Below are positions 1 through 64,000 of a stretch of DNA of 64,000 nt, piece by piece (position 1 is the first letter of the stretch; the number at the start of each line of letters is the position of its first letter). Location of the stretch: the NCBI RefSeq assembly GCF_002930105.1, contig NZ_PJRN01000005.1, forward strand, positions 186,001 to 250,000, written 5' to 3'. The translations under genes were made by a program, and so were the position numbers. Source of the stretch: Billgrantia saliphila (GTDB taxonomy: Bacteria > Pseudomonadota > Gammaproteobacteria > Pseudomonadales > Halomonadaceae). Below the pieces are notes generated by a model. The model did no database searches. It had not been told where the DNA came from and saw only the letters and a program-made list of their open reading frames with translations.

Positions 1-55
1 GCGGAAACTCTACGTCAATCACCGCGCCGATGATTTGTACGATACGTCCGCTCAT
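1..55 (-). CDS. atpD: ATP synthase F1 subunit beta, N-terminal fragment (cut by window edge)
   Basis: Only the first 18 codons are inside the window. They translate to MSGRIVQIIGAVIDVEFP, the typical beginning of the catalytic beta subunit, which hydrolyses or makes ATP in the F1 head. An AAGAGG-type ribosome site lies just upstream of the start at 55. It is the gene after atpG in the atp operon, 68 bases away. The rest lies to the left of the window. Confidence 0.9.
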   Translation of the reverse strand, partial: MSGRIVQIIGAVIDVEFP

Positions 56-95
56 CTTGGTTCCTCTCAAAAACCTGCAAATGAAACCTGTGTGC

Positions 96-118
96 CGGGA
101 GCGCTCGCGGCGCTCCCG
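96..118 (-). other. Intercistronic hairpin between atpG and atpD
   Basis: A perfect 9-bp inverted repeat (CGGGAGCGC / GCGCTCCCG) with a 5-base loop lies in the atpG-atpD gap. There is no T-run, so it is more likely an mRNA processing or stabilising hairpin than a terminator; the operon must continue into atpD. Confidence 0.5.
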
Positions 119-123
119 AGGCG

Positions 124-1008
124 CTATACGGCAGCGGCGCCGCCAACGATCTCGGAAATCTCCTGGGTGATGGCGGCCTGACGGGCCTTGTTGTACACCA
201 TCTCCAGATCGTCGATCAGTCCGCCGGCGTTGTCGGTGGCGTTCTTCATGGCGATCATCCGGGCCGCCTGTTCGCAGGCCCCGTTCTCGACCACCGCCTG
301 ATACACCTGGGATTCGATGAAACGAACCAGCAGGCTATCCAACAGCGCCTTGGCATCCGGCTCATACAGGTAGTCCCAGCTACCGGGACGCTTGTTGTCC
401 TCGTCATCCGCATCGGCTCCCATGTCGGGATCCAGCGGCAGCAACTGTCGAACCACCGGCCTTTGCGTCATGGTGTTGACGAACTCGTTGTACACCACGA
501 AGAGGCGATCCAACTCCCCCTCGTCGTAGGCATCGAGCATCACCTTGACGCTACCGATCAGGTCCTCCATTTCAGGCGCTTCGCCCAGGCCGCTCTTGGC
601 CGCGACCAGGTTACCGCCGTAGTTGCGGAAGAAGCCGCCGGCCTTGCTGCCCAGGGCACAGAAGTCGAGCTCCGCGCCCGCCTTGCGCCACTCCACAGCA
701 CTCCTGACTACGGCCTTGAACAGGTTGACGTTCAGGCCGCCGCACAGGCCGCGGTCGGTGGAAACCACGATGTAACCGACCCGCTTCACCTCGTCGCGCT
801 CGACCAGATAGTCGTGTTTGTACTCGGGATTGGCGTCGGCAAGGTGGCTGGCCACGTTGCGGATCTGCCGGGCATAAGGCTGGCTGGCCTTCATCAGATC
901 TTGCGCTTTACGCATCTTCGACGCAGCGACCATTTCCATGGCGCTGGTGATCTTCTGCGTATTCTTGATGCTCCCGATCTGGGTGCGTATCTCTTTTGCA
1001 GCTGCCAT
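124..1008 (-). CDS. atpG: ATP synthase F1 subunit gamma
   Basis: 294 residues, close to the usual 285-290. Gamma is the central stalk that rotates inside the alpha3-beta3 head and couples it to the c-ring. The N-terminal coiled-coil helix ([20 protein letters not shown]) and the C-terminal helix ([13 protein letters not shown], then [21 protein letters not shown]) are both conserved. A slightly long acidic insert ([16 protein letters not shown], about residues 193-212) precedes the C-terminal helix. Fifth F-type subunit from the left-going operon start, between atpA and atpD. Confidence 0.97.
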
Positions 1009-1047
1009 AGCGATCTACCTCGTTCGTGGCCCTCAGAAGATGTCCAT

Positions 1048-1069
1048 GGCCCGCCCTGGCGGGCGGGCC
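1048..1069 (-). other. Intercistronic hairpin between atpA and atpG
   Basis: GGCCCGCC and GGCGGGCC form an 8-bp GC stem around a 6-base loop in the 69-base gap between atpA and atpG. There is no T-run after it on the minus strand, so a role in mRNA processing or stability is more likely than termination (inference). Confidence 0.4.
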
Positions 1070-1077
1070 GGCGGCAT

Positions 1078-2622
<1,545 letters not shown>

Positions 2623-2638
2623 GCCATGTCCCTCAGAC

Positions 2639-3175
2639 TCAGGCGGTAAGAGCTTCGGAGAGCCGGTTCAATCGACCGCGCACCGATCCGTCGATGACGG
2701 TATCGCCGGCACGCAGGATGACGCCCCCGATAAGCTTCGGATCCACCTGAGTGATAATGGAGATTTCGCGATTCAGCCGCTTCTTGAGCGCGCCGGCGAG
2801 CTTGTTCTGCTGATTGTCATCGAGCTCGTAGGCCGAGACGACGGTGACCTCGATGCGCTGGTCATGCTCGGCGCGCAGGTACGCGAACCGCTCCGCGATC
2901 GCGGGAAGCGCCGTCAGTCGACCTTTCTCGCCCAACATGTCGAGGAAAGCCTTCGCCGAGTCGTCGAGCTTGACCTCGGTGAGCTCAATGAGCATGGCCA
3001 CCTTGCGCTCGGGTGAGAAACGCGGGCTGGACAGAAGCTTCTGCACGTCACGTACGGCAACGGCCTGACCCATTTTGTCGAGCCATTCGGACCAGTCGTC
3101 CAGCGCCTGGTGTTCGCGTGCGTGCTCGAACGCCGCTCTAGCATAGGGTCGCGCGACGGTAGACAGTTCCGCCAT
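2639..3175 (-). CDS. atpH: ATP synthase F1 subunit delta
   Basis: 178 residues, family length. Delta links the top of F1 to the b-subunit stator. The sequence starts [19 protein letters not shown] and ends with the conserved segment containing [20 protein letters not shown]. It follows atpF by 11 bases, with an AGGAGGTGA ribosome site immediately upstream. No anomalies are visible. Confidence 0.96.
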
Positions 3176-3186
3176 GGGTCACCTCC

Positions 3187-3657
3187 TCACAGTTCGGCGG
3201 CAAGCTGGTCGAGCAGCTTGCGATGCGCCTTCTCGTCGACGGAGGCTTCCAGGACGCGTTCGGCACCGGCCACGGCGAGGCTGGACACCTGGGCTCGCAG
3301 CTCGTCCTTGGCACGCTGGATTTCCTGATCGATTTCGGCACGCGCGCCGGCGATCAGACGCTCGCCCTCGGCGCGAGCCTGCTCGCGGGCTTCCTCGACG
3401 ATCTGCGCCGAGCGCTTGTTGGCCTGCTCAAGAATCTGCGAAGCCTGCTCCTTGCTCTCGCGCAGCGTCTGGGACGCCTGCTCCTGGGCGAGCTCGAGGT
3501 CACGTGACGCCCGGCTGGCCGCATCGAGACCTTCGGCGATCCTCTTCTGGCGCTCGTGAAGCGCGGTGCTGATCGGCGGCCACACATACTTGATACAGAA
3601 CCAGACAAAAATCGCGAAGGCGATCGTTTGTCCGATAAGCGTCATGTTGATATTCAC
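3187..3657 (-). CDS. atpF: ATP synthase F0 subunit b
   Basis: 156 residues, same length as the E. coli b subunit. One N-terminal membrane helix (about residues 6-26, [20 protein letters not shown]) is followed by a long charged alpha-helical stalk that dimerises and holds delta. Located between atpE and atpH. The start [11 protein letters not shown] is the usual b-subunit start. Confidence 0.97.
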
Positions 3658-3702
3658 GGGTATGTACCTCTGACAGGTTCGTGGCGACCGGAAACGAGCA
3701 AA

Positions 3703-3722
3703 CCGAGCGCTTCAGCGCTCGG
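3703..3722 (-). other. Hairpin between atpE and atpF
   Basis: CCGAGCGC and GCGCTCGG form a perfect 8-bp stem with a TTCA loop just after the atpE stop. A 3' hairpin here could protect atpE mRNA and help supply the many c subunits needed per complex. That role is inference; the inverted repeat is seen directly. Confidence 0.5.
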
Positions 3723-3730
3723 CAGCTTCG

Positions 3731-3967
<237 letters not shown>

Positions 3968-4025
3968 CTAGTTTTCGAGTTGACTTTCAAGCGTTAAGGG
4001 TTAGGGGAACTGCAAGTTGCTCGTT

Positions 4026-5268
<1,243 letters not shown>

Positions 5269-5346
5269 CTGTCGACATTCCTGCCCTGCCAGGCAGGGAT
5301 CGAGCGCCGGCCAGTCCGAGCCTATCGCTCAGGCAAACAACGGCGG

Positions 5347-5375
5347 ATTATAGGGAAGCACCCCAGCCTGTTCAA
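5347..5375 (-). promoter_or_regulatory. Sigma70-type promoter of the atp operon
   Basis: On the minus strand TTGAAC (5375-5370), a 17-base spacer, and a perfect TATAAT (5352-5347). It points at atpI, whose start is at 5268, giving a leader of roughly 70 bases. It lies in the 185-base gap between parB and atpI, so the atp operon is transcribed independently of parAB. Confidence 0.75.
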
Positions 5376-5453
5376 CCAGACAAGGCGCTTTTGACGGCGA
5401 ATGGCGCGGCTTTGCGACCAAAGATGGAACCCATTGTCGACATTGCTCGGCGA

Positions 5454-6368
5454 CTAGCGAATGTGTTCGAGGATGCCATCCAGCTCGTCCAGGCTCGAGT
5501 AGCGAATTGTCAAGCGCCCTTTGCCGCCACGACCGTGCTGAATCCTGACCGGAGCGCCGAGCAGCTCGCCGAGCCGCGTCTCGAGTCTCGCAACGTCAGG
5601 GCTCGGCGCCGTTGCGGCCGGTTTCGGCTCCCCCTGAGTCAGGCGCTTCACCAACGCCTCGGTATCGCGCACGGTGAGGTCCTTGTTGACCACTTCGTGG
5701 GCCGCGCGGCGCTGCTTGGCACCCGACAGGGCGAGCAGGGCTCGGGCATGGCCCATGTCCAGATCGCCGCGCTCGAGCAGTGTCTGTACCTCGGGGTCGA
5801 GCGCGAGCAGGCGCAGCAGATTGGCGACCTGAGCGCGCGACTTCCCCACGGCGTCGGCGACCTGCTGCTGGGTGAGCTCGAACTCCTCGAGCAGCCGCTT
5901 GAGCGCCATCGCCTCCTCCACCGGGTTGAGGTTCTCGCGCTGGATGTTCTCGATCAACGCCAGCGCCAGGGCGACCTCGTCGCTGACCTCGCGTATTACC
6001 GCCGGGATGGTGTCGAGTTCGGCGAGCTGGGCGGCACGCCAGCGGCGCTCGCCGGCAACGATCTCGTAGCGCGACTCGCCGATGGGCCGCACCACAATGG
6101 GCTGCATCACACCCTGGGCTCGGATCGAGTCGGCCAGTTCCTCCAGCGCTTCCGGCTGGATATCGCGGCGCGGCTGATACTTGCCGCGGCAGAGCTGGCC
6201 CAGCGGCAGGCGCTCGAGCCGCTCCTCGGCGGCGGCGGGAGCGACGGCGGTTTCGCCGTCCTCGGCAGGGGGGATTTCCACCTCGGGCAGCTCGAGGTTC
6301 TCGCGGCGGCGGGCGCCGGCACCGATCAGGGCATCCAGGCCACGGCCCAGGGCGCGTTTTCGCGTCAT
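5454..6368 (-). CDS. parB: Chromosome-partitioning protein ParB
   Basis: 304 residues. ParB is a CTP-dependent clamp that loads at parS and spreads. The N-terminal tail (KRALGRGLDALIG) that contacts ParA is present. The ParB/Srx domain has GKYQPRRD and the CTP-site motif GERRWRAAQ near residues 130-138. The helix-turn-helix is in LTQQQVADAVGKSRAQVANLLRLL, and the C-terminal dimer domain ends LDGILEHIR. The start is set at 6368 because GAGGG lies 7 bases upstream; the ATG at 6374 abuts that site. Its targets are the parS sites at 39.4-43.3 kb. Confidence 0.96.
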   Translation of the reverse strand: MTRKRALGRGLDALIGAGARRRENLELPEVEIPPAEDGETAVAPAAAEERLERLPLGQLCRGKYQPRRDIQPEALEELADSIRAQGVMQPIVVRPIGESRYEIVAGERRWRAAQLAELDTIPAVIREVSDEVALALALIENIQRENLNPVEEAMALKRLLEEFELTQQQVADAVGKSRAQVANLLRLLALDPEVQTLLERGDLDMGHARALLALSGAKQRRAAHEVVNKDLTVRDTEALVKRLTQGEPKPAATAPSPDVARLETRLGELLGAPVRIQHGRGGKGRLTIRYSSLDELDGILEHIR

Positions 6369-6421
6369 CAGCATTCCCTCATCACAACGAGCGTATCACA
6401 CGGGCAGAACGTGCCGGTCAC

Positions 6422-7192
6422 CTAGAGCGACAGACGACGAATCAGTTCTTTGGCCAGCACCCGGTGGGCCTGACTGCCCCGCGAGAAGCGAGCGTACTTG
6501 GTCACCGGCAAACCATGGCTCGGCGCCTCGGCCACCCGGACGTTGCGCGGAATGGTGGTCTTCAGCAGCGTTTCGCCGAAGTAGTCGCGCAGCTGCTTGC
6601 TGACGTCCCGGGTCAAGCTGTTGCGACCGTCGAACATGGTGCGCAGGATGCCATAGATTGCCAGGTCGGGGTTCACGCTATCCTTGATCTGTTCCACGGT
6701 ATCGAGCAGTGCCGAGAGCCCTTCGAGGGCGTAGAACTCGCACTGCAGCGGTATCAATACACCGTTGGCGGCGGTCAAGGCGTTGACGGTGAGCATGTTC
6801 AGCGACGGTGGACAGTCGATCAGCACCACGTCGTACTCACCCGCGACGCTGGCCAAGGCCTCGGTCAGGCTGCGTTCACGCCCTTCGGCACGGTCGAGCA
6901 GTTCGACCTCTGCGGCGGTGAGATCGCCGTTGCCGGGCAGCAGGGTATACCCCGCGGTGGGACAGTCGAGCATCACCTCGGTGGCACGCTTCTCGCCCAG
7001 CAGCAGGTCAAGCACGCTGCCGTCGAGCGAGTGCTTGTCGATGCCGCTGCCCATGGTGGCATGCCCCTGGGGATCCAGATCGACCAGCAGCACGCGTCGA
7101 TCCAGCGCCGCCAGGCTAGCGGCCAGGTTGACGGCGGTGGTGGTCTTGCCCACGCCGCCCTTCTGGTTGGTCAAGGCGATAATCTGGGTCAC
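6422..7192 (-). CDS. parA: Chromosome-partitioning ATPase ParA (Soj)
   Basis: 256 residues from a GTG start (VTQIIALTNQKGGVGKTTTA). AGGGG lies 9 bases before the GTG, whereas the upstream ATG at 7210 has no ribosome site. The deviant Walker A KGGVGKTT is at residues 11-18, and the Walker B region is VVLIDCPPSLN. ParA binds DNA non-specifically as an ATP dimer and is released by ParB, moving the origin region. It sits between rsmG (27 bases) and parB (53 bases). Confidence 0.95.
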   Translation of the reverse strand: MTQIIALTNQKGGVGKTTTAVNLAASLAALDRRVLLVDLDPQGHATMGSGIDKHSLDGSVLDLLLGEKRATEVMLDCPTAGYTLLPGNGDLTAAEVELLDRAEGRERSLTEALASVAGEYDVVLIDCPPSLNMLTVNALTAANGVLIPLQCEFYALEGLSALLDTVEQIKDSVNPDLAIYGILRTMFDGRNSLTRDVSKQLRDYFGETLLKTTIPRNVRVAEAPSHGLPVTKYARFSRGSQAHRVLAKELIRRLSL

Positions 7193-7219
7193 GGACGATT
7201 TCCCCTGCATCGACGGCGC

Positions 7220-7885
7220 TCAGTGGCGGCCTGGATTGGAATCGGTTCGCTCGATGATCAACAACGCACGCTCGCCTGCCGTGAACGGGACCGTCAGCGC
7301 ATGGCGTTCACGAATCGTCATCCCCGGGTCCAGATCGGCCAGCTCATCGTCGACGGCCGGTCCCTTCATGGCGAGCCAGCGACCGTCGATCGCTACCAGG
7401 TGTTCGGTCAGGCTCGTGAAGTCCGCGAGGCTGGCGAAGGCACGGGAGATCACCTGGGCGAAACCGCCCGGGGGTGCGTCGAAGGCCTCGACGCGAGCCT
7501 GTACCGGCGTGACGTTGTCCAGCCCGAGCTCCATCACCGCCTGGCGCTGGAAGCGAACTTTCTTGCCGTTGCTGTCGAGCAGCGTGACCCCAAGCGCGGG
7601 CTCGAGAATCGCCAGCACCAGACCCGGGAGCCCCGGGCCGGCGCCCACGTCGAGCAGCGGCGCGCGGCTCACGAAGGGCAGCACGGCCGCGCTGTCGAGC
7701 AGGTGACGGGCCACCATTTCCTCGGGCGAGCGTATCGCGGTGAGGTTATAGGCGCGATTCCACTTGTGCAACAGCCCGACCAGTCGTAGCAGACGCTCGC
7801 GCTGGTCGACGTCCACGACGATATCCAGTTCGGCCAGGCCCGCATCGAGCCGCGTCGCCACCTGCGGGGTCAAGGCATCGCTCAT
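7220..7885 (-). CDS. rsmG: 16S rRNA (guanine-527-N7)-methyltransferase RsmG
   Basis: 221 residues, family length 205-215. Methylates G527 of 16S rRNA with S-adenosylmethionine. The SAM motif [17 protein letters not shown] (about residues 69-85) and the downstream ARVEAFD/ SRAFASL segments are intact. Its start overlaps the mnmG stop by 4 bases, so translation is coupled. Formerly gidB. Confidence 0.95.
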
Positions 7886-9777
7886 CCGTTGGCCACCCGG
7901 TGTTCGTCGAGCAGGCGACGCTTCTTGAGGTGAATCAATAGGATAGATACCGCCGCCGGAGTCACGCCGGAGATGCGGGCAGCCTGGGCCAGGGTCTGCG
8001 GGCGCGCCTCGGCGAGCTTCTGGCGGATCTCGTGGGAAAGCCCCTCGACTCGGGCATAGTCGAGGTCGGCCGGCAGCGGTGTCGCCTCGTGACGCTTGAG
8101 CTTGTCGATCTCGTCCTGCTGCCGGTCGATGTAACCCTGATACTTGGCCTGGATCTGCACCTGTTCGGCCACCGTCTCGTCGCCCACCGGCTCACCGACG
8201 AGCCCGGCGACGTCAGCGTAGCCGAGCTCGGGGCGCTTGAGCAGGTCGAGCAGGCTGTATTCGCGGGTAAGCGGCTTGCCGGTCTTCGCCTCGACGGCGG
8301 CGGCGGCGGCACTGCCGGGCTGGACCCAGCCGGACCTGAGCCGTGCGCTCTCACGCTCGATCGCCTCGCGCTTTTGGCTGAACGCAGCCCAGCGAGTATC
8401 GTCGATCAGACCCAGATCTCGACCGGCTTCGGTCAGGCGCAGGTCGGCGTTGTCCTCGCGCAGTAGCAGCCGGTACTCGGCGCGAGAGGTGAACATGCGG
8501 TAGGGCTCCTTCGTGCCCAAGGTGATCAGATCGTCGACCAACACTCCGAGATAGGCCTCGTCGCGCCGCGGCCACCAGGCCTCGAGACCGCGTGCGCGCC
8601 GCGCCGCGTTGAGCCCTGCCAGCAATCCCTGGGCACCGGCTTCCTCGTAGCCGGTGGTGCCGTTGATTTGCCCGGCGAAGAACAGATTGTGGATAAATTT
8701 GGTCTCCAGCGAGTGCTTCAGGTCGCGTGGGTCGAAGAAATCGTACTCGATGGCGTAGCCGGGCCGGGTGATATGGGCGTTTTCCAGCCCCTTGATCGAG
8801 CGCACCACCTGGAGCTGCACGTCGAAGGGCAGCGAGGTGGAGATGCCGTTGGGGTAGAGCTCGTGGGTATCGAGTCCTTCCGGTTCGACGAACACCTGAT
8901 GGCTCGCCTTGTCGGCGAAACGGTGCACCTTGTCCTCGATCGACGGGCAGTAACGCGGCCCGACGCCTCCGATCACGCCGGAGTACATGGGCGAGCGGTC
9001 GAGGTTGGCGAAAATGATCTCGTGGGTGCGCTCGTTGGTGTGGGCAATGTGGCAGCTCACCTGGCGCGGATGCATGTCGCGCCGGCCCAGATAGGACATC
9101 ACCGGCGTCGGCGTGTCGCCGGGCTGCTCCTCGAGCACCGAGAAATCGACGCTCTTGGCATCCAGCCGCGGCGGGGTGCCGGTCTTGAGCCGGTCGACCC
9201 GAAACGGCAGCGCGCGCAGGCGGGTCGCCAGAGCGTTCGAGGGCGGGTCGCCGGCGCGGCCGCCGCGACTCTGCTCAAGACCGATATGAATCACTCCACC
9301 GAGGAAGGTGCCGGTGCACAGCACCACCGTTTCGGCACGCAAGCGAATGCCGGCTTCGGTTACCACGCCGCGGACCGTGTCGCCGTCGACGATCAGGTCG
9401 CCCGCAGCCTGCTGGAACAGCGTCAGATTGGGCTGGCTTTCCAGCATACCGCGTATGGCCGCCTTGTAGCGTACGCGGTCGGCCTGAGCGCGGGTGGCGC
9501 GTACCGCCGGCCCCTTGCGGGCGTTGAGCACACGGAACTGAATACCGCCGAGATCGGTGGCCAGCCCCATGGCGCCGCCCAACGCATCGATCTCCTTGAC
9601 CAGATGGCTCTTGCCGATCCCGCCGATGGCGGGGTTGCAGGACATCTGGCCGAGAGTCTCGATGTTGTGGGTCAACAACAGGGTCTGACAGCCCATGCGG
9701 GCGGAGGCCAGAGCGGCTTCGGTACCCGCATGGCCGCCGCCGATGACGATGACGTCAAAGCGGTCGGGATACTCCAA
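7882..9777 (-). CDS. mnmG: tRNA uridine 5-carboxymethylaminomethyl modification enzyme MnmG
   Basis: 631 residues (E. coli 629). FAD-binding partner of MnmE for wobble U34 modification. The dinucleotide fold [12 protein letters not shown] is at residues 13-24, the signature [15 protein letters not shown] is present, and the C-terminal helical tRNA/MnmE domain ends with the [17 protein letters not shown] segment. In many relatives mnmE lies directly upstream; here mnmE is about 22 kb away and the upstream region holds DnaA-box-like sites. Confidence 0.97.
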
Positions 9778-10264
9778 GTTACACCTCGTTGCGCTTGCGC
9801 GCGGATATTTCCATAGGGGGTGAAAAACAGCCTGGCAGTATAAACCGCCTGTGGGTAAGCGTCAGGGGTTTTCCACATTCGGTTCGCCGGCGAGCTTTCA
9901 ATCTCACCAGACTAAACAAAACAGAATGATTAAAAGAGAGAAGTTCTGTTGTGGTTGTAACTACTGGTGTGGACAAAAACGGTGGATAACCTTAAAAATC
10001 ACTTATGCAACATTAGGATGCATTGTTGACGGCTGCGGGGGAAAGCGGCTGACGCCCTGAGGGTGAACGGTGTCGAGCCTGTGGATGAATGGAGCGGTTG
10101 CCCACAGGCGAGACGCTACACGCTTTTTCCACCGCCGGCTACCGGGGTTGTCACCGCAACTGTGAACAACCGGATGTTGCAGTCGGCAATGGCGCAACCG
10201 TGCGGCTGCGAGAGCAAAACAGGGCAATAAGCGTGAAAAGATATCCACAGGCATGAACAGGCAT
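9778..10264. other. Gene-free region with DnaA-box-like 9-mers; oriC candidate A
   Basis: No convincing gene. One-mismatch matches to the DnaA box TTATCCACA/TGTGGATAA are at 9850-9858, 9869-9877, 9968-9976, 9981-9989, 10080-10088 and 10241-10249; weaker ones at 10098-10106 and 10161-10169. The segment 9897-10020 is AT-rich beside the 9968/9989 pair. In Enterobacteria oriC lies exactly here, upstream of mnmG (gidA). Origin activity is inference; the rpmH-dnaA gap is a second candidate. Confidence 0.55.
9837..9865 (-). promoter_or_regulatory. Probable mnmG promoter
   Basis: On the minus strand CTGACG (9865-9860), 17 bases, TATACT (9842-9837), about 60 bases before the mnmG start. A DnaA-like 9-mer (9850-9858) falls in the spacer, so DnaA binding could affect mnmG transcription (inference). 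Confidence 0.5.
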
Positions 10265-10294
10265 AAAAAAGGCCCTGTCGATCGCGACAGGGCC
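10265..10294 (-). terminator. Rho-independent terminator of the amino-acid ABC transporter operon
   Basis: A 10-bp stem GGCCCTGTCG / CGACAGGGCC with a 4-base loop, followed on the minus strand by six T (10270-10265). It is 38 bases after the ATPase gene stop and separates that operon from oriC candidate A and mnmG. Confidence 0.85.
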
Positions 10295-10332
10295 TGCACG
10301 GCAATTTCCGCAAGCGCTTGCGAATAGAGTTA

Positions 10333-11106
10333 TCAGTGCTTGAGCACCCGCGACAGGAAGTTCTGGGTACGCTCGTGCTGTGGTGAATCGAAGAGGATGT
10401 CGGGAGCCGCCTGCTCGACGATTTCGCCCTTGTGAATAAAGACCACCCGATCGGCGACCTCGCGGGCGAAGCCCATCTCGTGTGTGACCACGACCATGGT
10501 CATGCCCTCTCGTGCCAGCTCGCGCATGGCGTCGAGGACCTCGCCGATCATCTCCGGGTCGAGCGCCGAGGTGGGCTCGTCGAACAGCATCAGGCGTGGC
10601 TCCATGGCGAGTGCCCGCGCCAGAGCGACGCGCTGCTGCTGGCCGCCCGAGAGCTGGCTGGGGTATTTGCTTGCCTGATCGGCGATACCGACCCGCTCGA
10701 GCAGACGTTCGGCGGTCTCGACCGCGTCGGCGCGGCTCCAGCCGCGCACTTTCATCGGCGCCAGCGACACGTTGTCGAGTACGCTGAGGTGGGGAAAGAG
10801 ATTGAACTGCTGAAACACCATGCCGACTTCGGTGCGGATCCGCTGCAGTGCCCGGTTGCTCTTGCCGTTGGGCAGCAGCTCGTTGCCGTCGACCTCGATG
10901 TGCCCATGCTGGAACTCCTCGAGGCCGTTGATGCAGCGAATCAAGGTGGATTTGCCGGAACCGCTGGCGCCGATCACCACGACCACTTCGCCGGGTTGGA
11001 TCGCGAGGTCGATGTCCTTGAGCACGTGCAGGTCGCCGAAGTACTTGTTGACCTTCGCCATGTGCACGATGGGTTCGGCGCTGGAAGGGGAGTTGTCTTG
11101 GGTCAT
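10333..11106 (-). CDS. Polar amino-acid ABC transporter ATP-binding protein (GlnQ type)
   Basis: 257 residues. Walker [12 protein letters not shown] (about 42-52), signature [16 protein letters not shown] (about 152-167), Walker [15 protein letters not shown] and the H-loop [17 protein letters not shown] are all intact. Polar amino-acid family ATPases energise uptake through the permease encoded 10 bases upstream. The substrate is probably glutamine or a related amino acid, from the GlnH-like binding protein; not proven by sequence. Last gene of the operon, followed by a strong terminator. Confidence 0.9.
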
Positions 11107-11116
11107 GTCGCGCTCC

Positions 11117-11788
11117 TTATTGTCCGACCAGGCCCTTGCGCTCGAGCAGGCGCAATGCGAAAGACAGGCTCAGCGTTATCGCCAAGTAGAGGAGGGCGAC
11201 CATCAGGTAGACTTCCAGGGCGTTGAAGGTGGTGGCGATGTAGACCTGCCCCTGGCGCACCAGCTCGCCCACGCCGATCACCGAAAACAGCGAGGTGTCC
11301 TTGATGCTGATAATGCCCTGGTTACCGAGCGATGGGATCATGCGGCGAAACGCCTGGGGCCAGATGATGTAGCGGAACGCCTGGGTTCGCGAAAGGCCCA
11401 GCGACAGACTGGCCTCGCGCTGGCCGCGGTCGATCGACTGGACGCCACCGCGCACGATCTCGGAAATATAGGCGCCGGAATTCACCGCGATCGCCGCGAT
11501 ACCCGCCACCAGCGCGTTGATGGGCCCGCCGAGAAGTTGCGGCAGGCCGTAGAAGATGAACAGTACCTGCACCAGCACCGGCGTGCCGCGGAAGATCTCG
11601 ATGTAGGCCACGGCCGGAATTCGCAGCCAGGCGATGGGGCTGATGCGCAGCAGGCCGAAGAGAATGCCGATGAGAAAGCCGATGGCCAGGCCACCGAAGG
11701 AGATCAGCAAGGTATAGGGTATCCCCTTCAGCAGGAAGGGAATGGAGGCGAAAGCGGCCTCCCAGTCGAATTGGAAGGTGACGTCCAC
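11117..11788 (-). CDS. Polar amino-acid ABC transporter permease (GlnP type)
   Basis: 223 residues, family length about 220. About five membrane helices and the cytoplasmic EAA loop ([21 protein letters not shown] near residues 130-150) that docks the ATPase. Starts [22 protein letters not shown], typical of the His/Glu/Gln permease family. Between the binding-protein gene and the ATPase gene; a strong hairpin lies upstream. A single permease gene implies a homodimeric channel. Confidence 0.9.
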
Positions 11789-11839
11789 GTGGGTTCTCCC
11801 GTCAGGATGCGTCTCGGGGAAGATGGGGGTGACAACGCA

Positions 11840-11868
11840 GCGGGGTCGGGTCCATGACCCGACCCCGC
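11840..11868 (-). other. Intercistronic hairpin between binding-protein and permease genes
   Basis: A perfect 12-bp stem (GCGGGGTCGGGT / ACCCGACCCCGC) around a CCATG loop, in the 99-base gap after the binding-protein gene. No T-run follows. Such hairpins in transport operons (e.g. malE-malF) keep the binding-protein mRNA more abundant than the permease mRNA; applied here this is inference. Confidence 0.6.
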
Positions 11869-11887
11869 GATCAGGATGCTCGGGGCA

Positions 11888-12652
11888 TCACTCGTCGCTG
11901 GCGCTGCCGAACCACTTCTCGTGGATCTCGTCGTAAGTGCCGTCCTCGCGCATCTCGGCCAGGGCCTCGTTGGTGGGTTCGACCCACTCGCTGCCCTTGA
12001 CGAACACGATGCCGTACTGCTGGCCTTCGTAGAGCGGGCCGACCACCTTGACCCGGCCTTCGCCGCGGGTCTGGGAGAAGTAGCCGACGTTGGGCGCATC
12101 GTAGAAGACCGCATCGACGCTGCCGCCGAGCAGGGCCATGTACATGTCGCTGCTGCCCGGGTAGGGAGTGATGTCGGCTTCGTCGCCGAGATTCTCCTCG
12201 AGGAAGTCATAGCTGGTGGAACCGACCTTGGTGCCGATCTTCTTGCCCTTGAGGTCGTCGATCTCCTCGACGCCTTCCTCATCGGCGCGTACCAGAATCC
12301 TCAGGCCGCTGTCGTAGTAGGGGTCGGAAAAGTCGACGATCTCGGCACGCTCGTCGGTGATGGTGATGCCGGCGATGGCGATATCCACATTGCCGGTCTG
12401 TACCGCGGGAATGATGCCATTGAAATCCATCGTCTCGATTTCGTATTCGAAACCTGCCCGCTCGGCCACCTCGGCAAGGATGTCCATGTCGAAGCCGACC
12501 ATCTCGCCGGATTCCTGGTCCATCATCTCGAAGGGGACGAAGCTCGGGTCGGTGACCACGTCGAGCGTTTCGTTGGCGGTGACCATGCCGGAGAGACCGA
12601 ACCCGAAGGCAATGGCGGAGACCAGGGTGGCCGTCTTCACTTGTCGTTTCAT
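11888..12652 (-). CDS. Periplasmic amino-acid-binding protein (GlnH-like)
   Basis: 254 residues from the chosen start [11 protein letters not shown], which has GGGG six bases upstream. Signal peptide about residues 1-26 with cleavage after MVTA. The mature SBP_bac_3 domain begins [17 protein letters not shown] and contains the family run [15 protein letters not shown] and the ligand-site segment [22 protein letters not shown] (split here by family convention). It captures an amino acid and delivers it to the permease. First gene of the operon; the specificity is inferred from similarity to GlnH. Confidence 0.88.
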
Positions 12653-12730
12653 ACGTTTCCCCATGGTGAATTGTTGTGGCGTTAGCCTTTCAACCATGGC
12701 GAGTTCACGGGGAAGCGTCAAGTCAAGGGG

Positions 12731-13084
12731 TTACACCATGAAGGAGGCGCCGCAGCCGCAGGTCGTGGTGGCGTTGGGGTTCTGTACCAGGAAGCGGGCA
12801 CCGGCCAGCCCCTCCTCGTAATCCACGGTGGAGCCAACCAGGTACTGGTAGGAAAGTTCGTCGACCACCAGCGCGACATCGCCGAAATCGATGAGCGTAT
12901 CGTCCTCGCCGACCGTATCGGCGAAGTCGAAACCGTATTGGAAACCCGAACAGCCGCCGCCCGTCACATAGACGCGAAGCTTGAGACCGGGGTTGCCTTG
13001 TTCCTCGATGAGCGCTCGCAGCCGCTTCCTGGCGGCATGGGAGAGCAACATGGGAGTAGGCACGAAAGATTCTGCACCGCTCAT
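12731..13084 (-). CDS. erpA: Iron-sulfur cluster insertion protein ErpA
   Basis: 117 residues. A-type carrier that passes Fe-S clusters to targets such as IspG/IspH. The three ligand cysteines are visible: [11 protein letters not shown] and the C-terminal TCGCGASF. The start at 13084 (MSGAESF) has GGAGG six bases upstream; an ATG six bases earlier abuts it. Alone between argC and the transporter operon, as often seen with argC-erpA neighbours in gammaproteobacteria. Confidence 0.93.
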
Positions 13085-13180
13085 GGGCATCCTCCCCTGA
13101 GCTTGATGAATGGTAACGGACGATTATCCGCATTCCCCAGCAAAAGGGTCAACTATTTGCCGGAGTAGTGTGCCTGGCTC

Positions 13181-14215
13181 TCATGGCAGCAGGGCCGGCG
13201 CGGCGAGACCCGCGTTCTCGTCGAAGCCGAACATCAGGTTGAGGTTCTGTATGGCTTGTCCCGAAGCGCCCTTGACCAGGTTGTCGATCACCGACAGCAC
13301 GACCACGGTGTCGCCGTTACCGGGGCGGTGCACCGCCAGGCGGCAGACGTTGGCACCCTTGACGCTGCGAGTTTCCGGATGGCTGCCGGCGGGCATCACG
13401 TCGACGAAAGGCTCGTCGGCAAAGCGCTGTTCGAACAGTGTCTGCAAGTCGCCCGGCTCGCCTGTCAGGCGCCCGTAGAGCGTGGCATGGATACCGCGAA
13501 TCATCGGGGTCAGGTGAGGGACGAAGGTCAATCCGACCGGTCCGCCGGCGGCATCGGCTAGGCCCTGGCGGATCTCCGGCAGGTGGCGGTGGCCGGCGGC
13601 GCCATAGGCCTTCATCGATTCGCTCGCCTCGGCCAGCAGCGAGGCAACCTTGGCGCCGCGCCCGGCACCGGTCACTCCCGACTTGCAGTCGGCGATGATG
13701 TGATCGGCATCGATCAGCCCCGCCTCGAGCAGCGGCAGCAGGCCCAGTTGAACCGCCGTCGGATAGCAGCCGGGCACGGCGATCAGACGCGCTTCGCGTA
13801 TCGCTTCGCGGTGCAGCTCGGGCAGGCCGTAGACGGCACGCTCGAGAAGCTCGGGGGCACCGTGGGATTGGCCGTACCACGTGGCCCACTCGCCGGCATC
13901 GCGTAGCCGGAAGTCGGCGGAGAGATCGATCACCCGGGTGCCCTGGGCGAGCAGCTCGCCGGCCAGCGCGTGAGCGACGCCATGGGGAGTGGCGAAGAAT
14001 ACCGCATCGCAAGCGCCCAGGCGGCGGGCATCCGGCTCGCTGAAGGCAAGCGTATCGTAATGACCGCGCAGGTTGGGATACATATCGCTGACGCGTACGC
14101 CGGCCTCGGAGCGCGAGGTGATGGCCTCGACCTGGACCGCGGGGTGCTGGGCCAGCAGCCTGAGCAGTTCGACGCCGGTATAACCGGTGCCGCCGACGAT
14201 TCCGACCTTGATCAC
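13181..14215 (-). CDS. argC: N-acetyl-gamma-glutamyl-phosphate reductase
   Basis: 344 residues, family length. Third step of arginine synthesis: NADPH reduction of N-acetylglutamyl phosphate. NADP site [17 protein letters not shown] at residues 5-21; catalytic cysteine in [16 protein letters not shown] near residue 149; HRHLPEI loop near 216. Divergent from the ClC gene; a TATGAT at 14277-14282 may be the -10 for that gene. Confidence 0.96.
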
Positions 14216-14341
14216 AACGGGACTCCTCGAATGATTGCCTGGCGAAGCGATCGCTCACGGGACCGCCCTGTCTGGATATGATACACAAGAGAGGGGGTGG
14301 CCACCCAGCCGCTCGAGACATGTCCGTACAGGAACGTTGCC

Positions 14342-16099
14342 GTGTTGCGCCTCTCGTTTCCCGCCTTCAACCTGGAAAGTTTTCGTCGCAAGCTGGCGAG
14401 CGTCGACGCTCTGCCGCAGCTGTGCGTCCTTGGGGTCGTCTCGGGCCTGTTGACCGGTGCCGTGATGGTCGGTTTCCGTCTGCTGCTGGAACTGGGTGGC
14501 TTCATCCTCATGCCCGGTAACGATCCCGAAGCTTTCGAGGCGCTGTCGCCACTGCTGCGCACGGCTCTGCCGCTGCTCGCGGTGGTCCTCATCGGGGTTT
14601 TCCTGTGGCGTCAGCCTGCGGCGGCGCGCAAGCTCGGCGTGGGGCACGTCATCGAACGCCTTACCCATCACCAGGGACGTTTCCCGATGCGCAACTGGCT
14701 CAACCAGTGGTGGGTCGGCGTGGCGTCGGTGCTGGGCGGACTGTCGGCCGGACGCGAGGGGCCGGCGATCCATCTCGGTGCCGCAGCCGCCAGCGGACTC
14801 GGCCAGTGGTTGCGCTTGCCGCACAACAGCCTGCGGGTGCTGGTGGCCTGCGGTACGGCGGCGGGTATCTCGGCGTCGTTCAATACTCCCATTGCGGGCG
14901 TCATCTTCGCCATGGAAGTGGTGATGATGGAGTACACCATCGCCGGTTTCATGCCGGTGATCCTGGCCTCCACCGTGGGCGCGCTGGTCGCCATGCTGGT
15001 ATTCGGCTCCGAGCCGGCCTTCGAGGTGCTCAGCGTCAGTCTCGGCTCGCTGATGAACCTGCCCTGGATCGTCGTCTCGGCGCTGTTCATCGGGCTGCTG
15101 GCGGGGCTCTTCATCCGTGTGGCGAGAAGCGAGCGCATCGCCGCGCTGCCGGTCGCGATCAGGCTGGCGATGGTGGGGGTCGCCACGGCCACGGTGGCGT
15201 GGTGGTATCCCGACGTGCAGGGGATCGGCTACGACAGCCTGGCCGCCTCCCTGGCAGGCAGCGTGACGCTGGACGTACTGCTGGCATTGGTAGTGGCCAA
15301 GCTGCTGCTGACGGCACTGACGGTGGCCAGCGGCATTCCCATCGGCATCATCGGGCCGATGCTGGTGGTAGGGGCCGCCGCCGGTGCGCTGGCGGGGCTG
15401 ACCGGCGCCTGGCTTACACCTGGTTTTGCCGCCGAGCCGGGCTTCTATGCCATGCTCGGCATGGCGGCGATGATGGGAGCCGTGCTGCAGGCGCCGCTGG
15501 CGGCGCTGATGGCGCTGCTGGAGCTGACCCAGAATCCCCACATCATCCTGCCGGGGATGCTGGCGGTGGTGGTGTCCGGCCTCACGGCGCGTCAGCTGTG
15601 TCGCTGCGACGGTTTCTTCATCAGCGTTACCCGCCACGGCCTGCATCCGTTGCAGCAGCCGCTGATGCAGGCGCTCTCGCGCATCTCGGTACCGGCCGTG
15701 ATGGAGCGCAGCCTGGCGACCACCCCGCGCATGGTGACCCGCGAGCAGGCGCGAGTGCTGCTCGATGCCAAGCCGCAATGGATCCTGATTCTGCGCTCAA
15801 CCGGCGACAAGCCGACCCTGGCGCTCAAGGCTGCCGATCTGGCACGGGCGCTGATGGACGAACAGATTGCCGAGGAAGCCGAGACCGAAGATGCGCTGAT
15901 CGACCTGCTCGAGGTGCCGGGGCAACGCCTGGAAATGGCACCGATCCATCTACAGGCCACCCTGTCGGAAGCGTTCGAGCGACTCAACGACCAGTCGGTC
16001 GATGCGCTCTACGTGGAACACGGGCGGCGACCGAAGCATCAGCGGATTTCGGGTATCATCACCCGCGAGGCCATCGAGCGTTACTATTCGCTTCGGTAG
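14342..16099 (+). CDS. ClC-family chloride channel/antiporter with C-terminal CBS-like region
   Basis: 585 residues from a GTG start preceded by AGGA (8 bases); a GTG at 14297 extends the frame by 15 residues but has its purine run right against it. About ten membrane helices. The GREGP motif (about residues 137-141) carries the gating glutamate of ClC-ec1, and GIPIGIIGPM is the later pore motif. After about residue 430 a cytosolic region (PAVMERSLATTPRM to the end) resembles paired CBS domains. Likely Cl-/H+ exchange, plausible in a salt-tolerant cell; transport type not provable here. Confidence 0.88.
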   Translation: MLRLSFPAFNLESFRRKLASVDALPQLCVLGVVSGLLTGAVMVGFRLLLELGGFILMPGNDPEAFEALSPLLRTALPLLAVVLIGVFLWRQPAAARKLGVGHVIERLTHHQGRFPMRNWLNQWWVGVASVLGGLSAGREGPAIHLGAAAASGLGQWLRLPHNSLRVLVACGTAAGISASFNTPIAGVIFAMEVVMMEYTIAGFMPVILASTVGALVAMLVFGSEPAFEVLSVSLGSLMNLPWIVVSALFIGLLAGLFIRVARSERIAALPVAIRLAMVGVATATVAWWYPDVQGIGYDSLAASLAGSVTLDVLLALVVAKLLLTALTVASGIPIGIIGPMLVVGAAAGALAGLTGAWLTPGFAAEPGFYAMLGMAAMMGAVLQAPLAALMALLELTQNPHIILPGMLAVVVSGLTARQLCRCDGFFISVTRHGLHPLQQPLMQALSRISVPAVMERSLATTPRMVTREQARVLLDAKPQWILILRSTGDKPTLALKAADLARALMDEQIAEEAETEDALIDLLEVPGQRLEMAPIHLQATLSEAFERLNDQSVDALYVEHGRRPKHQRISGIITREAIERYYSLR

Positions 16100-16195
16100 G
16101 GCAGCGGTGACATGGAATGATGCGGATTGCCCGCGCAGGGCATCGTTGCCATGCTCCCGGCGTGGTCGCCGGCTTCATCCGTCTTGGGAGAACGC

Positions 16196-16627
16196 ATGTA
16201 CCTCTGGATCAAGGCTCTGCATATCGTGGCCGTGGTGACCTGGTTCGCCGCGCTGTTCTACCTGCCAAGGCTCTACGTCTACCATGCCATGGCACGCGAC
16301 AAGGGCGAACGGCAGCTCATCGAGACCTTCGGCGTCATGGAGCGCAAGCTCTATCGCGGCATCATGACCCCCTCGATGATCGCGGTGATCGCGCTGGGCC
16401 TGTGGATGCTCTACCTCAATCCCGGATGGCTCGGCATGGGCTGGATGCATGTCAAGCTGGCGCTGGTGCTGCTGCTGGTGATCTACCATCATGTCTGCTT
16501 GGTTTATCTCAAGCAGTTCGCCGCGGGGCGCTGTCATCGCAGCCATAAGTTTTTCCGCGCGTTCAACGAGCTACCGGTGTTGGCACTGCTGGGTATCGTC
16601 ATTCTGGTCGTGCTGAAGCCGTTCTGA
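16196..16627 (+). CDS. hemJ: Protoporphyrinogen IX oxidase HemJ
   Basis: 143 residues, four membrane helices. HemJ oxidises protoporphyrinogen IX in heme synthesis; it replaces HemG/HemY in many proteobacteria. The conserved His in the first helix ([16 protein letters not shown], His9), the RLYVYH segment and the GWMHVKL lysine are present. The start at 16196 has GGGAG five bases upstream. One base separates its stop from thiD; with hemL close by it forms a cofactor-synthesis run. Confidence 0.9.
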
Positions 16628-16628
16628 C

Positions 16629-17585
16629 ATGCGCAACGAGAGACAGGAACCGAATCCGCCGGTGGTGCTGGTGCTGGCAGGACACGACCCCACCGGTGGG
16701 GCGGGACTCGTGGCCGACAGCGAAGCGATCGCCGCCTGCGGCGGCTGGGCCATGACGATACCGACGGCGCTCACGGTGCAGGATTGTTGCGACGTTCACC
16801 GCGTCGTCCCCGTCGATGCCGATCTGATCCGCGACATGGCAGCTGCCCTGTCATCGACACCGATCGCGGCGATCAAGGTGGGGCTGGTGGCCAGCAGCGA
16901 CACACTCGACGCCGTGGTGGCCATCGTGCGTGACCGTCCCGGCGTCCCGGTGGTCGTCGATCCGGTGCTCAAGGCGGGCGGTGGCGCAGAGTTATCCACA
17001 ACCGAGCTGGTCGAGGCGTTCCGTACTCGACTGCTGCCGCTGGTGGATGTTCTGACCCCCAATCGTCTGGAGCTGGAGCGGTTCACGGATGGCGCCGGTC
17101 AGGACGATAGGGCGCGCGCCGAGCGGCTGCTGACGTCGGGCTGCGACGCCGTACTGGTGACCGGAACCGACGATCCCGAGGCGGACGTGCCGGCCGGCGA
17201 AGTGCAGCAGGTGCTCTACTGTGCCGAAGGACGCTTCGCCTGGCGCTGGCCGCGGCTGGCGGGGCGATACCATGGGTCCGGCTGTACCCTGGCAGCGGCG
17301 TTGGCGGCTCGCCTGGCGCTCGGCGAGTCGCTGCATGAGGCTTGCGAGCGGGCCCAGGCCTTCGCTTGGCGCGCTCTGGCACGAGCCTGGCAGCCTTCCG
17401 TCGGGCAAGCGCTGCCTCGTCGGCTGGCAGGCTTGGAAGCGGCGAGCGGGCACAATGCCGGAACGCACCAGTCGAATACGCCCGACATGGGCGAAGATCA
17501 CCGCTATTTCACCGGGCATGCCAAGGTTATCCAGAAAACTATCCACAGCCCGTCTTCAACACTTCGTGACTTCAAAGAGGCTCAC
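16629..17585 (+). CDS. thiD: Hydroxymethylpyrimidine/phosphomethylpyrimidine kinase ThiD, reading on into hemL
   Basis: ThiD phosphorylates HMP and HMP-P for thiamine. The substrate loop [14 protein letters not shown] (residues 17-30), the catalytic end [17 protein letters not shown] and the PVLKAGGG motif are intact; the kinase ends near residue 273. There is no stop: the frame continues through about 46 linker residues straight into hemL at 17586. It could be a true ThiD-HemL fusion or a thiD whose product carries HemL when translation does not restart. A perfect DnaA box (16992-17000) lies within the gene. Confidence 0.85.
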
Positions 17586-18875
17586 ATGACCACATCCGCC
17601 ACGCTCTTCGAACAGGCTTGTCGTCACATTCCCGGTGGGGTCAACTCTCCGGTGCGCGCCTTCAAGGGGCTGCATCGCCCCCCGGTGTTCATCGAGCGGG
17701 CCCAGGGCGCCTACCTCTACGACGTGGAGGGCAATCGCTATGTCGACTATGTCGGCTCCTGGGGGCCGATGATCACCGGTCACGCCGACCCGGACGTGCT
17801 GGGCGCCGTGCGTGAACGGCTCGACAATGGGCTCTCCTTCGGCACGCCGACGGCCATCGAGACCACCATGGCCGATCTGATCTGCGAAATGATCCCGTCG
17901 ATCGACCTGGTGCGCATGGTCAATTCGGGTACCGAAGCCACCATGTCGGCCATCCGACTGGCGCGAGGCTTCACCGGACGCGACAAGATCGTCAAGTTCG
18001 AGGGCAACTACCATGGCCACTCCGACTCGCTGCTGGTCAAGGCCGGTTCCGGTGCCCTGACCCATGGCGAACCCAGTTCGCCGGGGGTGCCGGCATCGTT
18101 GGCCGAACACACCATAACCCTGTCCTACAACGATCTCGACGCCGTCGATGCGTGCTTCGAGGAGATCGGCAGCGAGATCGCCTGCATCATTGTCGAGCCG
18201 GTAGCCGGCAACATGAATTGCATTCCGCCCTTGCCCGGATTTCTCGAAACCCTGCGTCGGGTTTGCACCGAGTACGGCAGTGTGCTGATCTTCGATGAGG
18301 TAATGACCGGCTTTCGCGTCGCCATGGGTGGCGCCCAGGCGCACTTCGGCATCGAGCCCGACCTGACCTGTCTGGGCAAGATCGTCGGCGGCGGTATGCC
18401 GGTGGGAGCGTTCGGCGGCAAGCGCGACATCATGGAGCGAATTTCGCCGCTGGGGCCGGTCTACCAGGCCGGTACGCTCTCCGGCAATCCGCTGGCCATG
18501 GCCGCCGGCATCGCACTGCTGACCAAGCTGCGCGAGCCCGGCTTCCACGATGCGCTGGCGCAGCGTGTCGATACGCTGTGTCATGGACTGCAGGAGCGTG
18601 CCGATGCGGCCGGTATCGACATGATCACCCAAGGGGTGGGCGGCATGTTCGGGTTGTTCTTCACCGCGCAGTCGCGGGTCGACAACTTCGCCCAGGCGAC
18701 GGCCTGCGACGCCGAGGCTTTTCGGCGCTTCTTCGCCGCGATGCTGGACGAGGGAGTCTATTTGGCACCCTCGGCGTATGAGGCGGGCTTCATGTCCAGT
18801 GCGCATACGCCGGAAGACATTCAACTGACGCTGGACGCCGCCGAGAGGGCCTTTGCCCAGCTGCGCCAGCCCTGA
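17586..18875 (+). CDS. hemL: Glutamate-1-semialdehyde 2,1-aminomutase
   Basis: 429 residues from ATG 17586 (E. coli 426). PLP enzyme making 5-aminolevulinate in the C5 heme pathway. Start signature [23 protein letters not shown]-lysine in [18 protein letters not shown] near residue 265, and [10 protein letters not shown] upstream. AAGAGG lies five bases before the ATG, so independent initiation is likely even though the upstream thiD frame is continuous with it. HemJ nearby fits the pathway. Confidence 0.95.
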
Positions 18876-18906
18876 CGAGGCAGGAACGCCACGAGGAGGA
18901 GTGAAC

Positions 18907-20151
18907 ATGGAGGCTACATCGGCGAGCTGTTCCCCGGCAGCATCCACTGCGCTCAGCTTGGATGAGCTGGTCGATTCGCTGGTGGAATCTCATCGTTCGC
19001 TTGTCGGCGACCTGCCCTACGTGTCGTCGACCAGTTGCCTCGCGGCGACCCGAGCTCTGATCGAGGAGGAACTGGGCACGCTCGAGCGACATCTTGTCGG
19101 AGAGGAGGATGCGGCCCGGCTCGCTGGACTGAGGGAGTGGCTGGCGCAGGAGCTGGTGCGCCTCGAGCCGCAATTTCTCGAACGCGAGGAGCCGCAGCCG
19201 AGCTGGGTGGTGGGACGTCGCGTCATGTCGCTGTGCGATCATCAGCGGTTGATCATGACCAATGCGCTGGATCTCGACCCCACGGATTCGCTGGCCAGGC
19301 GCTGCCTGGATCCCGGCTTCGATCTGGTATCGCTACTAGTGGGGTTGTACATACGCGACGAGACGCGGCTGGCGCATTATGCCTTGGATCGCTACCTACG
19401 CCTCTCCGGCGACTACGCCCTGGCCCGGCTGCTATCGGTCTACGGAGTGTGTCGAGCGCTGGCGGGTGCGCGCAGGGCACTGCAGCGGCGAGAGGCGGAG
19501 CATTCCCGGTCGTTTCATCTGGCCGAGATCATGACGGAGGTGCGTCGCTATCTGGCCTTGGCCGAATGGGTCTCCCAGTTCCGCTTTCCGCCCCTGATCC
19601 TCGGGGTCGGTGTCTCGGGCAGCGGGAAGAGTCGGTTCATGGCCGAGATGGTTGAACGACTGGGGGCGGTACGGCTCTGCTCGGATGCCGAGCGACGGCG
19701 ACTCTATGGAATCGCTCCACAGGCGGTGGGTCGGGAACCGCCTGTGGATATCTTTTCTGCCGAAGCTACCACACGTACCTATCAACGCCTGGCGAGTCTC
19801 GCCGGTATTCTGCTCAACGCCGGTATTCCCACCTGTGTCGATGCGACCTGCCTGACCCGGGAGCAGCGTGGCTGTCTTCGTCAGCAGGGCGAGGCAAGAG
19901 GCCTGCCGGTATTGATCGTCAGTTTCGAGGCTGACGACGAAACCCTGAAGGCCCGCATCGCCAAGCGCGCCCGGCGACAGGGCGCCAATCCTGCGACCAG
20001 TCTCGCAGTGCTGCAGCGCCAGCAAGCCACTTTCGAGGACTTCAGCGACGAGGAGCGGCAGCATCTGCTGCGACTCGACACCACTGCCGAAAATGCAGGC
20101 GATACGCTGGCGGCGCTCGTCGACAAACGTATCAGGCTGAACTACAGCTGA
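18907..20151 (+). CDS. Degenerate APH-like / P-loop kinase two-domain protein
   Basis: 414 residues from ATG 18907 with GGAGGAG upstream. The C-terminal half is a zeta-toxin/AAA_33-type P-loop domain: Walker A GVSGSGKS at 235-242, later VDATCLTREQR and RIAKRARRQG. Residues 110-195 resemble the second half of the aminoglycoside-phosphotransferase-like domain that precedes such kinases in COG0645/COG2187 proteins (LDLDPTDSLARRC, FDLVSLLVGLYIRDE, LSGDYALARLLSVYGVCRA). The usual HGDLHxxN catalytic loop is absent; SLCDHQRL stands there. Function unknown. The next gene starts 7 bases on and reuses its stop region as ribosome site. Confidence 0.7.
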   Translation: MEATSASCSPAASTALSLDELVDSLVESHRSLVGDLPYVSSTSCLAATRALIEEELGTLERHLVGEEDAARLAGLREWLAQELVRLEPQFLEREEPQPSWVVGRRVMSLCDHQRLIMTNALDLDPTDSLARRCLDPGFDLVSLLVGLYIRDETRLAHYALDRYLRLSGDYALARLLSVYGVCRALAGARRALQRREAEHSRSFHLAEIMTEVRRYLALAEWVSQFRFPPLILGVGVSGSGKSRFMAEMVERLGAVRLCSDAERRRLYGIAPQAVGREPPVDIFSAEATTRTYQRLASLAGILLNAGIPTCVDATCLTREQRGCLRQQGEARGLPVLIVSFEADDETLKARIAKRARRQGANPATSLAVLQRQQATFEDFSDEERQHLLRLDTTAENAGDTLAALVDKRIRLNYS

Positions 20152-20158
20152 GGCTAGC

Positions 20159-20533
20159 ATGACAAGATCGCTTACCCTCCTGATGATTGTCCTGTTCGGG
20201 ATGAACGTGTTCGCAGCGGGAGACAATGCCATGTCCAAGGTTGTAATGCCGGAGAATGGGAATTCCGACAACCTGATTGAAATCCTCTTCCATGGTGAGC
20301 CAGGCACACGTTTCGTGGCGACGCTAAAAATCCATCTCAATGGGGAAACCACTACCCATGAGCTGGAGGAAAGCGTCCCTAGCGAGCATCGCTATTACGG
20401 AGAGGCGTTGGAAGCCAGCGTGCGCCAGACGAGCTCCGAGGGAGGCCTGACGGTAGAGGTTCGCAAGGGCGGGAATGTCAGTCGCTCAAGCTCAAGCGGA
20501 GAACATAGCCAGCTTAGCCTGCAAGTTCGATAG
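20159..20533 (+). CDS. Small secreted protein, possibly a CsgC/CsgH-like curli chaperone
   Basis: 124 residues. Signal peptide MTRSLTLLMIVLFGMNVFA, cleavage near residue 20. The mature part is about 100 residues of alternating polar/hydrophobic strands (IEILFHGEPG, FVATLKIHL, GGLTVEVRKGG), which fits an Ig-like beta-sandwich. Periplasmic CsgC/CsgH chaperones are of this size and fold and the csg locus is 1 kb away, but no diagnostic residue (such as the CsgC CxC pair) is seen. GAGG overlapping the upstream stop suggests co-expression with the P-loop gene. Function call is tentative. Confidence 0.55.
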   Translation: MTRSLTLLMIVLFGMNVFAAGDNAMSKVVMPENGNSDNLIEILFHGEPGTRFVATLKIHLNGETTTHELEESVPSEHRYYGEALEASVRQTSSEGGLTVEVRKGGNVSRSSSSGEHSQLSLQVR

Positions 20534-20592
20534 AGGTGGCTAAGGGCATGCGAGGCATGGGTCGACCTCAGGCTGCCGAACCTCGTCTCATA

Positions 20593-21354
20593 CTATAGCC
20601 AGCCTTTCGCCATGCTGGCGATAAAGTTTCTGGATACTCTGACTGGCGAACTGATTGCTTTCCTCACATGCCTTGTTCTATATCTCAAAATTGCATCGCT
20701 GGGAAGGCGATATCCCATACCCTCTTCTATTGTGTAAATGCAAGGGTTGCATATACCACATGGTTTATCGGCTTTGGGGTTGAAGCAAAACCATGACTTC
20801 TCTAATTCCTCCCTGAAGCCAAGGTTCTTGGCCTGCTCTCGCATTTCAGCTTTTGATAATTCCAAGAGAGGAAAGGAAAAGCACGAAAAGATCTTTATGT
20901 CTCCTTCGGCATTACCTCTCAACTTCCAGCGGCCACAGGTTCCTTTTTCTACATTTCCTTGTAAAAAAAGATAAGCTTTATCGTCGACATGAACGCTAAG
21001 CTCGAGGTCATTAATTTTTTTCGACCTGGCATACCTTGAAAGCCAATCATATTGTTTGCCAAGGTGAGATTTTTCCTTTAGTTTTAGATAAGAGGTTGTT
21101 ATTTCTTCTATTGGCTCGATTTCGGTAATTAAAGTTATGTTAAGAGCTCCTATTCTTGCGGCGGCATCTCTGTTATTCTTCTTAAATTCATTTCTTATCT
21201 CAGATATTGCCTTGAGTTCATGAAGGCTGGATTTTCTGTTTAAATCAATAATGTAATGAGGTTTTACTTCATTTTTATCAACCAGAGTGGAAAATAACAC
21301 TCGAAAAGTGGAATCCCACCCACCAGTCCAAAGGACATTAATAGTCTTGCACAT
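20593..21354 (-). CDS. QueC-like N-type ATP pyrophosphatase (PP-loop) of unknown substrate
   Basis: 253 residues from ATG 21354, which has GGGAG eight bases upstream. PP-loop LWTGGWDSTFR at residues 8-18 (GGxDS type). A cysteine cluster C190-X8-C199-X2-C202-X2-C205 matches the spacing of the QueC zinc site. The rest diverges from standard QueC (7-cyano-7-deazaguanine synthase), and no queuosine gene is nearby. Strikingly AT-rich: 19 of 60 bases are G/C in 21061-21120, against 41 of 60 in 2161-2220 of atpA, and codon choice differs from its neighbours. Probably acquired horizontally. Confidence 0.75.
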   Translation of the reverse strand: MCKTINVLWTGGWDSTFRVLFSTLVDKNEVKPHYIIDLNRKSSLHELKAISEIRNEFKKNNRDAAARIGALNITLITEIEPIEEITTSYLKLKEKSHLGKQYDWLSRYARSKKINDLELSVHVDDKAYLFLQGNVEKGTCGRWKLRGNAEGDIKIFSCFSFPLLELSKAEMREQAKNLGFREELEKSWFCFNPKADKPCGICNPCIYTIEEGMGYRLPSDAILRYRTRHVRKAISSPVRVSRNFIASMAKGWL

Positions 21355-21408
21355 GCCATTCACTCCCTTCTCAAGCCTGAGGCCGGCTCCTGCCGCCATT
21401 ACAAAGAG

Positions 21409-21441
21409 AAGGGGGAATGTAGCAGAGCCACCGTCCCCCTT
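21409..21441 (-). terminator. Possible terminator after csgA
   Basis: AAGGGGGA and TCCCCCTT form an 8-bp stem with a 17-base loop between csgA and the QueC-like gene, followed on the minus strand by a weakly T-rich run. The loop is large, so this is a weak call. Confidence 0.3.
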
Positions 21442-21510
21442 ATATATTAACTCATTTTAACTTGAGGCTTTTCGAGCACCGCTTTCCGAATAACATGTGC
21501 CCAAATGTTA

Positions 21511-22476
21511 TTAGTGTTGATAGACGTGAGCCGTGTTGCCGCCGCCCACTTGAGTGGTAATGGCAGCGTTGTTGACGCCCATTTGTACATGGGTTGCACT
21601 GTTGCTGGCCAAGCTTGCCAGGCCACCAAAGAACCCCGGCAACGCCGACTGGGTGATGGAAGAGTAATGTTCATACCCAGACTGAGAGGAGTATGCTACA
21701 TCGTTGTAGCCGCTCTGGGTAACTTCTGACTGGTGATAACGACCATCCTGAACGATGGAAGCGTCATTATTGACTCCACTCTGATCCACCATCGCGATAT
21801 TCAGTTTACCATCCTGGTGGATGTCAGAGGTGTTTTTCAGTCCGCTTTGGAGCACTTCTGCCTTGTTCTGAGTGCCGTTCTGGTCAATTGAAGAATCATT
21901 GAAACTGCCGCTTTGATCAACGTCGGCAAAATTGTAATCGCCCGATTGAGTGATATCGGAGGAGAGCTTGGTGCCGTCCTGGTTTACCTGCGCGACGTTC
22001 AAATAACCTTCTTGATCCACGTCAGAGTTGTTGAAGCTTCCACTTTGACTGATGTCGGCATAGTTTCTCCAGCCGCTCTGATAAGTGGTAGCATTGTTCT
22101 TTACGCCTTCCTGCTCGACTCGAAGGGCATTCCCAGTTCCGAGTTGCTGACTGTCGGAGTTATTGAACATCCCCGATTGGGTCAAATCAAAGCTGTTTTT
22201 CGTACCGTGCTGTAACGCATCGGCATTGTTTCCCATGCCTTCTTGGTCGATGTCCGATACGTTGCGGCCACGCCATCCTTGCTGAAGAACGGTTGCACCG
22301 TTGTTGACGCCAACTTGGGTGACATCAGAGTTGTTGTTGCCCCAACCCTGTGTAAGTTGCGTTACACTTACGTCGTTGCCGAATCCCGTCTGGGCGATGT
22401 TCGACTCGTTTTCGTTCGCCAAGGCTGTGCTAGAGACGGCGATAGCGGCTGCCATGACTGTCATTTTAAGTTTCAT
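21511..22476 (-). CDS. csgA: Major curlin subunit CsgA-like, expanded repeats
   Basis: 321 residues, about twice the E. coli CsgA. Signal peptide ends at ALA (residue 20). Residues 25 to about 270 are about eleven 22-residue curlin repeats with the Q-x-G-x-x-N ladder (e.g. DVDQEGYLNVAQVNQDGTK, DVTQVGVNNGATVLQQG), then a glycine-rich spacer (FFGGLASLAS) and two further strands ending HVYQH. Such repeats stack as amyloid beta-solenoid and form curli fibres outside the cell. Last gene of the csg run, 153 bases after csgB. Confidence 0.88.
   Translation of the reverse strand: MKLKMTVMAAAIAVSSTALANENESNIAQTGFGNDVSVTQLTQGWGNNNSDVTQVGVNNGATVLQQGWRGRNVSDIDQEGMGNNADALQHGTKNSFDLTQSGMFNNSDSQQLGTGNALRVEQEGVKNNATTYQSGWRNYADISQSGSFNNSDVDQEGYLNVAQVNQDGTKLSSDITQSGDYNFADVDQSGSFNDSSIDQNGTQNKAEVLQSGLKNTSDIHQDGKLNIAMVDQSGVNNDASIVQDGRYHQSEVTQSGYNDVAYSSQSGYEHYSSITQSALPGFFGGLASLASNSATHVQMGVNNAAITTQVGGGNTAHVYQH
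21667..22404 (-). repeat. Tandem 66-bp repeats encoding the curlin ladder
   Basis: About eleven copies of a diverged 66-base unit, each coding 22 residues with conserved Gln, Gly and Asn positions. Copies differ at DNA level, so this is an old duplicated protein repeat, not recent slippage. Confidence 0.75.
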
Positions 22477-22629
22477 TTTGGTTCCCCTTCATGAAGCCCT
22501 GGTTCAGCTTTTTTGCTCGCCAGGGTGGATTAAAGGAAACGACAGAGACCTGCCGTTTCCGCGTACCATCTTCAGTGATTTTTACGCATACTTAATTTCT
22601 TAGAAAGCAGCAGGCACGAAACCCAAGCC

Positions 22630-23118
22630 TTAATATTGGTAGACCTGGACCGCTGCCCTTCCACGCGAAAATTGGGTAACTGTAATCGGACTTCCTTGAC
22701 CATTACCGAGTTGATGAATTCCTGCGCTGCCGTAACTACCGTGCTGGATGATGGCCGCTTCCTTGCCGTAGCCAGCCTGCACAATGCTGGCGTCATGCCC
22801 ATATCCTTCCTGCATTATCGAGGCCTCCAGCTGGGCTCCACTCTGTATCACTCTTGCCTCATGGCCTTGTCCTATCTGGCTGACAACGGCATGATTGTCG
22901 ATGCCATATTGAGCAACGAGAGCATTGTTGTGGCTGCCTTGTTGGAGAATCGTGGCGTCGTTGCCGTAACCTTCTTGATGTATCGAGGCAACCTGCTGCG
23001 GTAGTGCCTTTGTCAGTTCGAGTTCTAATTCAGAACCTTCGATGAGGTCTGCAGCGATGGCGGAATGGGTTAGTAGCGCTGCCCCTATCAAAAGTGTAAC
23101 AATTCCGTATGTTTTCAT
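22630..23118 (-). CDS. csgB: Minor curlin / nucleator CsgB-like
   Basis: 162 residues (E. coli CsgB 151). Signal peptide MKTYGIVTLLIGAALLTHSAIA. After a charged N-terminal stretch (EGSELELELTKALPQQ) come five curlin repeats (SIHQEGYGNDATILQQGSHN, AVVSQIGQGHEARVIQSG, and so on). CsgB anchors to the outer membrane and seeds CsgA polymerisation. The tail VQVYQY resembles the CsgA tail HVYQH. It is upstream of csgA, in the usual csgBA order. Confidence 0.85.
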   Translation of the reverse strand: MKTYGIVTLLIGAALLTHSAIAADLIEGSELELELTKALPQQVASIHQEGYGNDATILQQGSHNNALVAQYGIDNHAVVSQIGQGHEARVIQSGAQLEASIMQEGYGHDASIVQAGYGKEAAIIQHGSYGSAGIHQLGNGQGSPITVTQFSRGRAAVQVYQY

Positions 23119-23288
23119 GGCAACGTGCCTGCTTCGATTTACTTTAAGTTACATAGTCGTCGTTCATGAAGCGCCTTGCCATAATGAATAAAGGTTAATT
23201 TGAGTATTAAAAATAAAGTGATCGGCGAGGATTTTTACATTAATAAGATCATTGACGATGATGAGAAATACCATGCTACACGATAAAA
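23119..23288 (-). other. csgBA upstream region (no gene)
   Basis: AT-rich stretch between the csgG terminator and csgB, the expected place for the csgBA promoter. I cannot pick a convincing -35/-10 pair; CsgD would be the expected activator by analogy with E. coli. Confidence 0.4.
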
Positions 23289-23309
23289 AAGGCGCCGAAT
23301 CGGCGCCTT
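23285..23309 (-). terminator. Terminator between csgG and csgB
   Basis: AAGGCGCCG / CGGCGCCTT, a 9-bp stem with an AAT loop, followed on the minus strand by six T. It ends the csgDEFG unit 17 bases after csgG, so csgBA needs its own promoter. Confidence 0.85.
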
Positions 23310-23325
23310 GAGAGAGCATGTCTAT

Positions 23326-24162
23326 TTACAACATGGGCGATGATGCATCACGGTAGGCCATGAGAACGGGATGATTGCTATCGCCAGGATCGGCCAAATT
23401 CCATAAATTCCTGTCCACCCCCTGAGTAACGAGGTGTATCACAGCAGACTCGATGGCAGACATGACTGCCATCTGTACAGGCTCATTGTGCGTATAGCCT
23501 GCCTCTGCTTCCAGGAGACGACGGAAACTGACAAAACGATAAACGCCCGCGCGAACTTCATACGAATAGACTGTCTTGCTGGTAGTGACATTACCGAGGA
23601 CTTCTCCAGTAGCGATGTCCACGGCGCGCAGGTTCACGGTGACCTGGTCCACCTGATACTGCCCCGATGAGCCAATTCCGAAGTATTCGGCACCCACTCC
23701 CCCCGTCTTCATATTGGAATCGTAAGCAATGATGCCTCCTTCCATCAGGATGCGGGCGGCATTGAGGGACCCCAGCTCCTGCTCGCGGCCGTTGCGTTCC
23801 AGATTGGCACGGATGATGCGCCGTTCCGTGAGAAGGTTTTGTAGCCCGACCCGCTCGAGCGGTATGAACCAGCCGGAGTCAGCCAGGGCAGAACTCAGCA
23901 TGGCGGCTCCGCCCTGGGTAACCGCCGTGGAAAACGTGCTGGCAGGCTGGGGGCGGTACTGGCCGGTTTGATCTCTGAAGTCATAGACGGCGGTATAGAT
24001 CGGTGCGGCGGGACGCGGCAGGCTGGTCAGGTCGACATAGGTACCGGATCGAGGGGCCAGGGTTGCCGGTGCTCCTTCCAGACCTTCCGGTGAGGTGACC
24101 ATACCGACGCATCCCCCCAGGAATATCAGACCGGACATCAGAACAACTCTTAAGATTTTCAT
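23326..24162 (-). CDS. csgG: Curli secretion channel lipoprotein CsgG
   Basis: 278 residues (E. coli 277). Lipoprotein signal with lipobox FLGGC, Cys18. CsgG forms a nonameric outer-membrane pore exporting curlins. Conserved segments: YDFRDQTGQYRP (residues ~65-76), FSTAVTQGGAAMLSSALADSGWF, ERVGLQNLLTERRIIR, and GGIIAYDSNMKTGGVGAEYFGIG. 12 bases after csgF. Confidence 0.95.
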   Translation of the reverse strand: MKILRVVLMSGLIFLGGCVGMVTSPEGLEGAPATLAPRSGTYVDLTSLPRPAAPIYTAVYDFRDQTGQYRPQPASTFSTAVTQGGAAMLSSALADSGWFIPLERVGLQNLLTERRIIRANLERNGREQELGSLNAARILMEGGIIAYDSNMKTGGVGAEYFGIGSSGQYQVDQVTVNLRAVDIATGEVLGNVTTSKTVYSYEVRAGVYRFVSFRRLLEAEAGYTHNEPVQMAVMSAIESAVIHLVTQGVDRNLWNLADPGDSNHPVLMAYRDASSPML

Positions 24163-24174
24163 GGTCTGGCTCTC

Positions 24175-24597
24175 TCAGAAAGGTGTTCCGAAGTCGATCC
24201 GTGTGACTTCATTCGTTGTTTTATCGGTAATGACCATTTGAAAAGCACCACCACCCACGTTGACGAACCTGACGTTCAGCGACGAATTATCGATAACGCT
24301 CTCGTTGCCCCCGGGATTGTCGGGATCGAGAGCATCATCAATGGCGCGGTTGATCAGGTCGGCACGTAGATCCTGTAAAAAGAAATCGACTTCCGAGAAG
24401 CTTCCAAAGTCGGGAGCATTCGGGTCCTTGTGCGTATCCTGCGCCTGGGCTTTGTTGAGGAGGTGGTTGCCCAGAAGCGGATCCCCTCCAAACGAAGGAT
24501 TGATTGGGCGATAGATCAGCTCTCCTGCCTGTGCCGCTCCAGCACAAGCCAATAGGCTGCCCAAGCATAGAGCTGTCACGCAGCGTAGGGTATTCAT
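24175..24597 (-). CDS. csgF: Curli assembly protein CsgF
   Basis: 140 residues from ATG 24597 with AGGAGGGG five bases upstream (E. coli 138). Signal peptide ends AAQA. Mature start GELIYRPINPSFGGDPLLGN matches the CsgF N-terminus that plugs into CsgG (NPxFGG...G). CsgF connects the pore to CsgB at the surface. Between csgE and csgG. Confidence 0.92.
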   Translation of the reverse strand: MNTLRCVTALCLGSLLACAGAAQAGELIYRPINPSFGGDPLLGNHLLNKAQAQDTHKDPNAPDFGSFSEVDFFLQDLRADLINRAIDDALDPDNPGGNESVIDNSSLNVRFVNVGGGAFQMVITDKTTNEVTRIDFGTPF

Positions 24598-24628
24598 GAC
24601 TTCCCCTCCTGTTTGTGTTCCCTTAGTA

Positions 24629-25168
24629 CTAGATTTCTTCGTCTGCCAGGTCCGGATCACTCTCCAGGGCCTCCATGATGGAGCGCTGGACCAGCAACTG
24701 CTCCACTTGCTCGACGGCTGCCTCGGCATAGCGGTCGATATCGCTGAGCCGGGGTGGCAGCGTGGCCTGGAAGAGAATCCGATTGTTTTCAGCTACCCAG
24801 ACCTGGCTGCCCCAGCGAGCGTCGGGGCGTTCATTGATTGATAGCGTGGTGCGGGTCAGGATGTGACTGTCTGCACTTAACTGGCTGAAGCGGCGGTAGA
24901 AGGTCTTGCCCATCATGGTAATTGTCCGGTCGACCACGACGCCCGCGAGACCCGGCTCGCCCAGGCGAAACTGACGCGAAAGCTCTTCGGCCGCCTCTCC
25001 TTCTTCCAGAACTTCATCCTCCTCGAGCGAGTCTTCGGAAACCGATGTCTCAGGTGGTACGGCAGGTTGGCTCGGAGCGGGTGCGTGAGTTTCCGCCCAA
25101 GCCAGCGAGCCACAGGAGATCAGCAGGACGACAGCCACAACCATTGCTAGCTCACGTAGACAAACCAT
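24629..25168 (-). CDS. csgE: Curli secretion adaptor CsgE
   Basis: 179 residues, longer than the E. coli 129 because of an acidic linker after the signal peptide (SVSEDSLEEDEVLEEGEAAEEL, residues ~42-63; only part essential). The CsgE domain follows: GLAGVVVDRTITMMGKTFYRRF, then the QVWVAENNRILFQATLPPR strand. CsgE caps CsgG and delivers substrates. The signal LLISCGSLAWA could be read as a lipobox (LISC) or as a normal AWA cleavage site; the latter fits the family. Confidence 0.88.
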   Translation of the reverse strand: MVCLRELAMVVAVVLLISCGSLAWAETHAPAPSQPAVPPETSVSEDSLEEDEVLEEGEAAEELSRQFRLGEPGLAGVVVDRTITMMGKTFYRRFSQLSADSHILTRTTLSINERPDARWGSQVWVAENNRILFQATLPPRLSDIDRYAEAAVEQVEQLLVQRSIMEALESDPDLADEEI

Positions 25169-25229
25169 TCCGCTCTCGATTGGATGTTTGATGGGTTTTT
25201 CCGCAGCGCCGAGGTATCTCGGAGAGAGG

Positions 25230-25244
25230 CGGGCCCAAGGCCCG
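25230..25244 (-). other. Small hairpin between csgD and csgE
   Basis: CGGGCC-CAA-GGCCCG in the 215-base csgD-csgE gap. No T-run. Together with the gap length it may mark a processing point or a separate csgEFG leader; no promoter is obvious. Confidence 0.3.
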
Positions 25245-25383
25245 TCCCCTGAAGCGACAGCCGTGCGGCCGTCCCTTGGCCGCTACGACATGCCGGGCAC
25301 ACCGTCGCCAGAGATGACCTCTCGGGGGCCATCCATGAAGGTGCCTGCCCCCGGTGCGCCGGCAACGGCTACCTTTCGCTTGG

Positions 25384-26055
25384 TCAATGCCTCGCTTCCC
25401 GCTTGTGATTGGGCGGTACGCTGAACAGGTTGCGTCGTGCCCAGTTCATCGCCTGCAGGCGATTGTGTACCTTGATCTTGCGGAAGATGTTGTAAAGATG
25501 GGATTTGACGGTGTGTTCGCTGACGAACAGCTTCTCGGCGATCTCCGAGTTGGTCGAGCCAGTGCCTAGCAGTCCGATGATCTCGAGTTCACGCTGTGTC
25601 AGACCGCACGCGGGCCTGTAGGAGTTCATCTGCTGGCGCCGCAGCAGTTGGATCATGCGTGACATGAGTGCTCGCGACATCCACAGGTTACCGAGGCGCA
25701 ATGCCTCCAGCCCCTTGCAGATCAGCTCGACGCTGTCGTTGCGATAGAAGATTCCCTGCAGATTGAGCGATGAAAGTAGCTCGACGGCATGATCTTCACT
25801 GCGAACATTGAAGGCAGCGAGACTGATCTCTTCCCTTCCCCCGGCGACGGACTGCCATTTCTGCATGCTCGCTTCGCTCAGGTGATCAAGGTCGAGTATG
25901 ACCAGTACCACTTGACCCTCCTCAAGGGTCGGTACTTCCTCGGTACTGACGGCCGTGACGGCATGGCCGATATGCTCCTGCAAATGTTCGATGAACAGCT
26001 TCGACTGAGGGTTGATATCCGTGACCAGCATGATCCGATAAGGCGTATTTTCCAT
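25384..26055 (-). CDS. csgD: CsgD-family LuxR-type transcriptional regulator
   Basis: 223 residues (E. coli CsgD 216). The N-terminal receiver-like domain (YRIMLVTDINPQSKLFIEHLQEH) lacks the full phospho-acceptor set, as in CsgD. LuxR/FixJ helix-turn-helix at about 145-210: LTQRELEIIGLLGTGSTNSEIAEKL then VSEHTVKSHLYNIFRKI. First gene of the csgDEFG unit, so likely controls curli and biofilm matrix. It is preceded by a long AT-rich control region, as in enterobacteria. Confidence 0.88.
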   Translation of the reverse strand: MENTPYRIMLVTDINPQSKLFIEHLQEHIGHAVTAVSTEEVPTLEEGQVVLVILDLDHLSEASMQKWQSVAGGREEISLAAFNVRSEDHAVELLSSLNLQGIFYRNDSVELICKGLEALRLGNLWMSRALMSRMIQLLRRQQMNSYRPACGLTQRELEIIGLLGTGSTNSEIAEKLFVSEHTVKSHLYNIFRKIKVHNRLQAMNWARRNLFSVPPNHKREARH

Positions 26056-26662
26056 GGGACCCCTCCGTCCGTTTATGCGTCAATTGTCATGTAAAGAAAT
26101 GTAAAGTAATGCTACCCCTTCGATTCTCGGCTAAAAAACGCAAGAATGTTAAGACATTTTAGAAATAAAAAGATTACTTTTTATTTCTTTTAGTGGATAT
26201 TCACCAATATAAGCCTTATCCGCTGCTATTCAGAAGAAACATATATCACTTCGTCTTAGCTGAAGAGAACCCATAAAATTCAATAGGATAAATTGCAGAG
26301 GGAGTGCTTACCAAGATTTAATGTAACATTAAGTTATCACTTGTTTAGTTTGCACAGCTCACCGCGCCTCATCGATGGGTACGACCCTATTGAAGTGTTT
26401 TGCACAGCGTGCGGGAAAGGTTTGTTTCTAAAACCATACACTTTACCGTCGCGGCTTCTTTAAACTTGGATTTCGACACGTTTCGTCATGAATTTTTTCT
26501 CATGCTGCCAGCCATCCAAAGAACGAGGCGCAAGAAGAGGCTCGTTAGCAACCGCAAGGTGTCAGTTAGAGATCAGTACGAGAGGAGGCAGTGCGGAGGA
26601 GGGAAGGGCAATGCAGGCAAGCCGCTTCCCTGCCCGACGAGCAGGGAGGGCGGCATCAGGTG
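26056..26662. promoter_or_regulatory. Long AT-rich csgD control region
   Basis: 607 bases without a credible gene; a plus-strand frame at 26400-26732 has unnatural composition and no ribosome site. It holds AT-rich DNA from about 26090 to 26340 including a perfect inverted repeat at 26161-26188. By position it contains the csgD promoter. I see no convincing -35/-10 or sigma54 -24/-12 pair. Confidence 0.5.
26161..26188. promoter_or_regulatory. 12-bp perfect inverted repeat upstream of csgD
   Basis: AGAAATAAAAAG, spacer ATTA, CTTTTTATTTCT: both arms exact. About 105 bases before the csgD start. Dimeric-regulator operator is the simplest reading; a bidirectional terminator for a small RNA is an alternative since the right arm is T-rich. 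Function is inference. Confidence 0.45.
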
Positions 26663-28039
<1,377 letters not shown>

Positions 28040-28472
28040 TATCGCTCGTCCCTTTTTCATTCCTTCGATTTCAAGCAGGCCTGATCAAGTCCCTTGCCTT
28101 CTCGGCGTGCCTTGAGTCGATTTTCTCTGTGTGTTTTTCTTCCTTCGCGTTACGCAATCAAGGGCCTTTACGATAGCGATACGACGTATGCATTTCGTAA
28201 GCTCTAATGTAAATGAGGTTTATTCTCTAATGATTTTCGTTTCGTCATGGCCTGTCTTGTCCATCTCTTGGGCGATATGGGCATCGAGAGACGAGCTGTA
28301 AAGATAGGTTACTGCTTGGTTCGCAACAAGTTCATCTCGCCATAACCCTATGCGCATTCAAGCTTCTAAGCTAAGCGGGAAGTGGGAGACTTCTCGTTCG
28401 GAAATGGTTCAGCATGAGGGTGAGCCTCAGGTACCATGGCGCTACCGAACGAAGATACGAAGAGGAAACGCA
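28040..28472. other. Intergenic region between the VpsR-like gene and rdgB
   Basis: 433 bases, divergent genes either side, AT-rich from about 28080 to 28340. It must hold promoters for both but I cannot assign boxes with confidence. No gene or RNA is recognised. Confidence 0.35.
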
Positions 28473-29084
28473 GTGTCTGCCACCCAACCATTGGTCCTGG
28501 CCAGCGGTAACGCCGGTAAGCTCAGGGAGTTCGGTCAGCTGCTGGAATCGCTGTGGCTCGAGGTTCGTCCGCAGGCCGAGTTCGGGGTCGGTGACGTCGA
28601 GGAAACCGGGCTCACCTTCGTCGAGAATGCATTGCTCAAGGCTCGCGAGGCGAGCCGGGTCAGTGGTCTGCCCGCCCTGGCCGACGATTCGGGGCTCGAG
28701 GTCGATGCCCTGGCAGGACAGCCGGGCATCTACTCGGCGCGTTATGCCGGTGAGCCGAAGAGCGACGCGCGCAACAACGCCAAGCTGCTCGAGGCACTGG
28801 CCGGCGTGCCACGCGAAGCGCGCAGCGCTCGCTATTGGTGTGTTCTGGTCTATCTTCGCCATGCCGACGATCCGGTGCCGATCATCGTGCAACGTAACTG
28901 GGAGGGAGAGATTCTCGAGCAGCCTCATGGCGAAGGCGGATTCGGTTACGATCCGCTTTTCTGGTTGCCCGAGCAGGGTCGCAGCGTTGCCGAACTCGGC
29001 GCCGATGAGAAGAATCGGCTGAGCCACCGCGGCCGCGCCCTAGAAGCCTTGGTCGCGACCCTGGGCGAGGCACGGCAACGCTGA
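28473..29084 (+). CDS. rdgB: XTP/dITP diphosphatase (RdgB/HAM1)
   Basis: 203 residues from GTG 28473 with GAGG seven bases upstream; the longer frame to 28350 has no family similarity at its N-terminus. House-cleaning enzyme that hydrolyses dITP/XTP to monophosphates. Motifs LASGNAGKLREF (residues 9-20), FVENALLKAREAS, LADDSGLEVDAL, and the base loop GGFGYDPLFWLP with ELGADEKNRLSHRG are intact. Its stop overlaps the hemW start by one base. Confidence 0.95.
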   Translation: MSATQPLVLASGNAGKLREFGQLLESLWLEVRPQAEFGVGDVEETGLTFVENALLKAREASRVSGLPALADDSGLEVDALAGQPGIYSARYAGEPKSDARNNAKLLEALAGVPREARSARYWCVLVYLRHADDPVPIIVQRNWEGEILEQPHGEGGFGYDPLFWLPEQGRSVAELGADEKNRLSHRGRALEALVATLGEARQR

Positions 29085-30283
29085 TGGCGAGAATGGTGGA
29101 GGGCGATACGGTACTACCGCCCCTGGCGCTCTACGTACACGTGCCGTGGTGTGTGCGCAAATGCCCATATTGCGACTTCAACTCCCATGGCGTAGGGCGG
29201 GATAGCGAGCTGCCGGAAGCCGCGTATCTCGCGGCGCTGCTCGAGGACCTCGACGCAGACCTGCCCCTGGCACGTGGTCGCGAGCTGACCAGCATCTTCA
29301 TCGGCGGCGGCACGCCGAGCCTGATGTCGGCCGGTTTCTATGCCAGCCTGCTCGAGGGAGTGGCCCATCGCCTGCCTTTGGCCGACGACATCGAGATCAC
29401 GCTTGAGGCCAACCCCGGCACGCTCGAGCGTGGCCGCTTTCGCGGCTATCGCGAGGCGGGGATCAATCGGCTGTCGCTGGGGGTGCAAAGCTTCCAGTCG
29501 GCTCAGCTCGCGGTCCTGGGGCGAATCCACAGTGGTGAAGACGCCGTCGCGGCGGTGCAGGAGGCGCGCGCGGCCGGTTTCGACAACCTCAATCTTGACC
29601 TGATGCACGGTCTGCCGGGTCAGACGCCCGAGCTGGCCTTGGCTGACCTGGAGCGTGCCCTGGAACTCGCCCCGGAGCATTTGTCCTGGTATCAGCTGAC
29701 CCTGGAGCCCAACACCGAGTTTCATTCGCGCCCGCCGATTTTGCCCGAAGAAGAAATGCTCTGGGACATCCAGGATCTGGGCCACGAGCGACTCGAGATC
29801 GAGGGGCTCGCGCGCTATGAGATTTCCGCCTATGCTCGGCCGGGGCGACGTTCACGGCACAATCTCAACTATTGGCGTTTCGGCGACTACCTGGGAATCG
29901 GGGCCGGCAGCCACGCCAAGCTGAGTGCACCGGCGGAGGGAGGCCGGCTGTACATCGAGCGCCGCTGGAAAACGCGCCAACCCGAGGCCTACCTGCGACG
30001 TCGCCAGGATCCACGTGGCTTCGTCGCGGGACGCGACGAGGTCGGTGAAGACGAGTTGCCGCTGGAATTCGCCATGAATGCCCTGCGCCTGGTCGAAGGG
30101 GTGGCTCTCGATGATTGGGCGGATCATACCGGGCGCCCCCTGAAGGTGCTGGAAGCGCGGCTCGGTGCGGCGCGAAAAAAAGGACTTCTCGAGGAAAGTG
30201 TGCCGCGTCTGCAGGCTTCGCCCCGAGGTCTATTATTCTTGAACGAATTGCTGGCCCTTATCGGGGAAACCGGCACGGAATGA
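29084..30283 (+). CDS. hemW: Heme chaperone HemW (radical SAM)
   Basis: 399 residues. Radical-SAM cluster motif CVRKCPYCDF near residue 23-32 (CX3CX2C), then FIGGGTPSLM. Older annotations call it oxygen-independent coproporphyrinogen oxidase-like; HemW lacks the fourth HemN cysteine and transfers heme instead. C-terminal HemW domain FAMNALRLVEGV present. Coupled to rdgB, the standard gammaproteobacterial pair. Confidence 0.93.
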   Translation: MARMVEGDTVLPPLALYVHVPWCVRKCPYCDFNSHGVGRDSELPEAAYLAALLEDLDADLPLARGRELTSIFIGGGTPSLMSAGFYASLLEGVAHRLPLADDIEITLEANPGTLERGRFRGYREAGINRLSLGVQSFQSAQLAVLGRIHSGEDAVAAVQEARAAGFDNLNLDLMHGLPGQTPELALADLERALELAPEHLSWYQLTLEPNTEFHSRPPILPEEEMLWDIQDLGHERLEIEGLARYEISAYARPGRRSRHNLNYWRFGDYLGIGAGSHAKLSAPAEGGRLYIERRWKTRQPEAYLRRRQDPRGFVAGRDEVGEDELPLEFAMNALRLVEGVALDDWADHTGRPLKVLEARLGAARKKGLLEESVPRLQASPRGLLFLNELLALIGETGTE

Positions 30284-30309
30284 ACTTGCGATCCTAACTG
30301 GAGAGACTA

Positions 30310-30993
30310 ATGCTCAAAGCATCACGATTCGTGGCTCCCATGGCGGCTGCACTTCTGCTCGTCGGCTGCGCTTCGAACGATCCCTATTCCGGCCAGACCC
30401 AGCGCTCCGGCACCCTGTCCGGGGCCGGGATCGGCGCGGCAGTGGGTGCGGCGGCTGGCGCCCTGTCAGGTGATGGCAGCACCAGCCGCCGTGATCGTGC
30501 GGCGATCGGTGCCGTCGTGGGCGCCGCTGCAGGTGCCGGCATCGGCGCCTACATGGACCGCCAGGAGCAGCAGCTACGCGAAAGCATGCGCGGTACCGGC
30601 GTCGATGTGGAGCGCCGCGGCGACGACATCGTGCTCAACATGCCGAGCAGCGTGACCTTCGGCTTCGATTCCAGCGAGCTGACTCCGAATGCGCGTACGG
30701 CTCTCAACGACGTGGCCTCGGTGCTGACCCAATACACCGATACGCGCGTCAATATTGCCGGCCACACCGACAGCACGGGCGACGACGCCTACAATCAGCG
30801 CCTCTCCGAGCGCCGTGCCGAGGCCGTGGGCAGCTACCTGGCTCAGGCGGGCGTATCCCGCAACCGTCTCTCCATGACCGGCCATGGCGAGAGCCAGCCG
30901 GTCGCGAGCAATAACACCGAAGAGGGTCGGGCCCAGAACCGTCGCGTCGAGATCACGCTGACCCCGATCGAATCCCAGTTCCAACAGCAGTAA
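30310..30993 (+). CDS. OmpA-family lipoprotein with glycine zipper (YiaD-like)
   Basis: 227 residues. Lipobox LLVGC with Cys20. Residues 37-82 are a glycine/alanine zipper (GAGIGAAVGAAAGAL, AIGAVVGAAAGAGIGAY), like YiaD. The C-terminal OmpA domain (about 110-220) has the peptidoglycan-binding set HTDSTGDDAYNQRLSERRA. Likely an outer-membrane lipoprotein bound to the cell wall. Ribosome site GGAGAGAC upstream. Confidence 0.92.
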   Translation: MLKASRFVAPMAAALLLVGCASNDPYSGQTQRSGTLSGAGIGAAVGAAAGALSGDGSTSRRDRAAIGAVVGAAAGAGIGAYMDRQEQQLRESMRGTGVDVERRGDDIVLNMPSSVTFGFDSSELTPNARTALNDVASVLTQYTDTRVNIAGHTDSTGDDAYNQRLSERRAEAVGSYLAQAGVSRNRLSMTGHGESQPVASNNTEEGRAQNRRVEITLTPIESQFQQQ

Positions 30994-31021
30994 ACGACGA
31001 ACGCGCTAGCGTTGCCTTGCG

Positions 31022-31048
31022 GGCCCGCCACTGGCAGAGTGGCGGGCC
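31022..31048 (+). terminator. Strong hairpin after the OmpA-like gene
   Basis: GGCCCGCCACT / AGTGGCGGGCC, a perfect 11-bp stem with a GGCAG loop, 28 bases after the stop. It lacks a true T-run, so termination may be partial; rlmJ starts 40 bases later. Confidence 0.55.
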
Positions 31049-31088
31049 TGTTCGCTTTGCCGCTTCCGTTCCGCGTGAGGTTCCGCCC

Positions 31089-31934
31089 ATGCTCTCCTAC
31101 CAGCATGCTTACCACGCCGGCAATTTCGCCGACGTGCACAAGCACCTCGTGCTTCACGCCGTTCTCGACCACTTGCTGCGCAAAAGCTCACCGATCACCT
31201 TCGCCGATACCCACGCCGGGCGTGGCGTCTACCCGCTGGACGCGCCCGAGACCCAACGCCTTGGCGAGTATCGTCATGGCGCGCTGCCGCTGTGGCAGGC
31301 GCGGGATCGCCTGGCCGACGAGCCGCTGCTTGCGTCCTGGCTCGATGCCGTCGCCAGCCTGCAGCACGATGGGTCTCGGCTCGAGCGCTATCCCGGTTCG
31401 CCCTGGTGGCTGGCCCAACGGCTGCGCAGCGGCGATCGGCTGCGTCTCTACGAGCTGCACCCGGGCGAGCACGATCACCTGTCGCAGCAGGCGTTGCCGC
31501 CGAATGCCCAGCGCATTCACGGCGATGGCCTGGCGGGCCTGATCCAGGCCTTGCCGGTATCGACGCCACGGCTCTGCGTGCTGATCGATCCCAGCTTCGA
31601 GCGCAAGGAGGAGTACAGCGAGGTCGCCGTCACGCTGCTTGCGGCGATGCGCAAGGCGCGCCATGGCGTGGCGCTGGTGTGGTACCCCCTGCTGCCGGCA
31701 GGGCGCCACCACGAGCTGCTGGAGCGGTTGCGTGAGGGCGGGCTGCGCAAGATCTGGCGCAGCGAACTGACGCTGCACGCACCGGGCGAGGAGCGCGGCA
31801 TGTACGGCAGCGGCATGCTGGTCGTCAATCCCCCATGGGGACTCGATGAACGCCTGGCCGCGGCAATGGCGCGAGCGGCGCCGCTGTTCGGCGAGGCGTG
31901 CCGCTACCGCGCAGATTGGTGGGTGGAAGAGTAG
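31089..31934 (+). CDS. rlmJ: 23S rRNA (adenine-2030-N6)-methyltransferase RlmJ
   Basis: 281 residues from ATG 31089 with GAGG eight bases upstream (E. coli 280). The N-terminus MLSYQHAYHAGNFADVHKH is diagnostic. SAM site FADTHAGRGVY near residue 38. The catalytic DPPY-type motif reads DPSFERKEEY here. No partner genes; mnmE lies 6 bases beyond its stop in convergent orientation. Confidence 0.93.
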   Translation: MLSYQHAYHAGNFADVHKHLVLHAVLDHLLRKSSPITFADTHAGRGVYPLDAPETQRLGEYRHGALPLWQARDRLADEPLLASWLDAVASLQHDGSRLERYPGSPWWLAQRLRSGDRLRLYELHPGEHDHLSQQALPPNAQRIHGDGLAGLIQALPVSTPRLCVLIDPSFERKEEYSEVAVTLLAAMRKARHGVALVWYPLLPAGRHHELLERLREGGLRKIWRSELTLHAPGEERGMYGSGMLVVNPPWGLDERLAAAMARAAPLFGEACRYRADWWVEE

Positions 31935-31940
31935 GCGGGA

Positions 31941-33311
31941 CTACTTGCCGATACAGAAGCTGCCGAAGATCTCCCCCAGCAGGTCGTCGGCGCTGAACTC
32001 CCCGGTGATCTCGCCCAGCGCCTGCTGGGCGTCGCGCAGATCCTCCGCCAGCAGCTCACCGGCACCGTAGCCCGACAGCTGCTCTTCGCCGTGAGTGAGC
32101 GCTCGCTGCGCGCGGTCGAGCGCGTCCAGGTGACGGCGCCTCGCCGAGAAGCGGCCCTCCGTGGTCGCCGAATAGCCCATCACGGCCTTCAGATGCTCCT
32201 TCAGATGCGCCACGCCCGCTCCGGTCAGGGCGGAGAGGCGCACGATCGGTGTGGCGGCGGTCAGGTCGAGCCCCGGTGTCTCGTGGCTGCTGTCGATCTT
32301 GTTGCGCACCAGCGTCAGCCGCCCGGGCTCGGGCAGCCGAGCGACGAATTCGGGCCAGATGACCATGGGATCCACCGCTTCGGTGGTCGCGGCGTCCACC
32401 AGCAGCAGCACGCGGTCGGCCTTCTCGATCTCGGCCCAGGCCCGGGCCACGCCGATCCGTTCGACCGCGTCGGGGGTGTCTCGCAGCCCGGCGGTGTCGA
32501 TCACGTGAAGCGGCATGCCATCAAGATGGATATACTCGCGAAGCACGTCGCGGGTCGTGCCCTCGATGTCGGTGACGATGGCAGTCTCCTGCTCGGTCAG
32601 GGCATTGAGCAGGCTCGACTTGCCGGCGTTGGGTCGCCCGGCGATCACCACGTTCATGCCTTCGCGCAGCAGCGCCCCCTGACCGGCGGCGGCGCGCACT
32701 TCGGCCAGTTCGGTCTTTACGCCGGCGAGCATCTCGGCGACCTTGCCGTCAGCGAGAAAATCGATCTCCTCCTCGGGAAAGTCGATGGCCGCTTCCACAT
32801 ACATGCGCAGCTCGATCAAGCGGGCGACGAGTGCCTCGACGCGGCGGGAGAATTCTCCCTGCAAAGAGCGGACGGCATTCTCGGCGGCGGCCCGCGAGCT
32901 GGCCTCGATCAGGTCGGCGATGGCCTCGGCCTGGGCCAGGTCGAGCTTGTCATTGAGAAAGGCGCGCTCGGAGAACTCGCCGGGGCGGGCCAGACGAGCG
33001 CCGAGCCGCACACAGCGCTCGAGCAGCATGTCCATGATCACCGGTCCGCCGTGTCCCTGCAGTTCGAGGACGTCCTCGCCAGTGAAGGAGTGAGGGCCGG
33101 CAAAGAACAGCGCGATCCCCTCGTCGATCACCGCGTCCTTGCCGCGGAAAGGGCCGTAGTGGGCATGACGCGGTGAGGGGCAGCACCCAGCCACGGCCTC
33201 GGCGATCGCGGCGCTCAGCGGCCCCGAGACGCGGATGATGCCCACTCCGCCGCGCCCCGGCGGGGTGGCCAACGCGGCAATGGTGTCCTGGTGGTAGAGC
33301 GGATCCGACAT
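31941..33311 (-). CDS. mnmE: tRNA modification GTPase MnmE
   Basis: 456 residues (E. coli 454). N-terminal formyl-THF-binding domain begins [22 protein letters not shown]; the central helical domain holds the G domain with [22 protein letters not shown] and DTAGL motifs; the C-terminus FCIGK carries the essential cysteine. Works with MnmG on U34 of tRNAs. Normally adjacent to mnmG; here the partner is at 7.9-9.8 kb. Confidence 0.97.
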
Positions 33312-33375
33312 TGACTAGCCCTGTTGGTGGCGACGTCTCTCGAAGCATTGTCCCGTCGAGGGCCCTGAAACGCCA

Positions 33376-33397
33376 GACCCCCGCCAGGGCGGGGGTC
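33376..33397 (-). terminator. GC hairpin between yidC and mnmE
   Basis: GACCCCCGC, loop CAGG, GCGGGGGTC, 18 bases after the yidC stop. No T-run on the minus strand, so probably an attenuating or processing hairpin rather than a full terminator. Confidence 0.5.
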
Positions 33398-33415
33398 CGG
33401 GTGACGCGAGGTGGG

Positions 33416-35107
33416 TCAACGCTTGCTCTTGACCGCCTTGCCCACACTGGGATCGTTCTCGATCTTGCGCGTGATCACGTACTGCTGCGCGATCGAGATG
33501 ACGTTGTTGACCACCCAGTAGATGACCAGGCCGGCCGGGAACCACAGGAAGAAGAAGGTGAAGACGATCGGCAGCATTCGCATGATCTTCGCCTGCATGG
33601 GATCCGGTGGCGTGGGGTTGAGCAGCTGCTGGACGAACATCGAGGCGCCCATCAGGATCGGCAGGATGAAGTATGGATCCTTCATCGACAGATCCTGGAT
33701 CCAGAACATGAAGGGCGCATGGCGCAGCTCGACGGATTCCAGCAGCATCCAGTAGAGGGCGATGAAGACGGGCATCTGCACCAGAATCGGCAGACAGCCG
33801 CCCAGAGGATTGATCTTCTCCTTCTGGTAGAACTTCATCATCTCCTGGGACATTTTCTGGCGATCGTCGCCGTACTGCTCCTTGAGGCGCTGCATTTCCG
33901 GGCCCAGCTTGCGCATGCGAGCCATGGACTTGTAGGCCTTGGCGGAAAGCGGCCACATGGCCAGCTTGACCAGGACGGTCAGCAGGACGATAGACCAGCC
34001 CCAGTTGCCGATGATGTTCTGGATATGGTCAAGCAACCAGAACAGCGGGTTGGCGATGAACCACAGCCAACCGAAGTCGACGGTCAGGCGCAGGTTGGGG
34101 GCCACCTCCTCGAGATAGCTCTGCACCTTGGGCCCCATGTACAGAGTGGCTCCCAGGCGTGTCTCGCCGTCGGCCGCTACCGTGGTGACGGGGCCGGCAA
34201 AGGCCGCCACGTTGCGGTTGCGGGCATCGGTGGTGGCGTACTGCAGGTTCTGCTGATTCTGCGGCGGCACCCAGGCCGAGACGAAGTAGTGCTGGATGAT
34301 CGCCACCCAGCCGCCCTGGACGTCACGGTTGTTGAAATTGCCTTCCTGGATATCGTCGAAATCGACCTTCTGGTAGCGATCCTCCGGCGACGAGTAGGCG
34401 GCGCCCAGATAGGATTTCATGCCCATCGAGACGCCGCTGGAGGGATCGGGGCTGTTGTCTCGTGCCAACTGGCCGATGAAGCGTGCCGTGACCGGCTCCT
34501 CGGTGTTATTGGCCAGAAAATAATCGACGGCGACAGCATAGCTGCCGCGCTCGAACGTGAAGCGCTTGATGACCTCGACGCCGTTGACTTCGGCGGTGAG
34601 GTCGACCTCGAGACGATTGTCATCGTCGGACAGGCGGTAGCGTGTCTGCTCGGGGGTGAAGCCGAGCCGCCCGGCATGGCCGTCCACTTGCAGGCCCGAG
34701 CGGGCCACGTAGCTGCGGGTCTCGTTGTCGGAGAGCAGCACGTAAGGCCGTTCGGAGTTCAGCGTCATGCGATGCTGGGGCAGTGCGGCATAGACGATGT
34801 CGCCGCCCTGAGGATCGATGCGCACATCGAGCACGTCGGTGGCCACGGCAACCAGGTCGCGCGTACCGGAGGATTGCTCCGTCTCGCTCGGCATGTCGCC
34901 CGTCACTTCGCTATCCGCTCGGGGGGAGGCGGGAACGGCCAACCCGTCCTCGTCCGGAACCGTCGCTTCGTCGCCTGGGGCCGGAGCGGTGAAAGAAGGT
35001 GCTTCAGGTTCAGGAGCAACCTGACCGTAGTCCTGATTCCACTGCACGACCAGCAGGTAAGCGAGTACGGCCAGTGGAATCAGCAATAGGAGTCGTTTTA
35101 CGTCCAT
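33416..35107 (-). CDS. yidC: Membrane protein insertase YidC
   Basis: 563 residues from MDVKRLLLLIPLAVLAYLLV (E. coli 548). First membrane helix, then a large periplasmic domain with an acidic low-complexity start (PEPEAPSFTAPAPGDEATVPDEDG region), then the conserved insertase core (LVKLAMWPLSAKAYKSMARM, and GGCLPILVQMPVFIALYWML) and a basic tail AVKSKR. The frame extends to 35218 but that part is not YidC-like. No strong ribosome site is visible. Confidence 0.96.
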   Translation of the reverse strand: MDVKRLLLLIPLAVLAYLLVVQWNQDYGQVAPEPEAPSFTAPAPGDEATVPDEDGLAVPASPRADSEVTGDMPSETEQSSGTRDLVAVATDVLDVRIDPQGGDIVYAALPQHRMTLNSERPYVLLSDNETRSYVARSGLQVDGHAGRLGFTPEQTRYRLSDDDNRLEVDLTAEVNGVEVIKRFTFERGSYAVAVDYFLANNTEEPVTARFIGQLARDNSPDPSSGVSMGMKSYLGAAYSSPEDRYQKVDFDDIQEGNFNNRDVQGGWVAIIQHYFVSAWVPPQNQQNLQYATTDARNRNVAAFAGPVTTVAADGETRLGATLYMGPKVQSYLEEVAPNLRLTVDFGWLWFIANPLFWLLDHIQNIIGNWGWSIVLLTVLVKLAMWPLSAKAYKSMARMRKLGPEMQRLKEQYGDDRQKMSQEMMKFYQKEKINPLGGCLPILVQMPVFIALYWMLLESVELRHAPFMFWIQDLSMKDPYFILPILMGASMFVQQLLNPTPPDPMQAKIMRMLPIVFTFFFLWFPAGLVIYWVVNNVISIAQQYVITRKIENDPSVGKAVKSKR

Positions 35108-35172
35108 GAGGGATCTGCCCGGTGGGTAGTGAACATGTCGCTGGAACGATATCCGCTGCCATGTGGAAAGGG

Positions 35173-35199
35173 CGATAGCCTGCTCGAGGCAGGCTATCG
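35173..35199 (-). other. Hairpin in the rnpA-yidC gap, where yidD usually lies
   Basis: CGATAGCCTGC / GCAGGCTATCG, 11 bp with a TCGAG loop, in the 117-base gap between rnpA and yidC. The gap is too short for yidD (about 70-85 codons). Partial terminator or processing site. Confidence 0.5.
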
Positions 35200-35224
35200 T
35201 GGCGGCGGCAGGCACCACATCCGG

Positions 35225-35596
35225 TCAGGATGCCATCGACTTGCGTACGTCACGCTCCAAGCGACGCCACATGCCGAACAGCTGGCGATGAAGCGTGGCG
35301 TTGTCCAGCCCGTCCGCGCCGCGCCGCGCCAGGAGCACGATATCGACGGCGGGGAGCGAGTGTTGCTGAAGACGAATGGATTCGCGCGTCAGTCGCTTGA
35401 GACGATTGCGATCCACAGCCTTGCGGACGTTTTTCTTGCTGATGACCAGGCCAAGGCGGGGGTGGTCCAGTCCGTTGGGGCACGCCAGGGCCATTAGCCC
35501 TTTGCCATGTACCTTGAATGCAGCGTGATCGAAGACGTATCGATAATCCCCGGCCGACAGCAGTCGTAGTCGCTTGGGGAAGTCATGACCGGACAC
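35225..35596 (-). CDS. rnpA: Ribonuclease P protein component
   Basis: 123 residues. Binds the RNase P RNA for tRNA 5' maturation. The RNR signature KNVRKAVDRNRLKRLTRES is present at about residues 55-73. Thirteen bases after rpmH, the standard rpmH-rnpA pair. Confidence 0.95.
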   Translation of the reverse strand: MSGHDFPKRLRLLSAGDYRYVFDHAAFKVHGKGLMALACPNGLDHPRLGLVISKKNVRKAVDRNRLKRLTRESIRLQQHSLPAVDIVLLARRGADGLDNATLHRQLFGMWRRLERDVRKSMAS

Positions 35597-35609
35597 GCGC
35601 GATCCGCGA

Positions 35610-35744
35610 TCAGGCGCTCAGGCGCTTGCGGCCCTTGGCACGACGGCGAGCCAGCACGGCGCGACCGTTCTTGGTGGCCATGCGCGCACGGAAGCCATGC
35701 ACACGTTTGCGCTTGAGAACGCTGGGTTGAAAAGTGCGTTTCAT
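35610..35744 (-). CDS. rpmH: 50S ribosomal protein L34
   Basis: 44 residues: starts [18 protein letters not shown] and ends GRKRLSA, a standard L34. AAGAG lies just upstream of the ATG at 35744. Highly basic, binds 23S rRNA. First gene of the rpmH-rnpA-yidC-mnmE run and divergent from dnaA. Confidence 0.97.
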
Positions 35745-35840
35745 AACTCTTGATTCCCACGTAATGAGTTGGACGGAACGTTGACAGGAACGCCCTGACT
35801 CGTACGGGGAGCCAGGGGGAGATTCGATTCAAGACCGGAA

Positions 35841-35869
35841 ATTGTAGAGACTTCGGCAGCGCGACGCAA
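35841..35869 (-). promoter_or_regulatory. rpmH promoter
   Basis: Minus strand TTGCGT (35869-35864), 17-base spacer, TACAAT (35846-35841). Transcription would begin near 35834, giving rpmH a leader of about 90 bases. Confidence 0.65.
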
Positions 35870-36187
35870 TCGTTCCGCTCCTGCCCTTGGTTTTCGGCTA
35901 GCCGTGCGCCGGGAACGGTCGCTGGCACGAGTGAGTGTTAACCTTTCGATACTGTGATTAAGGTTGGGGACGTTGCCTGTTGATAAGATTTAATTTTTCC
36001 TATTCACCAATAAGTTGAAGTAATGTTCCTATTGTGGAAAAGCGGTTAGAAGCCGGTGATCAGCCTGTGGGAGGATCAAGAATGTGAGCCTGATGATTCG
36101 CGGTGCCTCGCTGAGCCTTGGTCACGGACGAGCTCTCCAAAGCGAACGGGTGGGCTTTTCCACAACCTTTTCCCGGGGCGTGCCGCA

Positions 36188-36218
36188 TGTGGATAACCCG
36201 GCGGGCGAAGGATACAAT
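36188..36218 (+). promoter_or_regulatory. dnaA promoter with an overlapping DnaA box
   Basis: TGGATA (36190-36195), 17-base spacer, TACAAT (36213-36218), about 30 bases before the dnaA GTG. The perfect DnaA box 36188-36196 covers the -35, which would let DnaA repress its own gene. Confidence 0.6.
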
Positions 36219-36253
36219 GACCGGTCATGCATCAACGGGGATGGTGAGGTCGA

Positions 36254-37723
36254 GTGTCACTTGCTCTCTGGCAACAATGTCTGGATTACCTGCAGGACGA
36301 GTTGAACGCTCAGCAGTTCAATACCTGGATTCGCCCGCTTCAGGCCGAGGAAGGGGAGGGGAACGAGCTGCGTCTGCTGGCGCCCAATCGCTTCGTGCGC
36401 GACTGGGTGGGTGACAAGTATGCCAAGCGCATCAATGAACTGCTCAGAGATCTGGCGCCAGCCAAGCCGCCCCGGGTGATGCTGACCGTCGGCAGCCGCC
36501 AGTCGGCTGCGCCCAAGCCGCAGCCGCGTGAACTCGGCGCGCCGGTGTCGGCCAGCCCCCACTCCCCGCTGGCACCGGCCGTGCAGGTGCCGCCCAGGGG
36601 CGACATCGGCGACGAGCGCGAGATCGATCAGCTGCGCGAAGAGGGCGCTTCCGCACGCCGGCCCGGAGAGCGTGAAGTTCAGGTAGAAGGCAGTCTCAAG
36701 CACAACAGCGGACTCAATCCCAACTTCACCTTTGAAACCTTCGTCGAGGGCAAGTCCAACCAGCTCGCCCGGGCGGCCTCGCGACAGGTATCGGAGAACC
36801 CGGGCGGCGCCTACAATCCATTGTTTCTATATGGCGGAGTGGGCCTGGGCAAGACTCACCTGATGCATGCGGTGGGCAATGCACTGGCCATACGGCGCGA
36901 GAACGCGCGAGTCGTCTATCTCCACTCCGAGCGCTTCGTGGCCGATATGGTCAAGGCGCTGCAGTTGAACGCCATCAACGACTTCAAGCGTTTCTATCGC
37001 AGCGTCGACGCGCTGCTGATCGACGATATCCAGTTCTTCGCCGGAAAGGAACGCTCACAGGAAGAATTCTTCCATACTTTCAATGCCTTGCTGGAAGGCG
37101 GCCAGCAGATGATTCTGACGTCGGATCGCTATCCCAAGGAGATCAGCGGTGTCGAGGAGCGTCTGAAGTCGCGCTTCGGCTGGGGCCTGACGGTGGCCAT
37201 CGAGCCGCCGGAGCTGGAAACCCGGGTCGCCATCCTGATGAAGAAGGCCGACCAGGCCAAGGTCGACCTGCCTCATGATGCTGCCTTCTTCATTGCTCAG
37301 AAGATCCGCTCCAATGTGCGCGAGCTGGAAGGGGCGCTGAAGAAAGTGATCGCCGATTCCCACTTCATGGGCAAGCCCATCACCCAGGACTTCATCCGCG
37401 AGTCGCTCAAGGACCTGCTTGCACTGCAGGACAAGCAGGTGGGGGTCGACAATATTCAGCGCACGGTCGCCGAGTACTACAAGATCAAACTGGCCGACCT
37501 GCTCTCAAAGCGTCGCTCGCGCTCGGTGGCCCGGCCGCGGCAGGTGGCCATGGCATTGGCCAAGGAGCTGACCAACCACAGCTTGCCCGAGATCGGCGAC
37601 GCCTTTGGGGGCCGCGATCACACCACGGTGCTGCATGCCTGCCGCAAGGTACAGGCGCTGCAGGAAGAGAGCGCGGACATCCGCGAAGATTACAAGAATC
37701 TGCTGCGACTGCTGACCAGTTAG
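36254..37723 (+). CDS. dnaA: Chromosomal replication initiator DnaA
   Basis: 489 residues from GTG 36254 with GAGG four bases upstream. Domain I starts [17 protein letters not shown] (residues 2-18); a Pro-rich linker spans about 80-150; the AAA+ domain begins [15 protein letters not shown] with Walker [14 protein letters not shown] near 196 and Walker [10 protein letters not shown]. Domain IV carries the DnaA-box reader [23 protein letters not shown] and [15 protein letters not shown]. Unwinds oriC and loads DnaB. Confidence 0.98.
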
Positions 37724-37785
37724 CGGCGGGTTTCGCTACGCAGCATTGCCCGACACCCATCTACAGGACGAGACGTGGAGCCGAC

Positions 37786-38889
37786 ATGAGATTTTCCATT
37801 ACCCGCGAGGCGCTGCTCCGGCCGCTGGCTCTGGTGGCCGGCGTGGTGGAGCGCCGCCAGACCCTGCCCGTGCTGTCCAATGTGCTGATCCAGGTGGACC
37901 AGGATCAAGTGGCGTTGACCGGCACCGATCTTGAAGTGGAGCTGATCGGCCGTACGGCGGCCTCGCAGGTCGATGTGCCGGGTGGCGTGACCGTGCCCGC
38001 CCGCAAGCTGATGGATATCTGCAAGTCTCTGCCCGATCAGGCGGAGCTCCATTTCAGCCTGGAAGAGGGGCGGGCCGTGCTGCGCAGCGGGCGTTCGCGT
38101 TTCACCCTGTCGACGCTGCCGGTGGCGGAGTTCCCCAACATCGAAGATTCCGCCGGCGACCTGGAGCTGAGCCTGCCGCGTGGCACGCTCAAGCACCTCA
38201 TCGATGCCACCTCCTTCGCCATGGCGCAGCAGGACGTCCGCTACTACCTCAACGGCATGCTGCTGGAGCTGCGTTCCAACCTGGTGCGCACCGTGGCGAC
38301 CGACGGTCATCGGCTAGCAGTCTGCTCGCGCCCGTCCGAGGTTCAGGTGGAGCCGGCACGCAAGCTGATCGTTCCACGCAAGGGGGTGCTGGAACTGGTG
38401 CGCCTGCTCGATGACAGCGACGAACCGGTGACGCTGACCCTCAGTGCCAGTCACGTACGGGCGCATACCGGCGATTTTACGTTCACCTCCAAGCTGGTCG
38501 ACGGTAAGTTCCCCGACTATGAACGGGTGGTACCCCGCGGGGGCGACAAGGTCTTCATCGCCGAGCGCGCCGAGCTGCGCCAAGTGCTGTCGCGTACTTC
38601 GATTCTCTCCAACGAGAAATACCGTGGCGTTCGCCTTCACCTTCAGGAGGGCAACCTGCAGGTGATGGCCAATAACCCCGAGCAGGAGGAGGCCGAGGAG
38701 AACGTGGCGGTGGAGTACGGCGGTGATTCGCTGGAGATTGGCTTCAACGTCGGCTATCTCATCGACGTGCTCAACGTTCTCGGCGAAGACAGAGTTCAGA
38801 TGACCCTGGCCGACTCGAGCAGCAGCGCCTTAATGGAAGAGCCGGGTGGCGGCGATGCCCTTTATGTCGTCATGCCGATGCGTCTCTAA
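37786..38889 (+). CDS. dnaN: DNA polymerase III sliding clamp (beta)
   Basis: 367 residues (E. coli 366). Three clamp domains; starts MRFSITREALLRPLALVAGVV and ends YVVMPMRL, the usual hydrophobic-cleft C-terminus. GGAG lies five bases before the ATG. 62 bases after dnaA. Confidence 0.98.
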   Translation: MRFSITREALLRPLALVAGVVERRQTLPVLSNVLIQVDQDQVALTGTDLEVELIGRTAASQVDVPGGVTVPARKLMDICKSLPDQAELHFSLEEGRAVLRSGRSRFTLSTLPVAEFPNIEDSAGDLELSLPRGTLKHLIDATSFAMAQQDVRYYLNGMLLELRSNLVRTVATDGHRLAVCSRPSEVQVEPARKLIVPRKGVLELVRLLDDSDEPVTLTLSASHVRAHTGDFTFTSKLVDGKFPDYERVVPRGGDKVFIAERAELRQVLSRTSILSNEKYRGVRLHLQEGNLQVMANNPEQEEAEENVAVEYGGDSLEIGFNVGYLIDVLNVLGEDRVQMTLADSSSSALMEEPGGGDALYVVMPMRL

Positions 38890-38966
38890 GGCGCCGGTCA
38901 TTTGTAGACTCCGCTGCGCATCCGTCCGCGATGGCGCAGCGGAGCGTACCCTGCCGAGTATCCCGC

Positions 38967-40088
38967 ATGTTGGTTGAGCGCCTGGCTTTCAGCGGATTGC
39001 GCAACCTGGGTGCGCTCGATTTTTCCCCGAGCCCCGGAATAAACTTGATCGTGGGACCCAACGGCAGCGGCAAGACCAGCCTGCTCGAAGGCATCCACGT
39101 GCTGGGCATGGGGCGTTCCTTCCGTACGCGCCAGCTCAAGAACGTCATCGCCCACGACGCCTCGGCCATGACCTTATTCGCTCGCCTCCAAGGCGAGCCG
39201 GCCCTACCCGTCGGCGTACGTCGCTCGCGCGAGACATCCGAACTCGAAATGCGGCTGGGAGGTGAAGTGGCGCGCCTGGCACAGCTGATCGAAGCGCTTC
39301 CCCTTCAGCTCGTCAACCCCGACGCTTTCCGTTTGCTCGAGGGGGCTCCGGCAGGGCGCCGTGAGTTTCTCGACTGGGGTGTGTTTCACGTGAAACACGA
39401 CTTTTTCGATGCCTGGAGGCGGACGCGACGGGCGTTGAAGCATCGGAATGCCCTGCTCAGGCGTGATAGAATGGACACTGATGCCTTGGCTGCCTGGGAA
39501 AAGGAACTGGCGCTGTGGGGCGAACGAGTCGATGTCTTGCGTCGCGAGTGGATGGCGGTCTTCGTACCGGTATTTGAAGAGACGCTGAAGCGAATGATCG
39601 AGTTGCCTGAGCTGACGCTGCGCTATTCGCGTGGCTGGGACAAGCAACGAAGCCTGCAGGAAGTGCTCGAGCAGGGCCGTACGACCGATCATCAGATGGG
39701 CTTTACTCAGAACGGGCCACAGCGTGCCGACCTGCGTATCCGCCTCGGGCGGCATCCCGCGGTCGAAGTACTGTCGCGCGGCCAGCAGAAACTGGTGGTC
39801 AGCGCGCTCAAGCTGGCCCAAGGCCGCTTGCTGGAACGGACGACGGGGCGACGCTGCCTGTATCTGGTAGATGACTTGCCGGCTGAGCTGGATGCCGATC
39901 ATCGGCGCGTTTTTTGCCGCCTGCTCGAAACGATGCAGTGTCAAGCATTCATTACAAGTGTCGAACATGACGCCCTGGCTGGAATATGGCAATCCCACAC
40001 GCCGCTGACGTTGTTTCACGTGAAACACAGCGATGCGGGGGCAGGGCAGCTAGTGCCGCAGGCACGGATAGACTTCACGACGGAGTAG
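38967..40088 (+). CDS. recF: DNA replication and repair protein RecF
   Basis: 373 residues from MLVERLAFSGLRNLG, chosen by homology; upstream in-frame ATG at 38931 adds unrelated residues. Walker A GPNGSGKTSLLEG at about 30-42, ABC-type signature LSRGQQKLVVSALKLAQ near 271, Walker B LYLVDDLPAELD. It loads RecA at gaps with RecOR. Two parS palindromes are embedded in the coding sequence and each encodes FHVKH (residues ~140-144 and ~350-354). Its stop overlaps the gyrB ribosome site. Confidence 0.95.
   Translation: MLVERLAFSGLRNLGALDFSPSPGINLIVGPNGSGKTSLLEGIHVLGMGRSFRTRQLKNVIAHDASAMTLFARLQGEPALPVGVRRSRETSELEMRLGGEVARLAQLIEALPLQLVNPDAFRLLEGAPAGRREFLDWGVFHVKHDFFDAWRRTRRALKHRNALLRRDRMDTDALAAWEKELALWGERVDVLRREWMAVFVPVFEETLKRMIELPELTLRYSRGWDKQRSLQEVLEQGRTTDHQMGFTQNGPQRADLRIRLGRHPAVEVLSRGQQKLVVSALKLAQGRLLERTTGRRCLYLVDDLPAELDADHRRVFCRLLETMQCQAFITSVEHDALAGIWQSHTPLTLFHVKHSDAGAGQLVPQARIDFTTE
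39382..39397. promoter_or_regulatory. parS site 1 (inside recF)
   Basis: TGTTTCACGTGAAACA, a perfect 16-bp palindrome identical to the bacterial parS consensus, within recF codons for FHVKH. Binding site for ParB. Confidence 0.95.
40012..40027. promoter_or_regulatory. parS site 2 (inside recF)
   Basis: Second perfect TGTTTCACGTGAAACA, near the recF 3' end, again read as FHVKH in the recF frame. Confidence 0.95.
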
Positions 40089-42512
<2,424 letters not shown>

Positions 42513-42525
42513 ACCGGAGTCGCGA

Positions 42526-42541
42526 TGTTTCACGTGAAACA
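42526..42541. promoter_or_regulatory. parS site 3 (after gyrB)
   Basis: Perfect TGTTTCACGTGAAACA 14 bases after the gyrB stop and 9 bases before its terminator stem. Confidence 0.95.
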
Positions 42542-42550
42542 CGCAGCAAG

Positions 42551-42581
42551 AAAAAGGCCAGCGCACAGCGCTGGCCTTTTT
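42551..42581 (+). terminator. gyrB terminator, bidirectional with gmhB side
   Basis: AAAAAGGCCAGCGC, loop ACA, GCGCTGGCCTTTTT: 14-bp symmetric stem with A- and T-runs, so it can stop both gyrB (plus) and gmhB (minus) transcripts. Confidence 0.9.
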
Positions 42582-42629
42582 GATGTGCTGTTTCAAGGCC
42601 CCCGTCGGTAGAGCCTGGACGACTTGCGT

Positions 42630-43187
42630 TTAGCGACTCGCGAGCAGCCAGTCGACGAAGCCGGCCAGGTCGTCGAAAATTAACGCATCTTCTAGTCCCG
42701 CTCCCTTGGCCTCGGTCTTTCTTCCCTTGCCGGTCCTGACCAGCACCGGGCGGCAGCCCATGGGCTCGCCGGCCTGAAGGTCGCGCAGACTATCACCGAC
42801 CATCCAGCTGCCTTCAAGGCTGTCGAGCCCAAGCGCAAGACGAATCTGCTCCAACAGACCGGGTAGTGGCTTGCGACAGTCGCAGCCATCACCGGGGCCA
42901 TGGGGGCAGTAGGCGATGTAAGCGATGTCGCCACCGGCGTCTCGGACGCGCCGATAAAGCTCGGCGTGCATTTGAGCCAGTGTGGTCTCGTCATACAGAC
43001 CGCGCGAGATTCCCGACTGATTGGTTGCGACGGCAACGACCAGGCCGGCGCGTGTCAGGCGCGCAATGGCCTCGATGGACGAGGGGTAGGGATGCCATTC
43101 GTCCAGCGACTTGATGTAAGCGTCAGAGTCGCGATTGATGACACCATCGCGATCGAGGATGACGAGCCGGGATGCATCGTTGAGCAT
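42630..43187 (-). CDS. gmhB: D-glycero-beta-D-manno-heptose 1,7-bisphosphate 7-phosphatase
   Basis: 185 residues from ATG 43187 with AGGAT six bases upstream. HAD fold: DxD nucleophile motif VILDRDGVINRD (about residues 9-20), TNQSGISRG, zinc loop CPHGPGDGCDCRKP, and GDSLRDLQAG. Supplies heptose-1-phosphate to HldE. It is convergent with gyrB and close to glyS, the usual glyQS-gmhB order. Confidence 0.94.
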   Translation of the reverse strand: MLNDASRLVILDRDGVINRDSDAYIKSLDEWHPYPSSIEAIARLTRAGLVVAVATNQSGISRGLYDETTLAQMHAELYRRVRDAGGDIAYIAYCPHGPGDGCDCRKPLPGLLEQIRLALGLDSLEGSWMVGDSLRDLQAGEPMGCRPVLVRTGKGRKTEAKGAGLEDALIFDDLAGFVDWLLASR

Positions 43188-43225
43188 CGTTGTATCCTGC
43201 TGCTTATGGATCATTGTACCGTCAG

Positions 43226-43241
43226 TGTTCCACGTGAAACG
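43226..43241. promoter_or_regulatory. parS-like site 4
   Basis: TGTTCCACGTGAAACG: the TGTTNCACGTGAAACA consensus with one change at the last base. In the gmhB-glyS gap. Confidence 0.85.
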
Positions 43242-43281
43242 TACCTCGCCAAGGTGTTAAACCCCGGGCAACCGACGCCTA

Positions 43282-43297
43282 CGTTTCACGTGGAACA
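43282..43297. promoter_or_regulatory. parS-like site 5
   Basis: CGTTTCACGTGGAACA, the exact reverse complement of site 4, 56 bases to its right, so the two form an inverted pair. Confidence 0.85.
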
Positions 43298-43309
43298 GAA
43301 CAGAAGCCA

Positions 43310-43348
43310 CACAAAAGAAAGGCCGGCGAGCCGTCGGACTCGCCGGCC
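43310..43348 (-). terminator. glyS terminator
   Basis: GGCCGGCGAG / CTCGCCGGCC, 10-bp stem with an 8-base loop, then a T-rich run on the minus strand (43320-43310). Eighteen bases after the glyS stop. Confidence 0.85.
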
Positions 43349-43366
43349 TGGTGCTTCAGTCGTGCT

Positions 43367-45433
43367 TCACTGTTGCAACAGTGCGATATCGGCAACTTCG
43401 AGGAACAGCGCCTGCAGGCTGGCCAGCAGTGCCAGGCGATTGCGTCGCACGGAATCCTCATCGGCCATGACCATGACGCGATCGAAGAAGACGTCGACCG
43501 GCTCGCGCAGGTTCGCCAGGGTGTCCAGCGCCTCGCGATAGCGTCCCTCGGCGAACAGTGGCATGACCTTGCTGCGACTCGCCGTGATGGCTTCGTGCAG
43601 CGCTTGCTCGGCGGGTTCCCGCAACAGCGCCGTATCCGCCTGGTTTCCGGCCTCGCCAGCCTGCTTGGCAAGAATGTTGGAGACGCGCTTATTGGCGGCT
43701 GCGAGCGCGCCTGCCTCCTCGCGCTGGGTAAAGGCATTCACCGCTCGCAGACGCCGCGCGAAGTCCAGCGGCTTGGTGACCGGACGCGCTCTCACGGCAA
43801 GATAGACCTCGGCGGGGATGCCCTCGTCCTGACCCCAGGCGCGGAAACGGTCGAGCATGTAGCCCAGAACTTCTTCGACCAGATCCTTGGCGTAGGGCAG
43901 TTCCTGGTGCTGTGTGACAGCCAGTTCCAGCAGTTCACGCAGGTCCAGATCGAGCTCGCCCTTGATCAGGATGTTGAGCACGCCGATGGCGGCGCGGCGC
44001 AGGGCGAAGGGGTCCTTGGTGCCGGTGGGACGCTGGCCGATACCGAAGATACCGGTAAGGGTATCGAGTCGGTCGGCCAGCGCCAGGGCTTGCCCGGTGC
44101 GCGTGAGCGGAATGGCGTCACCGGCGAAGCGGGGCAGGTACTGCTCCTCGAGGGCCTGGGCCACCTCGGTGGACTCGCCGTCGTGGGTCGCATAGTAGCG
44201 CCCCATGATGCCTTGCAGTTCCGGGAACTCGAGCACCATCTCGGTAACCAGGTCGCACTTGGCCAGTTCAGCGGCGCGCCGTGCCTGGGTCACATCGCCA
44301 CCAATGCGGCCGGCAATGAAGGCGGCCACGGCGGCGCTGCGATGGGCCTTGTCGGCTAGCGTGCCGAGCTGCTTCTGAAACACCACATCGGCCAGTCCAT
44401 CGATGCGCGTCGCCAGCGGTAGCTTGCGGTCGGTGTCGTAGAAGAAGGCGGCGTCGGCCAGGCGCGGGCGGATGACCTTCTCATTGCCCTCTACGACCCG
44501 CTGCGGTTCGTGACTGTCGATGTTGGCAATAGTGATGAATAGCGGCTTGAGACGACCCTGCTCGTCGAGCAGGTGGAAATATTTCTGGTTGGCCTTCATC
44601 GAGGAGATCAAACACTCCGGGGGCACTTCGAGGAAGCGTTCGTCGAAGCTCCCTGACAGTGCCACCGGCCACTCGACCAGGCCGCTGACTTCGCCCAGCA
44701 GATCCTCGTCGATTACCGCCTGGGCCTCCTGCACTTCGGCCTCGGCCAGCACTTGCTCGCGGATGCGCTCGCGACGCAGGTCGCGGTCGGCCAGTACCCA
44801 GGCCTGCTCGAGTACGTCGAGATAGTCATCGGCATGGGCCAGCTCGATGGACCCGGGGGCGTGGAAACGATGGCCGCGAGTGGTGCGGCCGGACCTGAGG
44901 CCCAGCAACTCGGCTTCGACTACGTCGCTGCCGTAGAGCATTACCAACCAGTGCACGGGTCGCGAGAATTCGACTCGGGAGGCTCCCCAGCGCATGTTCT
45001 TGGGCACCGGCAGGGTGGCAATGGCCTTGTCGACGATGGCAGGCAGCAGGGCCGTGGTGGTCTCACCTTGTTGCTGTTCGCGATAGCCGAGCCAGGTGCC
45101 CTTATCGGTTTCCAGGTGGATCAGCTCGGCCACGGTTACGCCGCAGGAGCGAGCGAAGCCCTCGGCGGCCTTGGTCGGCTGGCCATCCTTGAAGGCGGCG
45201 GCAAGCGCGGGGCCGCGACGTTCGATTTCGCGATTGGGCTGCCTGTCGGCAAGCTCGGCGATCTGCACCGCCAGCCGCCGTGGAGTGGCGTAGGCGCGGA
45301 CCTCGCCGAAGTCTACCTCTGCCTCGGTGAGGCCGCGGCGGATGCCTTCGGCCAGGGCATCGGAGAGGCTATCGATGGCGCCTGGCGGCAGCTCCTCGAC
45401 GCCAAGTTCGATCAGTAGGGTGGTGGCAGCCAT
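43367..45433 (-). CDS. glyS: Glycyl-tRNA synthetase beta subunit
   Basis: 688 residues (E. coli 689) from ATG 45433, whose A is shared with the glyQ stop. The start [20 protein letters not shown] is diagnostic; conserved FSRPVHWLVMLYG and FFYDTDRKLPL follow. The C-terminal DALR-like anticodon-binding region ends at EVADIALLQQ. GGGAG lies seven bases upstream. A longer frame to 45700 is just antisense-free run-on inside glyQ. Confidence 0.97.
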   Translation of the reverse strand: MAATTLLIELGVEELPPGAIDSLSDALAEGIRRGLTEAEVDFGEVRAYATPRRLAVQIAELADRQPNREIERRGPALAAAFKDGQPTKAAEGFARSCGVTVAELIHLETDKGTWLGYREQQQGETTTALLPAIVDKAIATLPVPKNMRWGASRVEFSRPVHWLVMLYGSDVVEAELLGLRSGRTTRGHRFHAPGSIELAHADDYLDVLEQAWVLADRDLRRERIREQVLAEAEVQEAQAVIDEDLLGEVSGLVEWPVALSGSFDERFLEVPPECLISSMKANQKYFHLLDEQGRLKPLFITIANIDSHEPQRVVEGNEKVIRPRLADAAFFYDTDRKLPLATRIDGLADVVFQKQLGTLADKAHRSAAVAAFIAGRIGGDVTQARRAAELAKCDLVTEMVLEFPELQGIMGRYYATHDGESTEVAQALEEQYLPRFAGDAIPLTRTGQALALADRLDTLTGIFGIGQRPTGTKDPFALRRAAIGVLNILIKGELDLDLRELLELAVTQHQELPYAKDLVEEVLGYMLDRFRAWGQDEGIPAEVYLAVRARPVTKPLDFARRLRAVNAFTQREEAGALAAANKRVSNILAKQAGEAGNQADTALLREPAEQALHEAITASRSKVMPLFAEGRYREALDTLANLREPVDVFFDRVMVMADEDSVRRNRLALLASLQALFLEVADIALLQQ

Positions 45434-46446
45434 CACGCGTCTCCCTGTTCGGCGGTGGTCTCGTTGCTCAACAGCTCCTGGCGCAGCGCCTCGGTCGCCA
45501 GCGGGAACCCGGCGGCCTTGCGCGAGGCGTAGTAGGCGTGGGCCACGTCGCGGGCCATGGTGCGAACACGCAGGATGAAGCGCTGCCGCTCGGTGACGGA
45601 GATGGCGTGGCGGGCATCGAGCAGGTTGAAGGTGTGCGAAGCCTTGAGCACCTGCTCGTAGGCCGGCAATGGCAGGCCGGCCTCGAGCAGCTTGGTGCAC
45701 TCGCGCTCCTGATGATCGAAGGCGGCGAACAGCGCCGGCACGTCGGCGTGCTCGAAGTTGTAGGCCGACTGCTCGCGCTCGTTCTGCAGGTAGACGTCAC
45801 CGTAGGTGACCTTGGTCCCATCCGGGGCGATGGCCCAGACCAGGTCGTAGACGCTGTCGACGTCCTGAAGGTACATGGCGATACGCTCCAGGCCGTAGGT
45901 CAGCTCGCCGGTCACGGGGTAGCACTCGAGCCCGCCCGCCTGCTGAAAATAGGTGAACTGGGTCACTTCCATGCCGTTGAGCCAGACCTCCCAGCCGAGC
46001 CCCCAAGCTCCCAGAGTCGGCGATTCCCAGTTGTCCTCGACGAAGCGGATGTCATGAACCAAGGGGTCGATACCAAGACGCGCCAACGAGCCCAGGTAGC
46101 TCTCCTGCAGATCGTCCGGAGAAGGCTTCATCACCACCTGGAACTGGTAATAGTGCTGCAGCCGATTGGGGTTCTCACCGTAGCGGCCGTCGGTGGGGCG
46201 ACGGGAGGGCTGGACGTAGGCGGCGTTCCAGGATTCGGGACCGATGGAACGCAGGAAGGTGGCGGGATGGAAGGTGCCGGCGCCGACCTCCATGTCCAGT
46301 GGCTGGAGCACCACGCAGCCTTGTTCAGCCCAGTACTGCTGCAGGGCGAGGATCAGGCCCTGAAAGGTGGTCACGTCTGGCGTCGACCCTGATGCCGAGG
46401 TCGACGGGAGTGTCGAGAGAGTCATTGCGGAAGCACCGTTGGCCAT
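45433..46446 (-). CDS. glyQ: Glycyl-tRNA synthetase alpha subunit
   Basis: 337 residues if started at ATG 46446; ATG 46425 (330 residues) is equally possible, since neither has a clear ribosome site. The first ~20 residues (Ser/Thr-rich) exceed E. coli GlyQ, which begins at the [18 protein letters not shown] segment. Catalytic class II motifs: [20 protein letters not shown] and [26 protein letters not shown] at 46469-46464 may be its -10. Divergent from hldD. Confidence 0.95.
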
Positions 46447-46523
46447 GAATTCACAGGGCGTCAAGTATACAATCACAGGCACATCGGTTATAGGCGCAGC
46501 GGTTGCGCCCAGCGAGGTTCACA

Positions 46524-47489
46524 ATGATCGTAGTGACAGGCGGCGCCGGCTTCATCGGCTCGAATCTGGTCAAGGCCCTCAACGAGCGTGGACGGTACGA
46601 CGTGCTGGTCGTCGACGACCTGCGCGATGGCACGAAGTTCGTCAATCTGGCGGACTGCACCCTCGGCGATTATCTTGACAAGGACGACTTTCGCGCCCGT
46701 ATCGAGGCGGCGCTGCGCGGCGAACCCTCGCGGCTGCCGGCGATCGAGGCGATCTTCCACGAGGGCGCCTGCTCGGACACAACCGAGTGGGACGGACGCT
46801 TCATGCTCGACAATAATTTCGAATATTCCAAGGTACTGCTGCACTATTGCCAACAGCAAGGCATTCCCTTCCTCTACGCCTCGTCAGCGGCCACCTACGG
46901 CGGCAGCCAGGTATTCCGCGAGGAGCCCGAGTATGAAAAACCCCTCAACGTCTACGGCTACTCCAAGCTGCTGTTCGACCAGTACGTGCGCCAGCACTGG
47001 AGCGAGCTGACCAGCCAGGTGGTGGGGTTTCGCTACTTCAACGTCTATGGTCCCCGCGAGCAGCACAAAGGCAAGATGGCCAGCGTCGCCTACCACCACC
47101 ATACCCAGATCGGTGCGGGCCAGGACCTCAAGCTGTTTGGCGCCTGGGACGGCTATGAGGCGGGCATGCAGAGCCGCGATTTCGTTTACGTGGGCGACGT
47201 GGTGGACGTCAACCTGTGGTTCCTCGAGCATCCCGACAAGTCGGGTATCTTCAATCTCGGCTCCGGCCGTGCCGAGCCGTTCAAGGCTATCGGTGAGGCG
47301 GTGATCGATTTCCACGGTCGCGGGCGAATCGAGTACATCGACTTTCCCGACGAGCTCAAGGGGCGTTACCAGAGCTACACCCGAGCCGACATCTCGCGCC
47401 TGCGCGAGGCCGGCTATGACCGCGAGTTCCGCAGCGTGGCCGAGGGCGTCAAGGCCTATCTCGGCTGGCTGAGCGGAGCCATTGCGTGA
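46524..47489 (+). CDS. hldD: ADP-L-glycero-D-manno-heptose 6-epimerase
   Basis: 321 residues from ATG 46524 with GAGG six bases upstream. NADP fold GGAGFIGSN (residues 6-14); catalytic Tyr/Lys in [12 protein letters not shown] near 135-146. Converts ADP-D,D-heptose to ADP-L,D-heptose for waaF/opsX. First gene of the LPS run; stop overlaps the waaF GTG by four bases. Confidence 0.96.
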
Positions 47490-48532
47490 GCCAGGCGTCC
47501 ATGCCGGAGCCTCGCATACTGGTGGTCGGCCCCTCCTGGGTGGGCGACATGGTCATGGCGCAGAGCCTGTTCATGACCCTGAGACAGCGCTATCCACGCT
47601 GTCGCATCGGCGTGGTGGCCCCCGGCTGGTCGCAACCAATCCTGGCGCGCATGGACGAGGTGGGCGAGGCGATCGCACTGGACGTCGGGCATGGTCAGTT
47701 CGGTTGGAAGACCCGTCGCACCCTGGCACGCCGGCTCCGGGGGCGCTTCGATACGGCGATCGTGCTGCCGCGCTCATGGAAGTCGGCGCTGGTGCCGTTT
47801 CTGGCACGCATACCCCAGCGGGTGGGCTTTACCGGCGAGCAGCGCTACGGGCTGCTCAACGAGCGACGCGAACTCGACAGGAAGGCGCTCGATCAGACCG
47901 TGAAGCGCTTCGTCGCCCTCGGCCTGCCCCGTGACGAGGCGATGACGGGGGACTTCCCCATCCCCCGTCCCCGATTGCGGGTCGATCCCGACAACCTGAT
48001 CGAGCTGCGTATTCGGCTGGGGCTCACCTCGCGCCCGGCCATCGGCTTGATGCCCGGCGCGGAGTACGGTCCCGCCAAGCAGTGGCCGTTGGGTCACTTT
48101 CGCGAGCTTGCCGGTCGCCTCGAGGCGGAGGGCTTCGAGGTGCGCGTGCTGGGTGGGCCCAAGGACGTCGGCGCCGGGGAGACGATCGCCATGGGACATG
48201 CTCACGTGCACAATCTGTGCGGTCAGACCCGCCTGGCGGACGCCGTGGATCTGCTGGCCGACTGCCAGCAGGTGGTGACCAACGATTCGGGGCTGATGCA
48301 CGTGGCCGCAGCGGTCGGCACACGCGTGCATGCGCTCTACGGCTCCTCGTCGCCGGACTATACGCCGCCGCTGACCGATAGCGCCAGGATCCACTTCCTG
48401 GGGCTGAGCTGCTCGCCCTGCTTCGAGCGAACCTGTCCGCTCGGGCATACCAACTGCCTGGTGCAGCTTTCGCCGCAGCGCGTGCTGGGTGCTTTGCTGG
48501 GGTCGCCGATGGGAGCGCTCGCCCGCGGCTAG
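47486..48532 (+). CDS. waaF: ADP-heptose:LPS heptosyltransferase II
   Basis: 348 residues from GTG 47486 (GTGA overlap with hldD). GT9 fold: start [17 protein letters not shown], core [14 protein letters not shown], nucleotide site [15 protein letters not shown] near residues 270-284, and the tail [17 protein letters not shown] typical of WaaF. Adds the second heptose. Ends five bases before the convergent sulfatase-like gene. Confidence 0.95.
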
Positions 48533-48537
48533 GCGCG

Positions 48538-50217
48538 CTACTGTACCTGGGCGGGCGCCTCGCCGGTGGCGTCTTCCGGCGTCTCCACGATCTGTTCGGG
48601 TGGTTCCGGTTCGGGGCCTTCCGGCTGCGGTGGTGCAAGGCCTTCCCATAGCCGCTCCTGAAGCGCCGTCTCTTCGCGCATGCGATCGTTGAGAAATTCC
48701 TGGTCATGCTCCTCGAGCAGCGTGGGCTCGTCGGAAAGCAGCGACACGCCCAGGCCGGCACGATGCCAATCGATGGTAAAGCCCATGGCCTCCAGGATAG
48801 TGGGGAAAACATCGATCATGGCGGCTTCGCGACGCTCTCGCTCGGCGGGAAGGCCGGGGCCCAGCAGTATCAGGGTATTGTCGCGCTCGCCTTCGATCAG
48901 CGCCTCCCAAGCCGATACCCGCATGGTCAGGTGATCGCTGGCGACGATGACCACGGTGTTGTCCAGCAGCCCTTCGGCCTCGGCGCGCTCGAGAAAGTCG
49001 CGTGCCAGCCAGGCCGAGCATTTCACCGAGTAGAGGATGTCGACGCCGTCGTATTCGCCCTGCCGATCGAGGCAGGTCTGGGCGGGGTAACCGTTGGGCG
49101 CGTGACCGGCGAGGGAGAGATTGACCATCCCCCACGGACCGTCCTGCGCATCGAGACGGCGTAGCTCCTCCAGGGCGAAGTCGTAAAGCGAATCGTCGTA
49201 GAGCCCCCAGTTGTTGACGTATCCCGGGTCGTTGAGCAGGGGCTGCAGCTCCTCGCGACCGAGCACTTTGTCGAAGCCATGCCCCTCGTAGAACAGCCCC
49301 TTGCCGGCGAAGGCGATGCTGGCGCCACCCAGGTAGGTGAGCCGGTAGCCCTGTGCCGAGAGAAGATCCCCCAGGCAGTCGATCCCGGGTACTACCTTGT
49401 CCAGCGGCGAGAATTGGCGGTCGTGCAGCAGTCCAGCCGGCATCAGCGGCGTGCCGCACTGGCTGGCGATCATCCCGGCCATGGTCCAGCCGGTATTGTC
49501 GATCTGCGTGATGCCCTCGAAGACCAGGCCACGCTCGCCGATGGCATCCAGATCGGCGTAGGCATCGCCGAAGCGCTCGCGGTCGGCGTAGGTGCGCTCG
49601 AGGCTCTCGAGATACATCAGCAGCACGTTGGGCGGTTCACGCGGCGCCTCGAGAATCACCGGTTCGACGTACTGGCGCTCCAGCCAGGCCCCCGGTTTGG
49701 TCACCAGGGCGGCGCCTCGCTGACCGACGCCATACAGCAGCGGATTGCTCACCAGTAACACCAGGGCGAGGAGCGGCTCACCGCGATGCCAACGGCGATC
49801 GTGGCGTACGAGCCAGGTGAACGAGACCAGCAGAAGGATCATGGCGAGGATATAAAAGAAGGCCGCCCCGACGCGCTTGACCCCGCCATGGTCGGCCATG
49901 CCGGCCTGCAGATGGAAGAAGACCGCGCCCAGGTCGACGATGCCGAAGCTCTCGGTCAGGTAGAGGTACAGCCCCCACAGGGCGATGGGCAGCAGCGCCC
50001 AGGGCCACTTGCGTATCGTGGCCGAGCACGGCGCCTTCTGCGCCGACCCCCAGCGGAACCAGAGTCCCAGGCCGACCCAGACCAGCATCAGCGGGGGCAG
50101 GCCCCACTTGGGCACACGGGTCAGGACGGTGATGGCATACCCCACACAGAACCCGATGACCAGCAGCGACAGCCAGCGCGGACGTGTCAGGACATGAAGC
50201 GAGGACGGAAAGGGCAT
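48538..50217 (-). CDS. Membrane sulfatase-fold transferase, OpgB/LtaS-like
   Basis: 559 residues. Five membrane helices in the first ~190 residues, then a periplasmic alkaline-phosphatase-superfamily domain. VLLMYLESLERTY holds the metal Glu as in OpgB; the nucleophile Thr is probably in QIDNTGWTMAGM; VIVASDHLT supplies the metal Asp-His pair. OpgB adds phosphoglycerol to osmoregulated glucans; related enzymes add phosphoglycerol or phosphoethanolamine to LPS. Substrate undetermined; place in the core cluster suggests envelope decoration. The tail is Pro/Glu-rich. Confidence 0.8.
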   Translation of the reverse strand: MPFPSSLHVLTRPRWLSLLVIGFCVGYAITVLTRVPKWGLPPLMLVWVGLGLWFRWGSAQKAPCSATIRKWPWALLPIALWGLYLYLTESFGIVDLGAVFFHLQAGMADHGGVKRVGAAFFYILAMILLLVSFTWLVRHDRRWHRGEPLLALVLLVSNPLLYGVGQRGAALVTKPGAWLERQYVEPVILEAPREPPNVLLMYLESLERTYADRERFGDAYADLDAIGERGLVFEGITQIDNTGWTMAGMIASQCGTPLMPAGLLHDRQFSPLDKVVPGIDCLGDLLSAQGYRLTYLGGASIAFAGKGLFYEGHGFDKVLGREELQPLLNDPGYVNNWGLYDDSLYDFALEELRRLDAQDGPWGMVNLSLAGHAPNGYPAQTCLDRQGEYDGVDILYSVKCSAWLARDFLERAEAEGLLDNTVVIVASDHLTMRVSAWEALIEGERDNTLILLGPGLPAERERREAAMIDVFPTILEAMGFTIDWHRAGLGVSLLSDEPTLLEEHDQEFLNDRMREETALQERLWEGLAPPQPEGPEPEPPEQIVETPEDATGEAPAQVQ

Positions 50218-50318
50218 GTTGACGAATCATCCATAGGGTTCAACTGTCGGCTTGTCCAGGCTTGCATCGCGCAGTTTTACGATGTCGTCCCGGGCGAGCC
50301 AATCGGCTCCGGTTAAGT

Positions 50319-51083
50319 CTAGTGTCGTTTGGGTCCTGCTTCGTTCTCATACAGCTCGTTCAGCTTGGCGTACTTCATGTAGGCGTGAAAAGCCGTCGTC
50401 AGCGCGACCGTGAAACCATCGCTTCCCTGAAACACGCCACCCTTGAGCAGCAGCTTGCGAATCAGCGCGCTCAGGGCGTGCCGCGCAGGGCGAAACGTCG
50501 ATGGTGGGATGCCTCTCCCTTTCATTGCCCAGGCATCTCGGGTCGAGAGCTGATCGATACGTTGAATCCAGTGAGAGAGGCTCTCGTAGGTGAAATGCAG
50601 CAGATGTGTTCCGGTGCTGACGTATTTCGGTGCCTGTACCGATGAGTGAGCCTTCTTGGGAAGGTAGCCGCCGGTCGTTCGGTTGTAGAGTCTCACCACC
50701 TCGTCCGGATAGAATCCGGCCGCCTTGATCCAGTGGGGGCCACAGAAGTTTCGCCGTCTGAAGCTGTAAGCGACGGAAGGATCGTCGAGGGCGAGCGCCC
50801 GGATGGCTTCGACGGCGTCATCGTCCAGGCGCTCGTCGGCATCCAGGGCAAGAATCCAATCATTCGATGCTTGGGGAACGGCATGCGCCTTTTGAGGACC
50901 GTCGCCCAGGTATTCCTGAAGCAGTACCTTGGCGCCCATCTCCTTGGCGATTCGCACGGTGTCGTCCTGGCTGAGCGAATCGACAACCATGATTTCACTG
51001 CAGACTCGCTTGAGGGAATCTATGCAACCGCCGATTCGCTCTGCTTCGTTCAGCGTAATGACAATGCCGGTGATGGGTTTCAT
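50319..51083 (-). CDS. LPS core glycosyltransferase family 2 (WaaE/LgtF-like)
   Basis: 254 residues. GT2: start TGIVITLNEAERIGGCIDSL, metal-binding ILALDADERLDDDAVEAI, and the WaaE-type C-terminal segment YNRTTGGYLPKKAHSSVQ. WaaE/LgtF add glucose to heptose I; the acceptor here is inferred from family and context. The start overlaps the GT9 stop by four bases. Confidence 0.85.
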   Translation of the reverse strand: MKPITGIVITLNEAERIGGCIDSLKRVCSEIMVVDSLSQDDTVRIAKEMGAKVLLQEYLGDGPQKAHAVPQASNDWILALDADERLDDDAVEAIRALALDDPSVAYSFRRRNFCGPHWIKAAGFYPDEVVRLYNRTTGGYLPKKAHSSVQAPKYVSTGTHLLHFTYESLSHWIQRIDQLSTRDAWAMKGRGIPPSTFRPARHALSALIRKLLLKGGVFQGSDGFTVALTTAFHAYMKYAKLNELYENEAGPKRH

Positions 51084-52192
51084 AGAGGATGGCCTCGGGA
51101 CCCATGGGTCTGTAGAAGGGTAGAGATGCTCGCGGCGGCAGCGCCCAAGTCGATACTGCCCATATCCAGCTCTCCGGCCTCGGTGGGAGGACTGAAGGAG
51201 AGACGACGGGAGGCGTCATTGCAGGTCTGCCAGCGCAGCGCAGTCGCCGAGCGGCGGGCTGGATAGAAACCGGCAGTGGGGCGATTCAGGCAGCCGGCGA
51301 TATGCAGCGGGCCGGTGGAACCGGCGATGAACAGGTCGGCTGCCGCGAGCGCCAGGGCGAAGTCGCCGAGTCCGCGGCGCGGGGGTAGCACAGCCGCTGT
51401 CAGTCCCCGAGCCGTCAGGGTCCCGGCTAGGGCCTCGGCGCCGCGCTCTTCGCCGGGGCCGGCGGTCAACAGCCACAACGGGCGGGGGCTATCCGCTTCG
51501 CGCAGCTGCGCATCGGTCGCCATCGCCAACTCGGCGTACTGGGCCGGCGTCAGGTTGACCGCTGAGCCGCCGCTGCCGGCATGCAGATAGAGCCAGGGCC
51601 GCGCCGCATCGATAGCCAGCTCGCTGGCGATGGCGCGACGCTGGGCAGCGACAGTTTCGGGGGGGAGCGGCCAGTAGGGCGGTTCGGGCCGAGGCGCCGG
51701 CTCACGCCCCAATGCGACCAGCAGCGCCTCGGCCAGCTCGACGTTATAGTGGTACTCCGGCCTGGCCGAGCGCGACCTGCGCTGGGTGACGCGCCGGTTG
51801 TAGAATAGCTGCGCCCATTTGGTTGCCGGAGCCATGCGCAGCGGAATGCCGGCGCGCCAGCCCAGCCAACCGATGCGGGGCGTCGAGAACAGCGTCAGCA
51901 TGGCCGTGAAGCGTCGCTCTCGGAGGCCGGCGAGCAACGAGCGCTGGTCGCACCGGTCGGCGTCGTCGCCGGGATCGACGATCACCTCGTCGATCCACGG
52001 GCAGAGTCGGGCCAGCGGTGCCGTGTAGGCTGGCACCAGCGTGCTGATTCGGGCGTCGGGCGCCCTTGCCTTGAGGCAGGCGAGCGCCGGCCATGCCAGC
52101 ATGAAGTCGCCGAGCTTGTCGTTGCGCACCACCAGGATGCGCGGTGCCGTGTCCGTTGCATTGCGATCGGCCATGGGCGAAGAAGAGATCAT
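51080..52192 (-). CDS. Heptosyltransferase-family glycosyltransferase (GT9)
   Basis: 370 residues from ATG 52192 with GGGAG five bases upstream. GT9 pattern ILVVRNDKLGDFMLAWPAL (about 18-36) and FIAGSTGPLHIAGCLNRP near 290-307. Divergent enough from WaaC/WaaF that donor and acceptor are unknown; likely a further core heptose or hexose. Divergent from the GT4 gene, with overlapping 5' leaders. Confidence 0.82.
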   Translation of the reverse strand: MISSSPMADRNATDTAPRILVVRNDKLGDFMLAWPALACLKARAPDARISTLVPAYTAPLARLCPWIDEVIVDPGDDADRCDQRSLLAGLRERRFTAMLTLFSTPRIGWLGWRAGIPLRMAPATKWAQLFYNRRVTQRRSRSARPEYHYNVELAEALLVALGREPAPRPEPPYWPLPPETVAAQRRAIASELAIDAARPWLYLHAGSGGSAVNLTPAQYAELAMATDAQLREADSPRPLWLLTAGPGEERGAEALAGTLTARGLTAAVLPPRRGLGDFALALAAADLFIAGSTGPLHIAGCLNRPTAGFYPARRSATALRWQTCNDASRRLSFSPPTEAGELDMGSIDLGAAAASISTLLQTHGSRGHPL

Positions 52193-52230
52193 CTGGGCTC
52201 CCGGGCCCCGGTACGAAGAAGGAGACAGCC

Positions 52231-53358
52231 TTGTCGCACAAGGTCATGCATATCTGCCTGTCCGACGGCTGGGGCGGACTCGAAATGTATCCTGCGCGGA
52301 TTATACCCGAGCTGCAACGCCAGGGCTGGGAGCCTCATGGACTGGCCCTGAACGGTTCGCGAGTCGCCGACAGCATGGCCTCGGCGGGCATCGTGCCGTT
52401 GACCGTGCCCAGCCGGGGCCGCGCGCTGCTGCAGGTGGCACGGATCCTGGCCTATCTGCGCCGACATGCCATCGAGACGTTGCACTGCCACAAGTCCAGC
52501 GATCTGCGCCTGGGGGCGCTGCTGACGACCCTGCGCCCGGGTCTGAAGCTGTTCTTCACCGATCACATGGGCGTCACCCGGCCCAAGAAGGATCTCTATC
52601 ATCGCTGGGCCTACGGCCGCGTCTCCCGCCTCTTCTCCATCAGCGAGGCGACGCGCGAACGTAATCTGGCGGCCTTTCCGCTGCCGCCGGAGCGCATCCG
52701 GCGGCTCTATCTGGGAATCGACCTGGCGCCCTATGCGCCACGGCTCGACTCGGCGGCAAGCGAGGCGCTGCGACGCGAGCTCGGCGTGCCGGACGGAAGC
52801 GTGGCGATCGGCCTGCCCGGGCGCCTGACCCGAGGCAAGGGACAGCAGGTTTGGCTCGAGGGGCTGGCCCGTCTGCATCGGCGTGCGCCGGGATTCGCCT
52901 GGCACGGTGTGCTGATCGGCGGCCTGACGGCCTCGGAGGGCAGCGACGAGGCCTATGTGGCGCGTCTTCGGCAGCAGGTGGCAGCGCTGGGGCTGGAGGA
53001 GCGAATCACCTTCGCCGGCTTTCGGCCCGACCTGCCGCGGTTATTCGAAGCGCTGGATATCGTCTGCGTGCCCTCGCGCAACGAGGCTTTCGGCCTCACC
53101 GTGGTCGAGGCAATGGCCGCCGGCAAGGCAGTTATCGGTGCTGACAGCGGGGCGATCCCGGAGCTACTCGATGCCGATTGCGGCCGCTTGGCGGCTCCCG
53201 AGTCGCCCGAGGACTGGGCGCAGGCCATGGAGACGCTCGGGAGGGATGACGTGCTGCGCCGCCGCCTGGGCCAGACGGCCCGGGCGAGGGCCGTCGAGAG
53301 ATTCGGCATGAGCGCGCATGTGCGTGCCCTGACCGAGGAGTACGCTGGAGACGCCTAG
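52231..53358 (+). CDS. Glycosyltransferase family 4
   Basis: 375 residues from TTG 52231, chosen because GGAG lies six bases before it and the protein then begins SHKVMHICLSDGWGGLEMY. GT-B fold: GLPGRLTRGKGQQVWLEGL (~195) and the donor site SRNEAFGLTVVEAMAAGKAVIG (~305) with its ExxxxxxxE. Probably adds a core or O-chain sugar; donor unknown. Eight bases before the convergent kdkA stop. Confidence 0.85.
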   Translation: MSHKVMHICLSDGWGGLEMYPARIIPELQRQGWEPHGLALNGSRVADSMASAGIVPLTVPSRGRALLQVARILAYLRRHAIETLHCHKSSDLRLGALLTTLRPGLKLFFTDHMGVTRPKKDLYHRWAYGRVSRLFSISEATRERNLAAFPLPPERIRRLYLGIDLAPYAPRLDSAASEALRRELGVPDGSVAIGLPGRLTRGKGQQVWLEGLARLHRRAPGFAWHGVLIGGLTASEGSDEAYVARLRQQVAALGLEERITFAGFRPDLPRLFEALDIVCVPSRNEAFGLTVVEAMAAGKAVIGADSGAIPELLDADCGRLAAPESPEDWAQAMETLGRDDVLRRRLGQTARARAVERFGMSAHVRALTEEYAGDA

Positions 53359-53365
53359 ACGAGTG

Positions 53366-54076
53366 TCAGGCGGGCTCGCTACGGGCGTAGCCTTGGCGAA
53401 CGGGGGCCAGGGACTCCGCCGCGCCGAACTTCGCCAGCGACCGTCCCAGGCGCTGCAGGTTGGCCTCTCGCCATTGCCCGGGGGAGCGCAGGCGGCAGCG
53501 ATCGAGATCGATCAGCCAGACCTTGCCTTGGGCGTCGACCAGCAGGTTGCGGGCGTTGAGGTCGACATGGTCGAGACCGGCATCGTGAAAACGTCGTACG
53601 GTCGCCCCGACCCGCTCGAGCAGGGCCGGGGCGGCGTCGTTCAGGCAGTCCACCAGGGAACGGGCTCCGGGCAGGCGCACCGTGATCAAGGCCGCCGAAT
53701 AGGTGGGGCCATGGCGTTCGACACCCGCCGCCACGGGGCGTGGCACCGGCAGGCCGCGAGCGAAGAGCTCGGCGGTGAGGCGAAGCTCGCGGAAGGCACG
53801 AGTGCGTTCGAGCCCCGTCCACAGGTAGCGGTTCTCGCTCAGCTTGGCGGCAAGACCGCCGCGGCGATAGGGGCGTAGCACCCACTGCTCGGGCCCGGCA
53901 TCGAGGAACAGACTGCTGCCGCGCCCGGGGGCCTCGCCCACGACGCGCCCCTCGCGCCGCCAATGCTCGGGATCGAAGAGCGGCGGGCCGATTTGTGGCG
54001 TCAGGTCGGCGTCACATACACTGTCCGCATCATATAGAATGAAAAGCCTTCCCGTTCGACATGTTGCCAAGTGCAT
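53366..54076 (-). CDS. kdkA: 3-deoxy-D-manno-octulosonic acid (Kdo) kinase
   Basis: 236 residues from ATG 54076 with GAGG seven bases upstream (H. influenzae KdkA about 241). Protein-kinase-like fold: LRPYRRGGLAAKL glycine-rich part, catalytic loop FHDAGLDHVDLNARNLL, metal motif WLIDLDRCRLR. Phosphorylates the single Kdo on lipid A. Head-to-head with the opsX-like gene: both start codons share CATG at 54074-54077. Confidence 0.92.
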   Translation of the reverse strand: MHLATCRTGRLFILYDADSVCDADLTPQIGPPLFDPEHWRREGRVVGEAPGRGSSLFLDAGPEQWVLRPYRRGGLAAKLSENRYLWTGLERTRAFRELRLTAELFARGLPVPRPVAAGVERHGPTYSAALITVRLPGARSLVDCLNDAAPALLERVGATVRRFHDAGLDHVDLNARNLLVDAQGKVWLIDLDRCRLRSPGQWREANLQRLGRSLAKFGAAESLAPVRQGYARSEPA

Positions 54077-55172
54077 GAAGCATCCTCTGCCTGCCCAACC
54101 CCGCCATATCGCCGTGCTGCGACTCTCCGCTCTCGGCGATGTGTGCAACCTGGTTCCCACCGTGCGCGCGCTGCAGCGGCAGTGGCCCGAAGCCCGCATC
54201 ACCTGGATTATCGGCAAGGCGGAACACAGTCTACTGGCCGGTCTCTCGGGGGTCGAGTTCGTCGTCTACGACAAGGCCACGGGGCTGGCCGGCATGCGCC
54301 GTCTGTGGCGCGAGCTGGCCGACACCCGTTTCGACGTGCTGCTGCATATGCAGCAGGCGCTGCGCGCCAGCGTGCTCTCGCTGGGACTCAAGGCTGAGCT
54401 GCGCATCGGCTTCGACAAGGCGCGGGCCAAGGATGCCCAGCACTGGTTCACCCACCGCCAGCTGGCACCGCACCCACGCGCCCACGTGCTGGAGTCGTTT
54501 CTCGACTTCGCACGCCTGATGGGCATCGAGGATCTTTCGCTGGAATGGAACCTGCCGGTGCCGGCCGAAGCCACCGAGGAGGCTGCCGCACTGACCGGCG
54601 ATGCCCCCTACCTGCTGATCAGCCCCTGCGCCAATCCGCGACTGCGCAACTTCCGCAACTGGTCGGCGGAGGGCTATGCCGCGGTCATCGAGCACGCCTG
54701 GACCCAATATGGCCTGAAGACGGTGCTCAGCGGCGGCGGCAGCACCCAGGAACGGGAGATGGGCGAGCGCATTGTCGCACTCTGCCATGCCGAGGCGGTC
54801 ATCGATGCCATCGGCAATACCACGCTCAAGGGCCTGCTGGCGCTGATCGGCCGGGCTCGCGCGGTGATCGCTCCCGACTCCGGTCCGGTACACATGGCCA
54901 ATGCCATGGGCACGCCCGCGGTCGGCCTGTTCGCCACCACCAACCCCGACCGGGCCGCTCCCTATCTCTGGCGCGACTACGTGGTCAATCGCTATCCCGA
55001 CGCGGTGCGCACCTACCTGCACCGCGAGCTTGACGAGATCAACTGGGGCCAGCGAGTCCGCCATACCGACGCCATGACGCTGATTCGCATCGAGGACGTG
55101 ATCGGCAAGCTCGATGCGGCTTTGACACGCCCGAAAGGCCGCAAGCAAGAGGACGAATCCGATGAAGCTTGA
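54075..55172 (+). CDS. opsX: LPS heptosyltransferase I, OpsX-like
   Basis: 365 residues from ATG 54075; ATG 54039 is an alternative, and neither has a strong ribosome site. Start [20 protein letters not shown] and [15 protein letters not shown] closely follow H. influenzae OpsX, and [18 protein letters not shown] plus [16 protein letters not shown] give the GT9 donor site. OpsX adds heptose to a phosphorylated Kdo, matching the neighbouring kdkA. Overlaps hldE by 11 bases. Confidence 0.88.
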
Positions 55173-56592
55173 CCTGACCGCGCTGGAGCAGGCGCATGTA
55201 CTGGTGGTGGGCGACGTCATGCTCGACCGCTACTGGCACGGCGCCACCTCGCGCATCTCTCCCGAGGCGCCGGTGCCGGTGGTGCGCGTGGAGGAGTGCG
55301 AGGATCGCCCCGGCGGTGCGGCCAACGTGGCGCTCAACATCGCCTCGCTGGGCGCCCATGCCGCTCTGAGCGGCATGGTCGGCGACGACGACAATGCCCG
55401 GCGTCTGGTGGCCCGCATGGACGCCGCCGGTGTCGACACCTACTTCGAGAGCAGTCCCGGCATACCCACCATCACTAAGCTGCGCGTCATGAGTCGCAAC
55501 CAGCAGCTGATCCGGCTCGATTTCGAGGATGGCTTGGGCGACCTCGACACGCGCGGCCTGCTGTCCCGGGTCGAGCAGGGTCTGCCCGACTGCGACCTGG
55601 TCATCCTCTCCGATTACGGCAAGGGGACTCTCAACCGGGTCGAAGAGTTGATCGCGAGGGTGCGTGCGGCCGGCAAGCGGGTGCTGATCGATCCCAAAGG
55701 CAGCGATTTCGGCAAGTATCGCGGCGCCAGCGTCATCACTCCCAACCTGGCCGAGTTCGAGGCGGTGGTCGGTCTTTGCCGCGGCGACGACGAGCTGGCC
55801 GCCAAGGGGGCGGCGCTGTGCGCTGAGCTCGAGCTCGAGGCGCTGCTGATCACCCGCAGCGAAAAGGGCATGACGCTGATCCGGGCCGGCCACGAGCCGT
55901 TGCACCTGCCGACCCGGGCACGCGAGGTCTTCGACGTCACCGGCGCTGGCGACACCGTGATCGGCGTGCTGGGGCTGGCGCTGGCCGCCGGACACGGCTT
56001 CCCCGAGGCCATGACCCTGGCCAACCTGGCCGCTGGCCTGGTGGTGGCCAAGCCCGGCACCGCCACGCTCTCCATCGCCGAGCTCTATACTGCCGTACAT
56101 GGCGACAAGCTGGCCGAGTTCGGCATCATCGAGGAGGCGCCGCTGATCGAGGCGGTGCGCGCCGCACAGCTGCGCGGCGAGCGGGTAGTGATGACCAATG
56201 GTTGCTTCGACATACTGCATGCCGGCCACGTGGCCTACCTGGAGCACGCTCGCCGACTCGGCGACCGCCTCGTGGTGGCGGTCAACGACGACGCCTCCAT
56301 CGCCCGGCTCAAGGGACCCAGGCGGCCGATCAACCCGCTTTCCCGACGCATGCAGGTACTGGCCGGCCTCGGTGCGGTGGACTGGGTGGTACCGTTCAGC
56401 GAAGACACCCCGCAGAGGCTGATCGAGGCGGTGCTGCCCGACGTGCTGGTCAAGGGCGGCGATTACCGCGCCGAGGAGATCGCCGGCGGCGAGGCGGTGC
56501 GTGCCGCTGGCGGCGAGGTGAAGGTGCTGGGCTTCGAGGACGGCGTCTCCACCACGGCGATGATCGCCACCATTCTCGATCGCGAGGGCTGA
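55162..56592 (+). CDS. hldE: Bifunctional heptose-7-phosphate kinase / heptose-1-phosphate adenylyltransferase
   Basis: 476 residues (E. coli 477). Kinase domain 1-315: [26 protein letters not shown] and the PfkB site [13 protein letters not shown]. Nucleotidyltransferase domain 340-476: [20 protein letters not shown]. Makes ADP-heptose with gmhB and hldD. GAGGA lies eight bases upstream. Its last base overlaps waaA. Confidence 0.97.
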
Positions 56593-57896
56593 TGGCGCCG
56601 CGTGCCCACCGCTGGCCCCGCTGGCTCTACTCGGCAGTGCTCTACCTGTTCTCGCCGTTGATCTGGCGGCGCGTGTGGCGTGAGCATGCGTTCACTAACA
56701 TGCGGCGCGAGCGACTCGGACTGGGGCGGCGAGCTCCCGCCGGAAGGCCGGTCCTGTGGCTGCACTGCGCCTCGGTGGGTGAGATCCAGGCTGCGCGACC
56801 GCTGATCGACGCTCTGCTGGCGCGCTATCCGGACCACCGCCTGCTGGTCACCACCATGACCGCTACCGGTGCCGAGCGCGTCCATGCGCTGATTGAAGCG
56901 CGACGTCGGGCCGGCGAGCCCGAACGTATGGAGCACCGTTTCGTGCCGCTCGACTTTCCCGGTGCCGCGCGGCGCTTCGTCGTGCGCTGGCGGCCGGCGC
57001 TAGCCATCTTCTTCGAGACCGAGCTGTGGCCCAACCTGCTGGCGGCCTGCCGGCGCCGGGGCGTACCCATCGCGGTGGTCAACGGGCGCCTCTCGCCGCG
57101 CGCCTTTCGCGGCTACCGTCGCCTGCATCGCCTGATGGAGACGTCGCTCGCCTGTGTCGACTGGCTGGCCGCCAAGTCGCGCGACGATGCCGAACGTTTC
57201 CGCGCGCTGGGCATGGCGCCGACAAGGCTCGAGGTGGTGGGAACGCTGAAATACGACCTGACGCCCGAGGCGTCGGCGGTCGAGGCGAGCAAGCGCCTGT
57301 GTACCCGGCTGGGGTCACGGCCCGTGTGGGTGGCGGGTTCCACCCACCCTGGCGAGGATGAGGTGCTACTCGAGGCGCATGCCCGGCTGCGCCTCACCTT
57401 CCCCGATGCCCTGCTGATTCTGGTACCACGACATCCGCAGCGCTTCGAAGCGGTAGCCGCGCTGTGCCACGAGCGCGGCATGGCGATGGCGAGGCGCTCT
57501 CTGGAAGAATGGCCCGATACACGCACCGCCGTCTACCTGGGCGATACCATGGGCGAGTTGCTCACCCTCTATGGCGCCGCCGACCTGGCCTTCGTCGGCG
57601 GCAGCCTGGTGCCGGTAGGGGGGCATAACCTGCTCGAGCCAGCCGCCATGGGCGTGCCGGTACTGACCGGCCCCGAGCTTGCCAACTTCGCCGATGTAGC
57701 CGCGACACTGCGCGAAGGGGACGCCTTGGTGGAGGTAACCGACAGCACGGCGCTGGCCGAGGCGCTGGCCACCCTGTTCATCGACGAGACCGAGCGCCAC
57801 CGCCTGGCCGATGCGGCCCTGGCGGTGGTTGCCGCCAATCGGGGAGCGCTGGCGCGCACCTTGGACGGTCTGGCGCACCTGCTACCGGGTAAGTGA
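56592..57896 (+). CDS. waaA: 3-deoxy-D-manno-octulosonate transferase WaaA
   Basis: 434 residues from ATG 56592 (GAGG four bases upstream). N-terminal membrane anchor WLYSAVLYLFSPLIW; conserved HCASVGEIQAARPLI, FETELWPNLLAACR and the C-terminal FVGGSLVPVGGHNLLEPAA. Transfers Kdo to lipid A precursor. With kdkA present it is probably the monofunctional type (inference). Convergent with rpiA after 13 bases. Confidence 0.95.
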   Translation: MAPRAHRWPRWLYSAVLYLFSPLIWRRVWREHAFTNMRRERLGLGRRAPAGRPVLWLHCASVGEIQAARPLIDALLARYPDHRLLVTTMTATGAERVHALIEARRRAGEPERMEHRFVPLDFPGAARRFVVRWRPALAIFFETELWPNLLAACRRRGVPIAVVNGRLSPRAFRGYRRLHRLMETSLACVDWLAAKSRDDAERFRALGMAPTRLEVVGTLKYDLTPEASAVEASKRLCTRLGSRPVWVAGSTHPGEDEVLLEAHARLRLTFPDALLILVPRHPQRFEAVAALCHERGMAMARRSLEEWPDTRTAVYLGDTMGELLTLYGAADLAFVGGSLVPVGGHNLLEPAAMGVPVLTGPELANFADVAATLREGDALVEVTDSTALAEALATLFIDETERHRLADAALAVVAANRGALARTLDGLAHLLPGK

Positions 57897-57909
57897 GCGC
57901 TCGCTGGCG

Positions 57910-58584
57910 TCAGGCCGGGGTCAGGCGCTCCACGCCGCGCTCGCTGCCCAGCAGCAAGACATCGGCGCCGCGGGCGGCAAACAGGCCGTTGGTGACCACG
58001 CCGACGATGGTATTGAGGCGTGCCTCCATAGCCACCGGATCGTCGATCATGAAGTCGTAGCAGTCGATGATCTGGTTGCCGTTGTCAGTGACCACACCCT
58101 CGCGATAGACCGGGTCGGCGCCCAGCTTGACCAGTTCGCGTGCCACGTAGGAGCGCGCCATGGGGATCACCTCTACCGGCAACGGGAAGGCTCCCAGGCG
58201 TTCGACCTTCTTCGAGGCGTCGGCGATGCAGATGAAGCGCTCGGCGCAGGCGGCGACGATCTTCTCGCGGGTGAGCGCCGCACCGCCTCCCTTGATCATA
58301 TGTAAGTGAGCGTTCACTTCGTCCGCGCCATCGATGTAGAAAGGCACGGTGCCGACGCTGTTGAGCTCGAATACCTCGATACCGTGGCCACGCAGGCGTT
58401 CGGCACTGGCCTCGGAACTGGCCACGGCACCCTGGAAATGATGGCGCAGCCGGGCCAGGCGATCGATGAAACGGTTGGCGGTGGAGCCGGTGCCGATGCC
58501 GAGAATCGTATCCTGCTCGAGCCGCGGGGTGATCTCGTCGATGGCGGCCGCGGCGACGGCGTCCTTCAGTTCGTCCTGGGTCAT
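57910..58584 (-). CDS. rpiA: Ribose-5-phosphate isomerase A
   Basis: 224 residues from ATG 58584 (E. coli 219). Motifs [13 protein letters not shown] (residues ~25-37), YIDGADEVN, and [12 protein letters not shown] are intact. Interconverts ribose-5-P and ribulose-5-P. Divergent from ilvA, a pairing common in gammaproteobacteria. The frame runs on to 58857 but the extension is not RpiA-like. Confidence 0.96.
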
Positions 58585-58877
58585 GTCTCGCTCGTTACCA
58601 GTGAGGGTGGTCGGGTGCGGCGCATTATAGACCAGGAGTGGCCCGGTGCCGACGCCGCCGCTGGACGGCAAGGCGGCGAAAATGCTACCTATAGGGGTTC
58701 TCTGCAGCGCAGCACGCGAGGAAACGCCGCCTACCTGTCTGAGCGAGCGAGTCGCCGCGCCGCGCGAGTATCGTGCACAGCCCTCCGGCTCTTGTCTGCG
58801 CGCCGTGCGTGGCTCGCGAACCGTGCGGCGTTTCCCAAGTCGCTGTTTTCGCGCCATTCTCCTTCTGGGACATCAGG

Positions 58878-60392
58878 ATGCTTGAAGCCACCGTCAAGAA
58901 GATTCTCCAGGCCCGGGTCTACGACGCCGCCCGGGAAACGCCGATCTCCCCGGCTCCTTTCCTTTCACGGCGCTTCAACAACCAGATCCTGATCAAGCGC
59001 GAGGACCTGCAGCCGGTCTACTCGTTCAAGATTCGCGGGGCCTATAACAAGATGGCCCAGCTCACCGATGAGCAGAAGGCCAAGGGCGTGATCGCGGCTT
59101 CGGCCGGCAACCATGCCCAAGGACTGGCCATGGCGGCGAAGCAGATGGGGGTCAAGGCGATCATCGTGATGCCGCGGATCACTCCGGACATCAAGGTACA
59201 GGCGGTGCGTGCCCGGGGAGCCAAGGTGGTGCTCAAGGGCGACGCCTTCGCCGCAGCGGCCGAGCATGCTCAGGAGCTGATACGCGAGCACGGTTATACC
59301 TACATCCCTCCATTCGACGACATCGACGTGATCGCCGGCCAAGGCACCGTGGCCATGGAAATCTTGCACCAGCACAGCGGGCCGCTGGACGCCATCTTCG
59401 TGCCAGTGGGCGGTGGCGGCCTGATCGCCGGCGTGGCGGCCTACGTCAAGTACCTGCGCCCCGACATCAAAGTGATCGGCGTGGAGGCCGAGGACAGCGC
59501 CTGCCTCAAGGCGGCGCTCGCGGCCGGCAAGCGGGTGACGCTGGATCAGGTCGGGGTGTTCGCCGAGGGTGTCGCCGTGGCTCAGATCGGCAAGGTGCCC
59601 TTCTCGATCATGCGCGACCTGATCGACGAGGTCATCACAGTGAACGCCGACGAGATGTGCGCGGCGGTCAAGGACATCTTCGACGACACTCGTGCGGTGT
59701 CGGAGACCTCCGGGGCGCTGTCGCTGGCGGGCTTGAAGAAGTACGTCCAGCAGACCGGCGTCGAGGGCCAGACCTTGCTGTGCATCAATTCGGGGGCCAA
59801 CACCAATTTCGACCGCCTGCAGCACATCGCCGAGCGCACCGAACTGGGCGAGCAGCGCGAGGCCATCCTGGCGGTGACCATTCCCGAGCGTCCCGGCAGT
59901 TTCAAGAAGTTTTGCCGCACCATCGGCAAGCGCATGGTGACCGAATTCAACTACCGCTATGCCGATCCCGAAGCCGCGCACATCTTCGTCGGCGTGCAGG
60001 TCAAGCCGGGCGGCGAGGACCGCGAGGCGGTGATCGATCGGCTGCGCGAGGCCGGTTATCCGGTGGTCGATCTCACCGACAACGAGCTAGCCAAGCTGCA
60101 TATCCGCCACCTCGGCGGCGGTCGTCCCAGGGAGCACTTCGACGAGGAGGTCTATCGCTTCGAGTTCCCCGAGCGTCCCGGCGCGCTGATGAACTTTCTC
60201 ACCCACCTACCCCAGGACTGGAACATCTCGCTGTTCCACTATCGCAATCACGGTGCGGCCTTCGGCCGCGTGCTGGTGGGCATGCAGGTGCCCAATGGCG
60301 ACCGCTCCCATGTTGAGGAGTACTTCGATGCGATCGGCTATCGCTACTGGAAGGAGTCGGACAACGAGGCGTATCGCCTGTTCATGGCCTGA
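58878..60392 (+). CDS. ilvA: Threonine ammonia-lyase, biosynthetic
   Basis: 504 residues from ATG 58878 (E. coli 514). PLP lysine in VYSFKIRGAYNKMA near residue 57; SAGNHAQGLA and VPVGGGGLIAGVA cofactor loops; two ACT-like regulatory domains after about residue 325, each opened by a PERPGS/FPERPGAL motif, for isoleucine feedback. First step of isoleucine synthesis. GGGA lies seven bases upstream. Confidence 0.97.
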   Translation: MLEATVKKILQARVYDAARETPISPAPFLSRRFNNQILIKREDLQPVYSFKIRGAYNKMAQLTDEQKAKGVIAASAGNHAQGLAMAAKQMGVKAIIVMPRITPDIKVQAVRARGAKVVLKGDAFAAAAEHAQELIREHGYTYIPPFDDIDVIAGQGTVAMEILHQHSGPLDAIFVPVGGGGLIAGVAAYVKYLRPDIKVIGVEAEDSACLKAALAAGKRVTLDQVGVFAEGVAVAQIGKVPFSIMRDLIDEVITVNADEMCAAVKDIFDDTRAVSETSGALSLAGLKKYVQQTGVEGQTLLCINSGANTNFDRLQHIAERTELGEQREAILAVTIPERPGSFKKFCRTIGKRMVTEFNYRYADPEAAHIFVGVQVKPGGEDREAVIDRLREAGYPVVDLTDNELAKLHIRHLGGGRPREHFDEEVYRFEFPERPGALMNFLTHLPQDWNISLFHYRNHGAAFGRVLVGMQVPNGDRSHVEEYFDAIGYRYWKESDNEAYRLFMA

Positions 60393-60482
60393 GGGGACGA
60401 CTCGCTTACGTTGGTGAGCGCCGACTTACGCCAAAACCGAGAAATGGCTTAGGTTTCATTGTGTAATCGTCGGCTTGAGCGG

Positions 60483-60512
60483 TTGTCACCATAGCGTCAC
60501 AGGCCCTATAGT
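60483..60512 (+). promoter_or_regulatory. Promoter of the 32-residue membrane peptide gene
   Basis: TTGTCA (60483-60488), 18-base spacer, TATAGT (60507-60512). A CCGCGG-GCCC-CCGCGG hairpin (60521-60536) lies at the start of the predicted transcript. Confidence 0.65.
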
Positions 60513-60576
60513 CAGCCCAACCGCGGGCCCCCGCGGCGATGTCTCACCATCTGAGTGCGTCAGGGAGCAGGTAACA

Positions 60577-60675
60577 ATGAAGCGTAAGCCCGATCTGGTC
60601 ATGGCACTGGTGCTGGCCTTCGGCATTGGCGTGGTGGTCACTGGGTATGCCCAGGCGCTGATGACCGGTGGTTGA
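60577..60675 (+). CDS. 32-residue single-pass membrane peptide, unknown function
   Basis: MKRKPDLVMALVLAFGIGVV... : basic N-terminus then one hydrophobic helix (about residues 7-26), ending GG. Good ribosome site (GGGAG and CAGG upstream), its own promoter and terminator, so a real monocistronic gene is likely. I do not recognise the family. Confidence 0.7.
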   Translation: MKRKPDLVMALVLAFGIGVVVTGYAQALMTGG

Positions 60676-60710
60676 GTCGGCGGACAGCGCCATGATCAGA
60701 GACTGTTAGG

Positions 60711-60744
60711 AACCGGTCGAAGCCCCGCTTCGGCCGGTTTTTTC
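60711..60744 (+). terminator. Terminator after the small membrane peptide gene
   Basis: AACCGGTCGAAGC, loop CCC, GCTTCGGCCGGTT with one mismatch pair, then TTTTTT. Nineteen bases before the convergent fau stop. Confidence 0.85.
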
Positions 60745-60762
60745 TTGTATCTTCGCGGCTGA

Positions 60763-61407
60763 CTACTCGGACAGCCGGCCGGGGCGCAGCACCTTCGCAT
60801 CGCTGGCGATGGCATCGAGCGGCACGTCCCAGGGCGCGGTCGGCAGGCGTTCGACGCGCTGACATTCGTGCGCCAGGCCGATCAGCGTCGGGCGTGGGCC
60901 GCCGCGTCGGGTGAAGGCCAGGCTGCGATCGTAGAAGCCGCCGCCCATGCCCATGCGCTGCCCAAGGTCGTCGAAACCGACCAGCGGCAGCAGGATCAGG
61001 TCCAGCGCCCAGGCCGGCAGGCGTCGGGCGCGGTGGGCGCCATGGCGCGTCTCGGGTTCGGGGATGCCGAAACGGTTGCGACGCATGGGCGTGCCCGGAT
61101 GATAGTGGACGAACCACAGCGCATTGTCGGAAAGCGGCTTGAGTACCGGCAGGTAGATGCGCGCGCCGCGCCGGGTCAGCCATGGGATCAGCGGTCGTGG
61201 ATCGATTTCGCCATCGTTGGGCAGGTAGAGCGCCACCCGCTTGGCACGGCGCACCTCGGGCTGCTGGCGCAGTCGGCGACAGAGGGCGCGAGCCGCAGAT
61301 GCCTGTTCATAAGGAGTCAGCGCTCGGCGGCGCTGGCGCAACTGCTGGCGCAGTCGGCGACGTGAAGCGGAAGAAGCGAGGGAGTGATCGTCGCTCAGGT
61401 GGTTCAT
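60763..61407 (-). CDS. fau: 5-formyltetrahydrofolate cyclo-ligase
   Basis: 214 residues. ATP-dependent conversion of 5-formyl-THF to methenyl-THF. RRRLRQQLRQRR N-terminus, VALYLPNDGEIDPRPLIPW, and the ATP/Mg site RMGMGGGFYDR near residue 150 with the LIGLAHECQ strand. Lies just after 6S RNA (the ssrS-ygfA arrangement), so it is likely co-transcribed with it. Confidence 0.93.
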   Translation of the reverse strand: MNHLSDDHSLASSASRRRLRQQLRQRRRALTPYEQASAARALCRRLRQQPEVRRAKRVALYLPNDGEIDPRPLIPWLTRRGARIYLPVLKPLSDNALWFVHYHPGTPMRRNRFGIPEPETRHGAHRARRLPAWALDLILLPLVGFDDLGQRMGMGGGFYDRSLAFTRRGGPRPTLIGLAHECQRVERLPTAPWDVPLDAIASDAKVLRPGRLSE

Positions 61408-61415
61408 GGCGTGTA

Positions 61416-61600
61416 GAGGTTCCCCAGAGTGCCGCTGTCGTTCTGGCCCTTGAACCCTTGGTTCAAGGTGGGTGGCCGCAGCCGAACCGTCAGGCTTTCC
61501 GACGCACGGACATGCACACGGGTCCGGCTAGCAAATGGCCGCCCTGGGTATTGCTCATAGGCTCGAGGGACTTTAACGACTGGCCAACACCCCAGGGAAC
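61416..61600 (-). ncRNA. ssrS: 6S RNA
   Basis: About 185 bases, matching E. coli 6S (184). The minus strand contains CCTTGAACCAAGGGTTCAAG, the same closing-stem hairpin sequence as in E. coli 6S. The 5' end (GTGTTCCCTGGGGTG) pairs with the 3' end (CACTCTGGGGAAC). It sits between zapA and fau, the conserved place. 6S binds sigma70 RNA polymerase in stationary phase. Ends are approximate. Confidence 0.92.
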
Positions 61601-61606
61601 ACCTTC

Positions 61607-61635
61607 ATCCTAACAGAGGAGCGGGATGCGTCCAA
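61607..61635 (-). promoter_or_regulatory. 6S RNA promoter
   Basis: Minus strand TTGGAC (61635-61630), 17-base spacer, TAGGAT (61612-61607), placing the start near 61600, which agrees with the 6S 5' end. Confidence 0.7.
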
Positions 61636-61637
61636 TG

Positions 61638-61958
61638 TCATTCGGCAGCTGTCTGTCCGGGCAGCGGCGCTCCCGCCATGGCGCGCTCCAGACGCTCGCT
61701 GAGATGATCGAGCTGCTGCTCTTCGCTGCGCCGCGTATCCATGACCTCGAGCAGCTCGTGGGTAATGTTCAGCGCGGCCATGAGCGCCACGCGCTCACTG
61801 CCGAGCAGGTTGTTTTGCGCATGAATCCCCTGCATGGCGCGGTCGAGATAGCGGGCGGCCCGCTGTAGCTTCTTCTCTTCGCCGGGATTACAGGCGAACA
61901 CGTAGTGGCGGCCCAGCAGGGTCACCTCGGCGGTAGGCCGGGAGGCGTCATCGCTCAT
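61638..61958 (-). CDS. zapA: Cell division protein ZapA
   Basis: 106 residues from ATG 61958 with GGAG six bases upstream (E. coli 109). N-terminal EVTLLGRHYVFACNPGEEKKLQRAA head and a C-terminal coiled coil (VALMAALNITHELLEVMDTR). Bundles FtsZ filaments. Divergent from ygfB. Confidence 0.92.
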   Translation of the reverse strand: MSDDASRPTAEVTLLGRHYVFACNPGEEKKLQRAARYLDRAMQGIHAQNNLLGSERVALMAALNITHELLEVMDTRRSEEQQLDHLSERLERAMAGAPLPGQTAAE

Positions 61959-62105
61959 GGAGGGCTCCGGTGTCGGCTTGTCTGCCCGATGCGTTAACAT
62001 CCTGTCAAATACGCACGCAGGATCTTTTCGATCATCCACTATAAGAGAGCCGTTTGCGAGCGGTCAACGCGACGCCTCTCGCCGCCACCCGACAAGGGAT
62101 CCATC

Positions 62106-62681
62106 ATGTCACCTAACGATGAACGCCCCGATTTCTCCACGCTGGCCGACCTCTTCCTGCTCCATGGCAGCATGCAGTCGCCGGCCTTTCTCGATGGCCG
62201 GCTGTGCGCCGAGCTGGCGCTTCACGATCTCTCCGCCGACGCCTGGCTGGAAGAGGTCTGCCTGGGTCTTGGCGTCGAGCAGCCGCGCGACCGCGACAGC
62301 GCCGGGGCGCTGCTGGCCTGGCGTCGCCAGACGCTCGAGGCACTCGCCGACAGCGCTCTCAACTACGAGCCGCTGCTGCCCGACGAACTGTTCACCCTGG
62401 CCGAGCGCGCCCGGGGCCTGCAGGAGTGGACCCTGGGCTTTCTCGAGGTCATCGCCGATGCTGGCGAGGCCCCGCGCGAGAACTGGTCCGCTGCACTGCG
62501 CGAGGCCGTGGACGATCTCGCGGGAATAGCCGACATCGAGACCGACATCGTCGACAGCGCAGAAAACGAGAATGACCTGTTCGCCCTGACCGAGCATGCG
62601 CGCATGGCCGCCATGCTGCTCTACACCGAACAGCATCCCGGCCAGCCGCAGGTGGAATCCAGCGAGCCCACCCATCACTGA
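62106..62681 (+). CDS. ygfB: UPF0149 family protein YgfB
   Basis: 191 residues (E. coli 192). Helical protein upstream of pepP; the family start (STLADLFLLHGSMQSPAFLDGRL) and LQEWTLGFLEVIADAG are present. In Pseudomonas YgfB affects expression of a prtN-controlled lysis system; here only family membership can be stated. Highly acidic. Confidence 0.9.
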   Translation: MSPNDERPDFSTLADLFLLHGSMQSPAFLDGRLCAELALHDLSADAWLEEVCLGLGVEQPRDRDSAGALLAWRRQTLEALADSALNYEPLLPDELFTLAERARGLQEWTLGFLEVIADAGEAPRENWSAALREAVDDLAGIADIETDIVDSAENENDLFALTEHARMAAMLLYTEQHPGQPQVESSEPTHH

Positions 62682-62720
62682 TACCACCTTCTTATCCACC
62701 GGAACCCGCAAGGAGCCACG

Positions 62721-64000
62721 ATGCTGCCTGAGCCCCTACCCCGCCCCGAGCCGATCGGCAACGACGAATACCGCGAGCGGCGCCGGACGTTGATGAAGCG
62801 GCTGCCGGCGGATGCTGCCGTACTGCTGCCCGGCGCCTCGCTCGTCACCCGCTCCCGCGATAGCGACTACCCCTTCCGTCAACGCAGTGACCTCCACTAT
62901 CTGACCGGTTTTCCCGAGCCTGAGGCGCTGCTGCTGCTGCTGCCGGGGCGCAGCGACGGTGAGAGCGTCCTGTTCTGTCAGGATCGCGACCCCACGCTGG
63001 AAGCCTGGACGGGGAGGCGGCTGGGGGCTGAAGGGGCGGTGCGCGTGTACGGCATCGATCAGGCCTTCGGGAATGCCGAGCGCGACGAACGCTTGGAGGC
63101 ACTGCTCGATGGGCGCACAACCCTCTACCTGCCGCTGGACGATGCGGAGGCGCTGGCGCTGGCCGAGGAGCTTCGCGGCCGGCTCGCAGCAAGGGAGCGA
63201 CGCGGTGCCCGCCCACCCCGCGCCTTCGCCGACCTGGCGCCGCTGCTTCACGAGCAGCGCCTGATCAAGAGCGAGAGCGAACTGGCGTTGATGCGCCACG
63301 CCGCCGAGATTTCGGCGCTCGGCCATGTTCGGGCCATGCGAGCGGCTCGCCCCGGGCTCATGGAGTACCACCTCCAGGCGGAGCTGGAGCATGAATTCCG
63401 CTGGCACGGCGGCAGCGGGCCGGCCTATGACAGCATCGTGGGCGGAGGCGCCAATGCCTGCGTGCTGCACTATATTGAGAATGACAAACCGTTACGTGAC
63501 GGCGAGCTGGTGCTGATCGACGCCGGGGCCGAGTTCGACCTCTACGCCGGCGACATTACCCGGACCTTCCCGGTCGGAGGGCGATTCGGCGATGCTCAGC
63601 GCGAGCTCTACGAGGTGGTGCTGGCGGCACAGGAGCGGGCGGTGGCCTCGGTTCGCCCCGGGACTACGCTGCGAGAGATACACGACGGCGTGTTGCGTGA
63701 TCTGACCGCCGGTCTGATTCGCCTGGGGCTGCTCGATGGCGAAGTGGAGGCGCGCATCGAGGACGACAGCATCAAGCGCTTCTACCTGCACTCCACCTCG
63801 CACTGGCTGGGGCTCGACGTGCACGACGTCGGCGACTATCGCCATGAGGGCGAGCCACGGCCGTTGCTGCCGGGCATGGTGCTGACGATCGAGCCGGGCT
63901 TGTATCTCCCCGACGAGGAAGATATCCCGGCGCCCTACCGCGGCATCGGTATCCGCATCGAGGACGATGTGGCGGTCACGACCGAGGGGTGCGAGGTGCT
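62721..64000 (+). CDS. pepP: Xaa-Pro aminopeptidase (3' end beyond window)
   Basis: 426 codons visible; frame open at the right edge. AAGGAG lies five bases before the ATG. The AMP-N domain begins EYRERRRTLMKRLP; catalytic pita-bread domain with metal ligands in LIDAGAEFDLYAGDITRTFP (two Asp), STSHWLGLDVHDVGDY (His) and MVLTIEPGLYLP (Glu); the final Glu is at IRIEDDVAV. Cleaves N-terminal residue before proline. Follows ygfB as in E. coli. Confidence 0.95.
   Translation, partial: MLPEPLPRPEPIGNDEYRERRRTLMKRLPADAAVLLPGASLVTRSRDSDYPFRQRSDLHYLTGFPEPEALLLLLPGRSDGESVLFCQDRDPTLEAWTGRRLGAEGAVRVYGIDQAFGNAERDERLEALLDGRTTLYLPLDDAEALALAEELRGRLAARERRGARPPRAFADLAPLLHEQRLIKSESELALMRHAAEISALGHVRAMRAARPGLMEYHLQAELEHEFRWHGGSGPAYDSIVGGGANACVLHYIENDKPLRDGELVLIDAGAEFDLYAGDITRTFPVGGRFGDAQRELYEVVLAAQERAVASVRPGTTLREIHDGVLRDLTAGLIRLGLLDGEVEARIEDDSIKRFYLHSTSHWLGLDVHDVGDYRHEGEPRPLLPGMVLTIEPGLYLPDEEDIPAPYRGIGIRIEDDVAVTTEGCEV

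Follow-up and report, generated by a model that had tools for sequence, protein, structure and literature searches.

Why does the gene for a small and probably secreted protein, here termed S, lie between the gene for a P-loop kinase and a complete curli cluster, and with which of these neighbours does it belong? The question is raised by a window of 64,000 nucleotides (the whole stretch of DNA analysed) on contig C43 of the 4.3 Mb genome of Billgrantia saliphila, which is Halomonas-like by its sequence. The initial annotation treated the P-loop protein and S as a pair, and its description of the two reading frames has been borne out. The 414-residue protein carries an intact Walker A kinase domain (GVSGSGKS, within an AAA_33 match at residues 230–377, E 6e-32) and a degenerate phosphotransferase half that lacks the HGDLHxxN loop. 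Seven bases beyond it begins a 124-residue protein with an N-terminus that resembles a signal peptide when judged by eye, and a GAGG, similar to a ribosome site, overlaps the TGA stop of the P-loop gene.

The curli cluster, csgA-B-G-F-E-D, occupies positions 21511–26055, starts approximately 1 kb downstream of S and is arranged tail-to-tail with it (table 1). The usual gene order in mapped loci is ClC, HemJ, ThiD-like, HemL, the P-loop gene where present, S and then the facing csgA-B-G-F-E-D, with hemL as the upstream neighbour of S in most; these neighbour maps were built with ClC, hem, thiD, P-loop, PP-loop, S, CsgH and csg queries. Among named loci, Billgrantia pellis has the S nearest to that of the window (75% identity), and its P-loop protein (L031) is approximately 95% identical to the window's.

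Several features of the window strain deserve separate mention. The ThiD-like and HemL matches (residues 20–257 and about 319–746) lie in an uninterrupted frame of 748 aa, which reflects either a fused gene or an intergenic stretch that is itself open; they are separate matches in other mapped loci. The QueC-like gene separates S from csgA, while S and the curlin genes are almost adjacent in several relatives. Just past the CsgD-like gene, at 26663–28060, lies a sigma-54 activator in which Pfam recognizes a VpsR domain (E 5e-12); together with the CsgD-like gene and its VpsT-like receiver it makes two adjoining biofilm-type regulators. Patterns resembling promoters or terminators near these genes were no commoner than in shuffled sequence, and therefore were not used as evidence.

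Table 1. Features of the window around S, with positions counted from the first nucleotide of the window.
Feature	Position	Strand	Remarks
ThiD-like phosphomethylpyrimidine kinase and HemL, single open frame	16629..18875	+	domain matches
P-loop kinase (AAA_33), degenerate phosphotransferase remnant in N-terminal half	18907..20151	+	414 aa
S, small probably secreted beta-sandwich protein	20159..20533	+	124 aa, no cysteine, curli-linked
QueC-like PP-loop ATPase gene	20593..21354	-	QueC, E 6e-7; start codon inferred
Curlin subunit, csgA position	21511..22476	-	10 curlin repeats, Pfam E 5e-38; top NCBIfam model CsgB
Curlin subunit, csgB position	22630..23118	-	4 curlin repeats, Pfam E 1e-19
CsgG outer-membrane curli exporter	23326..24162	-	Pfam E 1e-78
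CsgF	24175..24597	-	Pfam E 3e-20; start picked from ORF
CsgE	24629..25168	-	Pfam E 1e-26
CsgD-like LuxR-type regulator	25384..26055	-	top NCBIfam model CsgD, E 1e-39, 136 bits (cut-off 250 bits); Pfam: VpsT-like receiver

Conservation and distribution of S

S is, on the evidence of its conservation, a real gene: homologues in alignment A1 (the best 30 of 94 S sequences) are 31–75% identical to the S of the window, and median dN/dS of the core is low, at 0.035, in pairs where both genomes have csg (23 usable of 55). The corresponding medians are 0.055 in mixed pairs, one genome with csg and one without (29 usable of 110), and 0.078 in pairs without csg (10 usable of 45); the pairs are non-independent, and those with dS outside 0.05–1.5 were dropped. 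The protein represents a curli-linked, probably secreted beta-sandwich family that is unnamed in the libraries searched. Neither Pfam nor NCBIfam gave a convincing match; the best Pfam hit over the 30 aligned members was DUF1932 (E 0.014, in a single member), and a sequence-profile search of the PDB returned at best a designed protein (E 0.094). S is named in no paper found, a search that did not cover the supplement of PMC4838910, which might list S among its gamma sub-families.

Among the genomes searched, S was found only in this bacterial family. A class-wide search, on a thin sample with at most 12 candidates scored per genome, detected S in one of 350 genomes (that of the window), and an order-wide search, also thinly sampled, in two of 115, both within the family. 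The plasmid search produced a lone match at E 0.4, and the contig search returned four relatives together with L035, which is short and probably due to chance.

Within the family, S tracks the csg cluster and is co-inherited with it. S was detected in 94 of 275 genomes (E ≤ 0.01) and CsgF in 107, a sub-cut-off second match in G167 being left out of the latter count. Both were found in 79 genomes, S only in 15, CsgF only in 28 and neither in 153; the Fisher p of 2e-29 for this association is uncorrected for phylogeny and overstates the evidence because the genomes are related. The initial annotation had wondered whether the small protein accompanies csg genes, and the presence of csgF in 79 of the 94 S genomes, like the complete cluster beside S in the window, indicates that it does. 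The two genes share a contig in 77 of the 79 genomes, in every case convergently and with a gap of 2.5–9.1 kb, and are split over contigs in the remaining two (G106, G195). S lies on the csgA/B side of the cluster in mapped loci with both, and two of the S-only genomes (G212, G257) have curlin repeats beside S where the csg cluster is cut by the contig end. Distances between S sequences also correlate with those between CsgG sequences (Mantel r 0.66 over 18 loci, after L033 and L034, whose loci hold no full CsgG, were dropped). For the 11 loci that also hold hemL, r is 0.75 for S and CsgG, 0.65 for S and HemL and 0.50 for CsgG and HemL, with partial values of 0.64 for S and CsgG given HemL and 0.48 for S and HemL given CsgG.

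S is not essential to curli, since 28 of the 107 csgF genomes lack it; a profile search for S was also negative in all 28, while the same profile did find the genome of the window. CsgH scored over its model cut-off in nine of these 28 genomes, compared with none of the 94 S genomes. A match in G161 (E 1.5e-4, below the cut-off) was left out of the nine, and sub-cut-off matches in G183, G186 and G193, which fall in frames of 1343–2648 aa, were treated as chance. Three of the nine CsgH loci were mapped (L094, L095, L096); they have a CsgG of 40–43% identity and no CsgE match, apparently a curli cluster of separate origin. The exclusivity of S and CsgH may merely separate cluster types, because the mapped CsgH sits with a different csg cluster. 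A further 18 of the 28 genomes have no CsgH match at E ≤ 0.001 either, so some curli systems do without both S and CsgH.

Predicted fold and possible roles

Two AF2 models of S, taken from different clades, agree on a fold of eight strands (83 and 88 residues reach a pLDDT of 90 or more), and S is confidently predicted to be an eight-stranded beta-sandwich. When compared with VIA-align, both models match MmpS5 (8em5) best, with Z 10.9 and rmsd 2.1 over 84 aligned residues for one and Z 11.2 and rmsd 2.0 over 85 for the other, followed by Bacteroides entries, some labelled DUF4425 (Z 8.3–9.0). CsgC (2xsk) is matched with Z 5.8 and rmsd 3.6 over 72 aligned residues, and CsgH (2n59) with Z 4.7 (rmsd 2.9) and 4.5 for the two models over 71. 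These CsgC and CsgH matches, with Z below 8, may reflect no more than a common arrangement of strands. Both surfaced in the VIA-align comparison, where CsgH but not CsgC was among the matches listed for the second model; a Foldseek search with the S model gave no match at E 0.001 and neither protein among the best 50 of 716 matches.

By analogy, we lean towards reading S as a periplasmic curli accessory of Halomonas-like bacteria, with a chaperone-like role such as that of CsgC and CsgH. Both of these proteins delay amyloid nucleation through brief electrostatic contacts, as described in PMC4838910 and PMC5135000. S would be exported to the periplasm by Sec, where it would meet unfolded CsgA and CsgB before CsgE and CsgG export them, and it would suppress early amyloid nucleation by similarly brief contacts. 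S lies on the strand of hemL, not that of csg, and so may be co-transcribed with hemL, with or without the P-loop gene; it would then perhaps be present before curli is induced. The P-loop protein, which sits between hemL and S in some species, would stand outside this mechanism. A mechanism like that of CsgC and CsgH would suit the broad fold class of S, its presumed location and the position of its gene. The near-invariant residues of S include Lys103 and Arg109, beside the invariant Ser108 and Ser110, and this region is a candidate for a charged face of the kind used by CsgC (PMC4838910).

A bolder form of this reading, which we put forward tentatively, is that S constitutes a third class of curli periplasmic chaperone: a cysteine-free, MmpS-like sandwich that would have arisen in halophiles independently of CsgC and CsgH, and that would be made with a housekeeping gene and so be in place before curli is switched on. 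In such bacteria, the electrostatic mechanism reported for CsgC should be weakened by high salt. If S is an independent solution, it would separate the features that an amyloid inhibitor needs from those it can do without (the cysteines, for example), and it could also be a source of inhibitors able to act at high salt.

S could instead be another curli-linked factor, either a periplasmic adaptor or a component associated with the fibre, and not an amyloid inhibitor at all. A fold like that of MmpS5, the top match of both models, would suit a transporter adaptor or a protein that acts with the CsgG/CsgE export complex, and the linkage of S to csg, which is strong, also speaks for such a factor. 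However, function does not follow from similarity of fold, and we regard this alternative as somewhat unlikely.

It is unlikely, too, that S is a true but remote homologue of CsgC or CsgH that has lost its cysteines and diverged past recognition by sequence, a descent that would be compatible with the chaperone-like role. The broad fold class is shared, and 4 of 30 S members match the NCBIfam model of CsgH (NF041112, cut-off at least 35 bits) at E ≤ 1, the best at E 0.018; the unrelated FixL nevertheless outscored CsgH, with matches in 6 of 30 members and a best E of 0.003, and none of the 94 S genomes passes the CsgH cut-off. Aligning the profile of S to those of CsgH and CsgC with hhalign gave a weak match (probability 71% over 28 columns) whose score with CsgH, 28.9, exceeds the maxima of 10.0 from 60 column shuffles and 11.6 from the reversed profile, but the match is out of register, with the start of S placed on the end of CsgH. 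A circular permutation of CsgH is unsupported, as none of 33 rotations, including the unrotated profile, beat 28.9, although a mode switch may have favoured end-to-end alignments. In favour of homology, L065, which passes the cut-off of the CsgH model, also has no cysteines in its last 100 residues.

The hemL and P-loop neighbours

Could S belong to the hemL neighbourhood, its nearness to curli being an accident of shared position? We consider this improbable. Beyond the place of hemL upstream of S, what speaks for it is that csgF and curlin repeats are both missing from 13 of the 94 S genomes, and that a CsgD-like match occurs in 10 of 12 fetched S loci of this kind (a short piece only in L082; none in L081 and L084) as well as in two hemL loci that lack S (L054 and L055, from genomes G034 and G109). 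Those same two genomes count against it, since they have hemL and the P-loop gene with no match to S or CsgF genome-wide. S and csg are found without a hemL match in seven fetched loci (L045, L046, L047, L051, L056, L097, L098), and L058, having lost the rest of csg, still has csgE next to S together with a CsgD-like gene. A CsgD-like gene alone is no proof of a lost csg cluster, because L054 and L055 have one too; their csg content is otherwise limited to a chance-level CsgB match inside the hemL region of L054. These CsgD-like genes lie at 459–1103 of L054 and 14084–14737 of L055, about 7 kb from hemL, and no csgF, csgG or S was found in either genome.

Of the 12 fetched loci without csgF and curlin repeats, four have an interruption or frameshift in the N-terminal part of S (L058, L085, L086 and L087; the assembly behind L087 shows frameshifts elsewhere as well), and S is open, including the signal-like region, in the other eight. 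The broken copies and the rise in dN/dS from the pairs with csg to those without would fit a relaxation of constraint after curli loss, but S may have a separate role. As a side observation, the csgG match is in two pieces some 1.2–1.5 kb apart in L099 (6062–7256) and L057 (11263–12809), as if an element had been inserted, and curli loss may be under way in those genomes.

The P-loop protein has a history of its own. Its orthologues outside the genus (L044, L090, L092) have open frames of 530–535 codons that extend up to approximately 115 residues further at the N-terminus and contain the N-lobe and the motifs HGD[VIL]HLGN and FDG[IL]E[YF]N. The N-lobe and the HGDLHLGN loop are absent from all 16 aligned sequences of the genus, which keep the Walker A motif; the Walker A glycines, lysine and last serine are invariant in 19 of 19 aligned sequences. 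Pfam APH exceeds its cut-off in both full-length relatives scanned (L090, L092) and gives no listed match to the window protein at E 0.001. Sequence comparison thus identifies the window protein as a truncated version of an APH-plus-kinase protein, with a phosphotransferase half that decayed within the genus. The gene next to S is probably functional, because 84 of the 90 genomes of the genus have a match (E ≤ 1e-10). With a 514-residue query, matches were obtained in 86 of the 90, among which a near-full-query match represents a second gene alongside the short form in five (G045, G054, G072, G079, G098). In six others (G037, G044, G064, G070, G071, G101), matches begin at query residue 53–65 and contain an in-frame stop; lying upstream of the short gene, they could be decaying N-lobes and intermediates in the loss of the phosphotransferase half. 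Other short-form matches begin at query residue 82 or later, and in another set the match is confined to the APH half.

Among known systems, the P-loop gene comes nearest to the bifunctional APH/ATP-binding protein, COG2187 plus COG0645. The window protein resembles it in the C-terminal AAA_33 domain, the intact Walker A motif and an APH half that is partly alignable, and the proteins of the window's genus differ from it in the loss of the N-lobe and HGDLHLGN loop, the window protein also in the missing Pfam APH match.

The suggestion of the initial annotation that the two proteins work together as a pair is highly improbable and is rejected on co-occurrence; in its favour are the seven-base spacing and the ribosome site over the stop in the window. 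Only 16 of the 94 S genomes have the P-loop gene as the next one mapped (15 belong to the window's genus and G155 to another; the gap is 1.1 kb in G112), and the other 78 S genes have no adjacent P-loop gene. Genus g23, home to 69 of the 94 S genes, lacks any P-loop match at E ≤ 1e-10, and within the window's own genus the P-loop match is in 84 of 90 genomes against 21 of 90 for S. The initial annotation had named a failure of the two genes to co-occur as its own refutation; this is largely what is observed for the pair, but not for S and curli. The adjacency looks like an accident of position. The other part of that annotation, a possible CsgC/CsgH-like amyloid chaperone, is supported by genomic linkage and broad fold class, and not by sequence homology.

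S and known curli accessory proteins

Curli in Halomonas are already in print (PMC3521004). The same paper reports csgC only in Enterobacteriales and Aeromonadales, and CsgH-like sub-families in gammaproteobacteria were reported later (PMC4838910). Given that reported range of csgC, intracellular control of CsgA in other gammaproteobacterial curli is only partly known, and S offers a concrete, testable candidate for curli amyloid control in 94 of 275 genomes of one family.

CsgC is defined by a CxC motif and CsgH by two cysteines distant in sequence, as stated in PMC4838910. Neither the motif nor the pair occurs in S: all 30 members of alignment A1 are free of cysteine in their last 88 residues. 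From these cysteines and the model scores, S is not a demonstrated member of either family. The mature pI is 5.3 for S and 4.3 for CsgA, about 1 unit apart with cleavage sites guessed, compared with the more than 2 units above CsgA that characterize CsgC and CsgH. The E. coli protein YmdA, which is encoded beside csgC, was considered as a counterpart of S and rejected, being unlike S by eye and having cysteines.

CsgC of E. coli, like S, is a small beta-sandwich that is apparently exported, and its gene too lies at the csgA end of the cluster (in K-12, csgC is directly 3′ of csgA). The differences lie in the CxC motif, the orientation of S opposite to csgA, the moderate fold score and the lack of convincing sequence similarity. 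CsgH shares with S the broad fold class, a linkage to curlin genes and a similar size, and differs in its cysteine pair, in a model cut-off that no S genome passes and, where mapped in this family, in accompanying another type of csg cluster than S does. MmpS5, a mycobacterial transporter adaptor, is only 12–13% identical to S in sequence and resembles it in fold alone, yet it is in fold that S finds its best match among these known systems.
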